DNA of 64,000 nucleotides from Flavobacterium luteum (GTDB lineage: Bacteria; Bacteroidota; Bacteroidia; Flavobacteriales; Flavobacteriaceae). Of the stretch, positions 1 through 64,000 are shown piece by piece. Position 1 is the stretch's first letter, and each line of letters opens with the position of its first letter. The notes under the pieces are model-generated. The model searched no databases and was not told the DNA's origin. It was given only the letters and a program-made list of their open reading frames with translations. A program made the position numbers and the translations under genes. The stretch covers positions 682,001 to 746,000 of the forward strand of contig NZ_WAEM01000002.1 of NCBI RefSeq assembly GCF_008806775.1. Reading direction: 5' to 3'.

Positions 1-456
1 TCCATCAGCTTTTAAAACGTATGGAGGTTGTAATTTTTCTAGAAAACGACATCCATTTTCTACAGTTTCTTTAGTAAAACTATGATAAGCCGCTGTTGGA
101 ATTTGATGTCTTACTAAAAACTCTTTAGCAAATTCTTTGCTTCCTTCTAATTGTGCTCCTATTTTAGAAGGTCCAATAACAGGAATGTGTTTTAAATCGG
201 TATCATTTTCGAAAAAATCAAAAATTCCTTTTACCAATGGATCTTCTGGACCAACAACTACCATTTCAATATTTTCCTGTAGTACAAATCTCTTTATAGA
301 TTCGAAATCAGTTGGACTAATATTTACATTTATTGCAATAGATTCTGTGCCAGCATTTCCAGGAGCAACAAATAGTTTTGTACAAAGTGAACTTTGAAGC
401 ATTTTCCAGGCAAAAGCATGTTCTCTTCCTCCTGAACCAAGTAATAAAATTGTCAT
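1..456 (-). CDS. purD: phosphoribosylamine--glycine ligase (partial, N-terminal 152 residues)
   Basis: The reverse strand reads from ATG at 456 to the window edge without a stop. The product starts MTILLLGSGGREHAFAWK, the glycine-rich N-terminal motif of PurD (GAR synthetase), followed by VVVGPEDPLVKGI, a family hallmark. The family enzyme ligates glycine to phosphoribosylamine with ATP in the second step of de novo purine synthesis, in the cytosol. The ATP-grasp and C-terminal domains lie outside the window. It is divergent from the polysaccharide operon that starts at 580, so it is probably the unrelated housekeeping neighbour of that locus. Identity is secure from the N-terminal domain alone. 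Confidence 0.95.
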   Translation of the reverse strand, partial: MTILLLGSGGREHAFAWKMLQSSLCTKLFVAPGNAGTESIAINVNISPTDFESIKRFVLQENIEMVVVGPEDPLVKGIFDFFENDTDLKHIPVIGPSKIGAQLEGSKEFAKEFLVRHQIPTAAYHSFTKETVENGCRFLEKLQPPYVLKADG

Positions 457-532
457 TGTTTTGTAGTAAGTTGTGAAATGCAAAAATAATCGCTTTTAGA
501 TGTAATCAATAACATTTTTTAAAAATTTGTTG

Positions 533-562
533 TTTGATAGTTGTAGCTATGTATTACTTTTG
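533..562 (+). promoter_or_regulatory. Bacteroidetes-type promoter for the capK-wecB-GT operon
   Basis: TTTG at 533-536, an 18-base spacer and TACTTTTG at 555-562 match the Bacteroidetes primary sigma pattern TTTG / TAnnTTTG. Transcription should begin about 7 bases downstream. That leaves a very short leader before the GTG start at 580. Confidence 0.6.
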
Positions 563-579
563 TATAAAAATTAACCTAG

Positions 580-1893
580 GTGTTTAAGCTTTTTACTCTT
601 TCATTAAAATTAAATGGCTTTCCAATTGAGAAAGCAAAAGAAAAACTAAATGAAATTTTGGCTGTTTCAGAAGATGATTATGCTGATTTTTTATCGGCAA
701 GAAAGTCTGATATTGTTAATTTCCATTTAGAAAACAATTCGTTTTACCAAAATTTTGTTGGAAAATCTACTTTCGAAAAATGGGAAGAAATTCCAATACT
801 AAAAAAAATCGATTTTCAAAGGCCTTTAAAAGAAAGGCTTTCAAAAGGGTTTTCTAAAAGAAACATTTATATTAACTCAACATCGGGATCTAGTGGTGAT
901 CCTTTAGTTTTTGCCAAAGACAAATTATGCCACGCCATGATTTGGGCAAATATTATGAGACGCTTCGCTTGGTATAATATAGATTGCAACCGTTCCTTTC
1001 AAGCTCGATTTTATGGCATGCCGTTAAGTTTTATAGCCAATAAAAAATTGCGCATTAAGGACTTTTTCAGTAGAAGATATCGTTTTAATATATTTGATTT
1101 ATCCTTTATAGGCTTAGAAGAAATTATTAAAGTTTTTAAGAAAAAGAAATTCGATTACATCAACGGATATACAAGTTCAATTGTTTTATTGGCTAAGCAC
1201 TTAAAAAAAAGACGTCTTGTATTAACTAAAATATGCCCTACACTAAAAGCATGTATTGTCACTTCTGAAATGCTATTTGAAGAAGATAAACTTTTACTGG
1301 AAGAATATCTTGGCGTTCCAATAATAAACGAATATGGAGCCGCTGAATTGGATATTATCGCTTTTCAAAACCCCGAAAATAAATGGCAAGTAAATGCCGA
1401 AACTTTGTTTGTAGAAATATTAGACGAGAATGACCAACCTCTCCCTTACGGAAAAGAAGGTAGAATTGTGATAACAAGTCTTTATAATAAAGCACATCCT
1501 TTTATTCGTTATGAAGTAGGAGATTATGGTGTTTTAGACGAAAAGAGTACCCTTAAAAAACCTATCCTTAAAAAATTAATTGGACGTACTAATGATATTG
1601 CCATTCTACCAAGTGGCAAGACTTCTCCTGGTATGACATTCTATTCTATAACCAAAAAATTATTTGGAGATGACGGAAATGTAAAAGAATTTGTCATAAT
1701 ACAAACAAAAACAGATACTTTTGAAATTCAATATACTAGTGAAATGCCTTTAAAAAAAGCAGAAATTAAAACTATTGAAAAAGTGTTTTCAGACTATTTA
1801 GAACCTAATTTGAAGTATATTTTTACTCGAAAAGGAGTTTTAGAAAGAGGCGTTAGTGGAAAATTAAAACAGTTCGTTTCATTAGTAAATTAG
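580..1893 (+). CDS. CapK-like / phenylacetate-CoA ligase family adenylate-forming enzyme
   Basis: A 437-residue adenylate-forming protein of the type found in capsule and O-antigen loci. The P-loop-like AMP-binding motif STSGSSGDP lies near residues 101-109 and NEYGAAELD near 250, as in CapK and phenylacetate-CoA ligase relatives. The role of these homologues in polysaccharide synthesis is not firmly known; activation of an acyl or amino-acid decoration is plausible. The only upstream start in frame is GTG at 580, just below a good promoter. No in-frame ATG is available before the conserved region, so GTG was accepted. It is followed four bases later by wecB, giving a three-gene operon. Confidence 0.8.
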   Translation: MFKLFTLSLKLNGFPIEKAKEKLNEILAVSEDDYADFLSARKSDIVNFHLENNSFYQNFVGKSTFEKWEEIPILKKIDFQRPLKERLSKGFSKRNIYINSTSGSSGDPLVFAKDKLCHAMIWANIMRRFAWYNIDCNRSFQARFYGMPLSFIANKKLRIKDFFSRRYRFNIFDLSFIGLEEIIKVFKKKKFDYINGYTSSIVLLAKHLKKRRLVLTKICPTLKACIVTSEMLFEEDKLLLEEYLGVPIINEYGAAELDIIAFQNPENKWQVNAETLFVEILDENDQPLPYGKEGRIVITSLYNKAHPFIRYEVGDYGVLDEKSTLKKPILKKLIGRTNDIAILPSGKTSPGMTFYSITKKLFGDDGNVKEFVIIQTKTDTFEIQYTSEMPLKKAEIKTIEKVFSDYLEPNLKYIFTRKGVLERGVSGKLKQFVSLVN

Positions 1894-1897
1894 AAAT

Positions 1898-2986
1898 ATG
1901 AAAATTACAATAGTTGCTGGCGCACGACCTAATTTTATTAAAATTGCTCCTATTATTAAAGCGATTGAGAAAAAGCAAAATGAAGGCGCAACTATTTCTT
2001 TTCGATTAGTACATACTGGTCAGCACTATGATAAAAACTTAAGCGCTACTTTTTTCGAAGAACTCAATATTCCTGAACCCAACTGCAATTTAGAAGTTAA
2101 AAGCGGATCACAATCTGTTCAAACGGCTGCAATTATGGTTGCTTTTGAAGAAGAATTATTAGAAAATCTTTGCGATTTAGTTCTTGTTGTTGGTGATGTC
2201 AATTCGACTATGGCTTGTGCTATCGTGGCTAAAAAACTAAACATTAAAGTCGCACACGTTGAAGCGGGAATCAGATCTGGCGATATGACAATGCCTGAAG
2301 AAATAAATCGAATCGTAACTGATAGTATTTCTGATTATTTTTTTACCACCTCAACTTGGGCTAGTGAAAATCTTATACAGTATGGTACCGATACATCTAA
2401 AATTCATTTTGTGGGTAATGTGATGATTGATACTTTATATCAAAATTTGCATAGGATTACAAAACCTAATTTTTGGGAAGAGTATCAATTAGAAACTGAA
2501 AATTATATTATCCTAACCTTACATCGCCCATCAAATGTAGATGAAGAACAATTTTTGAATAAATTATTGTTGGCAATTGATATTTTGGCTAAAGACAAAA
2601 AAGTAGTTTTCCCTATTCATCCACGAACAAAAGCAATACTTGGAACATCAGTTTTAGAGTTTAAAAATATACATTTTGTTGAACCTCAAGGGTATTTAGC
2701 ATTTATGTACTTAGTTAAAAATTCATTTGCAGTCATTACAGATTCTGGAGGGATTTCTGAAGAAACGACCGTTTTGGGAATTCCTTGCTTTACATTAAGA
2801 GAAAATACCGAAAGACCCGAAACACAAACCATAGGAACAAACACTTTAGTTGGTGTTTCTATACAAAAGCTAGAAGATATTTATAGCTCATTTCTCGAAA
2901 ACGGTAAACGAAAAAGCGGCATCCCTGAGCTATGGGACGGAAAAGCATCTGAACGAATTATTTCTATCATATTAGGAGAAAAGTAA
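1898..2986 (+). CDS. wecB: UDP-N-acetylglucosamine 2-epimerase (non-hydrolysing)
   Basis: A 362-residue protein beginning MKITIVAGARPNFIKIAP, the classic N terminus of WecB. Further motifs are HTGQHYD near residue 45, HVEAGIRSGD near 120 and DSGGISEE near 281 in the UDP-binding C-terminal half. The family interconverts UDP-GlcNAc and UDP-ManNAc in the cytosol, supplying ManNAc-derived sugars to surface polysaccharides. It sits between the CapK-like gene and a glycosyltransferase, and its TAA stop overlaps the next ATG by one base, indicating translational coupling. Length and motifs fit the family. No dehydrogenase (wecC) is visible nearby, so the fate of ManNAc is open. Confidence 0.93.
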   Translation: MKITIVAGARPNFIKIAPIIKAIEKKQNEGATISFRLVHTGQHYDKNLSATFFEELNIPEPNCNLEVKSGSQSVQTAAIMVAFEEELLENLCDLVLVVGDVNSTMACAIVAKKLNIKVAHVEAGIRSGDMTMPEEINRIVTDSISDYFFTTSTWASENLIQYGTDTSKIHFVGNVMIDTLYQNLHRITKPNFWEEYQLETENYIILTLHRPSNVDEEQFLNKLLLAIDILAKDKKVVFPIHPRTKAILGTSVLEFKNIHFVEPQGYLAFMYLVKNSFAVITDSGGISEETTVLGIPCFTLRENTERPETQTIGTNTLVGVSIQKLEDIYSSFLENGKRKSGIPELWDGKASERIISIILGEK

Positions 2987-4170
2987 TGGAAGAAATACTA
3001 ATAATATCTAATTATTATCCTCCAGAAAAAGGTGCCGCAGCCAACAGAATTGAGCAATTAGCACTAAAATTACATCAAAATAATTATGTGGTATCAGTAC
3101 TTTGTCCGTTAGCAAATTACCCTAAGGGCGTTTTGTTTCCAGAATACAGAGGTAAGCTTTTTGTTGAAGAAAACCTGCAAAATATTCGAGTCAAACGACT
3201 TTGGATTTATCCGAGTAATAGTGCTGGGATTTTTGTTCGAATTCTGTCTGTTTTATCATTTTCTTTTGGACTGTTTTTTTACTTATTGTTAAAAAAAACA
3301 CCAAAAAAAGTGGTAGTACAATCGCCACCGTTATTGCTTTCGTTTATTAGTGTTTTAATTTTATCTTTAAAGCGAAAAAAAATAATTCTAAATGTCTCTG
3401 ATCTTTGGCCATTGGCAGCAATAGAATTAAAAGCTCTGAAAGTGAATTCATTTTCACATAAAATATCCCAGTTTTTGGAACGATTTATTTACAAAAAGGC
3501 TACCGTAATTTTAGGTCAATCTAATGAAATTATTACTCATATTCATCAATTTTTTCCTAATAAAGAATGTCATTTATATCGCAATTATCCCGATTTTGAA
3601 TTACAAGATTTTGAATTAAAAACTACTGAAAACGCTACGATTAAATTATTTTATGCGGGATTATTAGGAATAGCTCAAGGCGTTTTAGAAGTCTGCGAGA
3701 AAATAAATTTAGAACATCTCAACATTGAATTTCACATTTTTGGAGAAGGTGCAGAAAAAACACAAATTGAAAAATACTTACAAAATAATTCATCCAAGAA
3801 CATCTTTTTTCATGGAATGTTAGAAAGAAATGATTTAATAAATAAATTAAATTCGTTTGACGTTGCATTAGTTCCATTAAAAACAAGAATTTATGGTTCA
3901 GTACCGTCAAAAATATTTGAATATAGTGCTTTAGGAATTCCTATACTCTATTTTGGCGGAGGAGAGGGAGAAACAATTGTTAAAGAAAATGATTTAGGTT
4001 GGATTGCAGAAGTTATGCACTTTAACCCGCTAAATACTACTTTAAAAGAAATTTCAATGATAAAAAAATCAGAACTTCAATTGATAAAAAAAAGGGTTTT
4101 TGAACATTCTAAAACACATTTTAATCTTGATCTTCAAATTGAAAAATTGATTAAAACACAAGTGTTTTAA
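2986..4170 (+). CDS. glycosyltransferase family 4 (WbuB-like)
   Basis: A 394-residue GT-B fold glycosyltransferase. The N terminus has the pattern IISNYYPPEKGAAANR seen in WbuB-type enzymes that transfer N-acetyl-fucosamine-like sugars. A hydrophobic stretch near residues 80-105 may associate with the membrane. The C-terminal donor-binding region contains PSKIFEYSALGIPIL near residue 305, the usual position of the GT4 nucleotide-sugar site. It is the last gene of the short plus-strand operon and overlaps the convergent sugar-phosphate transferase gene by four bases. Family assignment is firm; donor and acceptor cannot be read from the sequence. Confidence 0.85.
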   Translation: MEEILIISNYYPPEKGAAANRIEQLALKLHQNNYVVSVLCPLANYPKGVLFPEYRGKLFVEENLQNIRVKRLWIYPSNSAGIFVRILSVLSFSFGLFFYLLLKKTPKKVVVQSPPLLLSFISVLILSLKRKKIILNVSDLWPLAAIELKALKVNSFSHKISQFLERFIYKKATVILGQSNEIITHIHQFFPNKECHLYRNYPDFELQDFELKTTENATIKLFYAGLLGIAQGVLEVCEKINLEHLNIEFHIFGEGAEKTQIEKYLQNNSSKNIFFHGMLERNDLINKLNSFDVALVPLKTRIYGSVPSKIFEYSALGIPILYFGGGEGETIVKENDLGWIAEVMHFNPLNTTLKEISMIKKSELQLIKKRVFEHSKTHFNLDLQIEKLIKTQVF

Positions 4171-5531
4171 TAGGCCTTCTCTTCGCCTTTAAAAATATTA
4201 AAAACGGTTTGAATAATTATTTTTATATCTAAAATTAAAGACCAATTTTCTATATAAAAAACATCATATTTTATACGGTTAATCATATCTTCATCTGTTT
4301 CGATTTCACCTCGAAATCCTCTTACTTGAGCCAATCCGGTAATTCCTGGTTTTACATAATGCCGCATCATGTATTTATTGATTCGATTACCATAGATTTT
4401 GTTTTGTGACCAAAGGTGAGGTCTTGGGCCTACAACGGACATTTCTCCAAGTAAAACATTCATAAATTGTGGCATTTCATCAATACTGGTTTTTCTTATA
4501 AATCGACCGATTTTGGTAACACGTGGGTCGTTTTTAGAAGCTTCCATTTCTGTTGTTTTATTAATTTTCATAGATCGAAATTTATAACAGAAAAATTCCT
4601 TTTCATCTATACCCGGTCTTCCTTGTTTAAAAAAAATAGGACCTCTTGATTCTAATTTAATTAAAATAGCAAGTAATGGAATAAGCCAAGACAATAAACC
4701 AAAAATTACTATTAATGAAAAGCAAATGTCGAATACTCTTTTAAATGCTTTGGTTATAGGATCGTGTAGGGTTGTTTTTTGTAAAGATAAAACGGGAAAC
4801 ATCTCATAATAATCTATTTTTAAATTCTTAGAGAAAATTTCTTTAGTGTCTGGAATAAACTTTATTGTTTTGCGGTTTTCATCGGCAAAATCTACCAAAT
4901 CTTTTATTTGCTCGTTATTGATTTCATTCAAAGAACAATAAATTTCATTTACACCATTATCTAAAACAAAAGATTTTACATTCTCTAGTTTACCTTTAAT
5001 GAAACTATTTGATTTTTTATCAGAAAAAAAACCCAAAAATCGGTATCCATAGTCGATTCGGGTTTCAAAAAGTTGTTTTAATCGAATCGATTCTGGAGTA
5101 TACCCAATAATTATGGCACTTCTATAATTACTTCCTGTTACAACTCTATATTTCTTTAAATAATAAAAAAGTAAAAATTTAAAAATGGTAATCAAAATAA
5201 AACTAGACACCATAAAATAGGCTATTGCTTTACCACTAAACAACACTGTTTTTGAAAACGGAAAAAAAGCAATAATTACCAATAAAAATAACATGCCTTG
5301 CTTTAAAATTTTAGATGCAATTTCTACGGGAGTTGTAAATCGATAAATACCATAAAATTGTATTGAAAAGGCAATAATAGCCCAAACAAGGGTTTGATAA
5401 GCTAAATAATACAAACTATTTAAATTTAATTCTTTGAAGAAAAATAGACACAAAAAAGATAATACCAACAAGTCAAAAATAATACTTATTGGTCTAATAT
5501 ATTTAGAATATCTTCCTGTCCCTGCATTCAT
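4167..5531 (-). CDS. polyprenyl-phosphate sugar phosphotransferase (WcaJ/WbaP-like initiating enzyme)
   Basis: A 454-residue membrane protein. Four or five hydrophobic segments occupy roughly residues 12-120, a nucleotide-binding-like domain follows (GYTPESIRLKQLF), and the catalytic bacterial sugar transferase domain begins with KRVFDICFS near 264. That domain carries GPIFFKQGRPG, CYKFRSM and VVGPRPHLW. Family members move a hexose-1-phosphate from UDP-sugar to undecaprenyl phosphate, the first step of capsule, O-antigen or exopolysaccharide units at the inner membrane. It is the distal gene of the minus-strand polysaccharide run, one base after the decarboxylase gene. The sugar (glucose, galactose or an amino sugar) is not decided by these motifs. 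Confidence 0.9.
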   Translation of the reverse strand: MNAGTGRYSKYIRPISIIFDLLVLSFLCLFFFKELNLNSLYYLAYQTLVWAIIAFSIQFYGIYRFTTPVEIASKILKQGMLFLLVIIAFFPFSKTVLFSGKAIAYFMVSSFILITIFKFLLFYYLKKYRVVTGSNYRSAIIIGYTPESIRLKQLFETRIDYGYRFLGFFSDKKSNSFIKGKLENVKSFVLDNGVNEIYCSLNEINNEQIKDLVDFADENRKTIKFIPDTKEIFSKNLKIDYYEMFPVLSLQKTTLHDPITKAFKRVFDICFSLIVIFGLLSWLIPLLAILIKLESRGPIFFKQGRPGIDEKEFFCYKFRSMKINKTTEMEASKNDPRVTKIGRFIRKTSIDEMPQFMNVLLGEMSVVGPRPHLWSQNKIYGNRINKYMMRHYVKPGITGLAQVRGFRGEIETDEDMINRIKYDVFYIENWSLILDIKIIIQTVFNIFKGEEKAY

Positions 5532-5532
5532 A

Positions 5533-6516
5533 TTAATGAATAAATCCTGTAAAGTCTTTGTGTTCTTCTTTTAAAAGTGCTTCTGTTGACAATGATTTGA
5601 AATACTCATAGGTAATTTTCATTCCTTCACTTCTAGTTACTTTTGCCTCCCATCCCAATAGCGCTTTTGCTTTTGTAGTATCTGGTTGTCTTTGCAAAGG
5701 ATCGTTTATTGGCAAAGGATGGTATACCACTTTTTGATTGGTTCCTGTTAATTTAATAATCTCTTCTGCAAAATCCTTAATGGTAATTTCATCTGGGTTT
5801 CCAATGTTAACAGGGAAAACATAATCAGAATGTAGTAATCTAAAAATACCTTCTACTTGATCGTTAACATAACAAAAAGATCGGGTTTGCATGCCATCAC
5901 CAAAAATAGTTAAATCTTCTCCACGCAAAGCTTGTCCTATAAATGCTGGAATAACTCTACCGTCATTCAATCGCATTCTTGGCCCATAAGTATTGAAAAT
6001 TCTAACGATTCTGGTTTCTACGCCATGAAAAGTGTGGTATGCCATAGTTATAGATTCCTGAAAACGTTTGGCTTCATCATAAACACCTCTTGGCCCTATA
6101 GTATTTACATTTCCGTAATACTCTTCGGTTTGCGGATGCACCAAGGGATCTCCGTAAACTTCAGAAGTTGATGCAATTAAGATTCTAGCTTTTTTTACCC
6201 GAGCTAAACCCAAAAGATTATGTGTTCCTAATGAACCTACCTTTAAGGTTTGAATTGGGATTTTTAAATAATCGATAGGGCTTGCTGGTGAAGCAAAATG
6301 CAGAATATAGTCTAATTCTCCTGGCACATGAACGAACTTGGTAATGTCATGATGATAAAACTCAAAATTCTTGAGTTTGAACAAATGCTCAATATTTTTC
6401 AAATCGCCCGTGATAAGATTGTCCATTCCTATAACAAAATATCCTTCGGCTATAAAACGGTCGCACAAATGTGATCCTAAAAAACCTGCTGCTCCAGTAA
6501 TAAGTATTCTCTTCAT
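5533..6516 (-). CDS. UDP-glucuronate decarboxylase (UDP-xylose synthase family SDR)
   Basis: A 327-residue extended short-chain dehydrogenase. The NAD-binding motif [12 protein letters not shown] is at residues 7-18, the catalytic pair YDEAK is near 143, and [14 protein letters not shown] and [10 protein letters not shown] are typical of UDP-xylose synthases. The family converts UDP-glucuronate to UDP-xylose (sometimes via the 4-keto pentose) in the cytosol. It is adjacent to the initiating transferase, so UDP-xylose or a related pentose is a likely precursor of this polysaccharide. A UDP-glucose dehydrogenase to supply UDP-glucuronate is not in the window. UDP-glucose 4-epimerase-like relatives are less likely given the motif set. 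Confidence 0.88.
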
Positions 6517-6966
6517 CTTTGTTTGTTTGGCAATTAAAATAACGGAAAAATTGTGTTTTTATTATATAAATATTAACTTTTTATTTAGGTAAAAAATTGC
6601 TTTGTATTATGAGTTCGATTTGTTTTTTAAAGTTGTAAAAATCTATTTTTCCCTCAAGGAAAACCATTTATAACTTACATAAATATTTTGCCAAAAATAA
6701 ACTTATGATTTACAATTTCAAAAGAAATGCGAGTAAAATCATTAATTATATTTGTAATACTATTTACGAGTTTCTTGAACCAAAGTGAATGAATTTAGTG
6801 TTTTTTTTGAATAATAAAACTATTCAAACGCCGACACTGTTTTAATAAACTAGGTATTTACAAAGTTTTTAAACTCTCGAATGCAATAGCTAACTGACGA
6901 AGCCAGTTATATATTTAGCTTATTTTTTCAATCAAATACTCCTTTCAAAGACAACAGAAAACATAT
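6517..6966. other. 450-bp intergenic stretch without a recognisable gene
   Basis: This AT-rich gap separates the decarboxylase gene from the upstream glycosyltransferases on the same strand. I see no open frame with a plausible start, no clear hairpin terminator and no convincing TAnnTTTG promoter on the reverse strand. Its size inside an otherwise tightly packed locus suggests a lost gene or an internal promoter. Confidence 0.4.
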
Positions 6967-8112
6967 TTAGAATTCATGTTTGCCAATAATATTCTCTATT
7001 GTTTCTTTTATTTCAGCTTCAAATCTTTTAGTGTCAAACTTTAATGCTTGATTTCTAATAGCTTCTTTGTTGAATTTTTCTATATTTTTTTCAAAATATA
7101 AAACTGCATTTATTAACGATTCAGCCGTTTGTTTTTCAAAAAAGACTCCGGTATCTCCCTCTTTTATATTTTGTTCTGTAGCAAATGTACCTACAATTGT
7201 TTCTAAAACACCTCCTTTTCCATAAGCTATTACTGGTACCCCACAGGCTTGGGCTTCTATAGGTACAATTCCAAAATCTTCTTGGGCGGCAAAGACAAAT
7301 GCTTTTGCACTTTGCATTAAACTGAGCAGTTTATTTGATTCAACAAAACCTAGTATTTCAATGTTTGAAGTGGCCATTTTTTTGATTTTTTCAAATTCGG
7401 GGCCATTACCTCCTACAATTAATTTTTTTTCTGGCATTTTGGAAAACGCTTCAACTATAAGACTAATTTTTTTATAAGAAACCATTCTAGAACTTGTAAA
7501 ATAATAGTCCGCTGTGGTATGTCCTAAGGTAAAATTAGAACAATTTACAGGCGGATATATGACAAGAGACTCTTTGTTGTACAATTTTTTTATTCTTTTT
7601 GCCACATATTTAGAATTTGCAATGTAATAATCCGGACGATTTGCTGTTCCTGCATCCCAGTTCCTTAAGTAGTGTAGCATCCATTTTATGGGAATACTTT
7701 TTAATCCTTTTTGTAAATTAGCTTCTTTGAGGTACTGGTGGTACAAATCCCAGGCATATCGAACTGGAGAATGGACATAAGCAATATGGATTTGATCTGG
7801 ACGTGTTAATATTCCTTTGCAAACCGAAAAAGAAGAACTTATTATTACATCATATTCAGAGAAATCAAATTGCTCTATTGCATAAGGATAAAAAACAAAA
7901 TAATGCCTGAACAGTTTTTTTGAAAAAGGAAGGTTTTGTAGGAATGATGTTTTGGATTGTTTTCCTTTTAACATTCGCTCTCTATCCTCTTTTGACAAAT
8001 AATCTACCAAAGAATAAATATCAAAATCCTCCCAAATGTTTGTAAAACTTTCTAAACATTTTTCGGCGCCTCCGTTTTGAATCAAAATATCATGTATTAA
8101 TGCTTTTTTCAT
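6967..8112 (-). CDS. glycosyltransferase family 4 (WbaZ-like)
   Basis: A 381-residue GT-B glycosyltransferase. The acceptor-side N terminus reads HDILIQNGGAEKCLESF, the GGAE motif common in mannosyl/galactosyl transferases of the WbaZ type. The donor site contains AQEDFGIVPIEAQACG near residue 275, the EX7E pattern of GT4. VHSPVRYAWDLYHQY near residue 115 is also conserved in this group. Its start overlaps the stop of the preceding glycosyltransferase by four bases, so the two are probably co-translated. A mannose or related donor is possible by resemblance only. Confidence 0.85.
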   Translation of the reverse strand: MKKALIHDILIQNGGAEKCLESFTNIWEDFDIYSLVDYLSKEDRERMLKGKQSKTSFLQNLPFSKKLFRHYFVFYPYAIEQFDFSEYDVIISSSFSVCKGILTRPDQIHIAYVHSPVRYAWDLYHQYLKEANLQKGLKSIPIKWMLHYLRNWDAGTANRPDYYIANSKYVAKRIKKLYNKESLVIYPPVNCSNFTLGHTTADYYFTSSRMVSYKKISLIVEAFSKMPEKKLIVGGNGPEFEKIKKMATSNIEILGFVESNKLLSLMQSAKAFVFAAQEDFGIVPIEAQACGVPVIAYGKGGVLETIVGTFATEQNIKEGDTGVFFEKQTAESLINAVLYFEKNIEKFNKEAIRNQALKFDTKRFEAEIKETIENIIGKHEF

Positions 8113-9170
8113 AATTTTGATACACTTATTAAATATTCAATACATTTAATATAATCTTTTGATGTTTTTTCCCAAGTAAAATTTTGGGCTAACTGTGATG
8201 ATTTTATACATAGACTTTCATAAATATTTGAATTTGTTAATTCTTCAATTTTTTGAGTCAATTGTATAGAATTTAATGGTTCAAAAAAAAATGCTGTTTG
8301 TCCGTATAATTCTTCATGAACTGGAATTTTTGATAATATACAGGGGGTATTTAAGCTCATTGCCTCTAAAGGAGGAAGTCCAAAACCTTCATAAACAGAA
8401 GCATTAATTACTGCCTTAGCTTCAGCTAATAATTGATATAATTCAATATCAGAAACATTACCTAAATACTCAATATTTAAATCATCAGAAGGCAAATCTA
8501 CATCAAAAATTTTTTTATTTGTTCCTCCAACAATTTTTAAAAAATATTTATTAGGATTTAATTTTTTAAACGCTTTAATTATCGTTAAAAGGTTTTTCCT
8601 TTTACTAATTGAACCAATCGTTAAAAAATAATTTCTTTTGTCTGCTTTTTCTTCTTTTGGTTCTATGAAACTTGCTAAATAGATTACTTCTATTTTAGAT
8701 TCAATTGTTTTTGGATAATATTTTAGTATTTCACTCTTTGAAAAATTACTAACAGTAATAATCTTTTTGGCAAATTTTGTATTAAAAAAAAACAAGAAAT
8801 TGTATAATTTTACAAACTTCCAATCAAACCAATCGTGGCTTTGTTTAACCGCCATATCGTGAATTACAATTATATTCTTATTGAATAAAATTGGGGCTGT
8901 ATTGCAAAAATTCAATAAAACATCTCCATGGTTTTTGTACATAAATAAGGGTAGTTCTATTTGCTCCCATAAATGTCCTTTCAAAAACCCTATTTTTACA
9001 CATTGGAACTTTTTGGCATAACTATTTTTAATTTCTTCATTAGGATACAAAAAAATCAACCTTTCTTTATAATGTTTCTGAAGATGTAGACTTATTTCTG
9101 AAGCTACTCTTTGAACACCCGTCAGTTCCTGAGTTAAAAACCTTCCGTTTATATAAATTTTATTATTCAT
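8109..9170 (-). CDS. glycosyltransferase family 4
   Basis: A 353-residue GT4 enzyme beginning MNNKIYINGRFLTQELTGVQ, a start typical of this subgroup (GRF..Q..TGVQR). An upstream in-frame ATG exists at 9218, but it would push 55 bases into the previous gene and add a non-conserved hydrophobic stretch. ATG at 9170 gives the usual 8-base overlap, so it was chosen. The donor site shows SVYEGFGLPPLEAMSLN near residue 258, the EX7E motif. It lies between a polymerase-like membrane protein and a second GT4 gene. The sugars transferred cannot be told from sequence. Confidence 0.85.
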   Translation of the reverse strand: MNNKIYINGRFLTQELTGVQRVASEISLHLQKHYKERLIFLYPNEEIKNSYAKKFQCVKIGFLKGHLWEQIELPLFMYKNHGDVLLNFCNTAPILFNKNIIVIHDMAVKQSHDWFDWKFVKLYNFLFFFNTKFAKKIITVSNFSKSEILKYYPKTIESKIEVIYLASFIEPKEEKADKRNYFLTIGSISKRKNLLTIIKAFKKLNPNKYFLKIVGGTNKKIFDVDLPSDDLNIEYLGNVSDIELYQLLAEAKAVINASVYEGFGLPPLEAMSLNTPCILSKIPVHEELYGQTAFFFEPLNSIQLTQKIEELTNSNIYESLCIKSSQLAQNFTWEKTSKDYIKCIEYLISVSKL

Positions 9171-10371
9171 AAATAGAAAATTCTTTTTTTGAAAGCAATA
9201 TATAACTAAACCATACAAATAAGTAGATTCCTAATTGCCTGCACAAAATATTTTCAAATACAGACTGAGAGAAAAAAACGAGAACAAACAACAATGAATA
9301 AAAATTTGCTCTCTTAAAATAGTTAAAAATTTGCAAAATAAATATTGACAGAAATAAACTTAATCCTATTATACCATAGCTAGTAAAAAACCAAAGAAAC
9401 TGATTATGTGTATTATAATTAAATCTCTTTTTTCCAATCCACCAATAAGGTCCTTCGCTTACGGGTTTTGAATTATAACAAACAATTAATTTGTTATTGA
9501 CTCTTTGACTGCTAAATTCGCCTACAAAATAATTGAACTCGTTTGACTTTATTATAGAGGCTACGCAATTCCAGATTGCAATTCTTGGTTCCCCATCTTT
9601 AAAAGTAATTCTTTCTAAAGCATGCTTTCCGAAAGTTAAAATAGAAATTATTATAATAACTAACAACAAAATATAATGTTTTATTCTTACTTTTTTCTCT
9701 TGAATTAAAATAATAAGAAAAATAATTACTGAAACTCCCATTGCTAGTCTTGCTGCTATTAAAAGCAAACTCAAGATAATAATTAGTGAAATGGTTAAAA
9801 TTCCTAAAAAATTAATTTTTTTCTCATCATACAGATATTTTGAGCATATGATTGCCAACAGACAATTCAAAGCAAAATATGGTCTTTCAATAATAAATTT
9901 ATTTTCAACAAGAGATATAAGACTTTCATAACTTTTAAGGTTGTCTATATAAATTCCTTTAATCATTATAAAATCTTCAAAAACAATATGAATCATTTGA
10001 AAAATCAAGAATGAATAGACAAAATATAAAATTTCACTTTTATTGAATTTTTTCACATAAAATAATAGTGGTATAAATATAAAACCCAATGATTTAATTA
10101 GTATTCCTATAGGTTCTTCTGGTATTAAAAAACATGATAATCCAAAAATTAAATATATGGACAGAAAAATAAGTAATTGTAATTTAAATATAACATCTGA
10201 TATTTGTCTTATATTATTTAAGTTAAAAAGCAATAATAATAATATTGCTGGAGTAGAAATGCTAATTTTAAATACAAATGAAAAGCTAATGAAAACAAGT
10301 AAAAATTTTTCAAAAAACTCTATGTAAGATAAAAGTTTATTGTTTTTTAAATATAACGTTCCATTTTTCAT
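9163..10371 (-). CDS. O-antigen polymerase/ligase-like membrane protein (Wzy candidate)
   Basis: A 402-residue polytopic membrane protein with about ten hydrophobic segments. A long soluble loop around residues 255-320 contains NTHNQFLWFFTSYGIIGL, resembling the H-containing periplasmic motif of the Wzy_C / O-antigen ligase family. Such proteins polymerise or ligate lipid-linked oligosaccharides at the outer face of the inner membrane. The gene next upstream encodes a second protein of the same type, so one may be the polymerase and the other a ligase-like enzyme. Primary-sequence conservation in this family is low, so the call rests on topology, the loop motif and context. Confidence 0.7.
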   Translation of the reverse strand: MKNGTLYLKNNKLLSYIEFFEKFLLVFISFSFVFKISISTPAILLLLLFNLNNIRQISDVIFKLQLLIFLSIYLIFGLSCFLIPEEPIGILIKSLGFIFIPLLFYVKKFNKSEILYFVYSFLIFQMIHIVFEDFIMIKGIYIDNLKSYESLISLVENKFIIERPYFALNCLLAIICSKYLYDEKKINFLGILTISLIIILSLLLIAARLAMGVSVIIFLIILIQEKKVRIKHYILLLVIIIISILTFGKHALERITFKDGEPRIAIWNCVASIIKSNEFNYFVGEFSSQRVNNKLIVCYNSKPVSEGPYWWIGKKRFNYNTHNQFLWFFTSYGIIGLSLFLSIFILQIFNYFKRANFYSLLFVLVFFSQSVFENILCRQLGIYLFVWFSYILLSKKEFSIYE

Positions 10372-10385
10372 AAAATCTTATCTTG

Positions 10386-11657
10386 TTAATTTGCTGGATT
10401 AATTATGCTTTGTCTTTTATTCCATACCAAAGCTAAAGGTATCGAAAGAAAAACCCATACAAAAAGCATTATAAATGAAGGAAAAGCATTAAAAGAAATT
10501 ATTAATGAGATTATTCCTCCTGTAATTGCATCTTCTTTTAACTTTATTGATTTAAGTAAAGTTAGGCCCAAAAATAAAATAAATAAAATAAATCCGAAAA
10601 TACCATATTCCGACCAAATTTCGAGATATACATTGTTGGCAATTGCTCTATCATTTACTCTTTTCATTGCATGATTAAAATAGGGGGAGCGTACTTTAAC
10701 AATACGTTTATATTCATTATATTTATCATAATGCAAGCCATAGTTTGCCGGACCCACACCTATAATGGGATTGTCAAGCCCTGAATAAAATGCTGCCTGT
10801 GCGGTAATTGTTCTCTCTACCTTTGAATAATTAGCTCTAGTTACTTTATTAACAGGATCAAATAATTTCCCATATATATTCATTTTGTAATAATCTGTTT
10901 GAATAAATAAGAGTAAAAAAATAAAAATTATAGGGCAAAATTTTATCATGAAACTGGTCTTCAAAAATATTTTTCTATAATAAAAAACTATAAGCACAAA
11001 TGAGCTAATTAGAGATACTGTCGATAATGTAATTATAACGGTTACTAATAAAAACCAAGCTTTTTTAGGCTTATTTAAATAAAATGCAATTGCCGCAGAT
11101 AGTATTAAAAATGCCCCGAAATAATTTCCTTCTGCGAAAGTCCCACAACGTATTAATCCATTTAGGTTTTGAGGTTTGTCATCCATTCCTGGTAATTTTA
11201 AATAAGGCATATGTAGTGCAGAAGATAAAAATAAATACCAACCATAACAAGCAACAATTATTGCTCCTATAATCCATTTATCAAGATATTTTATATTTTT
11301 CGTAAATATTTTAAAGGATAAATAATAGGAGACTAAACAAATATAAAAATAGCATAACCGTATAAAACTGTCCCCTATTCTATTTATTCTAAAAGGAATT
11401 CTTTTAGGTGAATAATCGTAATTCCAATAGATATTTACAATAAAAGATAAAGTTACTATAAAGCCAAACAACATAACAATCGTATTCTGATTTAAAAACC
11501 AGATCGAACGACCTGAAATTGTTTTTTTATTTACATAAAACAGCAAGAGAATTACAAGAAATATTTCAGATATTTTTAAAGGAAAAAAGATATTTATTGT
11601 AAGAGCCTGTGTAAAAGGTAAAAATATTAGAAATAATTTATTTAAATCAATTTTCAT
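10386..11657 (-). CDS. O-antigen ligase/polymerase family membrane protein
   Basis: A 423-residue membrane protein with about eleven hydrophobic segments. A large extracytoplasmic loop near residues 270-345 contains NPIIGVGPANYGLHY and NNVYLEIWSEYGIFGF, the pattern (GVGP.N ... N.YLE.W.E.G..G) of the Wzy_C/O-antigen ligase family. It is 14 bases upstream of the second polymerase-like gene and 72 bases after the methyltransferase gene. It likely polymerises repeat units or transfers chains from undecaprenyl diphosphate. Which of the two adjacent proteins is Wzy is not determined by the sequence. Confidence 0.75.
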   Translation of the reverse strand: MKIDLNKLFLIFLPFTQALTINIFFPLKISEIFLVILLLFYVNKKTISGRSIWFLNQNTIVMLFGFIVTLSFIVNIYWNYDYSPKRIPFRINRIGDSFIRLCYFYICLVSYYLSFKIFTKNIKYLDKWIIGAIIVACYGWYLFLSSALHMPYLKLPGMDDKPQNLNGLIRCGTFAEGNYFGAFLILSAAIAFYLNKPKKAWFLLVTVIITLSTVSLISSFVLIVFYYRKIFLKTSFMIKFCPIIFIFLLLFIQTDYYKMNIYGKLFDPVNKVTRANYSKVERTITAQAAFYSGLDNPIIGVGPANYGLHYDKYNEYKRIVKVRSPYFNHAMKRVNDRAIANNVYLEIWSEYGIFGFILFILFLGLTLLKSIKLKEDAITGGIISLIISFNAFPSFIMLFVWVFLSIPLALVWNKRQSIINPAN

Positions 11658-11729
11658 TTTTAAGTTTTACTGTAAAGTGTACATTTTTTATTGACTTATT
11701 TCTTTATGGCATTTTGCTATTTACTATAA

Positions 11730-12263
11730 TTACTTTAGTAATTTAATCTCTATGTTTAGAGCTGGTGCAATACTTCTAAGAAATGTTTCTTCATATATTT
11801 TTCGGGTTGTATTGTTTAGATTAACTAAAATAATGAAAGGCCAATTGACTGGGTTTTTATTGATAAATGTTATTTTAGAATCTATAACTTCTTTAAAGTG
11901 AAAATCATAATAATATTCTCTATTATTTAATGCTCCGTTAGTAAAAAAATTAAATGTTCGAAATGAAAACATTTTTTTATGGGTTGGATCTATAAAATTA
12001 TTAGAAGATGTAAAATGGGGAACTCTTATTTCTACCACACCATTTACTGCCAAGACACGATGAATTTCTTTCAAAACTTTTGGATAGTCTATATGTTCTA
12101 ATATATCGTAACATATTATATATTCAAAAGTATTACTTTCAAAAGGAAGTGGGTTTTTATCAATATCGCATACGACATCAACTCCGGGTAATTGGGCTAT
12201 GTCTAAATTCACAAACCCTTCTTTAATGTCATTGCCACAACCAATATTTAGTTTGTTTTTCAT
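11730..12263 (-). CDS. class I SAM-dependent methyltransferase
   Basis: A small 177-residue protein with the Rossmann-like SAM-binding start LNIGCGNDIKEGFVNLD (residues 5-21), the acidic end of strand 2 (DVVCDID) and the post-motif DILEHIDYPKVLKEIHRVL near residue 70. Proteins of this type in polysaccharide loci usually methylate a sugar or cap the chain end, but the acceptor cannot be inferred here. It overlaps the wzx stop by four bases, so the two are translationally coupled. No hydrophobic segments are visible and it is probably cytosolic. Confidence 0.85.
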   Translation of the reverse strand: MKNKLNIGCGNDIKEGFVNLDIAQLPGVDVVCDIDKNPLPFESNTFEYIICYDILEHIDYPKVLKEIHRVLAVNGVVEIRVPHFTSSNNFIDPTHKKMFSFRTFNFFTNGALNNREYYYDFHFKEVIDSKITFINKNPVNWPFIILVNLNNTTRKIYEETFLRSIAPALNIEIKLLK

Positions 12264-13546
12264 TGTCTTAAAAAATTATACTTTGGGTATTTAAAAATTA
12301 AAATTGCCCACAAAGATATTGAAATAAATAGCTCAGTTATATATATGCCTGTCGAAATTCCGTAGATTCCATAGCTTTTTGACAATATTACATTTATAAA
12401 TACATTTATAAATACCGCTAAAATAATAATGGGAGTAACCGATTTGTGTTTTCCATAAACCAAAAATGTTAAATAAGGAACCATATTTAATGCTACTATG
12501 AACGGTATCCAAGAATTATATATTAATAATTTTTGACATTGCTCTATGTTAGATTTGACAAAATAGGAAACAATAATATCCGAAAAAACATTTAAAATTA
12601 CAGCAGCAGTGAACATACTTATAACTAAAAAAATAAATAACTTTTGAGCAAATGCTCTGTAATTTGTTGAACTTTCAATCGCTATCTCACAGGATTTCGG
12701 AAAAACACTTTGAATTACAAAAGAGCCACAAAATTTAACTGCCAAAATGATTTTTTCAACAACACAATAAATACCCAATGAATATTCGTCTACAAAATAT
12801 CCTAAAATCATAGGGTTTAAATACGAATTAGCGTTAATAGAAAGTACTTGAATAAAAATTCCGAAGCCTTCCGAAATTTCTTTAACAATTGCTTTATAGT
12901 TTGGCAAGTAATGCCTCCAATTCATTTTATAAATCAAAATTAAGCAAGCGAATAAATACGTGAAAAAATCTGAAAGTCCTATAGTTAAATTTACCAAAAA
13001 TAAATTGCCTTTGTCTTGTAGAAAAAGATATAATACTAAAATAGTTGCTATTTTAAAGAAAACATAGAAATAGAAAACATAGTGCATTTTGTGCAAGGCT
13101 CTTAAGACCCACATCGGGTTAAAGGCTCGGCCTAATAGGATAGTAATTGAAGTCCAATATAAAAAAGAATAATCACTTGCTTTTGGAAAAACAAAATAAA
13201 TAAAACCACAAAGAAAGATTGCTATTGCTAATAAAAAAACTTTAGTATAATTAATAATAAAAAAGTGTCTATTTATAAATATTAAATCGCTTTTATTAAT
13301 TGTAATCTCTCTAGTCGCATTAATATTAAAACCATAATCTGTTATTGACGATATAAGAACTACAATAGACTGAAACAAAATTACAAGACCAAATCCTTCA
13401 AGACCGCACCTTTGAATAATAATTGGCGATAATAATAAAGGAAATACAAAATTGAAGGAATTGATAAAAAACAAAAACAGGGAAGAATTAATATGCTCTA
13501 TGTTAGAAACCAATAAAGATGTAATTTTAAGTCTCGCTTTAAACAT
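12260..13546 (-). CDS. wzx: oligosaccharide flippase (Wzx, MATE/MOP superfamily)
   Basis: A 428-residue protein with about twelve predicted membrane helices. It has the Wzx-type first helix NFVFPLLLSPIIIQRCGLEGFGLVILFQS near residues 33-61 and AREI in the loop after helix 2. Members flip undecaprenyl-diphosphate-linked oligosaccharides from the cytoplasmic to the periplasmic leaflet. It heads the minus-strand run toward 4167, and its presence with Wzy-like proteins and a Wzz-like protein (33793-34791) points to a Wzx/Wzy-dependent polymer. About 460 bases of non-coding DNA lie upstream, part of which is a remnant of the neighbouring surface-protein family. Confidence 0.85.
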   Translation of the reverse strand: MFKARLKITSLLVSNIEHINSSLFLFFINSFNFVFPLLLSPIIIQRCGLEGFGLVILFQSIVVLISSITDYGFNINATREITINKSDLIFINRHFFIINYTKVFLLAIAIFLCGFIYFVFPKASDYSFLYWTSITILLGRAFNPMWVLRALHKMHYVFYFYVFFKIATILVLYLFLQDKGNLFLVNLTIGLSDFFTYLFACLILIYKMNWRHYLPNYKAIVKEISEGFGIFIQVLSINANSYLNPMILGYFVDEYSLGIYCVVEKIILAVKFCGSFVIQSVFPKSCEIAIESSTNYRAFAQKLFIFLVISMFTAAVILNVFSDIIVSYFVKSNIEQCQKLLIYNSWIPFIVALNMVPYLTFLVYGKHKSVTPIIILAVFINVFINVILSKSYGIYGISTGIYITELFISISLWAILIFKYPKYNFLRQ

Positions 13547-13719
13547 TTTATAATTATAGCTTATTTAATAAAATTGATCTTGTATAATTATTAATATTTG
13601 TATTAAAAATGGCTAATGTACATAGAATTAGGCTACAAATAAAATTAATTTAAGAACAAATACTAAGAAATCAATAATTAAATTGGTCACTTTATTAAAA
13701 TTGTTTTTCCTATTTGGAA

Positions 13720-13800
13720 GGATTTTGTAATTTCTTGCATTTCATAGACTAAATAGGTTTTGTAACGATTTAACATATTAATTCTTCCCTGTTTTTATAT
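13720..13800 (+). repeat. conserved upstream element, copy 1 (before the decayed LTD gene)
   Basis: This stretch shares ATTTCATAGACTAA and TGTAACGAT, with near-constant spacing, with the leaders of the two intact LTD-CotH genes (15131-15195 and 18701-18760). It stands about 90 bases before the remnant gene, the same distance as in the intact copies. Confidence 0.75.
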
Positions 13801-13836
13801 TGTTTTAACGCTTTATTGATAAACATAATAAAAAGT

Positions 13837-14003
13837 AGTAAAAATATATTTCTGATTTTATTACTTTTCTTTTTTTACAAATTCTTCAATAAGCCAAAAT
13901 ATCGCCATAAAAAAATTTTAACTTCAAATAAAAAACAATCACTCAAGATGAAGATGGAAGTTGTTATCATGATTGGGTCGAAACAGAAAAATAATCTTAC
14001 TTG
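13837..14003 (+). pseudogene. decayed 5' fragment of an LTD-CotH surface-protein gene
   Basis: The DNA aligns by eye with the first 55 or so codons of the gene at 15248. Shared stretches include TTTTTTTACAAATTCT..AATAAG, AATTTTAACTTC.AAT and GATGAAGATGGAAGT, followed by GATTGGGT. The ATG is lost (GTAGTAAAA where the paralogs have GTCATGAAA), and a two-base length difference before GATGAAGATGG breaks the frame. Homology stops where the 3' end of the GT2 gene begins. The remnant keeps its upstream element (13720-13800). It therefore records at least one further member of the tandem family, truncated by deletion or by rearrangement with the polysaccharide locus. Confidence 0.75.
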
Positions 14004-14006
14004 TTT

Positions 14007-14957
14007 TTATTCTCCTATCTCTTCACCATCTTGAATAATTTTATCTATAACAAACAATGGCCTATTTCTAACTTGATTGTAAATTCGTAAAACATACTCG
14101 CCTATTAATCCTAAAGAAATTAACTGAACGCCACTAAATAAAATTATTGCTAAAATGGTAGCTGTAAATCCTTGTGGTACATCATTGTAATATAATTTTC
14201 TATATACATTATACGCAAAATAAATTAATGAAAAAAGTATCGTTATAAAACCCAATCTTGTAATGATTTTTACAGGAAAATCACTAAAATTAAAGAATCC
14301 GTTAAAGGCCAATTCGAATAATTTACGCCAAGAGTACTTTGTTTCTCCTGCAAGCCTCTCATCACGATCATATTCAAAACCTATTTGTTTAAAACCAACC
14401 CAAGCTCTCATGCCTCTTAAGTATCGGCTTTGTTCGGGCATACTATTTAAATTATCTACTACACGTTTGCTCAACATAGAAAAGTCGCCGCTATCGATAG
14501 GAATATTAAAACTGGAAATCTTTTTTTGTAATCTATAATAGGCTAAGTAGGCCATTTTTTTTAAGAAACTTTCTTTTCTGTTTTTTCTAATAGCATAAAT
14601 TACATCATAACCATTTGTTAGGAGTATATAGAATTCATGTATCAATTCGGGAGGGTCTTGCAAATCACCATCAATAATCATAGCTCCTTTTTTTCCTCTT
14701 ACGTATGCTAAACCAGCACTTACAGCCAATTGATGACCGTGGTTTCTGGATAAAAGTACTCCAGTAAATCGATTGTCGGCTTTACAAATTTCTAGGATTA
14801 ATTGGTCTGTTTTATCGCTACTTCCGTCATTTACTAGAATGACTTCACACGTAAATTCTGTTTGATTGATTACATTGGAAAGTCTCTCAATTAAAGCCTC
14901 GAAAACAGCTTCTTCGTTATATAGCGGAACAACTATGGAAATATCTATTTGTTTCAA
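14007..14957 (-). CDS. glycosyltransferase family 2 with C-terminal membrane anchor (GtrB/ArnC/DPM1-like)
   Basis: A 316-residue enzyme with a GT-A domain: VVPLYNEEAVFEAL (residues 9-22), VNDGSSDKT near 43, and the DXD-containing IIDGDLQDPPEL near 90. This is followed by two membrane helices around residues 235-255 and 268-290. This architecture is that of polyprenyl-phosphate hexosyltransferases such as GtrB and ArnC, which charge undecaprenyl phosphate with a sugar for later transfer outside the cytoplasm. It stands apart from the wzx run, facing the surface-protein genes. No GtrA-type flippase or GtrC-type transferase is next to it. The sugar is unknown. Confidence 0.88.
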   Translation of the reverse strand: MKQIDISIVVPLYNEEAVFEALIERLSNVINQTEFTCEVILVNDGSSDKTDQLILEICKADNRFTGVLLSRNHGHQLAVSAGLAYVRGKKGAMIIDGDLQDPPELIHEFYILLTNGYDVIYAIRKNRKESFLKKMAYLAYYRLQKKISSFNIPIDSGDFSMLSKRVVDNLNSMPEQSRYLRGMRAWVGFKQIGFEYDRDERLAGETKYSWRKLFELAFNGFFNFSDFPVKIITRLGFITILFSLIYFAYNVYRKLYYNDVPQGFTATILAIILFSGVQLISLGLIGEYVLRIYNQVRNRPLFVIDKIIQDGEEIGE

Positions 14958-15130
14958 ATTATTTTAATTAACGCTTATAGTACTTTTTATAGAAAAAGTA
15001 GTCATTCTATATTTTGAATGTAAAACTATAAAAATAATCGAATCCTAACCTCTATATTGGAAAATTATGTCTATACTAAAATTTTTAATTATTGCCTTTG
15101 TCTACAAAAAAAACAAGTCGTTTATTTAAT

Positions 15131-15195
15131 AAAATTTGATAAATTATTGTATTTCATAGACTAATTAAGCAGTGTAACGATAAAATATAACTTTG
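15131..15195 (+). repeat. conserved upstream element, copy 2
   Basis: ATTTCATAGACTAATTAAG and TGTAACGATAAAATAT are shared with copies at 13720 and 18701, about 55-90 bases before the start codon. TAACTTTG at 15187-15194 fits the Bacteroidetes -7 pattern TAnnTTTG. Copy 3 lacks that match, so the element may be a regulator site or promoter for a different sigma factor. Confidence 0.7.
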
Positions 15196-15247
15196 TATTT
15201 CTATTTGTATATTTTTACTTCTTTATTAATCAATAACTTAAAAAGTC

Positions 15248-18200
15248 ATGAAAAAAATATCCCCGTTTTTTATTACTTTGCTTATCATTCTTTTTACAAA
15301 TTCTGCAATCAGTCAAAGCATTGTTATAAACGAAATTTTAACTTCTAATACAACTATTAATACAGATGAAGATGGAAGTTATCAAGATTGGGTTGAATTA
15401 AAAAACAATGGAGCAACCGCAGTAAACTTAACTGGTTTTGGTTTAACTGATGATGCTTTGCTGCCTTACAAATGGATATTTCCTAATGTTTCTATTGCTG
15501 CTGGGAAATACCTACTAGTTTGGTGTTCAGACAAGAACCGAACTACTTCTGGAAGTCCACTTCATACCAATTTTAAATTAAGTTCTGCTGGCGGAATAAT
15601 TACTTTAACAAATAAAACAGGTACGGTTTTAAATACTGCTACAACTCCAGCAATGTTGCAAAATATTTCATATGGCCGTATACCAAATGGTACGGGTGAT
15701 TTTAAATTTTTCAGTGCTGTAACTCCCGAAGCTCCTAATGGATCTGTTGCTTTTACCGAAGCGTTAAGTCCGCCGACATTTTCTAACGAATCTGGGCTTT
15801 TAACCACAGGTTTTAATCTAACACTTTCAACAACCGTTGTTGGTGCAACAATTTTATACACTTTAGATGGTTCTGAACCCCAACTTTCTAATTTAGGGGG
15901 AACTACTTATAATTATAAAAATCAATATCAGGAAATAAGTACTGCTCAAGCATCTGGCCCTCTTTTAACGAATACTTTTAAAACTTTTCAATACGTTGCG
16001 CCTTTAGCAATAGCTGACCGATCAGCTTTACCTAACAAAATTGCTTCAATTTCAACCACATACTCATTTAATCCCACTTACATTCCTGAAAGTCCTATTT
16101 TTAAAGGAACTGTAGTTCGTGCTAAATTAATCAAAGCTGGAGCATTAGACAGTAAAACTGAAACCAGAACCTATTATATTTCTCCGCTTGGAACAAGTCG
16201 TTTTTCGTTACCTGTTTTAAGTTTAAGTATTGATGAAAACAAGTTATTTGATTACAACACGGGAATAAGTGTTGCTGGAAAGGATTTTGAAGATTGGAGA
16301 ACTTCTAATCCAAGTGTAGATGCAACTTATGAAGAAGGCAATGCAAATTACTTTCGTAAAGGTAGAGACTATGAAAAAGTGGCTAATATTAGCTATTTAG
16401 TGAATGGGGTTGAGACTTTAAACCAAGATATTGGTATTCGAGTTCATGGAGGAATATCTAGAACTACTAGAAGTAAATCTTATACTTTATATGCTCGTGC
16501 CGAATACGGAAAAGACAAAATGAAATATAATTTTTTCTCTAATTTAACAGAAAACACATTCGATAATTTAGTGTTACGAAATTCAGGCGGGGATTTCATT
16601 CATACCATGTTTAGAGATGGTTTGTGTCATAATTTAGTGCGCTCCTTAAATTGTATTACAGAATCGTATCAGCCAACGGTAACTTTTATAAATGGAGAAT
16701 ACAATGGAATTTTAAATCTTCGTGAAAAATATGATGACAAGTATTTTGCTCGAACTTTTAATATTGCAGCGACTGAATTAGACTATTTAAGAGATCAAGG
16801 GGATTCAAGCAATGGTCAAGCTGATTATGGTGATGACACCCATTACCAAGCGATGTTGTCATATTTAAATGCCAATAGCATGGCAACACCTTCAAATTAT
16901 ACCTATATTAAAACCCAAATGGACACTGATAGTTTTAACGATTATCATATCACTAATATTTACCTACAAAATGTAGATTGGCCTGGAACTAATATTGAAT
17001 ATTGGCGAAAAAGAACGGCTAGTTATACTCCAAATGCACCTTATGGTCAGGACGGGAGATGGCGTTGGGCTTTTCATGATTTAGATGATACTTTCGGTCT
17101 ACCAACTGACGACATTGGTCTTAATACATTGGCGCTCGCAACAGATCCTAATGGTCCTGAATATCCTAATCCAGCATGGTCTACTTTTATTTTACGTAAA
17201 CTCTTAGTGAGCCCCGTTTATAAAAATGAATTTATTAATCGTTTTGCCGATTTAATGAATACAACTTTCCTTCCTTCAAGAGTAGTTGGAATGATTGACT
17301 CTATGAAATCGACTATTGAACCTGAAATATTAGAACACATTGCAAGATGGAAAATGCCACTAGAAATCGATAATTGGGAATTCTATTTGAATCAAGAACG
17401 GGATTTTGCCAATCAAAGAGCAGCATTTCAGAGAGATCATATCCGTTCACAATTTGGAATTGCATCTAATATTAATGCCACTTTGAATGTATCTAATGAA
17501 GCAGATGGTTACATTAAAATAAATACGATTGATATAAAATCGGGTACGCCAAGTATTGCATCAAATCCGTATCCTTGGACTGGAGTCTATTTTTCGAATA
17601 TTCCTGTAACTTTAAAAGCTGTTGCTAAACCTGGTTTTGTATTTAGTAAATGGACTGGCGCTTCATCGAGTACCAATCCTGAAATTACAATAACCTCAGC
17701 TAATAGTTTTAATGTTACTGCTGTATTTGTTCCTGAAGCTGTGGCATCAAGTCAACCTATTTATTTTTGGATGATGAATTCAACAATTGCTAATAATATT
17801 CCTTTAGAAACTTTAAATTCAACTTATAAAAAAGGTACCACTGACGCTGTTATTCAATACCAATCATGTTTAGTTGGCTATCCTTTTGTTTCTACCGATG
17901 TGGTAAACTGGAGAAAAGCTTCTATGGAAAGACGAAATAGTCCAACAGATATTAACTATATTTCACTGGCTAATAATGATCTTACTTTCGCAACAAGCGA
18001 TATGAAAGGATTACAAATTAAAGAACCTTTACAAAGTGGAAGCTTGGAAAATAATTTGATTTTTAAAATTTCTACTATTGGTCAAAAAGATATTAAGTTC
18101 TCCTTTGCAGCCATAAATGAATTAACTAACGCTACTGCAATTGTTGTCGATTATTCGGTCAACGCAGGAAGTCCTGTCTGGATAACATCGGGGCTGACTT

Positions 18201-18637
18201 CAAGCTCTTTGCCTTTGACCAGTGTGTATCAATTATTCAACATTAATTTCGCAACAATTACAAGTGCAAACAATAATGCTGATTTTAAAATACGTTTGCG
18301 TTTTACAGGAGCCAATATGACTGCCGATACCGGTGCTAGAATTACTTTTAATAATTTCGCCGTATACGGAACCCAAGTTTCTTTATCCGTAGTTTCGAAT
18401 ACCGCATTGAAATTCTCTGTATATCCTAATCCCTTTTCTGATATTGTAAACATAGTTGGCATGAATCAAACCGAAAATGTAGCTTTCAACTTATTTACAA
18501 TTGATGGAAAATTAATCAAAAAAGGTAGATTAGAAGAAAACAATCAAATACATTTGAATGATTTATCAAAAGGATTGTATCTGTTGCAATTAACTTCTGA
18601 TGGCAAAACGGAAACGAAAAAAATAATTAAAAAATAA
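15248..18637 (+). CDS. LTD-CotH kinase-family surface protein with T9SS type A sorting domain (paralog 1)
   Basis: A 1129-residue secreted protein. A signal peptide spans residues 1-22. A lamin-tail domain follows (VINEILTSN ... DWVELKN ... GLTDDALLPYKWIFP, about 24-130), then a chitobiase/FN3-like segment with ILYTLDGSEPQLSN near 200. A CotH-type domain runs from RFSLPVLSLSIDENKLFDY near 318 to RWRWAFHDLDDTFG near 605. An InlB-like repeat (GFVFSKWTGA, near 796) and an unassigned beta-rich segment (840-1045) precede the C-terminal sorting domain from FSVYPNPF at 1056 to KKIIKK. CotH proteins are atypical protein kinases; activity here is inferred. Export should be Sec, then T9SS to the cell surface. 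It is closely similar to the next gene throughout, including its leader, so it arose by tandem duplication. Confidence 0.88.
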   Translation: MKKISPFFITLLIILFTNSAISQSIVINEILTSNTTINTDEDGSYQDWVELKNNGATAVNLTGFGLTDDALLPYKWIFPNVSIAAGKYLLVWCSDKNRTTSGSPLHTNFKLSSAGGIITLTNKTGTVLNTATTPAMLQNISYGRIPNGTGDFKFFSAVTPEAPNGSVAFTEALSPPTFSNESGLLTTGFNLTLSTTVVGATILYTLDGSEPQLSNLGGTTYNYKNQYQEISTAQASGPLLTNTFKTFQYVAPLAIADRSALPNKIASISTTYSFNPTYIPESPIFKGTVVRAKLIKAGALDSKTETRTYYISPLGTSRFSLPVLSLSIDENKLFDYNTGISVAGKDFEDWRTSNPSVDATYEEGNANYFRKGRDYEKVANISYLVNGVETLNQDIGIRVHGGISRTTRSKSYTLYARAEYGKDKMKYNFFSNLTENTFDNLVLRNSGGDFIHTMFRDGLCHNLVRSLNCITESYQPTVTFINGEYNGILNLREKYDDKYFARTFNIAATELDYLRDQGDSSNGQADYGDDTHYQAMLSYLNANSMATPSNYTYIKTQMDTDSFNDYHITNIYLQNVDWPGTNIEYWRKRTASYTPNAPYGQDGRWRWAFHDLDDTFGLPTDDIGLNTLALATDPNGPEYPNPAWSTFILRKLLVSPVYKNEFINRFADLMNTTFLPSRVVGMIDSMKSTIEPEILEHIARWKMPLEIDNWEFYLNQERDFANQRAAFQRDHIRSQFGIASNINATLNVSNEADGYIKINTIDIKSGTPSIASNPYPWTGVYFSNIPVTLKAVAKPGFVFSKWTGASSSTNPEITITSANSFNVTAVFVPEAVASSQPIYFWMMNSTIANNIPLETLNSTYKKGTTDAVIQYQSCLVGYPFVSTDVVNWRKASMERRNSPTDINYISLANNDLTFATSDMKGLQIKEPLQSGSLENNLIFKISTIGQKDIKFSFAAINELTNATAIVVDYSVNAGSPVWITSGLTSSSLPLTSVYQLFNINFATITSANNNADFKIRLRFTGANMTADTGARITFNNFAVYGTQVSLSVVSNTALKFSVYPNPFSDIVNIVGMNQTENVAFNLFTIDGKLIKKGRLEENNQIHLNDLSKGLYLLQLTSDGKTETKKIIKK

Positions 18638-18660
18638 TCTATTTAATACTTCTCTTATAA

Positions 18661-18695
18661 GGGGTTAATAGTATAATGCTATTAACCCCTTTTTA
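18661..18695 (+). terminator. Rho-independent terminator of LTD-CotH paralog 1
   Basis: An 11-bp perfect stem GGGGTTAATAG / CTATTAACCCC with a 7-base loop is followed by a T run, 23 bases after the stop. Confidence 0.85.
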
Positions 18696-18700
18696 TATAA

Positions 18701-18760
18701 AATTTGTTAAATTATTGCATTTCATAGACTAATTAAGTTATGTAACGATAAAATATGTCT
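18701..18760 (+). repeat. conserved upstream element, copy 3
   Basis: ATTGCATTTCATAGACTAAT and TGTAACGATAAAATAT match copies 1 and 2 in sequence and spacing. It begins directly after the terminator of the previous gene, so each paralog is its own transcription unit with its own copy. Confidence 0.75.
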
Positions 18761-18815
18761 CTATATTCCTATTTATATATATTTACCGCATTACTAATCA
18801 ACATATTAAAAAGTC

Positions 18816-21800
18816 ATGAAAAAAACGCCCCTGTATTTTATTGCTTTACTTCTCATTTTTTTTACAAATTCTGCAATAAGTCAAAGCATAGTTATAAACG
18901 AAATTTTAACCTCTAATACTACCATCAATAAAGATGAAGATGGAAGTTATCAAGATTGGATTGAACTAAAAAATAATGAGGCAACATCAGTAAACTTAAC
19001 TGGTTTTGGTTTAACAGATGATGCCTTATTACCTTACAAATGGATTTTTCCTAATGTTTCTATTGGTGCAGGGCAATACTTACTGGTTTGGTGTTCAGAC
19101 AAAAACCGAACAAATTCTACAAAACCGCTTCATACTAACTTTAAATTAAGTTCTGATAGTGAAACAATTACTTTGACCAATAAGTCTGGTGTAGCTTTAA
19201 ACACTACTACAACTCCTGCAATGTTACAAAATATTTCTTATGGTCGTATCCCAAACGGAACAGGAGATTTTAAATTTTTCAGTACTGTAACTCCCGAAGC
19301 CGCAAATGGGTCTGTTGCTTTTACAGAAGCGTTAAGTCCGCCAACATTCTCTAGAGATTCTGGGTTTTTAACCTCTGGCTTTGATCTAATGCTTTCAACA
19401 ACCACTACAGACGCTACTATTTTATATACCTTAGATGGTTCTGAACCTCAACTTTCTAATTTAGGAGGAACTACTTATAGTTACAAAAACCAATATCCGG
19501 AGCGCCCTGGTGACGCAACTGGACCATTATTAACAAAAAATTATACAACATTACAATATAGCACTCCTATAGCAATTGTTGATCGCACAAGTCAAGAGAA
19601 TAAAATTGCCTCGATTTCAAGTACCTATTCTTTTAACCCAACTTATATTCCTACATCGCCTATTTTCAAAGGAACTGTTGTTAGAGCAAAATTAGTTAAA
19701 CCTGAATCTTTAGATAGTAAAACGGTTACCAATACTTATTTTATTTCGCCTCAAGGTGCTAAAAGATTTTCATTGCCCATAGTGTCTTTAAGTCTTGATG
19801 AAGATAAATTATTCGATTACGATAAAGGAATATATGTGGCAGGTGTAGACTTTGATAATTGGAGAGAAGCCAATCCCACATCAGACCCAGCCTGGAAAGA
19901 AAACATTTGTAATTACTGGAGAAGAGGTATTGAAAATGAAAAAGTAGCTAATATGACTTATTTCATTGATGGATTACCTGTTTTAAATACTGATATCGGA
20001 ATTCGCATCCACGGTGGTGGATCTAGAGGACTTCAAAGCAAGTCGCTAAATTTATATGCCCGTTCTGAATATGGAACTAAATCTCTTGACTATAAATTTT
20101 TTAATAATAAAACAGATGATAAATTTGAAAGTTTAGTACTTCGAAATGCGGGTAATGATTTTAAAGGATCACTTTTTAGAGATGCTTTAGCCCAACGATT
20201 GATAAAATCTTTAAACTGTATTACAGAATCATATCAACCAACGGTTTCATTTGTAAATGGAGAGTTTTGGGGGATTTTAAACATTCGTGAACGCTATGAT
20301 GATGACTATTTTAAAAGAACTTTCAATATAGACCAAACCGAATTAGATTATTTAGAAGATCAAGGAAAGTCATATAATGCATCTTATGGCGATCATATTG
20401 ATTATCAAAATATGATTAGTTACATTACCAAAAATAGTTTAGCAAATGATACTAATTACAATTATATCAAAACCAGATTAGACCCTGATAGTTTTAGTGA
20501 TTATTATATATCTAATGTCTATCTTCAAAATAGTGATTGGCCAGGAACAAATATCCAATTTTGGAGAAAAAGAACAACTGGTTACTTACCAAATGCTCCT
20601 TATGGTAATGATGGAAGATGGCGTTGGGCCTTCCATGATTTAGATACAACTTTTGGATTTACTTACAGTGATGTAACCTATAATACTTTAGCATTAGCGA
20701 CTGCTGCTAATGGACCAGTATACCCAAATCCAGCTTGGTCAACTCTAATTTTACGAAAATTATTAGAAAATTCCTGTTATAAAAATGATTTTATAAATCG
20801 TTTTGCCGATTTAATGAATACTACTTTCTTACCCTCTAGATTACTTTCCATGATTGATGAAATGAAAGGTGTGATTTATCCAACACTTCCAGAACATATT
20901 TCTCGATGGAAATCTCCAGCCAAAAAAAGCGATTTTGATTGGTTTATAAATTGGGAGAAAAAATTTGCTGTAGAAAGACCAGCTGCTCAGAGAGATCATA
21001 TTCGTTCTCAATTTGGAATAACTTCAAACATTAATGCAACTTTAAATGTTTCAAATTCAAATGATGGTTATATAAAAATAAATACAATTGAAGTTAAAGC
21101 AGGAACAGATGGAATAACCTCAAATCCTTATCCTTGGACTGGTATTTATTTTTCTAGCATTCCTGTAAAATTGAAGGCTATTGCTTATCCTGGATTTGTA
21201 TTCAGTAAATGGACTGGCGCATCAGATAGTACAAATCCTGAAATTACTGTAACATCTGAAACAAGTTTTAATGTTACAGCTGTATTTGTTCCAGAAGCTG
21301 TAGCATCGAGTCAACCCATTTACTACTGGATGATGAATTCAACAATTGCCAACAATATTCCTTTAGAAACTTTAACTGCATCATACAAAACAGGAACAGC
21401 TGATGCTGTAATTCAACACCAATCGTGTTTAGTAGGTTATCCTTTTGTTTCTACTGATGTGGTAAACTGGAGAAAAGCTTCCATGGAAAGGAGAAATAGT
21501 CCAACGGATATCAACTATATTCCTATAGTAAATAATAACCTTCCTTTCACCACTAGTGATATGAAAGGATTACAAATTAAGGAACCTTTACAAAGTGGAA
21601 GCTTAGAAAATAATTTAATTTTTAATATTTCGACCGTTGGTCAAAAAGATATTAAAATTTCTTTTGCTGCAATAAATGAATTAACAAACGCTACTGCAAT
21701 AATTGTCGATTATTCGGTTAATGAAGGAACTCCTGTCTGGATAACTTCGGGTCTGACTTCAAGCTCATTCCCTTTGACCAATGCCTATCAATTATTTAAT

Positions 21801-22196
21801 ATTAATTTTGCAACCATAACAGCCGCAAATAACAATGCTGATTTTAAAATTCGTTTACGCTTTTCTGGAACGAATATGACAGCCGACACTGGTGCTAGAA
21901 TTACTTTTAATAATATTGCGGTTTACGGAACCCAAATTACCTTATCAATGGTTTCGAACACTGCTTTGGAATTTTCTGTTTATCCTAATCCCTTTTCTGA
22001 TAATATAAACATCGTCGGAATGAATCAATCCGAAAATGCAATCTACAACTTATTTACAATTGATGGTAAATTAATTAAAAAAGGTAGATTAGAAGAAAAC
22101 AATCAAATACATTTGAATGACGTGTCTAAAGGATTGTATTTATTGCAATTAACTTCTAATGGTAAAACAGAAACAAAAAAAATAATTAAAAAATAA
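18816..22196 (+). CDS. LTD-CotH kinase-family surface protein with T9SS type A sorting domain (paralog 2)
   Basis: A 1126-residue protein with the same order as its upstream paralog: signal peptide, lamin-tail domain, chitobiase-like segment, CotH-type domain (RFSLPIVSLSLDEDKLFDY; WRWAFHDLDTTFG), InlB-like repeat, unassigned beta-rich segment and T9SS sorting domain. Differences cluster in the CotH core (for example IRIHGGGSRGLQSKS versus IRVHGGISRTTRSKS) and around the chitobiase-like segment, while the last 350 residues are nearly identical. This pattern suggests gene conversion or diversifying change of the N-terminal half. It has its own leader element and terminator. Function in the cell envelope (adhesion or modification of surface proteins) is inferred from family only. 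Confidence 0.88.
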   Translation: MKKTPLYFIALLLIFFTNSAISQSIVINEILTSNTTINKDEDGSYQDWIELKNNEATSVNLTGFGLTDDALLPYKWIFPNVSIGAGQYLLVWCSDKNRTNSTKPLHTNFKLSSDSETITLTNKSGVALNTTTTPAMLQNISYGRIPNGTGDFKFFSTVTPEAANGSVAFTEALSPPTFSRDSGFLTSGFDLMLSTTTTDATILYTLDGSEPQLSNLGGTTYSYKNQYPERPGDATGPLLTKNYTTLQYSTPIAIVDRTSQENKIASISSTYSFNPTYIPTSPIFKGTVVRAKLVKPESLDSKTVTNTYFISPQGAKRFSLPIVSLSLDEDKLFDYDKGIYVAGVDFDNWREANPTSDPAWKENICNYWRRGIENEKVANMTYFIDGLPVLNTDIGIRIHGGGSRGLQSKSLNLYARSEYGTKSLDYKFFNNKTDDKFESLVLRNAGNDFKGSLFRDALAQRLIKSLNCITESYQPTVSFVNGEFWGILNIRERYDDDYFKRTFNIDQTELDYLEDQGKSYNASYGDHIDYQNMISYITKNSLANDTNYNYIKTRLDPDSFSDYYISNVYLQNSDWPGTNIQFWRKRTTGYLPNAPYGNDGRWRWAFHDLDTTFGFTYSDVTYNTLALATAANGPVYPNPAWSTLILRKLLENSCYKNDFINRFADLMNTTFLPSRLLSMIDEMKGVIYPTLPEHISRWKSPAKKSDFDWFINWEKKFAVERPAAQRDHIRSQFGITSNINATLNVSNSNDGYIKINTIEVKAGTDGITSNPYPWTGIYFSSIPVKLKAIAYPGFVFSKWTGASDSTNPEITVTSETSFNVTAVFVPEAVASSQPIYYWMMNSTIANNIPLETLTASYKTGTADAVIQHQSCLVGYPFVSTDVVNWRKASMERRNSPTDINYIPIVNNNLPFTTSDMKGLQIKEPLQSGSLENNLIFNISTVGQKDIKISFAAINELTNATAIIVDYSVNEGTPVWITSGLTSSSFPLTNAYQLFNINFATITAANNNADFKIRLRFSGTNMTADTGARITFNNIAVYGTQITLSMVSNTALEFSVYPNPFSDNINIVGMNQSENAIYNLFTIDGKLIKKGRLEENNQIHLNDVSKGLYLLQLTSNGKTETKKIIKK

Positions 22197-22219
22197 TCTA
22201 TTTAATACTACTTATACTA

Positions 22220-22254
22220 GGAGTTAATAGTGGCACTATTAACTCCTTTTTTTT
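22220..22254 (+). terminator. Rho-independent terminator of LTD-CotH paralog 2
   Basis: A 12-bp stem GGAGTTAATAGT / ACTATTAACTCC with a 3-base loop is followed by eight T. Its sequence is recognisably derived from the terminator at 18661, and the base changes keep the pairing. Confidence 0.85.
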
Positions 22255-22347
22255 ATTACCTTTTGTCGGATTTATTTGTTTTATATCGTTTAAATTTAAC
22301 AGTTTGTTGACTATAGTTGTAACTTCATCGACTAACTATTAAGTTGT

Positions 22348-25300
22348 ATGAAAAAAATTACTTTTCTATTTTGTTTATATTTTTTAATTTGCTCTTCGAA
22401 AGCTATTTTTTCTCAAAATATTGTCATTAACGAAATTCTAGCTTCTAATACTAATTCTATTCAGGATGAAGACAGTTCTCGCCAAGATTGGATAGAATTG
22501 TATAACTCTGGAGCTACTGCTGTAAATTTTTTAGGCTTTGGCTTGTCAGACGACCCTCTACTTCCGTACAAATGGACTTTCCCAAATGTTTCCTTAGGTG
22601 CAGGACAATATTTAATTATTTGGGCTTCAGATAAAAACAGGTCTGTTGCTGGAAATCCTTTACATACCAACTTTAAAATTAGTGCTTCAGGAGAAGCGCT
22701 TTTTCTTACCAATACGTCTGGAGTAACAATTAATAGCGTTCCTGCGGTTAGTCTGCAAGCAGATGCTTCTTATGGTCGCTTTCCGAACGGAATCGGTCCG
22801 TATGTTTTTTTTGAATCTCCAACTCCAAATGCTGTAAATGCAGCTGCTGGTTTTTCTGAAGCTTTAAGTCCGCCTGTTTTTTCTCAAGCTTCTGGTTTTT
22901 TAACGTCGGGATTTAATTTATCCATTTCCTCTCCAGATCCTGGAACAACTATCATATATACTCTTGATGGTTCTGAACCCGACGAAAACAACTTAAGCGG
23001 AACAACATATAATTATAAAAATCAATACCCTAAATTACCAGGACAAGCATTTGGCCCATTCCTTTTTAACAGTTTCAAAACATTACAATATACTGCCCCT
23101 ATTGCTATTTCAGACAGAACTCCTCAACCCAATAAGATTTCTGTAATGTCTACTACTTATGATTTTACACCTCCATACTTTCCTAATGGCACCATTTACA
23201 AAGGAAATGTTATTAGGGCCAAAGTTATAAAGCCAGGTGCTTTGTCTAGTAAAGTGGTTTCTAGAAATTATTTTATTACTCCTTCGGGTTCAACTAAATA
23301 TTCACTTCCTGTACTTTCGTTTTGTTTTGATGAAAATGATTTATACGATTATGAAGATGGGATTGTAGTGGCTGGAATAGATTTTGACAACTGGAGAACA
23401 GCAAACCCAACAAAAACACCTTCAAGGCAAATTGGAAATTTTGAAAGAGATGGAATTGCTAATGAGCGTAAAGCCAATATGCACTATTTTGTAAATGGTT
23501 TAGAAAAAATAAATCAAGATGTTGGTATTAGAATTCGAGGTGCCTTCTCAAGAGTATATCCTAGTAAATCTTGGAATATTGCCGCTCGTTCTGATTTTGG
23601 TGATGATAACTTATCTTATAAATTTTTTGCTGACGAACCGTTTACTAGTTACGAAAGATTAAGCGCAAAAAGTGGCGGAAGCGATTTTTACAATACCATG
23701 TTTAGAGATGCCCTAAACCATCAATTAGTAAAAGACTTAAGAATGGAAACGGAGTCTTTTCAGCCAATGGTAGTATTTATGAATGGTGAATATTGGGGCC
23801 TTCTTAACATGCGAGAAAAATATGATAATAATTATTTTAAGCAAGTTTACAATATTGATGCTGTCGATTTATTAGAAAATCAAGGTGCAGTTCAAGAAGG
23901 AGATGCAATAGATTATAATAATATGTATTCTTATATCTCAAGTAATAGTTTTACCAGCAATGCTAATTATGCCTATATTCAAACTAGGATGGATACGGAT
24001 AATTTTATAGATTATTTTACAACAAATATTTTCGCTCAAAATGATGACTGGCCAGGAAATAATATTGTTTATTGGAGAAAAAAAACTGCTGGTTTTGTTT
24101 CTAATGCTCCATACGGTCATGACGGGAGATGGCGTTGGGCCATTCATGATATGGATAGTACTTTAGGTAAACCAGATCATAATTCATTAGCTGATGCAAC
24201 CTCAACAACAGGTACGAGTCCAAATCCGCCATGGTCTACGCTTATTCTAAGAAAGTTATTAGAGAACAATACGTTTAAAAATGATTTTATCAATCGGTTA
24301 GCCGATTTGATGAATACAAATTTTATTTCTTCTAGAATTGTTGCAAAAATTAATGAAATTTCTGCAATCATTGCTCCTGAAATGAATGATCAGTATTTCA
24401 GATGGAAAGCACCTCTTGATAATGGAGATTGGCAATATCACTTAAATAAAGAAAAAGATTTCGCCAATGAAAGACCCGCTTTTCAAAGAGGTCACATTCG
24501 TTCTAAATTCGGGATTTCATCAAATATAAATGCGAATTTAAATGTATCAAATTATGATCATGGATATATCAAAATAAGTACTATTGATATTAAAGATGGA
24601 ACTCCTGGAATTACAGGAAATCCATATCCGTGGACTGGAATTTATTTTAGTGGAATTCCGCTTAAGCTTAAAGCAACTGCAAAACCTGGATTTGTTTTTA
24701 GTAATTGGACTGGAGCTTCAACTAGTAGTGATTCAGAAATCACAATTACTCCAACAGCCAATTTTTCTATTACAGCTGTATTCGTTCCAGATGGCATTGT
24801 AGATATTAGTGTTCCTATCTATTTCTGGATGATGGATGGGAATATTGTTAATGGAGCACAATTGACTACTCTAAATTCAACTTATGAACTAGCATCTAAT
24901 GGCGTAATTCAATACCAATCTTGTAATTCTGGTTATCCTACAACAAATGCAGGAAAGTCCTCTATGGAAAGAAGAAATCTTCCTACAACTATCAATTACA
25001 GACAAGCGGTTAACGGAAATATTGCCTATCCTGCTGATATGAGAGGAATTCAAATCAAACAACCTTTCCAAAACGGTGTGTTAGAAAACACAATGGTATT
25101 CAATTTTTCCACAAGTGGATATAAAAAAATTAAATTCTCATTTGCAGGAATTGACGAAGGTGCCGCAAGTGCCATATCAATTGACTACTCTGTTAATTCA
25201 GGTTCGCCTATTTGGATAACTACGGATCTAATTACAACATCTTTACCTTTAACTTCTTCTTATCAATTATTTCAAGTTGATTTTTCTACCATAACATCGG

Positions 25301-28300
25301 TAGATAATAATTCGAATTTTAAAATTCGTTTTCGTTTTACTGGGCCAAATATGACAGAAGATTTAGGAAAGCGAGTAACCTTTAATAACATCGCTGTTGA
25401 TGGGGTAAAATTACCTCTATCATATCTTTCTCCTAATGTTTTTAGTGTGAGTGCTGCTATTGCAAATTTAGTGCCTTCAACAACAAGAGTTATGACTGGT
25501 TATAGTGTTTTCCCTAACTTACCTTCGGGCTTAACTTTGAATACTTCTTCTGGGATTATTTCAGGTACACCAATTGTAACTTCATTAGCATCAAATTATT
25601 TGGTCACGGGAACTTATGCAACAGGAACCGAAACTTTTAACATAAATATTACTGTTAAAGATATTGCACCTAGTTCTTTAAGTTATGCTTCTCCTAATAT
25701 ATTTACTAGAAATACAGGCATTAGTAATTTAACACCCACTTCATCTGGCGGATTAGTGGTAAGCTATAGTGTTTCTCCTAATTTACCTACAGGATTGTCT
25801 TTAGATATAACTACTGGTGAAATTTCAGGAATCCCAACAGTTCTTACTCCAGCTGCTACTTATACTATGACGGCTGTGAATTCAGGTGGGTCGACTTCGT
25901 TTGATGTCGTGATTACTGTCAATGATGTCGCGCCTTCGGCTCTTTCGTATGCTTCTCCGAATGTGTTTACTAAAAATAGTGCGATTGTTGCTTTAAATCC
26001 TTCTCTTAGTGGTGGTGCGGTGTTGAGTTATTCGATTAGTCCTGCTTTGCCTAGTGGGTTGTCATTTAATACTTCTAGTGGAGTGATTTCTGGAACGCCT
26101 ACGGCTATTGCTGGTGCTGCTACTTATACCGTTATTGCTGTTAATTCGGGTGGATCGACTTCGTTTGATGTTGTGATTACTGTGAATGATGTTGCGCCTT
26201 CGTTACTTTCGTATTCTTCTCCGAATGTGTTTACAAGAAATTCTGCGATTGTTGCTTTAAATCCTTCTGTTAGTGGTGGCGCGGTGTTGAGTTATACTAT
26301 TGCTCCTACTTTACCTGCTGGATTGTTTTTCAATACTTCTAGTGGGGTGATTTCGGGAACGCCAACTGCTATTGCTGGTGGTGCTACTTATACCGTTACT
26401 GCTGTTAATTCGGGTGGATCGACTTCGTTTGGTGTTGTGATTACTGTGAATGATGTTGCGCCTTCGTTACTTTCGTATTCTTCTCCAAATGTGTTTACTA
26501 AAAATTCTGCGATTGTTGCTTTAAATCCAACTGTTAGTGGTGGTGCGGTGTTGAGTTATTCGATTAGTCCCGCTTTGCCTAGTGGCTTGTCGTTTAATAC
26601 TGCTAGTGGTGTCATTTCTGGAACGCCTACGGCTATTGCTAGTAGTGCTACTTATACCGTTATTGCTGTTAATTCGGGTGGATCGACTTCGTTTGATGTT
26701 GTGATTACGGTGAATGATGTTGCGCCTTCGTTACTTTCGTATTCTTCTCCAAATGTGTTTACTAAAAATTCTGCGATTGTTGCTTTAAATCCAACTGTTA
26801 GTGGTGGTGCAGTGTTGAGTTATTCGATTAGTCCCGCTTTGCCTAGCGGGTTATCGTTTAATACTGCTAGTGGAGTGATTTCTGGAACGCCTACGGCTAT
26901 TGCTAGTAGTGCTACTTATACTGTGACGGCTATCAATTCTGGTGGGTCGACTTCGTTTGAAGTGGTGATTACTGTGAATGATGTGGCGCCTTCGGCTCTT
27001 TCGTATGCGTCTCCAAATGTGTTTACTAAAAATTCTGCGATTGTTGCTTTAAATCCAACTGTTAGTGGTGGTGCAGTGTTGAGTTATTCGATTAGTCCCG
27101 CTTTGCCTAGCGGGTTATCGTTTAATACTGCTAGTGGAGTGATTTCTGGAACGCCTACTGCTATTGCTGGTCTTGGTACTTATATCGTGACGGCTGTTAA
27201 TTCGGGTGGGTCGACTTCCTTTGATGTTGTGATTACTGTCAATGATGTCGCGCCTTCGGCTCTTTCGTATTCTTCTCCGAATGTGTTTACTAAAAATAGT
27301 GCGATTGTTGCTTTAAATCCTAGTGTTAGTGGTGGTGCGGTGTTGAGTTATTCGATTAGTCCCGCTTTGCCTAGTGGGTTGTCATTTAATACTGCTAGTG
27401 GAGTCATTTCTGGAACGCCTACGGCTATTGCTGGTGCTGCTACTTATACCTTGACAGCTTTGAATTCAGGCGGGTCGACTTCGTTTGGTGTGGTAATTAC
27501 TGTGAATGATGTTGCGCCTTCGTTACTTTCGTATGCGTCTCCGAATGTGTTTACTAAAAATTCTGCGATTGTTGCTTTAAATCCTTCTGTTAGTGGTGGC
27601 GCGGTGTTGAGTTATACTATTAGTCCTGCTTTGCCTGCTGGATTATCTTTTAATACGACTAGTGGGGTGATTTCGGGAGTGCCTTTTGTTACAAGTCCAA
27701 CAACCATTTACACAGTGAATGCAGCGAATTCTGGTGGGTCGACTTCTTTTGATGCGGTGATTACCGTGAATGATGTTGCGCCAAATACATTTAGTTATCC
27801 TTCACCAAATGTTTTTACTAAAAATAGTGCGATTGTTGCTTTAAATCCTAGTGTTAGTGGTGGTGCGGTGTTGAGTTATTCGATTAGTCCCGCTTTGCCT
27901 AGTGGGTTGTCATTTAATACTGCTAGTGGAGTGATTTCTGGAACGCCTACGGCTATTGCTGGTGCTGCTACTTATACCGTTATTGCTGTTAATTCGGGTG
28001 GATCGACTTCGTTTGATGTTGTGATTACTGTGAATGATGTTGCGCCATCGACTCTTTCGTATTCTTCTCCGAATGTGTTTACTAAAAATAGTGCGATTGT
28101 TGCTTTAAATCCTAGTGTTAGTGGTGGTGGGGTGTTGAGTTATTCGATTAGTCCCGCTTTGCCTAGTGGGTTGTCATTTAATACTGCTAGTGGAGTGATT
28201 TCTGGAACGCCTACGGCTATTGCTGGTGCTGCTACTTATACCGTTATTGCTGTTAATTCGGGTGGATCGACTTCGTTTGAAGTGGTGATTACTGTGAATG

Positions 28301-31300
28301 ATGTGGCGCCTTCGGCTCTTTCGTATGCGTCTCCAAATGTGTTTACTAAAAATTCTGCGATTGTTGCTTTAAATCCTAGTGTTAGTGGTGGTGCAGTGTT
28401 GAGTTATTCGATTAGTCCTGCTTTGCCTAGCGGGTTATCGTTTAATACTGCTAGTGGTGTGATTTCTGGAACGCCTACGGCTATTGCTGGTGCTGCTACT
28501 TATACTGTGACGGCTTTTAATTCGGGTGGATCGACTTCGTTTGATGTTGTGATTACGGTGAATGATGTTGCGCCTTCGGCTCTTTCGTATGCGTCTCCGA
28601 ATGTATTTACTAAAAATAGTGCGATTGTTGCTTTAAATCCTAGTGTTAGTGGTGGTGCGGTGTTGAGCTATGCTATTAGTCCTGCTTTGCCTAGTGGGTT
28701 GTCATTTAATACTTCTAGTGGAGTGATTTCTGGAACGCCTACGGCTATTGCTGGTGCTGCTACTTATACCGTTATTGCTGTTAATTCGGGTGGATCGACT
28801 TCGTTTGATGTTGTGATTACGGTGAATGATGTTGCGCCTTCGTTACTTTCGTATTCTTCTCCAAATGTGTTTACTAGAAATAGTGCGATTGTTGCTTTAA
28901 ATCCAACTGTTAGTGGTGGTGCGGTGTTGAGTTATTCGATTAGTCCTGCTTTGCCTAGTGGCTTGTCGTTTAATACTGCTAGTGGTGTCATTTCTGGAAC
29001 GCCTACGGCTATTGCTAGTAGTGCTACTTATACTGTGACGGCTATCAATTCTGGTGGGTCGACTTCGTTTGAAGTGGTGATTACTGTGAATGATGTGGCG
29101 CCTTCGGCTCTTTCGTATGCGTCTCCAAATGTGTTTACTAAAAATTCTGCGATTGTTGCTTTAAATCCTAGTGTTAGTGGTGGTGCAGTGTTGAGTTATT
29201 CGATTAGTCCTGCTTTGCCTAGCGGGTTATCGTTTAATACTGCTAGTGGAGTGATTTCTGGAACGCCTACGGCTATTGCTGGTCTTGGTACTTATATCGT
29301 GACGGCTGTTAATTCAGGTGGATCGACTTCGTTTGGTGTGGTAATTACTGTGAATGATGTTGCGCCTTCGGCTCTTTCGTATGCGTCTCCGAATGTATTT
29401 ACTAAAAATAGTGCGATTGTTGCTTTAAATCCTAGTGTTAGTGGTGGTGCGGTGTTGAGCTATGCTATTAGTCCTGCTTTGCCTAGTGGGTTGTCATTTA
29501 ATACTGCTAGTGGAGTGATTTCTGGAACGCCTACGGCTATTGCTGGTGCTGCTACTTATACCGTTATTGCTGTTAATTCGGGTGGATCGACTTCGTTTGA
29601 TGTTGTGATTACGGTGAATGATGTTGCGCCTTCGTTACTTTCGTATTCTTCTCCAAATGTGTTTACTAAAAATTCTGCGATTGTTGCTTTAAATCCAACT
29701 GTTAGTGGTGGTGCGGTGTTGAGTTATTCGATTAGTCCTGCTTTGCCTAGTGGCTTGTCGTTTAATACTGCTAGTGGTGTCATTTCTGGAACGCCTACGG
29801 CTATTGCTAGTAGTGCTACTTATACTGTGACGGCTTTTAATTCGGGTGGATCGACTTCGTTTGATGTTGTGATTACGGTGAATGATGTTGCGCCATCGAA
29901 TCTTTCTTATCCGTCTCCGAATGTGTTTACTAAAAATAGTGCGATTGTCGCTTCAAATCCTAGTGTTAGTGGTGGTGCAGTGTTGAGCTATGCTATTAGT
30001 CCTGCTTTGCCTAGCGGGTTATCGTTTAATACTGCTAGTGGAGTGATTTCTGGAACGCCTACGGCTATTGCTGGTGCTGCTACTTATACTGTGACGGCTT
30101 TTAATTCGGGTGGATCGACTTCGTTTGATGTTGTGATTACTGTGAATGATGTTGCGCCATCGACTCTTTCGTATTCTTCTCCGAATGTGTTTACTAGAAA
30201 TAGTGCGATTGTTGCTTTAAATCCTAGTGTTAGTGGTGGTGGGGTGTTGAGTTATTCGATTAGTCCTGCTTTGCCTAGCGGGTTATCGTTTAATACTGCT
30301 AGTGGAGTGATTTCTGGAACGCCTACGGCTATTGCTGGTCTTGGTACTTATATCGTGACGGCTGTTAATTCAGGTGGATCGACTTCGTTTGATGTTGTGA
30401 TTACTGTCAATGATGTCGCGCCTTCGTTACTTTCGTATTCTTCTCCGAATGTGTTTACTAAAAATAGTGCGATTGTTGCTTTAAATCCTAGTGTTAGTGG
30501 TGGTGCAGTGTTGAGTTATGCTATTAGTCCTGCTTTGCCTAGTGGGTTGTCTTTGAATACTGCTAGTGGTGTGATTTCGGGAGTGCCTTTTGTTACAAGT
30601 CCAACAACCATTTACACAGTGAATGCAGCGAATTCTGGTGGGTCGACTTCTTTTGATGCGGTGATTACCGTGAATGATGTTGCGCCAAATACATTTAGTT
30701 ATCCTTCACCAAATGTTTTTACTAAAAATACAAATATTATAAATTTATCTCCTTCTATTTCAGGAATTGTATTAAGCTATAGCATTGCTCCTACTTTACC
30801 TGCTGGATTGTTTTTCAATACTTCTAGTGGGGTGATTTCGGGAACGCCAACTGCTATTGCTGGTGGTGCTACTTATACCGTTACTGCTGTTAATTCGGGT
30901 GGGTCGACTTCCTTTGATGTTGTGATTACTGTCAATGATGTCGCGCCTTCGGCTCTTTCGTATGCTTCTCCGAATGTGTTTACTGTAGGAAATAGTATTT
31001 TAGAATTAATTCCTACTTATGAAGGAATTATTAATAATTTTAATATTGTTCCAGATTTGCCAAATGGTTTATCAATAGATGCTTCAACTGGTATTATTTC
31101 TGGTATTCCTAAAACAGATTCAGAAACAAAATCGTATATAATTACAGGGACTAATACTAATGGTAGTACTTCATTTGAGATAGAAATTAAGGTTGATAAT
31201 ACTTTAACTATTGATACTAATAATTTGAAAAATATTAAAGTTTTCCCTAATCCTTTTAATGAAATACTTTTTTTATCAGGTATATCAAGTTCCATATCAT

Positions 31301-31449
31301 ACAAAATATTTGGAATTGAAGGTAAGTTAATACAAAGAGGTGATGTGGTTAATTCTAAAATAGAGTTAAGTAATTTGCCTAATGGAGTATATTTTTTAAA
31401 ATTGATTTCAGAAGGAAGAGAAGAAATAAAAAAAATAATTAAGAAATAA
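22348..31449 (+). CDS. giant LTD-CotH surface protein with 22 Ig-like repeats and T9SS sorting domain
   Basis: A 3033-residue secreted protein. Residues 1-1020 follow the two upstream paralogs but are more diverged: signal peptide, lamin-tail domain (NIVINEILASNTNS), chitobiase-like ITYTLDGSEPDENN-type segment, CotH-type domain (RWRWAIHDMDSTLG), InlB-like repeat (GFVFSNWTGA) and the unassigned segment starting VPIYFWMMDG. Residues 1024-2951 are 22 tandem putative-Ig (He_PIG-like) domains of 88 residues. The last 75 residues are a T9SS type A sorting domain ending KKIIKK. The repeats should form a long stalk projecting the N-terminal domains from the cell surface, by analogy with other repeat adhesins. 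No stop or frameshift interrupts the array, so the gene is intact. Confidence 0.88.
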   Translation: MKKITFLFCLYFLICSSKAIFSQNIVINEILASNTNSIQDEDSSRQDWIELYNSGATAVNFLGFGLSDDPLLPYKWTFPNVSLGAGQYLIIWASDKNRSVAGNPLHTNFKISASGEALFLTNTSGVTINSVPAVSLQADASYGRFPNGIGPYVFFESPTPNAVNAAAGFSEALSPPVFSQASGFLTSGFNLSISSPDPGTTIIYTLDGSEPDENNLSGTTYNYKNQYPKLPGQAFGPFLFNSFKTLQYTAPIAISDRTPQPNKISVMSTTYDFTPPYFPNGTIYKGNVIRAKVIKPGALSSKVVSRNYFITPSGSTKYSLPVLSFCFDENDLYDYEDGIVVAGIDFDNWRTANPTKTPSRQIGNFERDGIANERKANMHYFVNGLEKINQDVGIRIRGAFSRVYPSKSWNIAARSDFGDDNLSYKFFADEPFTSYERLSAKSGGSDFYNTMFRDALNHQLVKDLRMETESFQPMVVFMNGEYWGLLNMREKYDNNYFKQVYNIDAVDLLENQGAVQEGDAIDYNNMYSYISSNSFTSNANYAYIQTRMDTDNFIDYFTTNIFAQNDDWPGNNIVYWRKKTAGFVSNAPYGHDGRWRWAIHDMDSTLGKPDHNSLADATSTTGTSPNPPWSTLILRKLLENNTFKNDFINRLADLMNTNFISSRIVAKINEISAIIAPEMNDQYFRWKAPLDNGDWQYHLNKEKDFANERPAFQRGHIRSKFGISSNINANLNVSNYDHGYIKISTIDIKDGTPGITGNPYPWTGIYFSGIPLKLKATAKPGFVFSNWTGASTSSDSEITITPTANFSITAVFVPDGIVDISVPIYFWMMDGNIVNGAQLTTLNSTYELASNGVIQYQSCNSGYPTTNAGKSSMERRNLPTTINYRQAVNGNIAYPADMRGIQIKQPFQNGVLENTMVFNFSTSGYKKIKFSFAGIDEGAASAISIDYSVNSGSPIWITTDLITTSLPLTSSYQLFQVDFSTITSVDNNSNFKIRFRFTGPNMTEDLGKRVTFNNIAVDGVKLPLSYLSPNVFSVSAAIANLVPSTTRVMTGYSVFPNLPSGLTLNTSSGIISGTPIVTSLASNYLVTGTYATGTETFNINITVKDIAPSSLSYASPNIFTRNTGISNLTPTSSGGLVVSYSVSPNLPTGLSLDITTGEISGIPTVLTPAATYTMTAVNSGGSTSFDVVITVNDVAPSALSYASPNVFTKNSAIVALNPSLSGGAVLSYSISPALPSGLSFNTSSGVISGTPTAIAGAATYTVIAVNSGGSTSFDVVITVNDVAPSLLSYSSPNVFTRNSAIVALNPSVSGGAVLSYTIAPTLPAGLFFNTSSGVISGTPTAIAGGATYTVTAVNSGGSTSFGVVITVNDVAPSLLSYSSPNVFTKNSAIVALNPTVSGGAVLSYSISPALPSGLSFNTASGVISGTPTAIASSATYTVIAVNSGGSTSFDVVITVNDVAPSLLSYSSPNVFTKNSAIVALNPTVSGGAVLSYSISPALPSGLSFNTASGVISGTPTAIASSATYTVTAINSGGSTSFEVVITVNDVAPSALSYASPNVFTKNSAIVALNPTVSGGAVLSYSISPALPSGLSFNTASGVISGTPTAIAGLGTYIVTAVNSGGSTSFDVVITVNDVAPSALSYSSPNVFTKNSAIVALNPSVSGGAVLSYSISPALPSGLSFNTASGVISGTPTAIAGAATYTLTALNSGGSTSFGVVITVNDVAPSLLSYASPNVFTKNSAIVALNPSVSGGAVLSYTISPALPAGLSFNTTSGVISGVPFVTSPTTIYTVNAANSGGSTSFDAVITVNDVAPNTFSYPSPNVFTKNSAIVALNPSVSGGAVLSYSISPALPSGLSFNTASGVISGTPTAIAGAATYTVIAVNSGGSTSFDVVITVNDVAPSTLSYSSPNVFTKNSAIVALNPSVSGGGVLSYSISPALPSGLSFNTASGVISGTPTAIAGAATYTVIAVNSGGSTSFEVVITVNDVAPSALSYASPNVFTKNSAIVALNPSVSGGAVLSYSISPALPSGLSFNTASGVISGTPTAIAGAATYTVTAFNSGGSTSFDVVITVNDVAPSALSYASPNVFTKNSAIVALNPSVSGGAVLSYAISPALPSGLSFNTSSGVISGTPTAIAGAATYTVIAVNSGGSTSFDVVITVNDVAPSLLSYSSPNVFTRNSAIVALNPTVSGGAVLSYSISPALPSGLSFNTASGVISGTPTAIASSATYTVTAINSGGSTSFEVVITVNDVAPSALSYASPNVFTKNSAIVALNPSVSGGAVLSYSISPALPSGLSFNTASGVISGTPTAIAGLGTYIVTAVNSGGSTSFGVVITVNDVAPSALSYASPNVFTKNSAIVALNPSVSGGAVLSYAISPALPSGLSFNTASGVISGTPTAIAGAATYTVIAVNSGGSTSFDVVITVNDVAPSLLSYSSPNVFTKNSAIVALNPTVSGGAVLSYSISPALPSGLSFNTASGVISGTPTAIASSATYTVTAFNSGGSTSFDVVITVNDVAPSNLSYPSPNVFTKNSAIVASNPSVSGGAVLSYAISPALPSGLSFNTASGVISGTPTAIAGAATYTVTAFNSGGSTSFDVVITVNDVAPSTLSYSSPNVFTRNSAIVALNPSVSGGGVLSYSISPALPSGLSFNTASGVISGTPTAIAGLGTYIVTAVNSGGSTSFDVVITVNDVAPSLLSYSSPNVFTKNSAIVALNPSVSGGAVLSYAISPALPSGLSLNTASGVISGVPFVTSPTTIYTVNAANSGGSTSFDAVITVNDVAPNTFSYPSPNVFTKNTNIINLSPSISGIVLSYSIAPTLPAGLFFNTSSGVISGTPTAIAGGATYTVTAVNSGGSTSFDVVITVNDVAPSALSYASPNVFTVGNSILELIPTYEGIINNFNIVPDLPNGLSIDASTGIISGIPKTDSETKSYIITGTNTNGSTSFEIEIKVDNTLTIDTNNLKNIKVFPNPFNEILFLSGISSSISYKIFGIEGKLIQRGDVVNSKIELSNLPNGVYFLKLISEGREEIKKIIKK
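25417..31200 (+). repeat. 264-bp in-frame tandem repeat array (22 Ig-like units)
   Basis: Units begin at LSY.SPNVFT and end at VNDVAPS, with a period of 264 bases (88 codons). Units 1, 2 and 22 are clearly diverged and unit 21 is partly so. Units 3-20 are nearly identical and are relatively rich in GCG, TCG and GGT codons compared with the flanking sequence. Variation is concentrated at a few positions: SIS/AIS/TIS after LSY; GAA, GLG or SSA after TAIA; and A, L, T or N before LSY. A block unique to units 9/10 recurs in 20/21, exactly 11 periods (2904 bases) downstream. Confidence 0.92.
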
Positions 31450-31457
31450 ATAAACAT

Positions 31458-31499
31458 AAAAAGAGGCTAAAATCACATCACATGAAATAGCCTCTTTTT
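31458..31499. terminator. bidirectional terminator between the giant T9SS gene and rfbD
   Basis: A 12-bp stem (AAAAAGAGGCTA / TAGCCTCTTTTT) with an 18-base loop has A and T tracts on the two sides, so it can serve both converging genes. Confidence 0.8.
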
Positions 31500-31518
31500 A
31501 ATTTCAATTTTTAATTCA

Positions 31519-32358
31519 TTAATTGTAAAATTTCAAAGAATCGGCCCACTCCTTTATTGAAATATGAAATTCAGCCTTTATTTTTGATTTATCTAAAACA
31601 CTATATTTTGGACGTACTGCTGGTGTTGGGAATTCAGAAGTTGGTATAGGCTTTAAATCAATAATTGTATTATTGATATTAAATATTTCTTTAGCAAAAC
31701 CATACCAGCTTGTATTTCCTTCATTACTAAAATGATAAATTCCGTAATTTTTGCTTCCGCTTAAAATAATTTTAACAAGGGCTTGAGCCAAATCGATTGC
31801 ATGTGTTGGAGTACCTATTTGATCATTTACAACGTTTAATTTATCTCTTTCTTTTGATAATTTAAGCATTGTTTTCATAAAATTATTTCCAAATGACGAA
31901 TACAACCAAGATGTCCTTACAATGAAATAATGCTTTAGATTTTTAATGATTTCCATTTCTCCTTCTCTTTTTGTTTTACCGTAAACTCCTTGTGGATTTG
32001 TGGTGTCTTCTTCGGTATAAGGAGTTTCTTTAATTCCATCAAAAACAAAATCAGTAGAAACATGAATTAATGTTGCATAAAATTCATTACATATTTGAGC
32101 CATGTTTTTGGCTCCTATAACATTTACAAGAGATGCTTTTTCGGTTTCGGTCTCTGCCTTATCTACTGCAGTATATGCTGCTGCGTTAATACAGAAATCT
32201 GGTTTAATTAAAGAGAAGATTTCTTTAATATTGTTTTTATTTGTAATATCTAATTCCGATGAAGAGTAAAAATGAAATTGAATGTCAGAATAATGCTTCG
32301 AAATAAATTGTAAAGATTGTCCTAACTGACCGTTAGCACCCGTAACTAAAACTACCAT
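31519..32358 (-). CDS. rfbD: dTDP-4-dehydrorhamnose reductase
   Basis: A 279-residue SDR protein with the NAD(P)-binding motif VTGANGQLGQSL at residues 5-16, STDFVFDG near 104 and the catalytic YGKTKREGE near 128. RTSWLYSSFGNNF is also typical of RmlD. It reduces the 4-keto group to form dTDP-L-rhamnose. Its start overlaps the rfbC stop by seven bases. The rhamnose set here lacks rfbB (dTDP-glucose 4,6-dehydratase), which must be elsewhere if the pathway is complete. It is the last gene of the minus-strand run from 39786. Confidence 0.93.
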   Translation of the reverse strand: MVVLVTGANGQLGQSLQFISKHYSDIQFHFYSSSELDITNKNNIKEIFSLIKPDFCINAAAYTAVDKAETETEKASLVNVIGAKNMAQICNEFYATLIHVSTDFVFDGIKETPYTEEDTTNPQGVYGKTKREGEMEIIKNLKHYFIVRTSWLYSSFGNNFMKTMLKLSKERDKLNVVNDQIGTPTHAIDLAQALVKIILSGSKNYGIYHFSNEGNTSWYGFAKEIFNINNTIIDLKPIPTSEFPTPAVRPKYSVLDKSKIKAEFHISIKEWADSLKFYN

Positions 32359-32903
32359 GCTTTTCTAGCGTTTTTCAAAGTTGGTTGTACTTTGTCTTTT
32401 TCTGAAATATGAAATTGACTTTCCGGGATACCCCAATCGATATTAATCGCTTGGTCACTATATAAAACACCTGCTTCACTTTCTTTATTATAAAAATTAT
32501 CGCATTTATAAAAAAATGTAGCTGTGTCACTCAACACTAAAAAGCCATGTGCAAATCCCTTTGGAATAAAAAATTGATTTTGATTCTCAGCAGATAACAG
32601 AGCAGAAACATATTGTCCAAAGGTTTTAGAATTTGGACGAATATCAACTGCTACATCTAACACTTCTCCAGATAATACTCGAACCAATTTTGATTGAGCA
32701 TGATCTCCAACCTGATAATGTAATCCTCTTAATACTCCTTTTGACGAAAAAGACTGATTGTCTTGAACAAAATGAATGTTTTGACCTATTCCTTTTTGAA
32801 ATGTTTTTTCATTGAAACTTTCCATAAAATAACCTCTATCATCAATGATTATTTTTGGTTCAATAATAAAACACCCTTCTAATTTTGTAGCGATGAAATT
32901 CAT
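32352..32903 (-). CDS. rfbC: dTDP-4-dehydrorhamnose 3,5-epimerase
   Basis: A 183-residue cupin-fold protein of normal length. Hallmarks are GVLRGLHYQ near residue 55 (catalytic His), RPNSKTFGQYVSALLS, and FIPKGFAHGFLVLSD near 115. It epimerises dTDP-4-keto-6-deoxyglucose at C3 and C5 in the cytosol to the L-rhamno form. It lies five bases after rfbA and overlaps rfbD, so the three are one operon. The ordinary family motifs leave little doubt. Confidence 0.95.
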   Translation of the reverse strand: MNFIATKLEGCFIIEPKIIIDDRGYFMESFNEKTFQKGIGQNIHFVQDNQSFSSKGVLRGLHYQVGDHAQSKLVRVLSGEVLDVAVDIRPNSKTFGQYVSALLSAENQNQFFIPKGFAHGFLVLSDTATFFYKCDNFYNKESEAGVLYSDQAINIDWGIPESQFHISEKDKVQPTLKNARKAW

Positions 32904-32907
32904 ACAA

Positions 32908-33765
32908 CTATATTATACTTATTAAATGACTACCATAACCACTTTTTAATAATGGTTGTGCTAATATTTTTAATTGATTAGCGTCTATGTAACCCATTCT
33001 AAAAGCTGCTTCTTCTATTGAGCCTATTTTTAATCCTTGACGCTCTTCAATAACTTGAACAAATTGTCCTGCTTGCATCAGAGAATTAAATGTTCCTGTG
33101 TCAAGCCAAGCAGTTCCTCTGTCGAGAATGCTTACCTTTAACTTGCCTCTTTCAAGATATTCTTTATTAATATCTGTTATTTCTAGTTCTCCTCTATGGC
33201 TTGGTTTTATGTTAGCTGCAATTTCAACTACTTCATTATCATAAAAATAAATTCCTGGAACAGCATAATTTGATTTTGGATGCTCTGGTTTCTCTTCTAT
33301 AGAAAGTACTTTACCGTCACTATCAAAATCAACTACTCCATAACGTTCGGGATCATGAACATGATAAGCATATATAATTCCTCCATCTGGATTATTATTT
33401 GCTAATAATAAATCAGATAATCCCGTTCCATAAAATATATTATCTCCAAGAACTAAAGCTACTTTATCATTTCCTATAAACTCTTTCCCAATAATAAATG
33501 CTTCTGCTAACCCATTAGGGTTTTCTTGAACAGCATATTCAAAACGACAACCTAATTTTTTTCCATCACCTAATAATTGGCTAAATAAAGGTAAATCGTG
33601 TGGTGTAGAAATAATTAATATCTCTTTAATCCCTGACAACATTAGTGTTGATAAAGGATAATAAATCATTGGTTTGTCATAAATAGGCATTAACTGTTTG
33701 CTAACAGCTAATGTTAGTGGATGTAATCTTGTTCCTGAGCCACCGGCTAATATTATTCCTTTCAT
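32908..33765 (-). CDS. rfbA: glucose-1-phosphate thymidylyltransferase
   Basis: A 285-residue nucleotidyltransferase with the N-terminal signature [36 protein letters not shown], and the metal-site region [10 protein letters not shown] near residue 107. It joins dTTP and glucose-1-phosphate to make dTDP-glucose, the first step to dTDP-rhamnose and other deoxysugars. It follows the Wzz-like gene by 27 bases, tying chain-length control and precursor supply in one unit. Length and motifs match RmlA. Confidence 0.95.
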
Positions 33766-33792
33766 AGCAATCTGTTTTAGAATGTTATTGGG

Positions 33793-34791
33793 TTAATTTT
33801 GGTTTGCTTTTTCAGCTTGCTTTTTATAAAAACTGATGAAAATATGTATCAAGATAAAAATAAAAGTAAACAAAAACGGTAAAATGAATTTTAACTTTCC
33901 GTTAATTGATTTAGTGTTTTCAATGTTTAAAGAGGTACTATTCTCTTTTATTATTTTATCTGCGCTGACGAGTTGTAACCTAAGGTATCCTTTTTCTGAT
34001 ATTAACTTATTCTTTGTTTCTATAGCATCATTTAATTGAGTGTTCTCATTATAATATACTAACTTATCGCTTTTAATATTTTGGCTACTATCTGTTTTCT
34101 TTGTGAAATTATTTAAAAACCCATCTATTTGAGCAATAATATCATCATTAGCTTTTATTTTTAATTGGATATTGTTAATCTCTTGCTTTTGAACTTTACT
34201 GTAAAAGGAGCTTTTGTTAAGAAAATTTAAAATTGGTTCAACAGTTTCCTTAACATCGTTTTTATTTGTTGTGCTTATTGTTATTAAATAATGAGAATAG
34301 CTTTTACTCATTACTTTGTCTTCAACAATTTTCTTTATATCTCCGTTTTCAACCATTAACTTTAATAATTCAAAACTTTGATTGTTTTCACTTGCTGAGT
34401 TTATAAATTTATTTAAGTCAACTATAGGATTTATATTAATTTTTATGACAAAATTAGGCTCTTTTATACCTATCTGTTTTAAAAATACAAGGTCGCCTTC
34501 TTTAATTTTAGATTCAATTAAATTTATTTTAGAATATAAATAGTCTGTGCTTTTAAAATTGGGCTCAACTATAATTTGATGATCGAAAGTCTTGTAAGAC
34601 TTATCAAAATAAACCCCTAACCCAACTGATATAATTATAATTATTAAAATAATTTTACTTTTTTTTATTAAAAACTGAAGTGTTTTAAAAATTGAAGTGT
34701 TAATTTTTTGAAAAAAACTTCCTATTTTTTCTGAAATTAGTGCCAAATCAATTTCTTGATCTTCTATGTTTTTATTTGAGTTTGTGCTCAT
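33793..34791 (-). CDS. Wzz-like chain-length determinant protein
   Basis: A 332-residue protein with a first membrane helix at about residues 47-66 (IILIIIIISVGLGVYF) and a second near 302-322 (KFILPFLFTFIFILIHIF). A periplasmic domain of about 235 residues rich in predicted helix lies between them. Two flanking helices around a helical periplasmic domain is the layout of Wzz polysaccharide co-polymerases, which set polymer length with Wzy. There is no C-terminal tyrosine kinase. Sequence similarity in this family is weak, so the call leans on topology and on its place directly upstream of rfbA. It overlaps neither neighbour. Confidence 0.75.
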   Translation of the reverse strand: MSTNSNKNIEDQEIDLALISEKIGSFFQKINTSIFKTLQFLIKKSKIILIIIIISVGLGVYFDKSYKTFDHQIIVEPNFKSTDYLYSKINLIESKIKEGDLVFLKQIGIKEPNFVIKININPIVDLNKFINSASENNQSFELLKLMVENGDIKKIVEDKVMSKSYSHYLITISTTNKNDVKETVEPILNFLNKSSFYSKVQKQEINNIQLKIKANDDIIAQIDGFLNNFTKKTDSSQNIKSDKLVYYNENTQLNDAIETKNKLISEKGYLRLQLVSADKIIKENSTSLNIENTKSINGKLKFILPFLFTFIFILIHIFISFYKKQAEKANQN

Positions 34792-34798
34792 TATCTTT

Positions 34799-36490
34799 TT
34801 ATTGTATGTTAAGAATTTGTTCTAATATCTTTATTGTAATTAAATATGTTGGCTTCACTCCTGTGGTTCCAAGTCCGCCTGAAGCTAATGTACTTCCTGT
34901 TTCTAATGGGTTATCCGAAGCATAATAAGCGTATCTCACTTTAACATCTTGATTGATGCTTTTTCTAATTTTCGATGCTGATTGGATTGCTTTTTGATAG
35001 TAAGCACCTTCCATTTCTAGTCCTATAACTCCCCATGTAGATTCATGGAAAAACTTTAGTAAGTCTTTATTTTGTAATGAAGTGCCTAAAACGGTTACCA
35101 TTGGCCCAGCGAATACATCAATATTATTTCCTTCTAACATTTCTTTTGTTAATTCGTTTTCAAAAGTATAGTTATCACCTGTTCCTTCATTAATATGGGC
35201 TGATGGAATCATAATATCTCCTTTTCCTCCTTGCAGAATACCCGCTTTTCCCATTATAGAAACTGATGCTACATTCATAAAGACTTTTTCTTCTTTTGTT
35301 TCTTGAAAAGGCTTTAATAATTCATCTATTGTTTCATATGCTTGTTCCCCAAACGCATAATCCATAACAATTAATACCGGTTTTGATTCGCCAAGTTTTG
35401 CTGTTGGAAAAGCGGATTTTTTTAAATCTATTTTTGCGGTGTCAAATATTTGAACATCGATATTTGTTCCTGAAAAATCGGGTAAAGAAATCATGCCGTA
35501 TTGTTTGGCAAACTCCTCTACTTTATTTCGTAAATCATGAGCGCCTGATTTGCTTAGTTCTTCATATATAAAGAAATCCGTTTGGTCTTTGAATTTTGTT
35601 TTTAAAACATGAGTAGCAAAAACTGAATTCATGACACTGTGCATATTGGCACTAATGATATGAATCGGTCGATCTAATAGTTGATTTTGCTTTAAAACTT
35701 CTTTTATGTTTGTTGCCCAAATTTCACCATGAATATGATGTCCTAATCGTTCTCTTAAAACAGGACTAAAAGTAATTGTTCGTTTATCATTACCTATAAT
35801 TTCTTCTAATGCCAATTTTCCTAACCAATAAATAATGTGAAGAAAACGGTCTGGCTTTTCAGTTGTTCCAAAAGCATCATAAATATCTAATACTTCTGAA
35901 AAAGTTCTTCCAAGAATATTAGCGGCATGAGAAATGGTTTTCTCTTTATCAATTAATGTGAGCTTTTTATCTTGAAAAACGGCTTCTTCCAATTTTTGCC
36001 AATCCCTAGTTACTTCTCCGCTTTCATCAATTAAAATTCTGTCTTTTATTTTGTGAGATTCTATGAAAATAAAAGTCAAATGCGTCAAAATATCATAAAT
36101 ATCTGATCGTCCTCTGGTAATTTCAATATTCATTTGTTCGTCATCAATTCGATAACAATTCCGTCTTCTTTTTGGTGGCACTATTGCTTTAAAATGTGAT
36201 TTTGAATATCCTTCATCTGAAGTTAAATTGATGAATCTACATTGCTCTATCCCAACCGGAAGCCTTTCAATTACATATAAAAGTCCGCTTAATTCTACTT
36301 TTTCCTCTGCAATTGTTCCATATATCTCTGGGCGTAATGATAATAATGCTTCTCTTAATGTTTCTCCTGAAACACCCATAGGTTTATAGAATCCTCTATT
36401 GAACAAATGGCGCATGGTAATGTACATTTTTTCAACAGCGCTAGAAGACTCTTGAGCTCTTGATCTTACTATATTTTTAATTTCTTTCAT
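34799..36490 (-). CDS. conserved Bacteroidetes protein, DUF6909-like, with a nucleoside-phosphorylase-like C terminus
   Basis: A 563-residue soluble protein that I associate, with moderate certainty, with the DUF6909 family. No signal peptide or membrane helix is visible. The C-terminal third contains GPMVTVLGTSL near residue 465 and GLEMEGAYYQKAI near 495. The latter resembles the MEG motif that binds the ribose of substrate in purine nucleoside phosphorylase, MTA nucleosidase and AMP nucleosidase. The N-terminal half has no motif I recognise. It sits in the wzz-rfb run eight bases from the Wzz-like gene. An enzymatic role on a nucleoside or nucleotide is inferred only. Confidence 0.6.
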   Translation of the reverse strand: MKEIKNIVRSRAQESSSAVEKMYITMRHLFNRGFYKPMGVSGETLREALLSLRPEIYGTIAEEKVELSGLLYVIERLPVGIEQCRFINLTSDEGYSKSHFKAIVPPKRRRNCYRIDDEQMNIEITRGRSDIYDILTHLTFIFIESHKIKDRILIDESGEVTRDWQKLEEAVFQDKKLTLIDKEKTISHAANILGRTFSEVLDIYDAFGTTEKPDRFLHIIYWLGKLALEEIIGNDKRTITFSPVLRERLGHHIHGEIWATNIKEVLKQNQLLDRPIHIISANMHSVMNSVFATHVLKTKFKDQTDFFIYEELSKSGAHDLRNKVEEFAKQYGMISLPDFSGTNIDVQIFDTAKIDLKKSAFPTAKLGESKPVLIVMDYAFGEQAYETIDELLKPFQETKEEKVFMNVASVSIMGKAGILQGGKGDIMIPSAHINEGTGDNYTFENELTKEMLEGNNIDVFAGPMVTVLGTSLQNKDLLKFFHESTWGVIGLEMEGAYYQKAIQSASKIRKSINQDVKVRYAYYASDNPLETGSTLASGGLGTTGVKPTYLITIKILEQILNIQ

Positions 36491-36532
36491 TTATTTTGTA
36501 ATTTATAACCTGCAAATGTAAGGTTTTTATTT

Positions 36533-37414
36533 TTAGTTCGTTAATATCAAATTTATTGCAGGCTCATATATCATAATTTTATTTTGAGAATTACCATCAC
36601 TTTGATTAGTTTGTCTGCTCCATTTACCTCCTGAAAAAGTATATAAAAAATCTTTTTCTACAAAATTATAAAGCACAAATGGATAATATGTTCTTAGTGT
36701 TTGCAAAGTATTCGTGTTTTTATCTAACATACTCTTTTCAAACTTATTGCTTTCTATAATTAATTTTTCAAAACCAACGAATAGCCCTTCTAAAGGCATT
36801 TTTAAATTAAATTTTGTTACATTAAATGCTGTTTTATTGACCCCTTTACCTACTGAAACGATAAGGTTTTTATCTAAAATTTCATCTGCAGGAAAACCAT
36901 TAGAATCTACTTTATAAAAATGAATTTTTATGGAAGCATTATCTATTTTGCTGTCTGTAAAAATCGTAATTTTTTTTATAAATCTTGTTTTTTTATATGA
37001 GGCATAATAAGGGAAAAACTTGGTGTCTATTCGCGGTCCATTATCAAAAGCTTCTAAAATAGCATTGTCTGTCTGCCCAATTTCTATTTCCCGTTTTTCT
37101 TTTCGATTTGATATAATTATCTCATCTAATTGATAAGTGGTTTGAACCAGATTCACTTCTCTTACCTCTGCTATTTTAACGATTTTCTTCTCATATCCTA
37201 AGGCTGAAAAAATTAAATTCTTGCTTTTTTCAGAAACATTTATAGAAAATGTTCCGTTTTCTTCAGTTGTACTTCCGTAATTTTCATTTTGAACCCAAAT
37301 ACTCACATAAGGAATGGGTTGACCTGTTATACTGTCTTTTACAACTCCTTTTATTTGTGCTGAAACAGAAAAAGCTGTTAAAAAAAATAAAATAGAAAAG
37401 ATTTTTATTTTCAT
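36533..37414 (-). CDS. secreted carboxypeptidase-regulatory-like domain protein
   Basis: A 293-residue protein with a signal peptide (residues 1-20, ending VSAQ). A carboxypeptidase-D regulatory-like beta-sandwich follows: IKGVVKDSITGQPIPYVSIWV, then NYGSTTEENGTFSINV and LIFSALGYEKK (about 21-95). This module is the N-terminal plug-preceding domain of SusC/TonB proteins and also occurs alone. The remaining 190 residues are unassigned, with a TNTLQTLRTYYPFVLYNF stretch. It overlaps the GH3-family gene by four bases. The likely location is the periplasm or outer membrane; function is unknown. Confidence 0.75.
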   Translation of the reverse strand: MKIKIFSILFFLTAFSVSAQIKGVVKDSITGQPIPYVSIWVQNENYGSTTEENGTFSINVSEKSKNLIFSALGYEKKIVKIAEVREVNLVQTTYQLDEIIISNRKEKREIEIGQTDNAILEAFDNGPRIDTKFFPYYASYKKTRFIKKITIFTDSKIDNASIKIHFYKVDSNGFPADEILDKNLIVSVGKGVNKTAFNVTKFNLKMPLEGLFVGFEKLIIESNKFEKSMLDKNTNTLQTLRTYYPFVLYNFVEKDFLYTFSGGKWSRQTNQSDGNSQNKIMIYEPAINLILTN

Positions 37415-38910
37415 TCGTTTATTTGTTCTATAGCTAATAAATCAACAATAGTTCTATCATTGCTCAGTCTGGGTATTTTATTTTGCCCTCCTAATTTTCC
37501 TATCGATTTCATATAATCCTGAAAACCATTTTTAACGACTTTTGATATAACTAATCTCCTAAGCACTTTACCAACGATCAAATCATCATAATATACGTTT
37601 TGTTTTCGCATGGCTGTATTAATTGATTCTTCAAATGCTGTTAAATTTTCTGGCTCGTTTTCAAATTCTATAAACCATTCGTGATAAGGCAAGCCTGCAT
37701 TTGGAGTAATTTGTGGCGCCACTGTAAATTCATTTATTCGTATTGAAGTTCCTATTATTGCCTCTTGTAAAGCACTTTCTACTTCTTTACCTATAACATG
37801 TTCTCCAAAAGCAGAAATAAAATGTTTTATTCGTCCGGAAACTATAACTCTATACGGTTTTAAACAAGTAAACTGAACGGTATCGCCAATATTATAGGCC
37901 CACAAACCTGCATTTGTAGAAATTATCAATACATAATTTATACCCATTTCTACTTCGCCAATAGTGTATCTCTTCGGATTTTGTGATGAGAACTCTTCTA
38001 CTTTTATAAATTCATAGAAAATTCCTGAATTCAAGAGCAACAGCATTCCTTTTTCTTTTTGTGAATCTTGATACGCAAAAAAACCTTCCGAAGCGGGAAA
38101 TAATTCTATACTATCAACCTTTCTACCAATCAAATTTTCGAATTTGGCGCGATACGGTTCATAGTTTACACCTCCGTAAATAAATAAATTGAAGTTTTTA
38201 AATATTTCTCCAACAGGTTTAAGCCCTTTTTCCTGTAACTTCTCAAAATACATCTGAACCCAAGACGGAATTCCAGAAATCACAGTCATGTTTTCGTTAA
38301 AAGTTTCTTCAACAATAGCATTAACCTTAGTTTCCCAATCTTCAATACAATTGGTTTCCCATGTTGGCATTCGGTTTTTTTGTAAATATTTCGGAACAAA
38401 GTGTGCAACTATTCCTGATAATCTTCCTAAATGTATTCCGTTTTTTTCTTCTAGAATTGGACTCCCTTGCAGGAAAATCATTTTTCCGTTTACAAAATCA
38501 GCTTTTCCTGTTTCGTGAATATAATGTAAAATAGCATTTCGTGCCGCTTCAATATGAAATGGCATTGAGTCGGCTGTTAGTGGAATATATTTTGCTCCAG
38601 ATGTGGTTCCCGAGGTTTTTGCAAAATACAATGGTTTTCCTTTCCATAGAACGTTAGCTTCTCCTTTTACAACTCTATCAACATAGGGTTTTATAGCTTC
38701 ATAATCCCTTACGGGAACTGCATTTGCAAAATCATCAAAAGTTGAAATTTGATTAAAATTATGGTCAATACCAAAATGAGTGTTTTTTGCTTCACGAATT
38801 AATTTTTCAAAAACTTTTTGTTGAGTTTCTATTGGATTTTGAACCCAATTTTGGGTTTTATTGTAGATTATATTTGCAAAAACTTTTGCTGCAATCGTTT
38901 TTAAAGACAT
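37411..38910 (-). CDS. GH3 auxin-responsive promoter family protein (acyl-adenylate/amido synthetase-like)
   Basis: A 499-residue protein of the GH3 family common in Bacteroidetes. Motifs are FAKTSGTTSGAKYIP near residue 94 (ATP/AMP binding), IYGGVNYEPYRAKFENL, and LFPASEGFFAYQD near 270. The C-terminal lobe carries VSGRIKHFISAFGEHVIGKE near 345. Plant members conjugate amino acids to acyl acids through an adenylate; bacterial substrates are not known. It lies between the M23 peptidase gene (six bases) and the carboxypeptidase-like gene (four-base overlap), so it is co-transcribed with envelope genes. No signal peptide; cytosolic. Confidence 0.88.
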   Translation of the reverse strand: MSLKTIAAKVFANIIYNKTQNWVQNPIETQQKVFEKLIREAKNTHFGIDHNFNQISTFDDFANAVPVRDYEAIKPYVDRVVKGEANVLWKGKPLYFAKTSGTTSGAKYIPLTADSMPFHIEAARNAILHYIHETGKADFVNGKMIFLQGSPILEEKNGIHLGRLSGIVAHFVPKYLQKNRMPTWETNCIEDWETKVNAIVEETFNENMTVISGIPSWVQMYFEKLQEKGLKPVGEIFKNFNLFIYGGVNYEPYRAKFENLIGRKVDSIELFPASEGFFAYQDSQKEKGMLLLLNSGIFYEFIKVEEFSSQNPKRYTIGEVEMGINYVLIISTNAGLWAYNIGDTVQFTCLKPYRVIVSGRIKHFISAFGEHVIGKEVESALQEAIIGTSIRINEFTVAPQITPNAGLPYHEWFIEFENEPENLTAFEESINTAMRKQNVYYDDLIVGKVLRRLVISKVVKNGFQDYMKSIGKLGGQNKIPRLSNDRTIVDLLAIEQINE

Positions 38911-38916
38911 AATTAA

Positions 38917-39786
38917 TTATTCAAATTCAATAAATTGCTTCGGATCAATAGGATATCCGTCTTTCCAAAGTTCAAAATGCAAATGCGTTCCTGTAGATTC
39001 TTTTCCTGTCGAACCCGCCAAAGCTATAACTTCTCCTGTTTTTACAACATCTCCTTGAGATTTCGATAAAGAAGCAACATCTTTATAAACTGAAATAAAA
39101 CCGTTATTATGTCGCAAAATAATTATATTGCCTGATGAAGGTGACCAATCTGCAAAAATAATCGTACCGTTCAAGATAGCTTTAATTGGAGTATCTTTTG
39201 TTAAAGCAATATCTATTGCAAAATGTTTGTTTTTCAAACTAAATTTTTCCGTAATTGACCCTTTAACGGGTGGAAATAGTAAAATACTTTCTTTTGATTG
39301 TGCCTTTTCAAAAAGATTGTATTTGTCTTCTTTTGCTACTTGTTCCCGTAATTTTAAATCGGCATCAGATGGTTTTAAATCTTGTTCCTCTGAAACCTCA
39401 ACTTTAGAAGCTAAAATAGAATCTTTATTTAGTTTGGCATAATCTAAATCGCCAATTAACACTTTTTTAATTGAGGCTATATAGGCTTCATTATTCTTTA
39501 TAGACAATGCTAGAGAGTCGGATTTTAAAGCCAATTCGGTTGCCTCTTTTTTTAATTGATTGGAGGCATAACCCGGAATGTATTCTCTTAAAGGTGTAAA
39601 AGCAATGATATAGGTAGTAATAAATATGATTAAAATAGCTCCAACGGTTGCCACAACAAAAACATTCATTAACGTTAATTTTAAAGAAAAAATTTCCTCA
39701 AATGTATCTTCATTCAAAATAACCAAACGGTTTTTTGTAAAAAGTTTCTTCTTTAATATTTGTCTTTTGAGCCGTTTTTCGGACAT
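38917..39786 (-). CDS. M23 family metallopeptidase, membrane-anchored
   Basis: A 289-residue protein with one membrane helix near residues 38-60 (VFVVATVGAILIIFITTYII) and a short coiled-coil-like stretch. The C-terminal LytM/M23 domain runs from about 170. Zinc ligands are visible as HFAIDIAL (HxxxD) and HLHFELW (HxH), so the peptidase should be active. Such proteins cleave peptide cross-links in peptidoglycan from the periplasmic side of the inner membrane. It is the first gene of the minus-strand run that continues to rfbD, and a promoter on the reverse strand is visible at 39804-39811. Confidence 0.9.
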   Translation of the reverse strand: MSEKRLKRQILKKKLFTKNRLVILNEDTFEEIFSLKLTLMNVFVVATVGAILIIFITTYIIAFTPLREYIPGYASNQLKKEATELALKSDSLALSIKNNEAYIASIKKVLIGDLDYAKLNKDSILASKVEVSEEQDLKPSDADLKLREQVAKEDKYNLFEKAQSKESILLFPPVKGSITEKFSLKNKHFAIDIALTKDTPIKAILNGTIIFADWSPSSGNIIILRHNNGFISVYKDVASLSKSQGDVVKTGEVIALAGSTGKESTGTHLHFELWKDGYPIDPKQFIEFE

Positions 39787-39803
39787 GTTTTTGATTTGTT
39801 CTA

Positions 39804-39811
39804 CAAATATA
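39804..39811 (-). promoter_or_regulatory. putative -7 element for the M23-GH3-wzz-rfb run
   Basis: The reverse strand reads TATATTTG here, a match to TAnnTTTG, about 20 bases before the M23 start codon. No clear -33 TTTG was found, so this is tentative. Confidence 0.4.
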
Positions 39812-39853
39812 TAAATTTATAGTAGTTTTATGATTGATATGTTTTTTTGTTAT

Positions 39854-39861
39854 TATCTTTG
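39854..39861 (+). promoter_or_regulatory. putative -7 element of the tatA promoter
   Basis: TATCTTTG fits the Bacteroidetes TAnnTTTG box and lies 24 bases before the tatA ATG. An ATTG about 18 bases upstream may serve as the -33 element. Confidence 0.55.
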
Positions 39862-39885
39862 CTTTAACAAATAAATTTTAAAAAC

Positions 39886-40080
39886 ATGATTGCATCTGTA
39901 ATATTTTTAGGAGAAGTTGGTCCTATGCAAATTATACTTGTTTTGGCTATTATTCTACTTCTTTTTGGAGGCAAAAAAATCCCCGAATTAATGAAAGGAT
40001 TAGGAAGTGGTGTTAAAGAATTTAAAAACGCCGCCAAAGAAGATCAAACTGCTGACAAAAAAGACGAGACTAAAGAATAA
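39886..40080 (+). CDS. tatA: Sec-independent protein translocase TatA/TatE
   Basis: A 64-residue protein with one membrane helix (residues about 12-28, [20 protein letters not shown]). The FGGKKIPEL hinge that defines TatA/TatE is followed by an amphipathic helix ([17 protein letters not shown]) and a charged tail. TatA multimers form the pore of the twin-arginine translocase that exports folded proteins. It stands alone between divergent and convergent neighbours; tatC is not in the window. A TatA versus TatE assignment cannot be made from sequence. Confidence 0.92.
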
Positions 40081-40097
40081 ATTATTAGTTTAGATTG

Positions 40098-40145
40098 AAA
40101 TTCCAACTTGCAAATTACGATCAATTTGCAAATTGGAATTTTTTG
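40098..40145. terminator. long bidirectional terminator between tatA and tex
   Basis: An almost perfect 19-bp stem (AAATTCCAA..TTGCAAATT paired with AATTTGCAA..TTGGAATTT) with a six-base loop and a T run follows tatA. The converging tex gene ends at 40149. Confidence 0.85.
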
Positions 40146-40148
40146 TTT

Positions 40149-42275
40149 TTAAACCACCATCGTCAACTGAATTCGCTTCCTATCCTCATCTAACTCGACT
40201 ACTTTTACCGTAACGTGTTGATGTAATTTTACCACTTCGTTTACATCGCTTACAAAACCGGCTTTAAGTTGCGAAATGTGCACTAAACCGCTTTCTTTAA
40301 TTCCAACATCGACAAAGCAACCAAAAGCCGTAATGTTGTTTACAATTCCAGGTAAAATCATTCCTGTCCTAAGGTCTTTAATCGTTTTTACATTAGAATC
40401 AAATTCAAAAACTTTAGCGGCTTTTCTTGGATCTAATCCTGGTTTTTCTAGTTCTTTAATAATGTCTTTCAATGTTAGTAAACCAATATCTGGAGTAACA
40501 TATTTTTCCGGCTGAATTAAAGCGGTTTTAGCTGTATTGGCAATTAAATCATGAACCGATGCTTTTAAATCTTTTGCCATCTTTTCAACAATTCCGTAGG
40601 CTTCAGGATGAACAGCAGAATTGTCTAAAGGGTTTTTTGGATTTGATATTCTTATAAAAGCCGCTCCTTGTTGATACGCTTTATCTCCTAAACGAGGCAC
40701 TTTTTTAAGTTGTTTTCTATCCTGAAAAGGACCATTTTCAGATCGGTATTGCACAATATTTTCAGCAAGCTTCTCGCCTATTCCGCTTACGTAGCTCAGT
40801 AAATGTTTACTTGCCGTATTAATGTTTATTCCAACTGAGTTTACACATCGAATAACTGTAGCGTCTAGTTCTTCTTTTAATTTTAATTGATCTACATCAT
40901 GCTGGTACTGCCCTACTCCTATAGCTTTCGGATCAATTTTTACTAATTCGGCTAAGGGATCTGATAGTCGCCTTCCTATAGAAACTGACCCGCGAACAGT
41001 AACATCATAATTCGGGAATTCTTCTCTTGCAATTTTTGATGCTGAATATACTGATGCGCCAGCTTCTGAAACTACAAAAACTTGAATTGGACTATCAAAT
41101 GCTATTTTCTTTATAAAAAATTCGGTTTCTCTACTGGCGGTTCCGTTGCCTATAGCAATTGCATCAATTTTATACGAATTTACCATAGATCGTATTTTTT
41201 TCATCGCCATAATATCTTCCTTTTGTGGCGCATGCGGATATATGGTTTCGTTGTACAACAAATCGCCTTTCTCGTCTAAACAGACTACTTTACAGCCCGA
41301 ACGGAATCCAGGATCGATGGCTAAAATTCGTTTCTCACCTAAAGGCGGTGCTAACAATAATTGACCAAGATTTGTTGCAAAAACATGTATTGCCGTAGCA
41401 TCTGCTTTAGCTTTAGCCTCTTGTAATGTTTCATTAGCAATTGCAGGGTGAAGTAATCGTTTATAAGAGTCTTCAATAGCTAATTGAATATGTGAGAATG
41501 AGGGAGAGTTACCATTTTTTATGATAATTTCGTCTATCAAATCATACCCTTCATCGCTATCTACATCAATTTTTAGTTTCACGAAACCTTCGTTTTCTGC
41601 ACGAAGCATGGCTAGCAATCGATGTGATGGAGCTTTGCTTAAATTTTCGGACCAATCGAAATATTGAGAATATTTTTGCGCTCCTTCGTCTTCAGCTTTG
41701 TTTTTTACAACTTTTGTTTCAATATTGGCTTTACGTTGATACAATCTTCTTAATTGCTTTCGAACATAAATATTTTCGTTAATCCATTCAGCAATAATGT
41801 CTCTAGCGCCCTGTAAAGCTACATCTTCGTTTTGCACTTTTTCATTCAAATATTTAGACGAAATAAAATCAACATCGTCATTATTTTGAGCCATTATAAT
41901 CTTTGCTAAAGGCTCTAATCCGTTTTCACGAGCTACATCGGCGCGTGTTTTTTTCTTCTTTTTATAAGGTAAATAAATGTCTTCTAACTCTTGCAAATCG
42001 AAGCATTCGGTAATTTTTTTAGACAAATCTGGTGTTAATTGTCCTTGCTCGTCTATAGTTTTTAAAATGCTTTCTTTTCGTTTTACAATTTCATCATATT
42101 GTTTAGAAAGTTTTGCAATTTGTTCAATTTGAACCTCGTCGAGATTGCCTGTAGTGTCTTTTCTGTATCGAGAAATAAACGGAATGGTACAATCTTCCGA
42201 AAGTAATTGTACTGTGTTTTTAATGTTTATTGCAGCTGTTTGAACAGTTTTGGATATGAATTGTATGTTGGTCAT
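40149..42275 (-). CDS. tex: Tex family S1 RNA-binding transcription accessory protein
   Basis: A 708-residue protein with the Tex layout. It has a helical N-terminal region (IPFISRYRKDTTGNLDEVQ, residues 32-50; LPYKKKKKTRADVARENGLEPLA) and a YqgF/RNase H-like domain (ILAIDPGFRSGCKVVCLD, near 317). Helix-hairpin-helix motifs follow near 500 (YVSGIGEKLAENIV), and a C-terminal S1 domain begins near 635 (GMILPGIVNNITAFGCFVDVG). Tex homologues bind nucleic acid and affect transcription. Its ATG overlaps the stop of an upstream HTH gene by four bases. Length is slightly below typical Tex (about 770) but all domains are present. Confidence 0.95.
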   Translation of the reverse strand: MTNIQFISKTVQTAAINIKNTVQLLSEDCTIPFISRYRKDTTGNLDEVQIEQIAKLSKQYDEIVKRKESILKTIDEQGQLTPDLSKKITECFDLQELEDIYLPYKKKKKTRADVARENGLEPLAKIIMAQNNDDVDFISSKYLNEKVQNEDVALQGARDIIAEWINENIYVRKQLRRLYQRKANIETKVVKNKAEDEGAQKYSQYFDWSENLSKAPSHRLLAMLRAENEGFVKLKIDVDSDEGYDLIDEIIIKNGNSPSFSHIQLAIEDSYKRLLHPAIANETLQEAKAKADATAIHVFATNLGQLLLAPPLGEKRILAIDPGFRSGCKVVCLDEKGDLLYNETIYPHAPQKEDIMAMKKIRSMVNSYKIDAIAIGNGTASRETEFFIKKIAFDSPIQVFVVSEAGASVYSASKIAREEFPNYDVTVRGSVSIGRRLSDPLAELVKIDPKAIGVGQYQHDVDQLKLKEELDATVIRCVNSVGININTASKHLLSYVSGIGEKLAENIVQYRSENGPFQDRKQLKKVPRLGDKAYQQGAAFIRISNPKNPLDNSAVHPEAYGIVEKMAKDLKASVHDLIANTAKTALIQPEKYVTPDIGLLTLKDIIKELEKPGLDPRKAAKVFEFDSNVKTIKDLRTGMILPGIVNNITAFGCFVDVGIKESGLVHISQLKAGFVSDVNEVVKLHQHVTVKVVELDEDRKRIQLTMVV

Positions 42276-42844
42276 TTGGTTTGTCTCAAAAATTTTATTG
42301 GGTTTGGGTAAAAGTTTATAATATCATTTTTTTTAATTCTATTTGCAACGTATATTGAATATGAAATATTGAATAATAAAAGTAAAAAGTAGATTAGAAT
42401 AAAGTAAGATAAAATATATAAATGTTGAATTTTTCCAACAACTCCGATGATTAAAATTAAATTATTGAACAAAGAAAATAGAATTTGAAAATTTAAAATA
42501 TTTTTACCTTGGTTATTTACTTCAATAATACTGTCTCTTTTATTTAACCACAAAATAAGTGGTAAAATAATGTTTCCTAAAGGAATAATAATATTAGAAA
42601 TTATCGATAAATGAAAGAAAATTAAGTACGTTTTGTCTTCTTTTTCTCTATAATCTATCAATTCTTCTATATTTATTTTTAAAGCTTCACAAATTTGTTG
42701 TAAAGTATTTCCTCTTGGTTCATTTTCTTCTTTTTCAATTCGTTGTAATGTTCTTAAATTAATTTTTGCTAAGTCCGAAAGCACTTCTTGAGACATTCCT
42801 TTTTGCTTTCTAACTTTTGAAATTTTAGCTCCGATAGTTTCCAT
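42272..42844 (-). CDS. XRE-type HTH protein with C-terminal membrane segments
   Basis: A 190-residue protein. Residues 5-60 are an XRE/Cro helix-turn-helix (ISKVRKQKGMSQEVLSDLAKINLRTLQRIEKEENEP). The rest has three or four hydrophobic segments (LIFFHLSIISNIIIPLGNII; ILFSLFNNLILIIGVV; YILSYFILIYFLLLLFN) resembling a DUF4870-type region. A membrane-tethered regulator responding to an envelope signal is plausible but unproven. It overlaps tex by four bases, so tex is probably expressed with it. A 108-base gap separates it from the ATPase gene upstream. Confidence 0.8.
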   Translation of the reverse strand: METIGAKISKVRKQKGMSQEVLSDLAKINLRTLQRIEKEENEPRGNTLQQICEALKINIEELIDYREKEDKTYLIFFHLSIISNIIIPLGNIILPLILWLNKRDSIIEVNNQGKNILNFQILFSLFNNLILIIGVVGKIQHLYILSYFILIYFLLLLFNISYSIYVANRIKKNDIINFYPNPIKFLRQTK

Positions 42845-42952
42845 AATGTATTTATTAAAATTTCTTCAAAATTAGATTCATTACTTAATTTTATATTGCG
42901 GTTTATTTACGACTTTTTTACGGTATTGATATCTAGAATCTATTTATTAAGG

Positions 42953-44095
42953 TTAAGTTATGAAATCTAAATAATTTCCTTTGTTTATAACTTCAAAAGT
43001 AGCTTCTGGATAGGCTTTTGCAAAAGCAGTCGGAATTTTTGCTTTTCGGTTTTCGTTCCATTTGAATTCAAAACCACTTAATTTTCCGTTTTCTTCCTCT
43101 AGCCAATCTAATTCTTGTTGGTCATAAGTACGCCAAAAATAATTTGTAACTGTTTTTTGAGCATAATTTTGGTGTTTTATTCGCTCTGATGCTAAATAAT
43201 TTTCCCATAATGCTCCTACATCTGTTCTGGATTCTAATCGTGTGAAATTAGCAATTATTCCGTTTCTAATGCCATTATCATAAAAATACCATCGGTTGGA
43301 TTTTGTAATTTCTTTTCGCAAATTTCTACTAAATCCTGGTACTTTATAAATGACAAAAACCTTAGATAACAAGTCTAAATAACTTTCGACTGTGTTTTTT
43401 GAAATTCCTAATTGTCTGGCTAATTCCTGCAACGAAACTTCTTGACCAACTTGAAAAGCAATCAATTTTAATAAATCTAAAATTTTATTGGATTGTTTTA
43501 TTCCATCAAAAACAAGTATGTCTTTTAATAAATAGGAATTAATAATTTCTTTCAAATAACTAATTTTATCATTCCAATCTGGATATTGTTCTAATTCAGG
43601 ATAACTTCCAAAAAGCAACCGTTCTTCTAATTTACTAGTTGTTTCTTTATAATTTTCATAGTTAGCGAACTCTATTTGTGCCAACGGAAATAAATAAATC
43701 GTATTTTTTCTGCCTACTAATGGCTCGCCTAACTTATTCGACAAATCAAAAACAGATGATCCTGTAGCAATAATTTTTATACCATCGATGGAGTCAACAA
43801 TCAATTTTAAAATCAAACCTATATCTGGAATATTTTGCGCTTCATCAATTACTAATAGTTTTACATTTGATAAAAGACGGCTGTAATTAGTAATCGAACG
43901 CTCTTTTAATAAATTAGAATCTTCAACATCTTCTCCGTTTAGTTGTAAATAACTCTCTTTCGGAATTGTTGAAAGATAATTTTTTATTAATTCGGTTTTG
44001 CCAACTCGCCTTGCTCCTAACAAAATCAATACTTTGTTAGGAAGTAACTTTCGATGAAATTCAGCTAAAACTGCTCTTTTATAATAATTTGACAT
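42953..44095 (-). CDS. AAA-type ATPase with DUF4143 (archaeal-ATPase-like family)
   Basis: A 380-residue protein. MSNYYKRAVLAEFHRKLLPN begins at ATG 44095; the longer reading from 44152 adds a hydrophobic stretch not seen in the family and was rejected. The Walker A motif LGARRVGKTELI is near residue 23, and Walker B (LLVIDEAQNI) is near 77. A sensor region (IIATGSSVFDLS) follows, and the C-terminal DUF4143 part carries GISKNTVESYLDLLSKVFVIY (winged-helix-like) and WRTYDQQELDW. These proteins are scattered and often duplicated in Bacteroidetes and their function is unknown. Its leader holds a palindrome array (44142-44230). Confidence 0.88.
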   Translation of the reverse strand: MSNYYKRAVLAEFHRKLLPNKVLILLGARRVGKTELIKNYLSTIPKESYLQLNGEDVEDSNLLKERSITNYSRLLSNVKLLVIDEAQNIPDIGLILKLIVDSIDGIKIIATGSSVFDLSNKLGEPLVGRKNTIYLFPLAQIEFANYENYKETTSKLEERLLFGSYPELEQYPDWNDKISYLKEIINSYLLKDILVFDGIKQSNKILDLLKLIAFQVGQEVSLQELARQLGISKNTVESYLDLLSKVFVIYKVPGFSRNLRKEITKSNRWYFYDNGIRNGIIANFTRLESRTDVGALWENYLASERIKHQNYAQKTVTNYFWRTYDQQELDWLEEENGKLSGFEFKWNENRKAKIPTAFAKAYPEATFEVINKGNYLDFIT

Positions 44096-44141
44096 TTCAA
44101 TTCTTTTAGAATTACAATACAAATATAATAATAAAAATGTA

Positions 44142-44230
44142 AATTCAGTCAATATATTGACTGAATTAATGTAAATTTAGTCAGTTAACTGACCGAATTA
44201 ATGTAAATTCAGTCAATATTAATCCTGAAC
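44142..44230. promoter_or_regulatory. operator-like array of palindromes upstream of the AAA ATPase gene
   Basis: A perfect 26-bp palindrome at 44142-44167 has arms AATTCAGTCAATA/TATTGACTGAATT. A second palindrome with core GTCAGTTAACTGAC is centred exactly 32 bases further on. A third, decayed copy (AATTCAGTCAATA plus CTGAA) starts another 32 bases on and runs into the end of the cation exporter gene. The linker TTAATGTAA is repeated. Spacing of about three helical turns suits cooperative binding of a dimeric regulator; autoregulation is an inference. Confidence 0.7.
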
Positions 44231-45121
44231 AATAATATCTTTTGAGTCTTCTTTCTTAAATTCGGGTTGAATATTAATGTGGTTGATATGGAATTTTTCA
44301 AGCAAAACTAGTTCTATTTGATGAAGCAAATTATTGAATTCACTCATTTTAATATCGTTCGAACAATCTAAATGCGCTTCAAGATGTAATTCGCCGTCAT
44401 TTAAATGCCAAACATGTATATGATGCAACTTCCCTACTCCTGAAATTTTGTGCACTTCACTAACTATTTCTTTAATATTAATGTGATCTGGGGTAAAAAG
44501 CATCAGCATTTTTGTTGAAGTTCTAAGCAAATCTATTCCAACAAAAATCAAGTAAACTGCTATTAGAATAGTCATTACACTATCGACCCAAAACCATCCA
44601 AAATATTTCATCAACAACCCTCCAATTAAAACAGCAACAGATGCTAACATATCTGTAAACAAATGCAAATAAGCCGACTTCATATTGATGTTATGTTCAG
44701 AATCTTTTTTGAGAATGAGTGCTGAAACTCCGTTGAAAACGATTCCTAAAAAAGACAATCCTATTACTAAATTAGAACTAATAATAACCGGATTACTAAA
44801 ACGAATAATTGCTTCATAAATAAGGAAAATCGCTACTATAATTAAAGTTATCGAATTGACAAAAGCTGCAATAATTTCAGCACGTTTGTAACCAAAAGTT
44901 CTATTCTCATTGGCATCTTTCTTTGATAATCGATGTGCAAAAAGACTAAGCAGTAGAGAAATTACATCACTAAAATTATGCAAAGCATCTGATAATAACG
45001 CTAAACTTCCAGAAAGTATTCCGCCAATTACTTGAGAAACAGTAATTAAAATATTAAGAAAAATAGAAAAAATTAAATTTTTATCTTTTACTTCGTGGTT
45101 GTGGTTGTGTACATTAGACAA
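44219..45121 (-). CDS. cation diffusion facilitator (CDF) family transporter
   Basis: A 300-residue protein with a His-rich cytosolic N terminus (NVHNHNHEVKD) and six membrane helices. Both metal-site motifs of zinc CDFs are present: ALHNFSDV near residue 45 and YLHLFTDML near 151. The C-terminal cytosolic ferredoxin-like domain is GVGKLHHIHVWHLNDGELHLEAHLD near 225. Such proteins export Zn2+ (or Co2+, Cd2+) using the proton gradient. It overlaps an uncharacterised membrane protein gene by eight bases, and the pair follows rpiB. CzcD/ZitB-like rather than FieF-like by its HxxxD site, with moderate certainty. Confidence 0.92.
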   Translation of the reverse strand: MSNVHNHNHEVKDKNLIFSIFLNILITVSQVIGGILSGSLALLSDALHNFSDVISLLLSLFAHRLSKKDANENRTFGYKRAEIIAAFVNSITLIIVAIFLIYEAIIRFSNPVIISSNLVIGLSFLGIVFNGVSALILKKDSEHNINMKSAYLHLFTDMLASVAVLIGGLLMKYFGWFWVDSVMTILIAVYLIFVGIDLLRTSTKMLMLFTPDHINIKEIVSEVHKISGVGKLHHIHVWHLNDGELHLEAHLDCSNDIKMSEFNNLLHQIELVLLEKFHINHINIQPEFKKEDSKDIIVQD

Positions 45122-45455
45122 TGGAAAATGAAATTAAATTATATATTTTAAATCCTAAATCAATGTATAAATATCCAATAGGAATATTAAGAAAAAGTAA
45201 AAAAAGAGCGGTTAATATTGGTTTTCTGTAATCTTTGTTATTACTATAACTAATCAACAATTGAATTGCAAAAAAGGTGTTTACGAAGAAAGCACTTACC
45301 ATAAATAATAAAGAAAAATATATAGTTCCGTGATAATGTGTAATATGATAAAGTAATAAAATTATGCTTCCTATAAGAAAAGTAAAAAAAGCTACTCGCT
45401 TACCTATATAAATTTGATCTTTACAATCTTTAGAAAAAAAATCCATTTTTAACAA
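45114..45455 (-). CDS. small uncharacterised membrane protein
   Basis: A 113-residue protein with three or four hydrophobic segments (VAFFTFLIGSIILLLYHI, FSLLFMVSAFFVNTFFAIQLLI, ILTALFLLFLNIPIGYLYI) and a charged N terminus. I recognise no family. It overlaps the CDF exporter by eight bases and the rpiB end by seven, so the three form one unit; a role with the exporter is conceivable only from position. Codon use looks like that of the neighbours. Confidence 0.65.
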   Translation of the reverse strand: MLKMDFFSKDCKDQIYIGKRVAFFTFLIGSIILLLYHITHYHGTIYFSLLFMVSAFFVNTFFAIQLLISYSNNKDYRKPILTALFLLFLNIPIGYLYIDLGFKIYNLISFSIV

Positions 45456-45877
45456 CTTATTTTATTTACCCGAATTGCATGTCTTCCGCCCTCAAAAGCA
45501 GTATTTAAAAACGTTTCCACCATTTCAACCGCCTGAGGAATCGATGTAAAACGTGCAGGAATGCTAATTATATTTGCATCATTATGTAAACGCGCTAATT
45601 CGGCAATTTCTTTTGTCCAACATAAAGCAGCGCGCACTTTAGGATGTTTGTTTACCGTCATGGCTATCCCGTTTCCGCTTCCGCAAATTACTATACCAAA
45701 ATCTACTTTCCCTTCTGAAACATCATTTGCAACAGGATGTCCAAAATCAGGATAATCAACACTATCTACAGTATCAGTTCCGTAATTTGTTATTTCGTAT
45801 CCTTTTACCTTTAGCATATTTACAATAGCTATTTTATAATCTGGACCAGCATGATCGTTTCCTATAGCGATTTTCAT
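45449..45877 (-). CDS. rpiB: ribose-5-phosphate isomerase B
   Basis: A 142-residue RpiB/LacA/LacB-fold protein. MKIAIGNDHAGPDYK (residues 1-15) carries the substrate-binding D-H-A motif. VICGSGNGIAMTVNK near 66 holds the catalytic cysteine region, and RAALCWTKEIAELARLHND is also conserved. It interconverts ribose-5-phosphate and ribulose-5-phosphate in the pentose phosphate pathway. It is the first gene of a minus-strand unit with a small membrane protein and a CDF exporter, and its start faces a 670-base gene-free stretch. Confidence 0.95.
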   Translation of the reverse strand: MKIAIGNDHAGPDYKIAIVNMLKVKGYEITNYGTDTVDSVDYPDFGHPVANDVSEGKVDFGIVICGSGNGIAMTVNKHPKVRAALCWTKEIAELARLHNDANIISIPARFTSIPQAVEMVETFLNTAFEGGRHAIRVNKISC

Positions 45878-46546
45878 TTTTATGAATTTTAAGTTGTGCT
45901 ATGCAAATTTACCAAAACTAATTTGTTTATTTCGATTACTAAAAACAAATTAAAAAAAGGAAATTTTAACATTCTAATAATAAGCAAATTAACCTCTTTA
46001 ATGTATTCCTATATAAATATAAAATACTATAAATCAGTAATTTAAAATATTTAAAAAACGTTATGTTAACAATTAAAACTAATTCATTGATAATCAGTTA
46101 ACCTTAAATTAACATTATATGTTAACAACTTTAGATAGAATTTTAGAACTATTTCTTGTTTGTATCGGTTTAAATTGTAATCCAAAACCGAGATGAAAAA
46201 ACCTAATTTAGTTTCCTTAATTTTTATAAAAGTTATAAGCTGTTTTAAAACGTTTGTTAACAAAAAAGAGGTGTTGAACTTATTTACAAAAGCAATGTGG
46301 TTTCATTTGTTAACAGTTGTTAATTGTTTTTTAAAAGGACTTTAAAATGAAGCTTTTAAACTAAGATAAGTATGTTAACAAGTCTTTATAACTAACTATA
46401 ACAATAAAAACATAATTTTAAAATTAAAGTTATTGTACCTATTAACACGCTATAATAACCATCATAAATTAATTTTAATTTAATATTTCTTTTTGTTGTT
46501 TTTAATAGATGTTGAAAACTTTACATTTTAAATATGATTTAGAATT
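45878..46546. other. 670-bp AT-rich gene-free region; candidate replication-origin or multi-operator region
   Basis: No convincing gene lies here. The octamer TGTTAACA, a perfect palindrome, occurs five times at 46064, 46120, 46255, 46308 and 46373 (start positions). Looser TTAACA variants surround them. Coding strands diverge from this point: of the 15 genes between 31.5 and 45.9 kb only tatA is on the plus strand, while most genes to the right are on the plus strand. Such divergence is usual at a bacterial origin. dnaA is not in the window and no classical TTATCCACA box was seen, so a cluster of regulator sites is the main alternative. Confidence 0.45.
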
Positions 46547-46780
46547 TCAAACTATATCTAAATTAGTATTCATTTGATCTAAAATTTCTTGTACTTGTAA
46601 AACATCGTTTGAATGCACTTGTAAATCAATTCCGCCGTAAGCAAAACTTGCTAGTGGATCAATAGCAACTACATTTTCGTTTTTAAAAAAATATGGAATT
46701 CCTTCCCGTTCTAAAATAGATTTTAAAACAATAGTTTCGTGTGCAAAATTAAATGTGGCAATCGTTACAAATTCAATCAT
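46547..46780 (-). CDS. DUF2007 domain protein (putative signal-transducing protein)
   Basis: A 77-residue soluble protein. ETIVLKSILEREGIPYFFKNENV (about residues 15-37) and IDLQVHSNDVLQVQEIL are the pattern of DUF2007, a small ACT/PII-like fold found alone or fused in many bacteria. No biochemical function is established. It lies on the minus strand between the palindrome-rich gap and the divergent rnr gene. Confidence 0.82.
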   Translation of the reverse strand: MIEFVTIATFNFAHETIVLKSILEREGIPYFFKNENVVAIDPLASFAYGGIDLQVHSNDVLQVQEILDQMNTNLDIV

Positions 46781-46891
46781 TTTTATTTTTTTATAAAGAT
46801 AGTTAAATGTTACTTTTTAGATAAATCTTAAAACTAAATACTTTTATCTTAATACTTCTTCGTAATTTTAAACTTTATTATAAAAAAGATT

Positions 46892-49072
46892 ATGAGTAAA
46901 TTCCCAAAAAAGTTTGGAAAAACAGAGAAAACCTTCTCTGAAAAGATTTTAAAAATACTATCACAAAACGCAAATAAACCATTCAATTACAAGCAAATAT
47001 GTGCTGTTTTAGAATTAGATGATACTAAAAGCAGAAACGAAATCATTAAAGATTTAAAAATTCTAGCAGCGCAAAAAGTGATTATTGAAAGTGAACCTGG
47101 AAAATATTTAGTAAAAGCCATTTCGCAAGATTATTTAGAAGGCACTATCGACATGACTTCAAGAAGAACGGCTTATTTTATTTCTTTAGATTTAGAAGAG
47201 GACGTTTTTATTCCTACTAATAATTTAAATCATGCTTTAGATAAAGACAAAGTTAGGGTTTATGTATATAACCGTCGTCGTGGTAAAAGACCTGAAGGTG
47301 AAGTTATTGAAGTTTTAGAACGAAATAAAACAGAGTTTGTTGGAGTAATTGATATTCAAAAGAATTTTGCTTTTGTAACAACTGCAAATGCTAAAATGTA
47401 TACCGATATTTTTATTCCAAAAGATAAATATAACGGAGCTGAACAAGGTGATGTTGTTGTGGTTAAAATTGAAGATTGGCCTAAAAAAGCCGATTCACCA
47501 TTTGGTTCAGTAATAAATGTTTTAGGAAAACCTGGTGAACACGATACTGAAATTCATGCCATTTTAGCCGAGTATGGTTTACCTTATGATTTTCCGGTTG
47601 AAGTTGAAATTTTTGCACAAAAAATAGATACAGCAATTCATCCAGAAGAAATTGCAAAACGTCGTGATATGCGCGATACGCTAACGTATACAATTGATCC
47701 TAAAGATGCTAAAGATTTTGACGATGCTTTATCTTTCAAAAAATTAGAAAACGGAAATTACGAAATAGGTATTCATATTGCCGATGTTTCACATTATTTA
47801 CAAGAAGGAACCATTCTAGATGATGAAGCGTATAATCGTGGAACTTCGGTTTATTTAGTAGATAGAGTAGTACCAATGTTACCTGAAGTTTTATCAAATT
47901 TTGCTTGTTCTTTGCGCCCTAATGAAGAAAAATATACATTTTCAGCCATTTTCGAAATAGATGAAAAAGCTACTGTTAGAAACCAATGGTTTGGAAGAAC
48001 AGTTATTAATTCTGATCAACGGTTTTCGTATGAAGAAGCACAAGTAATTATAGAAACAAAAGCTGCTATAATTCCAGCTGAAATTTCTCTTACTGGTGCA
48101 ACATACAGAGCATCAGATGCAATTACAGAAGCGACTTTAAAATTAGATGAATTAGCTAAAATTCTTAGAAGAAATAGAATGAATAATGGAGCTATATCTT
48201 TTGATAAAGTCGAAGTAAAATTCAATTTAACAGCAGAAGGCGAACCTGAAGGCGTTTATTTTAAAGTTTCTAAAGATGCCAATCATTTAATAGAAGAATT
48301 CATGCTTCTCGCCAATAGAAAAGTGGCAGAATATATCGGAAAACAGAAGAAAACATTTGTTTATAGAATTCACGACGAGCCTAACGAAGACAAGCTTTTT
48401 GCCATGCAAGCGTTGATTTCTAAATTTGGTTACAAGATTGATTTAAGAGATAAAAAAGATATTTCAAAATCGTTAAATCAATTAATGGCAGACGTTAATG
48501 GTAAAAAAGAGCAAAATTTAATTGATACTTTAGCGATTCGAACGATGAGTAAAGCCAAATATTCGACAGAAAATATTGGTCACTACGGTTTGGCTTTTGA
48601 TTACTACAGCCATTTTACATCACCAATCAGACGTTATCCAGATGTAATGGTACATCGATTACTGCAATATTATTTAGATGGCGGAAAAAGCGTAGATTCA
48701 GATGTTTTTGAAGAAAAATGCATTCATTCTAGTACTATGGAAAGTCTTGCCACAAATGCAGAACGGGATTCTATAAAATACATGCAAATAAAATACATGC
48801 AAGACCACAAAGACGAAGAGTTCTTGGGTGTTATTTCTGGTGTTACCGAATGGGGGATTTATGTAGAAATCATCTCGAATAAATGCGAAGGAATGTGCAG
48901 AATTCGAGAAATAAAAGACGATTATTACACCTTTGATGAAAAGCAATATGCATTAGTAGGAGAAATTTCAAAGAGTATTTTACAATTAGGCGACGAAGTT
49001 TATGTTAAAGTAAAAAATGCCGATTTGGTGAAAAAACAACTAGATTTTACATTTTTAAGAAAAAACGAATAG
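46892..49072 (+). CDS. rnr: ribonuclease R
   Basis: A 726-residue RNase II/R family exonuclease. It has an N-terminal winged-helix-like region, cold-shock-type OB domains, and a catalytic RNB domain with DPKDAKDFDDALSF near residue 270 (metal-binding aspartates) and HFTSPIRRYPDVMVHRLLQ near 570. A C-terminal S1 domain lies near 640-720 (FLGVISGVTEWGIYVEI). It degrades structured RNA 3' to 5' in the cytosol. It is followed two bases later by a GIN-domain gene. Length and domain order are standard. Confidence 0.96.
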   Translation: MSKFPKKFGKTEKTFSEKILKILSQNANKPFNYKQICAVLELDDTKSRNEIIKDLKILAAQKVIIESEPGKYLVKAISQDYLEGTIDMTSRRTAYFISLDLEEDVFIPTNNLNHALDKDKVRVYVYNRRRGKRPEGEVIEVLERNKTEFVGVIDIQKNFAFVTTANAKMYTDIFIPKDKYNGAEQGDVVVVKIEDWPKKADSPFGSVINVLGKPGEHDTEIHAILAEYGLPYDFPVEVEIFAQKIDTAIHPEEIAKRRDMRDTLTYTIDPKDAKDFDDALSFKKLENGNYEIGIHIADVSHYLQEGTILDDEAYNRGTSVYLVDRVVPMLPEVLSNFACSLRPNEEKYTFSAIFEIDEKATVRNQWFGRTVINSDQRFSYEEAQVIIETKAAIIPAEISLTGATYRASDAITEATLKLDELAKILRRNRMNNGAISFDKVEVKFNLTAEGEPEGVYFKVSKDANHLIEEFMLLANRKVAEYIGKQKKTFVYRIHDEPNEDKLFAMQALISKFGYKIDLRDKKDISKSLNQLMADVNGKKEQNLIDTLAIRTMSKAKYSTENIGHYGLAFDYYSHFTSPIRRYPDVMVHRLLQYYLDGGKSVDSDVFEEKCIHSSTMESLATNAERDSIKYMQIKYMQDHKDEEFLGVISGVTEWGIYVEIISNKCEGMCRIREIKDDYYTFDEKQYALVGEISKSILQLGDEVYVKVKNADLVKKQLDFTFLRKNE

Positions 49073-49074
49073 TC

Positions 49075-49743
49075 ATGAAAAAAATAGTTTTTAGTTTATT
49101 ATTAATCAGTTCAGTAGTATTTTCACAAACACAAAAAGAAGTTGGAGATTTTAATAAAGTTACGTCATTTGATAAAATAGATGTTGTATTAGTGCCTTCA
49201 TCTGAAAATAAAGTGCTGCTGAACGGTTCAGGTTCAAATGAAGTAGAATTAGTCAATAAAAATGGAGAATTAAAAATTAGATTACCATTAACGAAGTTAT
49301 TATCTGGCGATAACATTTCGGCAACCGTTTACTATAAAAAATTAGATGCAGTAGAAGCTAATGAAGGCTCAAGAATTTCAAGCGAAGCTACTTTTAATTC
49401 CTCAGCTTTTGATATTATTGCTAAAGAAGGCTCAGAAATTAAAATTAAAATTGCGACAGAAAGAGTAACCGTAAAAGTCTCCAATGGTTCTAAAGTACAA
49501 TTAGAAGGCAAAGCAACAAATCAAGACGTTCTTATTAATTCTGGAGGTATTTATGAAGCTGAAAAATTAATTACTAGTCAAACCATAATTACAGCAAATG
49601 CTGGTGGTGAAGCCATTGTTTATGCTACTGATTTTGTAGATGCAAAAGTTCGTGCCGGTGGCAATATTACCATTTACGGAAAACCAAAACAAATTAATCA
49701 GAAGATAGTTGCAGGCGGTAGAATAGAAGAAGCTAAGAAATAA
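49075..49743 (+). CDS. head GIN domain-containing secreted protein (DUF2807)
   Basis: A 222-residue protein with a signal peptide (residues 1-18, ending VFSQ). A repetitive beta-rich body follows: FNKVTSFDKIDVVLVPSSE, LEGKATNQDVLINSGGIYEAEKL, TANAGGEAIVYATDFVDAKVRAGGNI and IYGKP. This is the putative auto-transporter adhesin, head GIN domain typical of Bacteroidetes, predicted to form a beta-helix. It starts two bases after rnr and is probably co-transcribed. Location is the periplasm or surface; function is unknown. Confidence 0.85.
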   Translation: MKKIVFSLLLISSVVFSQTQKEVGDFNKVTSFDKIDVVLVPSSENKVLLNGSGSNEVELVNKNGELKIRLPLTKLLSGDNISATVYYKKLDAVEANEGSRISSEATFNSSAFDIIAKEGSEIKIKIATERVTVKVSNGSKVQLEGKATNQDVLINSGGIYEAEKLITSQTIITANAGGEAIVYATDFVDAKVRAGGNITIYGKPKQINQKIVAGGRIEEAKK

Positions 49744-49778
49744 TTCCTTATTTTTGGTTTTATTTTAAACAGTAAAAA

Positions 49779-50453
49779 ATGATTGAAGATATTTTATCAG
49801 GAATACCATTAGGAATTTTTTTAAGTTTAATGGTAGGTCCTGTTTTTTTTGTATTATTAGAAACCAGTGCTGTAAAAGGGTTTAGAGCTGCTTTTGTATT
49901 TGATTTAGGAGTGGTTTTAGCCGATATAGTTTTTATTTCTATTGCTTATTTTAGTAGTTATCGGCTCATTCAATCCATAAAAAACGATCCAGCCATTTAT
50001 ATTTTTGGTGGAATATTAATGTTTACTTATGGCATAATTTCTTTATTAAAAATACATAAAACTTCTAAAAATCTAGATAAAAAAACCATAAACGAAATAT
50101 TAAAAAAAGATTATTTAAGTTTATTTATCAAAGGGTTTTTATTAAATTTTATAAATGTTGGGGTATTACTTTTTTGGTTTTTGATATTAATAACTATTGG
50201 ACCAAAATTACAATTAGAAACTCCTAGAATGATTGTTTTTTTCTCATCGGTGCTGTTAAGTTATTTATTGATAGATATTGGAAAAATTATATTAGCCAAG
50301 CAATTAAAACACAAAATGACACCAAACAACATTCTTAAAATAAAAAAGCTTATCAGTATTTTGTTACTTATTTTCGGAATGGTTTTAATGTTTCAAGGTT
50401 GGTTTCCCAGCGAAAATAAATTAGCTAAAAAGGTTTTAGAGAAGATAGAGTAG
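49779..50453 (+). CDS. LysE family translocator
   Basis: A 224-residue membrane protein with about six hydrophobic segments. The LysE/RhtB-type start is IPLGIFLSLMVGPVFFVLLETS (residues 8-29), with GFRAAFVFDLGVVLADIVFI following and the second half-repeat near LLNFINVGVLLFWFLILI. Family members export amino acids such as lysine, homoserine or threonine. The substrate cannot be predicted. It lies 36 bases after the GIN-domain gene. Confidence 0.88.
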   Translation: MIEDILSGIPLGIFLSLMVGPVFFVLLETSAVKGFRAAFVFDLGVVLADIVFISIAYFSSYRLIQSIKNDPAIYIFGGILMFTYGIISLLKIHKTSKNLDKKTINEILKKDYLSLFIKGFLLNFINVGVLLFWFLILITIGPKLQLETPRMIVFFSSVLLSYLLIDIGKIILAKQLKHKMTPNNILKIKKLISILLLIFGMVLMFQGWFPSENKLAKKVLEKIE

Positions 50454-50534
50454 GAGGTTCTAAAATAGTTTATAACTATAACTACTTTTTAAAGAAGTAG
50501 TGTGTAATGAATTATATTTGGAATAGTAAATAAA

Positions 50535-50582
50535 GTCTGATGTTTATCAGACCTATCTACCCAAAATTAGGCGGATAGGTCT
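50535..50582 (+). promoter_or_regulatory. two mutually exclusive hairpins after the LysE gene
   Basis: Hairpin A pairs GTCTGAT (50535-50541) with ATCAGAC (50546-50552). Hairpin B pairs AGACCTATC (50549-50557) with GATAGGTCT (50574-50582). They share bases 50549-50552, so only one can form at a time. No T run follows. This could be an attenuator-like leader for the nuclease gene at 50650 or the arm of a small lost element. Confidence 0.4.
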
Positions 50583-50649
50583 AAAATGTCACTAGTAAAT
50601 ACGAGTTGGCTTTTATGTTACCCTAGAATACCAAATAATGTAGATAAAA

Positions 50650-51543
50650 ATGAATATAGAAATACCCAAATTTCACGAGACTTTTAATCCAATTTTGGAA
50701 ATTCTAAGTAATGGAGAAGCTATTCATATAAGAGAATTGCAAAAATTAGTAATAGAAAGATATTTCTCTCAACTTAGTGAAGAGCAACTTACAGAAAAAA
50801 CTAAATCAGGTGAAAACTTAGTAAACAACCGAATTGCTTGGGGAAAATCATATTTAAAGAAAGGTGGTTATATTTTTTATCCAGAAAGAGGAAATGTAAA
50901 AATTACAGAAAAGGGATTAAAACAAAAATCTGAGCTTTCTTTGAAAAATGTTGTTGAAGATTCTGGAATTGTAAACTTTTATTCCGAAGAAAACGCAAAA
51001 CCTAATTCTGAAAAAAGTGAACTAAAAGAAATCATTAATTCTTCTCCGCAAGATTTAATGGATACTGGTTTTTCTCAAATTGAGAAAGAAGTTAAGAACG
51101 ATTTATTGGAAAAACTTAAAACTATTGATCCATATTATTTTGAAAAGGTAATATTAATTTTACTAAAAAAAATGGGATATGGAGAATTTATAGAAACTTC
51201 AAAATCTGGTGATGGAGGAATTGACGGAATTATTAACGAAGATAAACTTGGCTTAGACAAAATTTATATTCAAGCAAAAAGGTTTAGTGAAAATAAAGTT
51301 CGTGAAAAAGATATTAGAAATTTTATTGGTGCAATGAGCGGTGATACAAATAAAGGAGTTTTTGTAACAACTTCACTTTTTGACATTGGAGCTATTGAAA
51401 AAGCTAAAAATGCTCATCATAAGATAATATTATTAGATGGAAACAAACTAGTTGACTTAATGCATGAATTCAATGTTGGAATACAAATAAAAGCAACTTA
51501 TGAAGTTAAACAATTAGACGAAGATTTCTTTGAAGAACAATAA
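50650..51543 (+). CDS. Mrr-like restriction endonuclease
   Basis: A 297-residue protein. Residues about 8-95 are an Mrr-N-type winged helix (ILSNGEAIHIRELQKLVIE ... NRIAWGKSYLKKGGYIF). The C-terminal half is a PD-(D/E)XK nuclease of the Mrr_cat type with KMGYGEFIETSKSGDGGIDG near residue 176 and YIQAKRF near 206, giving the D-X(n)-QAK active site. FIGAMSGDTNKGVFVTTS near 226 is a further hallmark. Mrr enzymes cut modified DNA (type IV restriction). It is isolated between the LysE gene and the tRNA-Cys array, with no methylase partner, as usual for type IV systems. Confidence 0.88.
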   Translation: MNIEIPKFHETFNPILEILSNGEAIHIRELQKLVIERYFSQLSEEQLTEKTKSGENLVNNRIAWGKSYLKKGGYIFYPERGNVKITEKGLKQKSELSLKNVVEDSGIVNFYSEENAKPNSEKSELKEIINSSPQDLMDTGFSQIEKEVKNDLLEKLKTIDPYYFEKVILILLKKMGYGEFIETSKSGDGGIDGIINEDKLGLDKIYIQAKRFSENKVREKDIRNFIGAMSGDTNKGVFVTTSLFDIGAIEKAKNAHHKIILLDGNKLVDLMHEFNVGIQIKATYEVKQLDEDFFEEQ

Positions 51544-51599
51544 ACACAACAGCTAACACTTGCTAAATCTCATAACTTTGTTTTCGGTAAATTGTTCGT

Positions 51600-51942
51600 T
51601 TATTTTTTCTAAAAATCCCATAAAAAACCCAAAAGTTTCCTTGAAGGTTTAGAGGAATCGTCCGGATTCGAACCCTATCTTTACATAATTTTTCTTAAAA
51701 ATTTACATAAAAAAACCTCTCACTTGGAGAGGTTCATTCAGAGGCATCGTCCGGATTCGAACCCTATCTTTACTTAATTTTTCTTAAAAATTTACATAAA
51801 AAAACCTCCAAGTTTCCTTGAAGGTTTCAGAGGCATCGTCCGGATTCGAACCCTATCTTTACTTAATTTTACTTAAAAATTTACATAAAAAAACCTCCAA
51901 GTTTCCTTGAAGGTTTCAGAGGCATCGTCCGGATTCGAACCG
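51600..51942 (-). repeat. 89-bp tandem array built from the tRNA-Cys 3' end plus terminator
   Basis: The first bases of the tRNA 3' segment (GGCATCG on the plus strand) recur at 51654, 51743, 51832 and 51921, exactly 89 bases apart; only the last belongs to the full tRNA. Each unit carries 21 bases of the T-arm/acceptor half, a spacer (CTATCTTTACTTAATTTTT), then a hairpin with a U tract on the reverse strand. The copy at 51654 has one change (GGAATCG). A partial hairpin before it marks an older unit. Confidence 0.88.
51887..51915 (-). terminator. terminator downstream of tRNA-Cys
   Basis: On the reverse strand AACCTTCAAG pairs with CTTGGAGGTT around a GAAA tetraloop and is followed by seven T. 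One pair is G-U only in the reverse-strand RNA and would be a mismatch on the plus strand, which supports minus-strand function. Confidence 0.85.
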
Positions 51943-51990
51943 GAGTAGGAGCTTTTGCAGAGCCCAGCCTAGCCGCTCGGCCACGACGCC
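51920..51990 (-). tRNA. tRNA-Cys (anticodon GCA)
   Basis: The reverse strand folds as a 71-nt cloverleaf. The acceptor GGCGTCG pairs with CGATGCC, with one G-U. The D-arm runs GCC..GGC. The anticodon stem GGGCT/AGCTC (one G-U) has loop CTGCAAA (anticodon GCA), and the T-arm is TCCGG-TTCGAAT-CCGGA. The discriminator is U, as expected for cysteine tRNA, and CCA is not encoded. It is transcribed toward the 89-bp array made of its own 3' end. Confidence 0.96.
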
Positions 51991-52020
51991 AATTATTTAA
52001 TTGGATTGCAAATATAGCAA

Positions 52021-52054
52021 ACAATTGATAATTAACAATTGATAATTAACAATT
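52021..52054. repeat. 14-bp minisatellite (2.4 copies)
   Basis: ACAATTGATAATTA occurs twice in tandem, followed by ACAATT. It lies between the folB stop and the 5' end of the tRNA-Cys gene, so it may overlap the tRNA promoter. No other role is visible. Confidence 0.7.
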
Positions 52055-52074
52055 TTATAAATTCCAATTTGATT

Positions 52075-52434
52075 TTAATTTCGGTATTCTTCCAATTCAA
52101 TGGTAACCGCTTCAACATCACCACCTATAGGAGGATTTAGTTTAGAAACCGCCAGTATTATTCTGGAAATAGAAGGAATTTTAGCAAAAATTCGCGTAAT
52201 TATTCTATGTCCGACATGCTCTAAAAGTTGCGAACGAATTTCCATTTCTTCTACAACAATTTTGTTTAGTAGCACATAATCTACCGTATCCTTCAAATCA
52301 TCTGAAATACATGATTTCCTCAAGTCGGTTTTAACCTCTAGATTTACTGAATAATCAGACCCTATTTTTCCTTCTTCGATCAAACAACCGTGATAGGAAA
52401 ACGTTCGAATATTTTTAAGTTTTATAATCCCCAT
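52075..52434 (-). CDS. folB: dihydroneopterin aldolase
   Basis: A 119-residue protein when started at MGIIKLKNIRTFSYHGC; an ATG five codons upstream (52449) is also possible. Hallmarks are YHGCLIEEGKIGSDYSVNL near residue 10, DTVDYVLLNKIV near 48, LLEHVGHRI near 69 and the catalytic-lysine region VSKLNPPIGGDVEAVTIEL near 95. It cleaves dihydroneopterin to 6-hydroxymethyl-dihydropterin in folate synthesis. It stands alone on the minus strand next to tRNA-Cys and divergent from glnS, with an inverted repeat between the two starts. Confidence 0.92.
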   Translation of the reverse strand: MGIIKLKNIRTFSYHGCLIEEGKIGSDYSVNLEVKTDLRKSCISDDLKDTVDYVLLNKIVVEEMEIRSQLLEHVGHRIITRIFAKIPSISRIILAVSKLNPPIGGDVEAVTIELEEYRN

Positions 52435-52457
52435 AAATTTTTTATTCAAAGTTTAAT

Positions 52458-52500
52458 GTTTCAGGTTTAATGTTAGCTCGATCAACTTTAAACCTGAAAC
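52458..52500. repeat. 13-bp inverted repeat in the folB-glnS divergent gap
   Basis: GTTTCAGGTTTAA (52458-52470) and TTAAACCTGAAAC (52488-52500) are perfect complements with a 17-base loop. There is no T tract, and it lies upstream of both genes, so it is not a terminator; operator or dispersed repeat are both possible. Confidence 0.6.
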
Positions 52501-52527
52501 TTTAAACCATTTTAAACTAGCTTTTTT

Positions 52528-52535
52528 TATCTTTG
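52528..52535 (+). promoter_or_regulatory. -7 element of the glnS promoter
   Basis: TATCTTTG matches TAnnTTTG and lies 18 bases before the ATG at 52554. The TTG at 52533 that would extend the gene falls inside this box, which favours the ATG start. Confidence 0.6.
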
Positions 52536-52553
52536 CTAAAATTAAACAAAAAT

Positions 52554-54650
52554 ATGTCAACCGAAGAAAAATCACTTCATTTTATAGAACAAATCATAGA
52601 AGACAGTTTAGCAAGCGGTTTTCCTCAAAATAAATTACGATTTCGTTTTCCGCCAGAACCTAATGGCTATTTACATATTGGTCACGCCAAATCGATTTGT
52701 TTGAATTTTGGTTTAGGTTTAAAGTATAATGCACCAGTTAATTTACGTTTTGACGATACCAATCCTGCGAAAGAAGAACAGGAATATGTAGATGCTATAA
52801 AAGAAGATTTACAATGGTTGGGGTTTAATTGGGCTGAAGAACGCTATGCTTCTGATTATTTTCAACAATTGTACGATTGGGCTATACTTATGATTAAAAA
52901 CGGAAAGGCTTATGTAGACAGTCAATCCTCTGAAGAAATGGCTATTCAAAAAGGAACTCCAACCCAACCCGGAGTTGATGGACCTTACAGAAATCGTTCG
53001 GTTGAAGAGAATTTAACTTTGTTTGAAGCCATGAAAAACGGCGAATTTCCTGAAGGAAGTCATGTTTTGCGTGCTAAAATTGATATGGCTTCTACCAATA
53101 TGTTGATGCGTGATCCGTTGATGTATCGTGTTTTGCATCGCCATCATCACAGAACGGGTAATGATTGGAAAATCTATCCCATGTATGATTATGCTCATGG
53201 CGAAAGTGATTATATTGAACAAATTTCACATTCTATTTGTACTTTAGAATTTGTCATGCATCGTGAATTGTACAATTGGTTTTTAGATCAAATTTATGAT
53301 GATACTAAAGTAAGACCGCACCAATACGAGTTTGCTCGTTTGAATTTGAATTATACCGTAATGAGCAAACGAAAATTATTACAATTGGTTCAAGACAAAG
53401 TGGTTAATGGTTGGGACGACCCGAGAATGCCTACTATTTCAGGGTTAAGACGACGTGGGTATACCGCAGCTTCTATTCGTAAATTTTGTGAAACCATTGG
53501 AGTTGCCAAGCGTGAAAATGTTATAAATGTTTCTCTTTTAGATTTTTGTTTGCGTGAAGATTTAAACAAAACCGCTCCAAGAGTAATGGCTGTTTTAGAT
53601 CCTGTAAAGCTAGTAATTACGAACTATCCTGAAGGTAATGAAGAGTGGTTAGAAGCCGAAAACAATCAAGAAGATGAAAGTGCAGGGTATAGAAAAGTAC
53701 CTTTTTCAAGAGAATTGTATATCGAAAGAGATGACTTTCTTGAAGTGGCGCCAGCTAAATTTTTCAGATTAAGTATCGGAAACGAAGTGCGTTTAAAAAA
53801 CGGATATATTATTAAAGGCGAAAGTGTTACTAAAGATGCAAACGGAACAATTACCGAAATTCAAGTAACTTACGATGAAGATTCTCGTTCTGGAAGCGGA
53901 AGCGAAGCCAGTCAAAGGAAAGTGGCTGGAACCTTGCATTGGGTTTCCATTCAACACGCTATTGAAGCTGAAGTTCGTTTGTATGACCGATTATTTATAG
54001 ACGAAGCTCCCGACAGTCATAAAGAAAAAAACTTCTTGGATTTTATGAATACATCATCGTTAGAAGTTGTTAATGGTTTCGTAGAGCCAAGTTTGGCAGA
54101 TGCAAAAACAGGGGATAAATTCCAGTTTCAGCGTTTGGGTTATTTCAATGTGGACAAGGATTCTATCGCTTCTAAATTAGTTTTCAATAGGACAGCAGGA
54201 TTAAAAGATGCTTGGGAAGAAAAAGGGAAGAAAGAAGAGAATCTATTGATGGCCACTCAAAAGGAAATCAATAAATATGTGAAAGAAAAAGATTCAACTG
54301 CTGCCAAAATTATTTTACAACCAATTATTGAAAATATTAAAAGCATTGATAATTTTAGTTTATTGGTACAAACAATAACTAAGAACATAAAAAATGACAA
54401 TAATTCGTTATTGTTTTCTAATTTAATTTTGAATTATTCAAGTAATGTTTATTCAAAAGATATTGAGCAAGAATCGTTATCAAAATTATACACTATGTCG
54501 TTAAAAAGTCAATTGGCTGCTGTTCGAATTTTTGGCATTCAAAATTTAAAGAAGGACGCTAAAAATTGGAGTGATTTTCAAACACAATTAGAAGAGTTGA
54601 AAAATTCAGAAAAAAACGAGCAAGTTTTAGAATTGTTAAAAACGATTTAA
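52554..54650 (+). CDS. glnS: glutamine--tRNA ligase with a C-terminal extension
   Basis: A 698-residue class I synthetase starting MSTEEKSLHFIEQIIEDSL. RFPPEPNGYLHIGHAKSI near residue 33 holds the HIGH motif and VMSKRKL near 268 the KMSKS equivalent. The anticodon-binding beta-barrels run to about 560 (FQFQRLGYFNVDKDS). The E. coli enzyme ends near this point; here another 140 residues follow, predicted mostly helical (KEINKYVKEKDSTAAKIILQ ... EQVLELLKTI). The extension does not show motifs I would call YqeY with confidence, though YqeY-like tails are known in other bacteria. It charges tRNA-Gln in the cytosol. ATG 52554 was preferred because the upstream TTG lies in the promoter. Confidence 0.94.
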   Translation: MSTEEKSLHFIEQIIEDSLASGFPQNKLRFRFPPEPNGYLHIGHAKSICLNFGLGLKYNAPVNLRFDDTNPAKEEQEYVDAIKEDLQWLGFNWAEERYASDYFQQLYDWAILMIKNGKAYVDSQSSEEMAIQKGTPTQPGVDGPYRNRSVEENLTLFEAMKNGEFPEGSHVLRAKIDMASTNMLMRDPLMYRVLHRHHHRTGNDWKIYPMYDYAHGESDYIEQISHSICTLEFVMHRELYNWFLDQIYDDTKVRPHQYEFARLNLNYTVMSKRKLLQLVQDKVVNGWDDPRMPTISGLRRRGYTAASIRKFCETIGVAKRENVINVSLLDFCLREDLNKTAPRVMAVLDPVKLVITNYPEGNEEWLEAENNQEDESAGYRKVPFSRELYIERDDFLEVAPAKFFRLSIGNEVRLKNGYIIKGESVTKDANGTITEIQVTYDEDSRSGSGSEASQRKVAGTLHWVSIQHAIEAEVRLYDRLFIDEAPDSHKEKNFLDFMNTSSLEVVNGFVEPSLADAKTGDKFQFQRLGYFNVDKDSIASKLVFNRTAGLKDAWEEKGKKEENLLMATQKEINKYVKEKDSTAAKIILQPIIENIKSIDNFSLLVQTITKNIKNDNNSLLFSNLILNYSSNVYSKDIEQESLSKLYTMSLKSQLAAVRIFGIQNLKKDAKNWSDFQTQLEELKNSEKNEQVLELLKTI

Positions 54651-54962
54651 AAAAACGAAATCGCAACTATAGATTTTAACAATGAAAATCGCCGTTTAAG
54701 GTGCTTTTTTTCGATTATTGTAAAATCTTATAAAAATCTTATAAAAGATAGAGTTTATCAATTAAAAACAGCTTCTGTAAATAGATTTTAAGGCGTTTTT
54801 TAATGTTTTACCTCTTAATATGTGTTTATTGTTTTTTCATCAATTTAAAAAGCTTATTTTATGTTTTAGTGTTTGAAATATAATTTATTTAACGCCTCAT
54901 TAACTATATACTGTTACTTTATTTTGTAACTTTAGATTAATATTAATTTAAATAAAAAAGTC
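54651..54962. other. 310-bp intergenic region before the YtxH gene
   Basis: AT-rich, no open frame and no RNA gene recognised. The last 60 bases probably hold the promoter of the YtxH-holin-DUF6327 operon (TTTTGTAACTTTAGATT is a weak match), but no full TTTG/TAnnTTTG pair was found. Confidence 0.4.
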
Positions 54963-55292
54963 ATGTCAAACAACACAGGAAACGTACTGATAGCTCTTTT
55001 AGCAGGAGCTGCGGTTGGAGCAGGTATTGGAATTTTGTTTGCTCCTGATAAAGGAACAAGAACCAGAGAAAAAATAAAACATGGTTATGATGATGCTAAG
55101 GATAACTTGGTACACAAATGGGACGATGTATCTAGAGAGATTAAAAGAAAATTTTCTAATCGTAAACATGATTTAGAAAAAACGTATGAAGATTTGGTTG
55201 AAAGCATGAACGATAAAAATGGTGACATTATTTCTTTTTTAGAAAAAAAATTGGCTGATTTGAAAGAGCAAAATGCTAAACTTCAAAATTAG
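54963..55292 (+). CDS. YtxH domain-containing protein
   Basis: A 109-residue protein with one glycine-rich membrane helix (VLIALLAGAAVGAGIGILFA, residues 8-27) followed directly by PDKGTRTREKIKHG, the YtxH signature, and a charged helical tail. Family members are often stress-induced. It leads a three-gene unit with two small membrane-associated proteins; an envelope-stress role is inferred. Confidence 0.87.
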   Translation: MSNNTGNVLIALLAGAAVGAGIGILFAPDKGTRTREKIKHGYDDAKDNLVHKWDDVSREIKRKFSNRKHDLEKTYEDLVESMNDKNGDIISFLEKKLADLKEQNAKLQN

Positions 55293-55333
55293 TTGGCGTT
55301 TATAATTAGGTTTCAAAATTTAAATAATAAACG

Positions 55334-55684
55334 ATGGCTTTTGAAGAATTAAAAGAGCATACCGAAAATATTCAAGACCAAGCTCAAGCTTTTTTTGAAA
55401 ATAATGTAGCGTATTATAAATTGTGGGGTTTTAAAGTAGCGATGAAATCTACAACCATGATTTTTAAATTTACACTTATTTTATTATGCTTGAGCATGGT
55501 TTTGTTGTTTTGCTCCATTGCAGGAGCCTTTGCTATTGGTAAAGCATTAGATAATTATTCATATGGATTTCTAATTGTAGGAGGTGTCTATGTCTTTTTT
55601 ACAGGAATTTTATTTTTAATTAAAGATAAAACAATAGAAGGACCAATTTTAGAGAAGTTTTCTGAAATCTTTTTTAATGACTAA
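55334..55684 (+). CDS. small membrane protein (holin-X/phage-holin-like family)
   Basis: A 116-residue protein with an amphipathic N terminus (EELKEHTENIQDQAQAFFENN) and two membrane helices near residues 45-70 and 80-100 (FGFLIVGGVYVFFTGILFLI-like). The pattern resembles Actinobacterial Holin-X/PspE-like proteins that in Bacteroidetes accompany YtxH genes. No phage genes are nearby, so a phage origin is not supported. It precedes the 93-residue gene by five bases. Confidence 0.7.
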   Translation: MAFEELKEHTENIQDQAQAFFENNVAYYKLWGFKVAMKSTTMIFKFTLILLCLSMVLLFCSIAGAFAIGKALDNYSYGFLIVGGVYVFFTGILFLIKDKTIEGPILEKFSEIFFND

Positions 55685-55689
55685 AATTT

Positions 55690-55971
55690 ATGGCAACTAA
55701 AAAATATTCTTCTTACGCACAAATAGATGCTGATTTAGAAATCTTAAAATTAGAGAAAGAAATTCATTATCAAAAAATGATTCTGAGTCTTCAAAAAACG
55801 AAAGAAACATTAACTCCAAATGCTATTGTTGGCAATATAATAAGTTCTACTAATTCCGTTCTTTCAAGTCCTTATGGAGTGATGATTAAAATGGCAGCAC
55901 CGTTTATTATAAACAAAGCTATCCCATTTATTAGAAAATGGTTTTCAAAAAAAACAAAAAGAGGCAAATAA
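55690..55971 (+). CDS. small conserved protein, DUF6327-like
   Basis: A 93-residue protein starting MATKKYSSYAQIDADLEILK, a pattern I associate with DUF6327. It has a helical N-terminal half and a weakly hydrophobic C-terminal half ending in a basic tail. It is the last gene of the YtxH operon, and its stop lies within the terminator hairpin. Function unknown. Confidence 0.65.
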   Translation: MATKKYSSYAQIDADLEILKLEKEIHYQKMILSLQKTKETLTPNAIVGNIISSTNSVLSSPYGVMIKMAAPFIINKAIPFIRKWFSKKTKRGK

Positions 55972-55982
55972 GCCTCTTTTTT
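55956..55982. terminator. bidirectional terminator after the YtxH operon
   Basis: GAGGC (55961-55965) pairs with GCCTC (55972-55976), extended by A/T tracts on both sides, around a six-base loop. It separates the DUF6327-like gene from the converging SPFH gene. Confidence 0.8.
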
Positions 55983-56001
55983 AGTATTAAAAGTTTATAA
56001 A

Positions 56002-56979
56002 TTATTCTGGATTTGAGGTATCACTAGGATTAAAATCTGTCGATGTGTGATCGTCTTTCTTTTTTATACGTTTAGGTTGGTTTTTCATAGTTTCACCAAT
56101 TTGATTGCTTGCAGAAAAACTAGCCACCATATTATTTAACATATCACTTCCTGCTTGTGGTGAATTTGGCAATAAGATTAAATTAGAATTGGTATCGGCA
56201 CCTATAGCTTGTAGCGTATCATAATGTTGTGTAACCACAATTAATGCCGATGCTTCTTGAGAATTAATTCCAACAGAATTTAAAACTTCAACACTTTCTA
56301 CTAATCCACGAGCAATTTCTCGACGCTGGTCAGCAATACCTTGACCTTGTAATTTTTTACTTTCTGCTTCCGCTTTTGCTTTTGCAACAATTCTAATTCT
56401 TTGTGCTTCACTTTCAAATTCGGCAGCAGTTTTTTCTCTATCGGCAGCGTTTATTCTATTCATGGCATTTTTAACTTGAATATCAGGATCGATATCGGTA
56501 ACCAATGTATTTATGATATCGTAACCATAGGTCATCATTGCTTCGTTTAATTCGCGTTTTACACCAATGGCTATATCATCTTTTCTAACAAAAACGTCGT
56601 CTAAAATTAACTTTGGAACTTCGGCACGAACAACATCAAAAACATAAGCTGTAATTTGATCGTGTGGATATTCTAATTTGTAAAATGCTTCATATACTTT
56701 ATCTTGAATCACTTTAAACTGAACAGAAACTTTCATTTTTATAAAAACATTATCTTTCGTTTTGGTTTCAATTAATACATCAAGTTGTTGAATTTTAAGA
56801 TTTACTCTTCCTGCAATTCTATCAATAAGCGGAATTTTTAATTGCAAGCCCGAGTTTCTGACGCTCAAGAATTTTCCGAAACGCTCAATAATTACTGATG
56901 TTTGTTGTTTTACGGTAAAAAAAGAAGAAAGGAATATAAATATCCCGAATACAAAAATGATAATTAGTGTAATGTTCAT
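56002..56979 (-). CDS. SPFH/Band 7 family protein (stomatin/QmcA-like)
   Basis: A 325-residue protein with an N-terminal membrane helix (residues 3-20). A Band 7 domain starts at TVKQQTSVIIERFGKFLSVR and includes TDIDPDIQVKNAMNRINAADREK near 165, then a coiled-coil flotillin-like stretch rich in AKAEAESKKLQGQGIA (about 195-215). QmcA/stomatin-type proteins form large assemblies on membranes and influence protease or channel activity. No NfeD partner gene is adjacent. A charged C-terminal tail ends near FNPSDTSNPE. Confidence 0.9.
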   Translation of the reverse strand: MNITLIIIFVFGIFIFLSSFFTVKQQTSVIIERFGKFLSVRNSGLQLKIPLIDRIAGRVNLKIQQLDVLIETKTKDNVFIKMKVSVQFKVIQDKVYEAFYKLEYPHDQITAYVFDVVRAEVPKLILDDVFVRKDDIAIGVKRELNEAMMTYGYDIINTLVTDIDPDIQVKNAMNRINAADREKTAAEFESEAQRIRIVAKAKAEAESKKLQGQGIADQRREIARGLVESVEVLNSVGINSQEASALIVVTQHYDTLQAIGADTNSNLILLPNSPQAGSDMLNNMVASFSASNQIGETMKNQPKRIKKKDDHTSTDFNPSDTSNPE

Positions 56980-57057
56980 GTAGTTAAAATTAAGTTGATA
57001 AATTATCAGTTAAATTACAAAAATTATTTTAGGTTTGTGGATGATTAAAACTATTAT

Positions 57058-57702
57058 ATGAAAAATAAATTTCTTACAGTAGCATTTGTTTTTGTTTCCC
57101 TGATAGCTTCAGCGCAATATGGGTATAGAGATGCCAATAGAATTGGGATTATTTTTGGATTAAACCAAATCAATTTAAATACTAAAAATTTTACTTCAAC
57201 TCCTGAATTAGGTTGGAATGTAGGGCTTTCTGTCCGTGGAAATTTCTATAATGATTTTGATATGGTGTATACTATGCAGTTTAGTGAAAACAAATTTACG
57301 GTTCCAACGACCAATTTTTTTTTAAAAAAGGAAGATATCAACTATAAATTGCCATCGGCACAGATTTCGTTGATGTTGAGTTATAAAATTGTTGAAAATC
57401 ATTTGAGTGTCGAATTTGGTCCGCTTGTTCAAGTAAACGGAAAATTTGTTATTGATACTACTGAGGAAGACAACAAAATTTCAGGAACAACCTTATTAGC
57501 TAAAGATATTGTTGATATTTCAAAATTTAACTTTTATCCCGCAATAGGAATCACCGCAGGGGTAAAGCATGTAAGAGCGAATATTCAATACCAATATGGA
57601 GTAACCAATTTGCTCGGAAACTTAAACGGACAAGAAGGAATTAGCACTAATTTCAAATCGCATCCAGGAATTATAAGCGTAAATATTATAGCTTATTTGT
57701 AA
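57058..57702 (+). CDS. outer-membrane beta-barrel protein (porin-family-like)
   Basis: A 214-residue protein with a signal peptide (residues 1-20, ending IASAQ). Alternating beta-strands typical of small barrels follow (GWNVGLSVRGNFYNDF, AQISLMLSYKIVENHLSVEFGP, GITAGVKHVRANIQYQYG). It ends in a beta-strand with a non-charged last residue. The family is broad; pore or adhesin function is unknown. It is expressed alone, from a TAGGTTTG-type -7 box at 57030-57037, and ends at a strong terminator. Confidence 0.75.
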   Translation: MKNKFLTVAFVFVSLIASAQYGYRDANRIGIIFGLNQINLNTKNFTSTPELGWNVGLSVRGNFYNDFDMVYTMQFSENKFTVPTTNFFLKKEDINYKLPSAQISLMLSYKIVENHLSVEFGPLVQVNGKFVIDTTEEDNKISGTTLLAKDIVDISKFNFYPAIGITAGVKHVRANIQYQYGVTNLLGNLNGQEGISTNFKSHPGIISVNIIAYL

Positions 57703-57731
57703 AAAAAGCTCCTAAATTCAGGAGCTTTTTT
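57702..57731. terminator. bidirectional terminator between the barrel-protein gene and gltX
   Basis: A 12-bp stem AAAAAAGCTCCT / AGGAGCTTTTTT with a six-base loop starts in the stop codon of the barrel gene and ends five bases before gltX. Confidence 0.88.
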
Positions 57732-57735
57732 GTTT

Positions 57736-59241
57736 TTATAACGTTGCAATTGCTTTCTCAATTCGCTTAATCGTTTCTTCTTTTCCAATTAATTCTACGA
57801 TATCAAAAAGATGCGGGCCTTTTAAAGCACCAACCAAACTCAATCGAAACGGTTGCATGACTTTTCCCATTCCTATTTCGTTTTTTGTCATCCAGTCTTT
57901 TACAATGATTTCGATATTTAATGAACTAAAACCGCCTATAGTTGAAAGAACAGCAATCAATTCGTGCATTATAGCTGGTGTTTCGACTTTCCAGTTTTTT
58001 GATGCTTTTTCATCATAAGAAGTTGGAGCAACAAAAAAGAAATCACTCAAATCCCAAAACTCAGAAACGAAATGAGCACGTTCTTTTATGGAGGAAACAA
58101 TCTGTATTAGTTTATCATTTTCAACAACAATACCTTTTTCAGCTACAATAGGAGCAAAGGCTTTCGCTAAAATTGCATCATTTTGTTTCACCAAATACTG
58201 ATGATTGAACCATTTATTTTTTTCAGGATCAAATTTAGCTCCAGCTTTATGAACGCGATTCAAATCGAATTTTTCAACCAATTCCTCTAAAGAAAACAAC
58301 TCTTGTTCGGTTCCGTCATTCCAACCTAGTAAAGCTAAAAAGTTGATAACCGCTTCCGGAAAAAATCCCTTTTCTCTGTAACCTGAAGAAATGCCTTCAT
58401 CTGTTTTCCATTCTAAAGGAAATACTGGAAATCCTAATTTATCACCATCGCGTTTGGATAATTTTCCGTTTCCAACAGGTTTTAGAATCAAAGGTAAATG
58501 CGCAAATTCAGGAGCGTCCCAACCAAATGCCCGGTACAACAAAACGTGTAATGGCATTGATGGTAACCATTCTTCACCACGAATCACGTGAGAGGTTTCC
58601 ATTAAATGGTCATCAACAATATTTGCCAAATGATAGGTTGGCATGCCATCAGATTTAAACAAAACTTTATCGTCTAATAAATTGGTTTCAAATTTAATGT
58701 CGCCACGAATAATGTCATTTAAATGCAAGGTTTCATTAATAGGAGTTTTAAAACGAATCACATACTCTTCGCCATTAGCAATTCTTTTTGCGGTATCTTC
58801 TTTAGAAATTACTAAAGAAGTATCTAATTTTTCACGATTATGATGGTTGTAAATAAAAGTTTTTCCTTGTTCCTCATGTTGTTTTCTATGAAAATCTAAT
58901 GCTTCAGCGGTATCAAAAGCATAATAGGCATTTCCAGAATTGATTAACAAATCGGCATATTGTTGGTACAACTGTTTTCTTTCAGATTGACGGTATGGAC
59001 CAAATTTTTCATTTTTTCCAATAGTTTCATCTGGAGCAATTCCTAACCATTCTAAAGCTTCCATTATATATTCTTCTGCTCCTGGAACAAAACGATTTTG
59101 ATCGGTATCTTCAATTCTTAAATAGAATACACCATTATTTTTTTTTGCAAAAAGGTAGTTAAATAAAGCAGTACGAACACCGCCAATATGTAAAGGTCCC
59201 GTTGGACTTGGTGCAAAACGCACCCGAACTGGTTTAGACAT
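57736..59241 (-). CDS. gltX: glutamate--tRNA ligase
   Basis: A 501-residue class I synthetase with RFAPSPTGPLHIGGVRTALF at residues 8-27 (HIGH-type motif) and LSKRDGDKLG near 264 (KMSKS-type). The zinc-like and stem-contact regions are in the usual order, followed by the helical anticodon-binding domain. It charges tRNA-Glu. It stands alone on the minus strand, convergent with the barrel-protein gene and divergent from the DUF4175 gene. Confidence 0.96.
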   Translation of the reverse strand: MSKPVRVRFAPSPTGPLHIGGVRTALFNYLFAKKNNGVFYLRIEDTDQNRFVPGAEEYIMEALEWLGIAPDETIGKNEKFGPYRQSERKQLYQQYADLLINSGNAYYAFDTAEALDFHRKQHEEQGKTFIYNHHNREKLDTSLVISKEDTAKRIANGEEYVIRFKTPINETLHLNDIIRGDIKFETNLLDDKVLFKSDGMPTYHLANIVDDHLMETSHVIRGEEWLPSMPLHVLLYRAFGWDAPEFAHLPLILKPVGNGKLSKRDGDKLGFPVFPLEWKTDEGISSGYREKGFFPEAVINFLALLGWNDGTEQELFSLEELVEKFDLNRVHKAGAKFDPEKNKWFNHQYLVKQNDAILAKAFAPIVAEKGIVVENDKLIQIVSSIKERAHFVSEFWDLSDFFFVAPTSYDEKASKNWKVETPAIMHELIAVLSTIGGFSSLNIEIIVKDWMTKNEIGMGKVMQPFRLSLVGALKGPHLFDIVELIGKEETIKRIEKAIATL

Positions 59242-59339
59242 TGTTATGAATTTTATGGCAAAGATACGTTTTCAAAGTGTCAATTTAAAAAGCGTATATT
59301 CCTTTTTAACTCCTAAAAAGTTTGAGATTTTTTTAACGT

Positions 59340-59368
59340 TTTGTAATTCAGATAAAATCGTACTTTTA
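59340..59368 (+). promoter_or_regulatory. putative promoter of the DUF4175-ybeY-mnmG group
   Basis: TTTG at 59340-59343, a 17-base spacer and TACTTTTA at 59361-59368 fit the Bacteroidetes pattern with one mismatch in the last base. The gene start at 59386 follows. Confidence 0.5.
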
Positions 59369-59385
59369 TCGGTTATTAAAACAAA

Positions 59386-62300
59386 TTGAAATCTTTGGAA
59401 TCTTCAAGTGCTATTTATCAGAAATTAGAAGCTTTTATCAAAAAATATTACACGAATGAACTCTTAAAAGGAATCATTTTTTTCCTTGGTTTAGGATTGT
59501 TGTATTTCTTGTTGACGCTTTTTGTAGAGTATTTCTTGTGGCTTAAGCCAATGGGAAGATTATTCTTATTCTGGGCGTTTATTGGTGTTGAAGTCTATCT
59601 TTTACTAAGATTTATAGGGTTCCCAATATTTAAATTATTTAAACTCCAAAAAGGAATTGATTATAAAGAAGCATCAACCATTATTGGAAATCATTTTTCT
59701 GAAGTCAGCGATAAACTTACTAATTTTCTTCAATTATCTGAAAATAAAAATCAATCTGAATTGTTGCTGGCGTCAATAGATCAAAAAGCAAATGCTTTGC
59801 AACCCATTCCTTTTGGTAACGCTATAAGTTTTAACTCCAACAAAAAGTTTTTACCATTAGCGATTCTTCCAATTTTGTTTTTCGCTTTCTTTTATTTATC
59901 AGGTAATAGCAATTTAATTTCACAAAGTTTAAATAGAGTAGTGCATTTCAATTCAGCATTTACTCCACCAGCACCTTTTAAGTTTATAGTTATAAATGAT
60001 AATTTGCAAACCGAACAAAACAAAGATTTTACACTTATAGTAAAGACCGAAGGAAAAGTTATTCCAGAGAATGCATTGATTTTTATTGATGACGAAAGTT
60101 ATTTTATGGAAAGTACTAAGGCTGGAGAATTTCGATTTAAAGTAGAAAAACCAATTTCTAACATAGCGTTTCATATAGAAGCAAATGCAATTTCTTCGCC
60201 AGAATATGAGTTGAATGTAATTACTGTTCCTTCGATTGCTAATTTTGAAATGCAATTGAATTTTCCTTCTTATTTGAATAAAAAAGCTGAAATCATAAAA
60301 GGTACAGGAAATGCCGTTTTGCCTGAAGGTACTCGCGTAACTTGGATAATGAATACGCAAGCGACTCAAAATGTAGATTGGACAGATTTGAAATTGAATT
60401 TTCCTTTTTCTAAAACTGAAAACACATTTGTTTTGTCTAAGACTATTTCTCAAAACACCGAATATCAAATTCGTACTTCAAACGAAAAAGTGAAGCATTA
60501 CGAGAAGTTAAATTATCAGATTTCAGTTATTAAAGATCAGTTTCCAACAATTACAATAAACAATGCGCCTGATAGTTTAAAAGTCGATAAAAGTTATGTT
60601 TTAGGACAGCTTTCGGATGATAATGGTTTGTCTAAACTTTTTGTTGTTTATTATGAAAAAGACAAACCTCAAACCGCTAGGAGAGGAGCAATTGCAATTA
60701 AAAAGGCTAATTATGATCAGTTTGTTTTTGCTTTTCCGAGTACGCTTCCTGTAGTCGAAGGCATTTCGTATGACTATTATTTTGAGGTTTTTGATAACGA
60801 TGCGCCACATCATTTTAAGAGTACTAAATCAGCTGTTTTTTCTAACAGAATAGTTACGGAGCAAGAAAAAGAAAATCAGGTTTTGCAACAACAAAATAGC
60901 AACATTAATAGTCTACAAAAATCGTTAAAGAATCAGAACAAGCAAATTTTTGAATTAGAAAAGTTACAAAAATCAGGAAAAGAGAAGGATAATTTAGAAT
61001 TTAAAGATCAGCAAAAAGTTAATGATTTTATCAAGCGTCAGAAACAACAAGACGAAATGATGAAGGAGTTTGCTGAGAAAATGAAAGACAATTTAGAGAA
61101 GTTAAAAACAGATAAAAACGATGACTTCAAAAAAGAATTAGAGAAACGGCTAGAAAATGCAGATAAAGATTTAGAAAAAAACCAAAAGCTTTTAGACGAG
61201 TTAAAGGAATTGAATGATAAAATAAAGAATGAGGAATTACTTGAAAAGTTAGATCAATTCAAGCAAAATAGTAAAAATCAAATAAAGAACCTAGAACAAC
61301 TTGTCGAGCTTACTAAGAAATACTATGTAGAAAAGAAAGCCGAACAAATAGCTGATAAATTAGATAAACTTTCTGAAAAACAAGATAAATTATCAGATAA
61401 CGAAAAAGAAAACAAAACCGACAAACAAGAAGAAATCAATAAGGAGTTCGACGCCATACAAGAAGAATTAAAAGATCTGGATAAGGAAAACAAAGAGCTT
61501 AAATCTCCAATAGATATTCCCAAAGATGCCGAGAAAGAGAAAAGTATTGATGAAGATTTAAAGAAGGCTTCTGAAGAATTGCAAAAAGAAAACAAAAGTA
61601 AAGCTAAACCCAAACAGAAAAGTGCTTCTAAGAAGATGAAAGAAATGTCGATGAAGATGACTGAAAGTATGGAAAGTGGCGAAATGGAAGAGCTTGAAGA
61701 AGATGTTAAAATGTTGCGCCAAATTTTAGATAATTTATTAGCGTTTTCGTTTTCTCAAGAAGATTTGATGACTGAATTTAAAGGTTTAAAACGTGGATCT
61801 CCTTCTTTTAATAAAAATTTAAAAATTCAACAAAATTTAAAACAGCAGTTCAAGCACGTTGATGATAGTTTGTTTGCCATGTCATTACGAAACCCAAAAA
61901 TTGCTGAGAACATTACTAAGGAAATTGGTAATGTTCATTACAATATCGAAAAAGCAATTGAAAATTTAGTTGATGCTCAAATTACAAAAGGCTTGTCACA
62001 TCAGCAATATACGATTTCAGCATCTAATAAGCTGGCTGACTTTTTAAGCGACATCTTGAATAATATGCAAATGTCTATGTCTAAAATGGGCTCAGGAAAA
62101 CCAAAGCCTGGAAAAGGAGAGGGGTCAGGTATTCAATTACCAGATATAATAAAAAAGCAACAGGGTTTAGGCGAAAAAATGAAAGAGGGAATGAAAAAAG
62201 GAGCTAAACCCGGGGAAGGGAAAAAGCCTGGGGAAGGAAATAAGCCAGGAGATGGTGAAAAGGGAAAATCTGGTAAAGACGGAAAAAGTGGAAATGGAGA

Positions 62301-62754
62301 AGGTCAAGGAGGAGAAAATGGAGAGAATGGGCAAGATGGCGAAGGTGATGCAAAAGCTATTTTAGAAATTTATAAAGAGCAAAAGCAGCTTAGAGAAGCC
62401 TTACAGAATGAGCTTAATAAAAAAGGAATTGGCGGAAACGGTCAGGGGACTCTTGAGCAAATGAAAGATATTGAAAAGCAATTATTAAATAAAGGTTTTA
62501 AAAATGAAGTACTGCAAAAAGTGCTTAATGTGAAACAAGAATTACTAAAATTAGAGAAAGCCATTCAAGAGCAAGGAGAAGAACAAAAGCGTCAATCTCA
62601 AATCAATAAGAAAGAGTATAATAATCAAATTAAAGCTTTGCCAGACAACTTACAAGATTATTTAAACAGCATCGAGATTTTAAACAGACAAAGCTTACCT
62701 TTGCGCTCCAATTTTGAACAAAAGGTTCAAGAATATTTTAAAAGTAATGATTAG
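59386..62754 (+). CDS. DUF4175 family large membrane-anchored coiled-coil protein
   Basis: A 1122-residue protein. Two membrane helices lie near residues 26-72 and a third near 150-170 (KFLPLAILPILFFAFFYLSG). A beta-rich region follows, then a very long charged coiled-coil (about 500-760; many K, E, D, Q). A low-complexity GKGEG/GEG-rich stretch near 905-985 precedes a helical C terminus. This order matches the DUF4175 proteins that precede ybeY in Flavobacteria. Function unknown. The only suitable start is TTG at 59386. Its stop overlaps ybeY by eight bases, suggesting coupling. Confidence 0.85.
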   Translation: MKSLESSSAIYQKLEAFIKKYYTNELLKGIIFFLGLGLLYFLLTLFVEYFLWLKPMGRLFLFWAFIGVEVYLLLRFIGFPIFKLFKLQKGIDYKEASTIIGNHFSEVSDKLTNFLQLSENKNQSELLLASIDQKANALQPIPFGNAISFNSNKKFLPLAILPILFFAFFYLSGNSNLISQSLNRVVHFNSAFTPPAPFKFIVINDNLQTEQNKDFTLIVKTEGKVIPENALIFIDDESYFMESTKAGEFRFKVEKPISNIAFHIEANAISSPEYELNVITVPSIANFEMQLNFPSYLNKKAEIIKGTGNAVLPEGTRVTWIMNTQATQNVDWTDLKLNFPFSKTENTFVLSKTISQNTEYQIRTSNEKVKHYEKLNYQISVIKDQFPTITINNAPDSLKVDKSYVLGQLSDDNGLSKLFVVYYEKDKPQTARRGAIAIKKANYDQFVFAFPSTLPVVEGISYDYYFEVFDNDAPHHFKSTKSAVFSNRIVTEQEKENQVLQQQNSNINSLQKSLKNQNKQIFELEKLQKSGKEKDNLEFKDQQKVNDFIKRQKQQDEMMKEFAEKMKDNLEKLKTDKNDDFKKELEKRLENADKDLEKNQKLLDELKELNDKIKNEELLEKLDQFKQNSKNQIKNLEQLVELTKKYYVEKKAEQIADKLDKLSEKQDKLSDNEKENKTDKQEEINKEFDAIQEELKDLDKENKELKSPIDIPKDAEKEKSIDEDLKKASEELQKENKSKAKPKQKSASKKMKEMSMKMTESMESGEMEELEEDVKMLRQILDNLLAFSFSQEDLMTEFKGLKRGSPSFNKNLKIQQNLKQQFKHVDDSLFAMSLRNPKIAENITKEIGNVHYNIEKAIENLVDAQITKGLSHQQYTISASNKLADFLSDILNNMQMSMSKMGSGKPKPGKGEGSGIQLPDIIKKQQGLGEKMKEGMKKGAKPGEGKKPGEGNKPGDGEKGKSGKDGKSGNGEGQGGENGENGQDGEGDAKAILEIYKEQKQLREALQNELNKKGIGGNGQGTLEQMKDIEKQLLNKGFKNEVLQKVLNVKQELLKLEKAIQEQGEEQKRQSQINKKEYNNQIKALPDNLQDYLNSIEILNRQSLPLRSNFEQKVQEYFKSND

Positions 62755-63172
62755 TTTTAATTACGAAACCGAGTTTGAGTTGCCAAATGAAAGTGAAATT
62801 TCAAATTGGTTATCTAACGTTATACAAAGCGAAAATAAGAAGGAAGGTGATATTAATTATATATTCTGCGATGACAACTATTTAGTTGAAATAAACCAAC
62901 AATATTTAGCTCATGACACTTTAACAGATATTATTAGCTTTGATTATTCTGTAGGAAACGAACTACATGGAGATGTTTTTATTTCTATTGAAAGAGTTCG
63001 TGAAAACGCACAAGAATTTAAAGTTTCTTTAGAAGAAGAATTGCAGCGAGTAATGGTGCATGGAATTTTACACTACTGCGGATATAAAGACAAGTCGCAT
63101 GACGATGAGTTGTTAATGCGAGAAAAAGAAAATGAAAAAATTAAATTGTTCCACGTGAAACAAATCAAATAG
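62747..63172 (+). CDS. ybeY: endoribonuclease YbeY (rRNA maturation factor)
   Basis: A 141-residue protein starting MISFNYETEFELPNESEIS. The family motif appears as VMVHGILHYCGYKDKSHDDE near residue 103, that is HxxxH followed by a displaced third histidine (the usual form is HGxLHLxGYDH). DIISFDYSVGNELHGDVFIS near 57 is also conserved. The protein matures rRNA 3' ends and acts in ribosome quality control. An in-frame start at 62714 would lie deep in the DUF4175 gene; ATG 62747 gives an eight-base overlap. Its last codons (FHVKQIK) overlap a parS site. Confidence 0.93.
   Translation: MISFNYETEFELPNESEISNWLSNVIQSENKKEGDINYIFCDDNYLVEINQQYLAHDTLTDIISFDYSVGNELHGDVFISIERVRENAQEFKVSLEEELQRVMVHGILHYCGYKDKSHDDELLMREKENEKIKLFHVKQIK
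63147..63162 (+). promoter_or_regulatory. parS centromere site 1 (inside the ybeY 3' end)
   Basis: TGTTCCACGTGAAACA matches the ParB binding consensus at all 16 positions. It encodes the terminal LFHVKQ of YbeY, so coding and segregation functions overlap here. Confidence 0.92.
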
Positions 63173-63196
63173 TTTTCAAAACAAAAAAGTTATAAT

Positions 63197-63212
63197 TGTT
63201 TCACGTGGAACA
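63197..63212 (-). promoter_or_regulatory. parS centromere site 2 (between ybeY and mnmG)
   Basis: TGTTTCACGTGGAACA on the plus strand is the exact reverse complement of site 1, 50 bases further on. The two sites face opposite ways and lie in the mnmG leader, 25 bases before its ATG. Confidence 0.92.
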
Positions 63213-63236
63213 ATCAAATAAAAAAAAGAAATCAAA

Positions 63237-64000
63237 ATGTTTCAAGATCTTTATGATGTGATTGTGGTAGGGGCAGGTCATGCAGGTTCAGAAGCGGCTG
63301 CAGCTTCAGCTAATTTGGGCGCAAAAACCTTGTTGGTAACTATGAGTTTGCAAAACATTGCTCAAATGTCTTGTAATCCTGCTATGGGAGGAATTGCAAA
63401 AGGACAAATCGTTCGGGAAATTGATGCGCTTGGCGGTTATTCGGGAATTGTTTCTGATAGAACAGCTATTCAATTTAAAATGTTGAATAAATCCAAAGGA
63501 CCAGCAATGTGGTCGCCTAGGGTTCAAAGTGACCGAATGCGTTTTGCTGAAGAATGGCGATTGATGTTAGAGCAAACTCCAAATCTTGATTTTTATCAAG
63601 AAATGGTAAAAGGGTTAATTATTGAAAACGGAAAAATAAAAGGAATTACTACGTCATTGGGAGTTACAATTAAAGCCAAATCGGTTGTTTTAACGAACGG
63701 GACTTTCTTAAATGGATTAATTCATATTGGAGAAAAACAGTTTGGTGGAGGTAGAGCCGGCGAAAGTGCTGCATACGGAATAACCGAAGACTTGGTTAAA
63801 GCAGGTTTTGAATCGGGTAGAATGAAAACCGGAACACCGCCAAGGGTTGATGGCCGTTCGTTAGATTATTCGAAAATGAATGAAGAGAAGGGCGATGCTA
63901 AACCAGATAAATTTTCTTATTCAGATGTTACCATTCCATTAGTTCATCAAAAATCGTGTCATATGACCTATACTTCTTTAGAGGTTCATGACATTTTAAG
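63237..64000 (+). CDS. mnmG: tRNA uridine-5-carboxymethylaminomethyl modification enzyme MnmG (partial, N-terminal 254 codons)
   Basis: ATG at 63237 opens a frame that runs to the window end. YDVIVVGAGHAGSEAA (residues 6-21) is the FAD-binding dinucleotide motif. NPAMGGIAKGQIVREID near 46 and GRMKTGTPPRVDGRSL near 198 are MnmG (GidA) signatures. With MnmE it installs the cmnm5 group on U34 of several tRNAs. The gene is frequently origin-linked in bacteria. The C-terminal half is outside the window. Confidence 0.96.
   Translation, partial: MFQDLYDVIVVGAGHAGSEAAAASANLGAKTLLVTMSLQNIAQMSCNPAMGGIAKGQIVREIDALGGYSGIVSDRTAIQFKMLNKSKGPAMWSPRVQSDRMRFAEEWRLMLEQTPNLDFYQEMVKGLIIENGKIKGITTSLGVTIKAKSVVLTNGTFLNGLIHIGEKQFGGGRAGESAAYGITEDLVKAGFESGRMKTGTPPRVDGRSLDYSKMNEEKGDAKPDKFSYSDVTIPLVHQKSCHMTYTSLEVHDIL

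Follow-up and report, generated by a model that had tools for sequence, protein, structure and literature searches.

The ybeY-mnmG locus and its palindromic sites

The window, by which we mean the whole stretch of 64,000 nucleotides that was analysed, breaks off within mnmG, which follows ybeY on the same strand, and two 16-bp parS-type sites lie at the junction of the two genes (Table 1). Sites 1 and 2 are exact reverse complements of each other, with starts 50 bp apart and 34 bp between them, and symmetrical flanks extend each to an 18-mer of the form TTG...CAA. Site 2 is placed 24 bp past the ybeY stop and 24 bp ahead of the mnmG ATG. A preliminary description of the locus had reported the distance, the mutual reversal and the flanks, as well as the setting of FHVKQ in the YbeY end LFHVKQIK by site 1 in the ybeY frame, and all of these were borne out. 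It had also called both consensus matches perfect, which is correct for the degenerate form, as the core is exact in each, but not for the B. subtilis parS palindrome TGTTTCACGTGAAACA, of which both sites are one-base variants with a single mismatch each. Its "inverted orientation" is true of sites 1 and 2, but rests on one base pair and is no rule across the genus: among 153 adjacent upstream site pairs, 19 are opposed (13 plus-minus, 6 minus-plus), 34 point in one direction, and in 100 at least one site is symmetrical. As the near-palindrome differs from its reverse by one base pair and orientations are mixed, we rejected site orientation as a meaningful feature.

Table 1. Features of the locus and of related genes elsewhere in the genome (unprefixed positions refer to the window; C22 is the contig that carries the locus)
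Feature	Position	Strand	Remarks
ybeY (rRNA maturation RNase)	62747-63172	+	TIGR00043, 107 bits against a cut-off of 45; protein ends ...KLFHVKQIK
parS site 1	63147-63162	+	TGTTCCACGTGAAACA; within the ybeY frame, specifying FHVKQ close to the end of YbeY; core GTTYCACGTGRAAC exact
parS site 2	63197-63212	+	TGTTTCACGTGGAACA; intergenic between ybeY and mnmG
mnmG (gidA)	63237-63998 in the window; stop at C22:747108	+	TIGR00136 above cut-off for the whole gene; partial match in the window
Third core site	C22:747110-747125		TGTTTCACGTGGAACG; beyond the window's end, 1 bp past the mnmG stop
dnaA	C22:14.2 kb		Same contig as the parS locus
parA-like gene and parB	C38, about 158.5-160.2 kb		Other contig; parB directly after the parA-like gene
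ParA-like ATPase	L019:8550-9314		Directly upstream of parB; Pfam AAA_31 and CbiA above cut-off

Scanning the whole genome (3,413,843 bases, or 3.41 Mb, in 41 contigs) for the exact core returned three copies, all at mnmG, and none of a control pattern. The dispersed parS-like matches that the preliminary description had proposed to look for did not appear, since every exact core site fell into one 2-kb locus; in the same line, all exact core sites were confined to one locus of less than 3 kb in 14 out of 14 genomes. Within the window, four matches with up to three mismatches to the B. subtilis 16-mer were found against 0.49 expected, a number reached in none of 100 shuffles. With up to two mismatches, the genome yielded, besides sites 1 and 2, only the third core site and a match at window position 36359; the reversed control gave four matches per strand, equal to the real pattern, so that the mismatch count at this level cannot by itself part signal from noise. 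The match at 36359-36374, TGTTTCTCCTGAAACA, has two core mismatches, is isolated and probably arose by chance.

Sites bracket mnmG across most of the family

We then compared 60 genomes of the same family, the window's own included, each from a different genus; mnmG was scorable in 58 of them (G004 has no mnmG and G032 a weak fragment only). In the 300 bp ahead of mnmG, 55 of the 58 loci carry a core site, never more than 142 bp from the start; in the 500 bp behind the stop, 55 of 58 do, and at 49 of these the distance is at most 31 bp. Both sides carry a core site at 53 loci, and none was found inside the gene. The upstream core is missing at mnmG in G014, G053 and G020. The downstream core is missing in G051, where an exact core follows 981 bp beyond the stop, in G034, whose mnmG is divided between contigs, with the site present on the other piece, and in G020. 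TGTTYCACGTGRAACA occurs 83 times across the 60 genomes, at most three times per genome and in 52 of them, with no occurrence of its reversed control, and wherever a family genome possesses 16-mer sites they surround mnmG, G020 excepted. Among the eight genomes without TGTTYCACGTGRAACA, four (G002, G030, G057 and G059) have a 14-bp core ahead of mnmG, the core of G014 and G053 is downstream only, and G004 and G032 are those without a scorable locus. In G053 (L071), both upstream copies read TGTTCCACATGGAACA, with CACATG for CACGTG; one is coding and one non-coding, and YbeY ends FHMEQ.

Conservation was tighter still within the genus, with a core site upstream of mnmG in 63 out of 63 genomes and downstream in all except G174 (62/63). 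The genus loci hold 2 to 10 sites, up to eight of them upstream and one or two after mnmG. Upstream spacing has its mode at 45-48 bp (50 of the 112 gaps below 70 bp, out of 153 gaps in total) and is never below 33 bp. Helical phasing of the array was weak (Rayleigh p of about 0.014, 0.029 and 0.046 for periods of 10, 10.5 and 11, with non-independent species) and is not claimed. The spacers differ in sequence from one another, which bears on tandem duplication as a source of the copies. In G192 (L347, 840-1275), two of the array's spacers are taken up by 13-14 bp minisatellites, repeated about 11 and 15 times.

Site number rose with genome size across 62 genus genomes (Spearman 0.72; G083, whose locus breaks off 368 bp ahead of mnmG, was dropped). 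Independent contrasts gave r = 0.43 at a nominal p of 0.0005, and the rank test of the contrasts was not significant (p = 0.27; 30 agreeing and 16 opposing, out of 61). On visual inspection, the trend is largely due to a single clade of large genomes, and the largest of the 60 family genomes have no more 16-mer sites than others. We therefore treat the relation within the genus as suggestive only.

Across the phylum, we examined the loci of 49 among 80 genomes with mnmG, the window's own locus excluded. An exact core was present at mnmG in 44 loci, or in 46 when one mismatch was allowed; G095, G122 and G072 had no site at mnmG even at this tolerance. Six of the 49 loci belong to the window's family. 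Of the 43 outside it, 40 have a site at mnmG with up to one mismatch: on both sides in 7 (6 if exact), upstream only in 13 and downstream only in 20, leaving 3 with none. The site is thus tied to mnmG across the sample, the two-sided bracket being mainly a family feature, and we rejected the bracket as a phylum-wide rule. One site lies within mnmG in G075, and the nearest site after the stop is 501 bp away in G080 and 305 bp in G088.

The YbeY tail follows the DNA site

YbeY was readable in 62 genus genomes and ends in or near FHV plus K or E, encoded by the site, in 61 of them; that of G157 stops before the site. In the family, 21 of 57 YbeYs have such a tail, and of the 36 without FHV, 34 retain the core site in intergenic position. 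FHV tails always coincided with a core site (21/21 in the family, 61/61 in the genus), in answer to the question of the preliminary description whether FHVK persists only alongside parS. In the genus, the tail valine codon is GTG in 61 of 61 cases, compared with 45 of 499 in the YbeY bodies, and the first tail histidine codon is CAC in 61 of 61, compared with 105 of 260, a comparison among related species whose p-values are overstated. In two other families, the site is read in another frame, giving the YbeY tails FVSRET (G099) and FVPRE (G091, with one mismatch). Frame switching and fixed codons together argue for selection on the DNA, which supports the view that the FHVKQ tail is a by-product of YbeY being translated through the site.

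On a tree of MnmG from 55 family members, the tail state changes at least four times; the tree omits G020 (no YbeY beside mnmG), G058 (broken gene) and G034 (split gene), and the FHM of G053 was counted as a tail. With the root set at the midpoint rather than inferred, the tree suggests an old YbeY tail with repeated losses. The suggestion that the parS sequence had been "taken into" ybeY accordingly found no support as a recent event.

That suggestion had been coupled to the statement that in many other bacteria parS overlaps the start of mnmG, yielding proteins that begin MFHVKH. Searching 84,980 species genomes for ATG followed by parS returned, among the matches listed, at least 117 stretches with 253 occurrences on both strands. 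Forty-five open reading frames of at least 80 amino acids were among them, and four align over nearly their full length with MnmG (L253, L280, L331 and L345). As judged by eye, the parS codons directly precede the MnmG N-terminus only in L280 and L345 among the matches listed, a later methionine seeming the likelier MnmG start in L253 and L331; L303 and L314 are partial MnmG matches. By eye, the reading frames listed also include ParA-like (L230, L280) and RsmG-like (L256) ones. MnmG proteins beginning MFHVKH therefore do exist, but are a narrow case and one among several (4 of the 45 frames listed).

Position relative to the replication origin

The sites are clustered, and in two closed relatives, G013 and G170, the sign of the GC skew switches no more than about 50 kb from the locus. 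The strand-corrected third-codon skew of G013 passes from -0.118 at 880-900 kb to +0.222 at 980-1000 kb, with no samples between and parS at 932-934 kb. In G170 it runs from -0.091 at 860-880 kb over +0.058 at 880-900 kb, a sample mixed between strands (+0.179 for plus-strand and +0.062 for minus-strand genes), to +0.097 at 905-925 kb, with parS at 901-903 kb. The window's own contig gives a weak signal. To the left of about 706 kb the skew is for the most part below zero, around 716-756 kb it ranges from near zero to +0.06, and at 746-766 kb it dips slightly below zero once more; parS is at 745-747 kb, roughly 20-40 kb from the minimum. Between 704 and 713 kb, the profile is disturbed by a long open reading frame of extreme skew. 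An open frame of 9 kb at about 22.3-31.4 kb of the window has extreme third-codon skew; a 264-bp tandem repeat in 19.5 copies occupies 25852-30984, and GC content rises to 0.43 and AT skew falls to -0.36 at 24-32 kb. This frame is probably a long repetitive gene that distorts the skew profile. The skew of G020 changes sign several times, probably reflecting a rearranged genome, and is unusable for locating the origin. DnaA-box clusters near parS did not exceed shuffled expectation in the window's contig or in G170.

In all 11 closed or nearly closed family genomes, dnaA and parB are remote from parS on the circle, the distances being 0.93 Mb or more for dnaA and 0.84 Mb or more for parB. From the skew of the two relatives, we infer that the locus adjoins the replication origin, with dnaA and parAB far away. 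A separation of this kind is also described for the flavobacterium Mariniflexile litorale, whose dnaA does not fit the skew and for which Ori-Finder predicts oriC beside mnmG (PMC11278836). It is not universal in the wider group, as the predicted origin of Melioribacter, a more distant relative, lies between dnaA and dnaN according to the part of PMC3534657 used here.

ParB, ParA and condensin

The genome has one ParB match (TIGR00180, above cut-off), and ParB is present in 60 of 60 family genomes, some with further ParB-family matches; the absence of ParB, which the preliminary description had named as evidence against a centromere, does not apply. Aligned with the Spo0J and Noc structures, this ParB shows GKKR in place of the Noc motif GKGQ and MGHGR in place of ERHAR. 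At the places of Caulobacter R173 and G201, an equivalence drawn by motif correspondence, it carries R and G. This pair marks parS-specific ParB, whereas Noc has Q173 and R201 (PMC7383237, in the part used here). A parS-type ParB is thus encoded in the same genome as the sites, with a ParA partner gene next to it, although no NCBIfam ParA model scored above cut-off for the ParA-like ATPase.

ScpA was found in none of 12 family genomes, the window's own included (E 0.001), with controls such as B. subtilis positive. Smc above cut-off was likewise found in 0 of 12, with sub-cut-off matches in all 12 (best 29 bits, cut-off 567). Smc-ScpAB, the partner of Smc-loading parS sites, was thus not detected in these 12 genomes in a search for Smc and ScpA, so that parS here may rely solely on ParA or work together with a different kind of condensin.

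Interpretation and alternative readings

We consider it very probable that the two sites, together with the third after mnmG, constitute the chromosomal parS centromere of this bacterium, and the locus would be best read as a ParB loading zone beside the origin. The single 2-kb locus for exact sites and the presence of ParB support the segregation centromere proposed in the preliminary description, the roles in segregation and at the origin being putative. By analogy with ParABS elsewhere, ParB dimers are predicted to bind the 16-bp sites; once loaded as CTP clamps, they would slide across ybeY-mnmG, and the resulting complex would be moved by ParA such that the origin region segregates first.

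The closeness of the sites to both ends of mnmG, seen in almost every family genome, is also what one would see if the palindromes were operators of a transcription factor controlling mnmG or ybeY. Against this speaks the closed genome G020, in which mnmG lies at 1277 kb without a site in 5.8 kb, and three sites lie at 997-999 kb. These sites (L109, 4506-6781) alternate with two genes, one for a methyltransferase and a short one lacking a Pfam match, next to an OmpH-like gene, and counterparts of the methyltransferase (54% identical) and the OmpH-like protein (41%) follow mnmG in the window's genome. In this one genome, the sites stayed in place while mnmG moved, which argues that they are not mnmG regulators. 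Operators would moreover hardly be expected in as many as eight copies ahead of a gene, with one or two more behind it, and the sequence is that of a ParB site in a family whose 60 genomes all encode ParB. We regard operators as highly improbable.

Even less credible is that FHVKQ is a functional YbeY peptide from whose selection the parS match merely follows. FHV is indeed kept in the same frame in 61 of 62 genus YbeYs, but the tail codons are fixed against the synonymous freedom elsewhere in the gene, the site is still present in most family members that lack FHV, tails in two families use another frame, and sites 2 and 3 are non-coding copies, so that this account is largely contradicted already. 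A Noc-type or other ParB-family protein, acting in nucleoid occlusion or on a mobile element, has next to no chance of being the factor that binds here. In its favour, the genome's ParB reaches 237 bits under the nucleoid_noc model, though this is below the cut-off of 315; its specificity residues, by contrast, are of ParB type. Noc sites are scattered over the chromosome, unlike the parS sites, which are confined to one locus.

Beyond the centromere itself, we offer with considerable doubt a wider scenario for the Bacteroidota. It posits an old centromere that works without Smc-ScpAB and is linked to mnmG at the origin, from which dnaA and parAB have departed. In the family it would form a ParB loading cassette bracketing mnmG; in those members of the genus with large genomes, it would have expanded to as many as ten sites, mostly 45-48 bp apart, so that loading capacity may rise with chromosome size. 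Its sequence would be imposed on the tail of the neighbouring protein. If this is right, parS beside mnmG would be a ready origin marker where dnaA misleads, and a compact centromere would be available for studying ParB-parS segregation without Smc-ScpAB. The genus offers a natural series of 2 to 10 sites, and in the YbeY tail a DNA site plainly determines the sequence of a protein, as its reading in two frames makes evident. Livny et al. 2007 is reportedly a survey of parS; among the literature matches listed, titles and abstract openings contained no description of the mnmG bracket or the YbeY tail.

Comparison with known systems

The locus resembles the ParABS systems of Bacillus, Caulobacter and Pseudomonas in its 16-bp palindrome with one-base variants, in clustering and, in two relatives, in lying near the skew origin, as well as in a ParB with parS-type residues and a parA-like gene adjoining parB. 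Unlike in those systems, parS is far from dnaA and parB in all 11 genomes in which this distance was measured, one to three 16-mers surround mnmG in the 52 of 60 family genomes that possess any (G020 excepted), and ScpA and above-cut-off Smc were each found in 0 of 12 genomes.

Mariniflexile litorale is a parallel in position, being a flavobacterium with dnaA off the skew origin and a predicted oriC beside mnmG; in the part of that article used here, the sole "pars" string belongs to "parsimony", and a figure legend labels mnmG as ter, contradicting the article's own text (PMC11278836). A Hi-C study of gut bacteria took clustered parS at skew shifts as origins, with supporting read coverage, found these not always at dnaA and reports no known condensin in its two Bacteroidetes (PMC10197239), the position of the cluster and the lack of a known condensin being akin to the present case. 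Its origin assignment is partly circular, as the skew shift nearer the parS cluster was chosen as the origin. It differs from the present work in that only 2 of its 12 species are Bacteroidetes and that its sections consulted here name no mnmG or YbeY context (PMC10197239).

Comparable to the YbeY tail are the proteins beginning MFHVKH, in which the same DNA is read in the same frame at gene starts, seen here for MnmG, ParA-like and RsmG-like proteins. In the window, by contrast, the site forms the C-terminus of the upstream gene, and mnmG begins after it.
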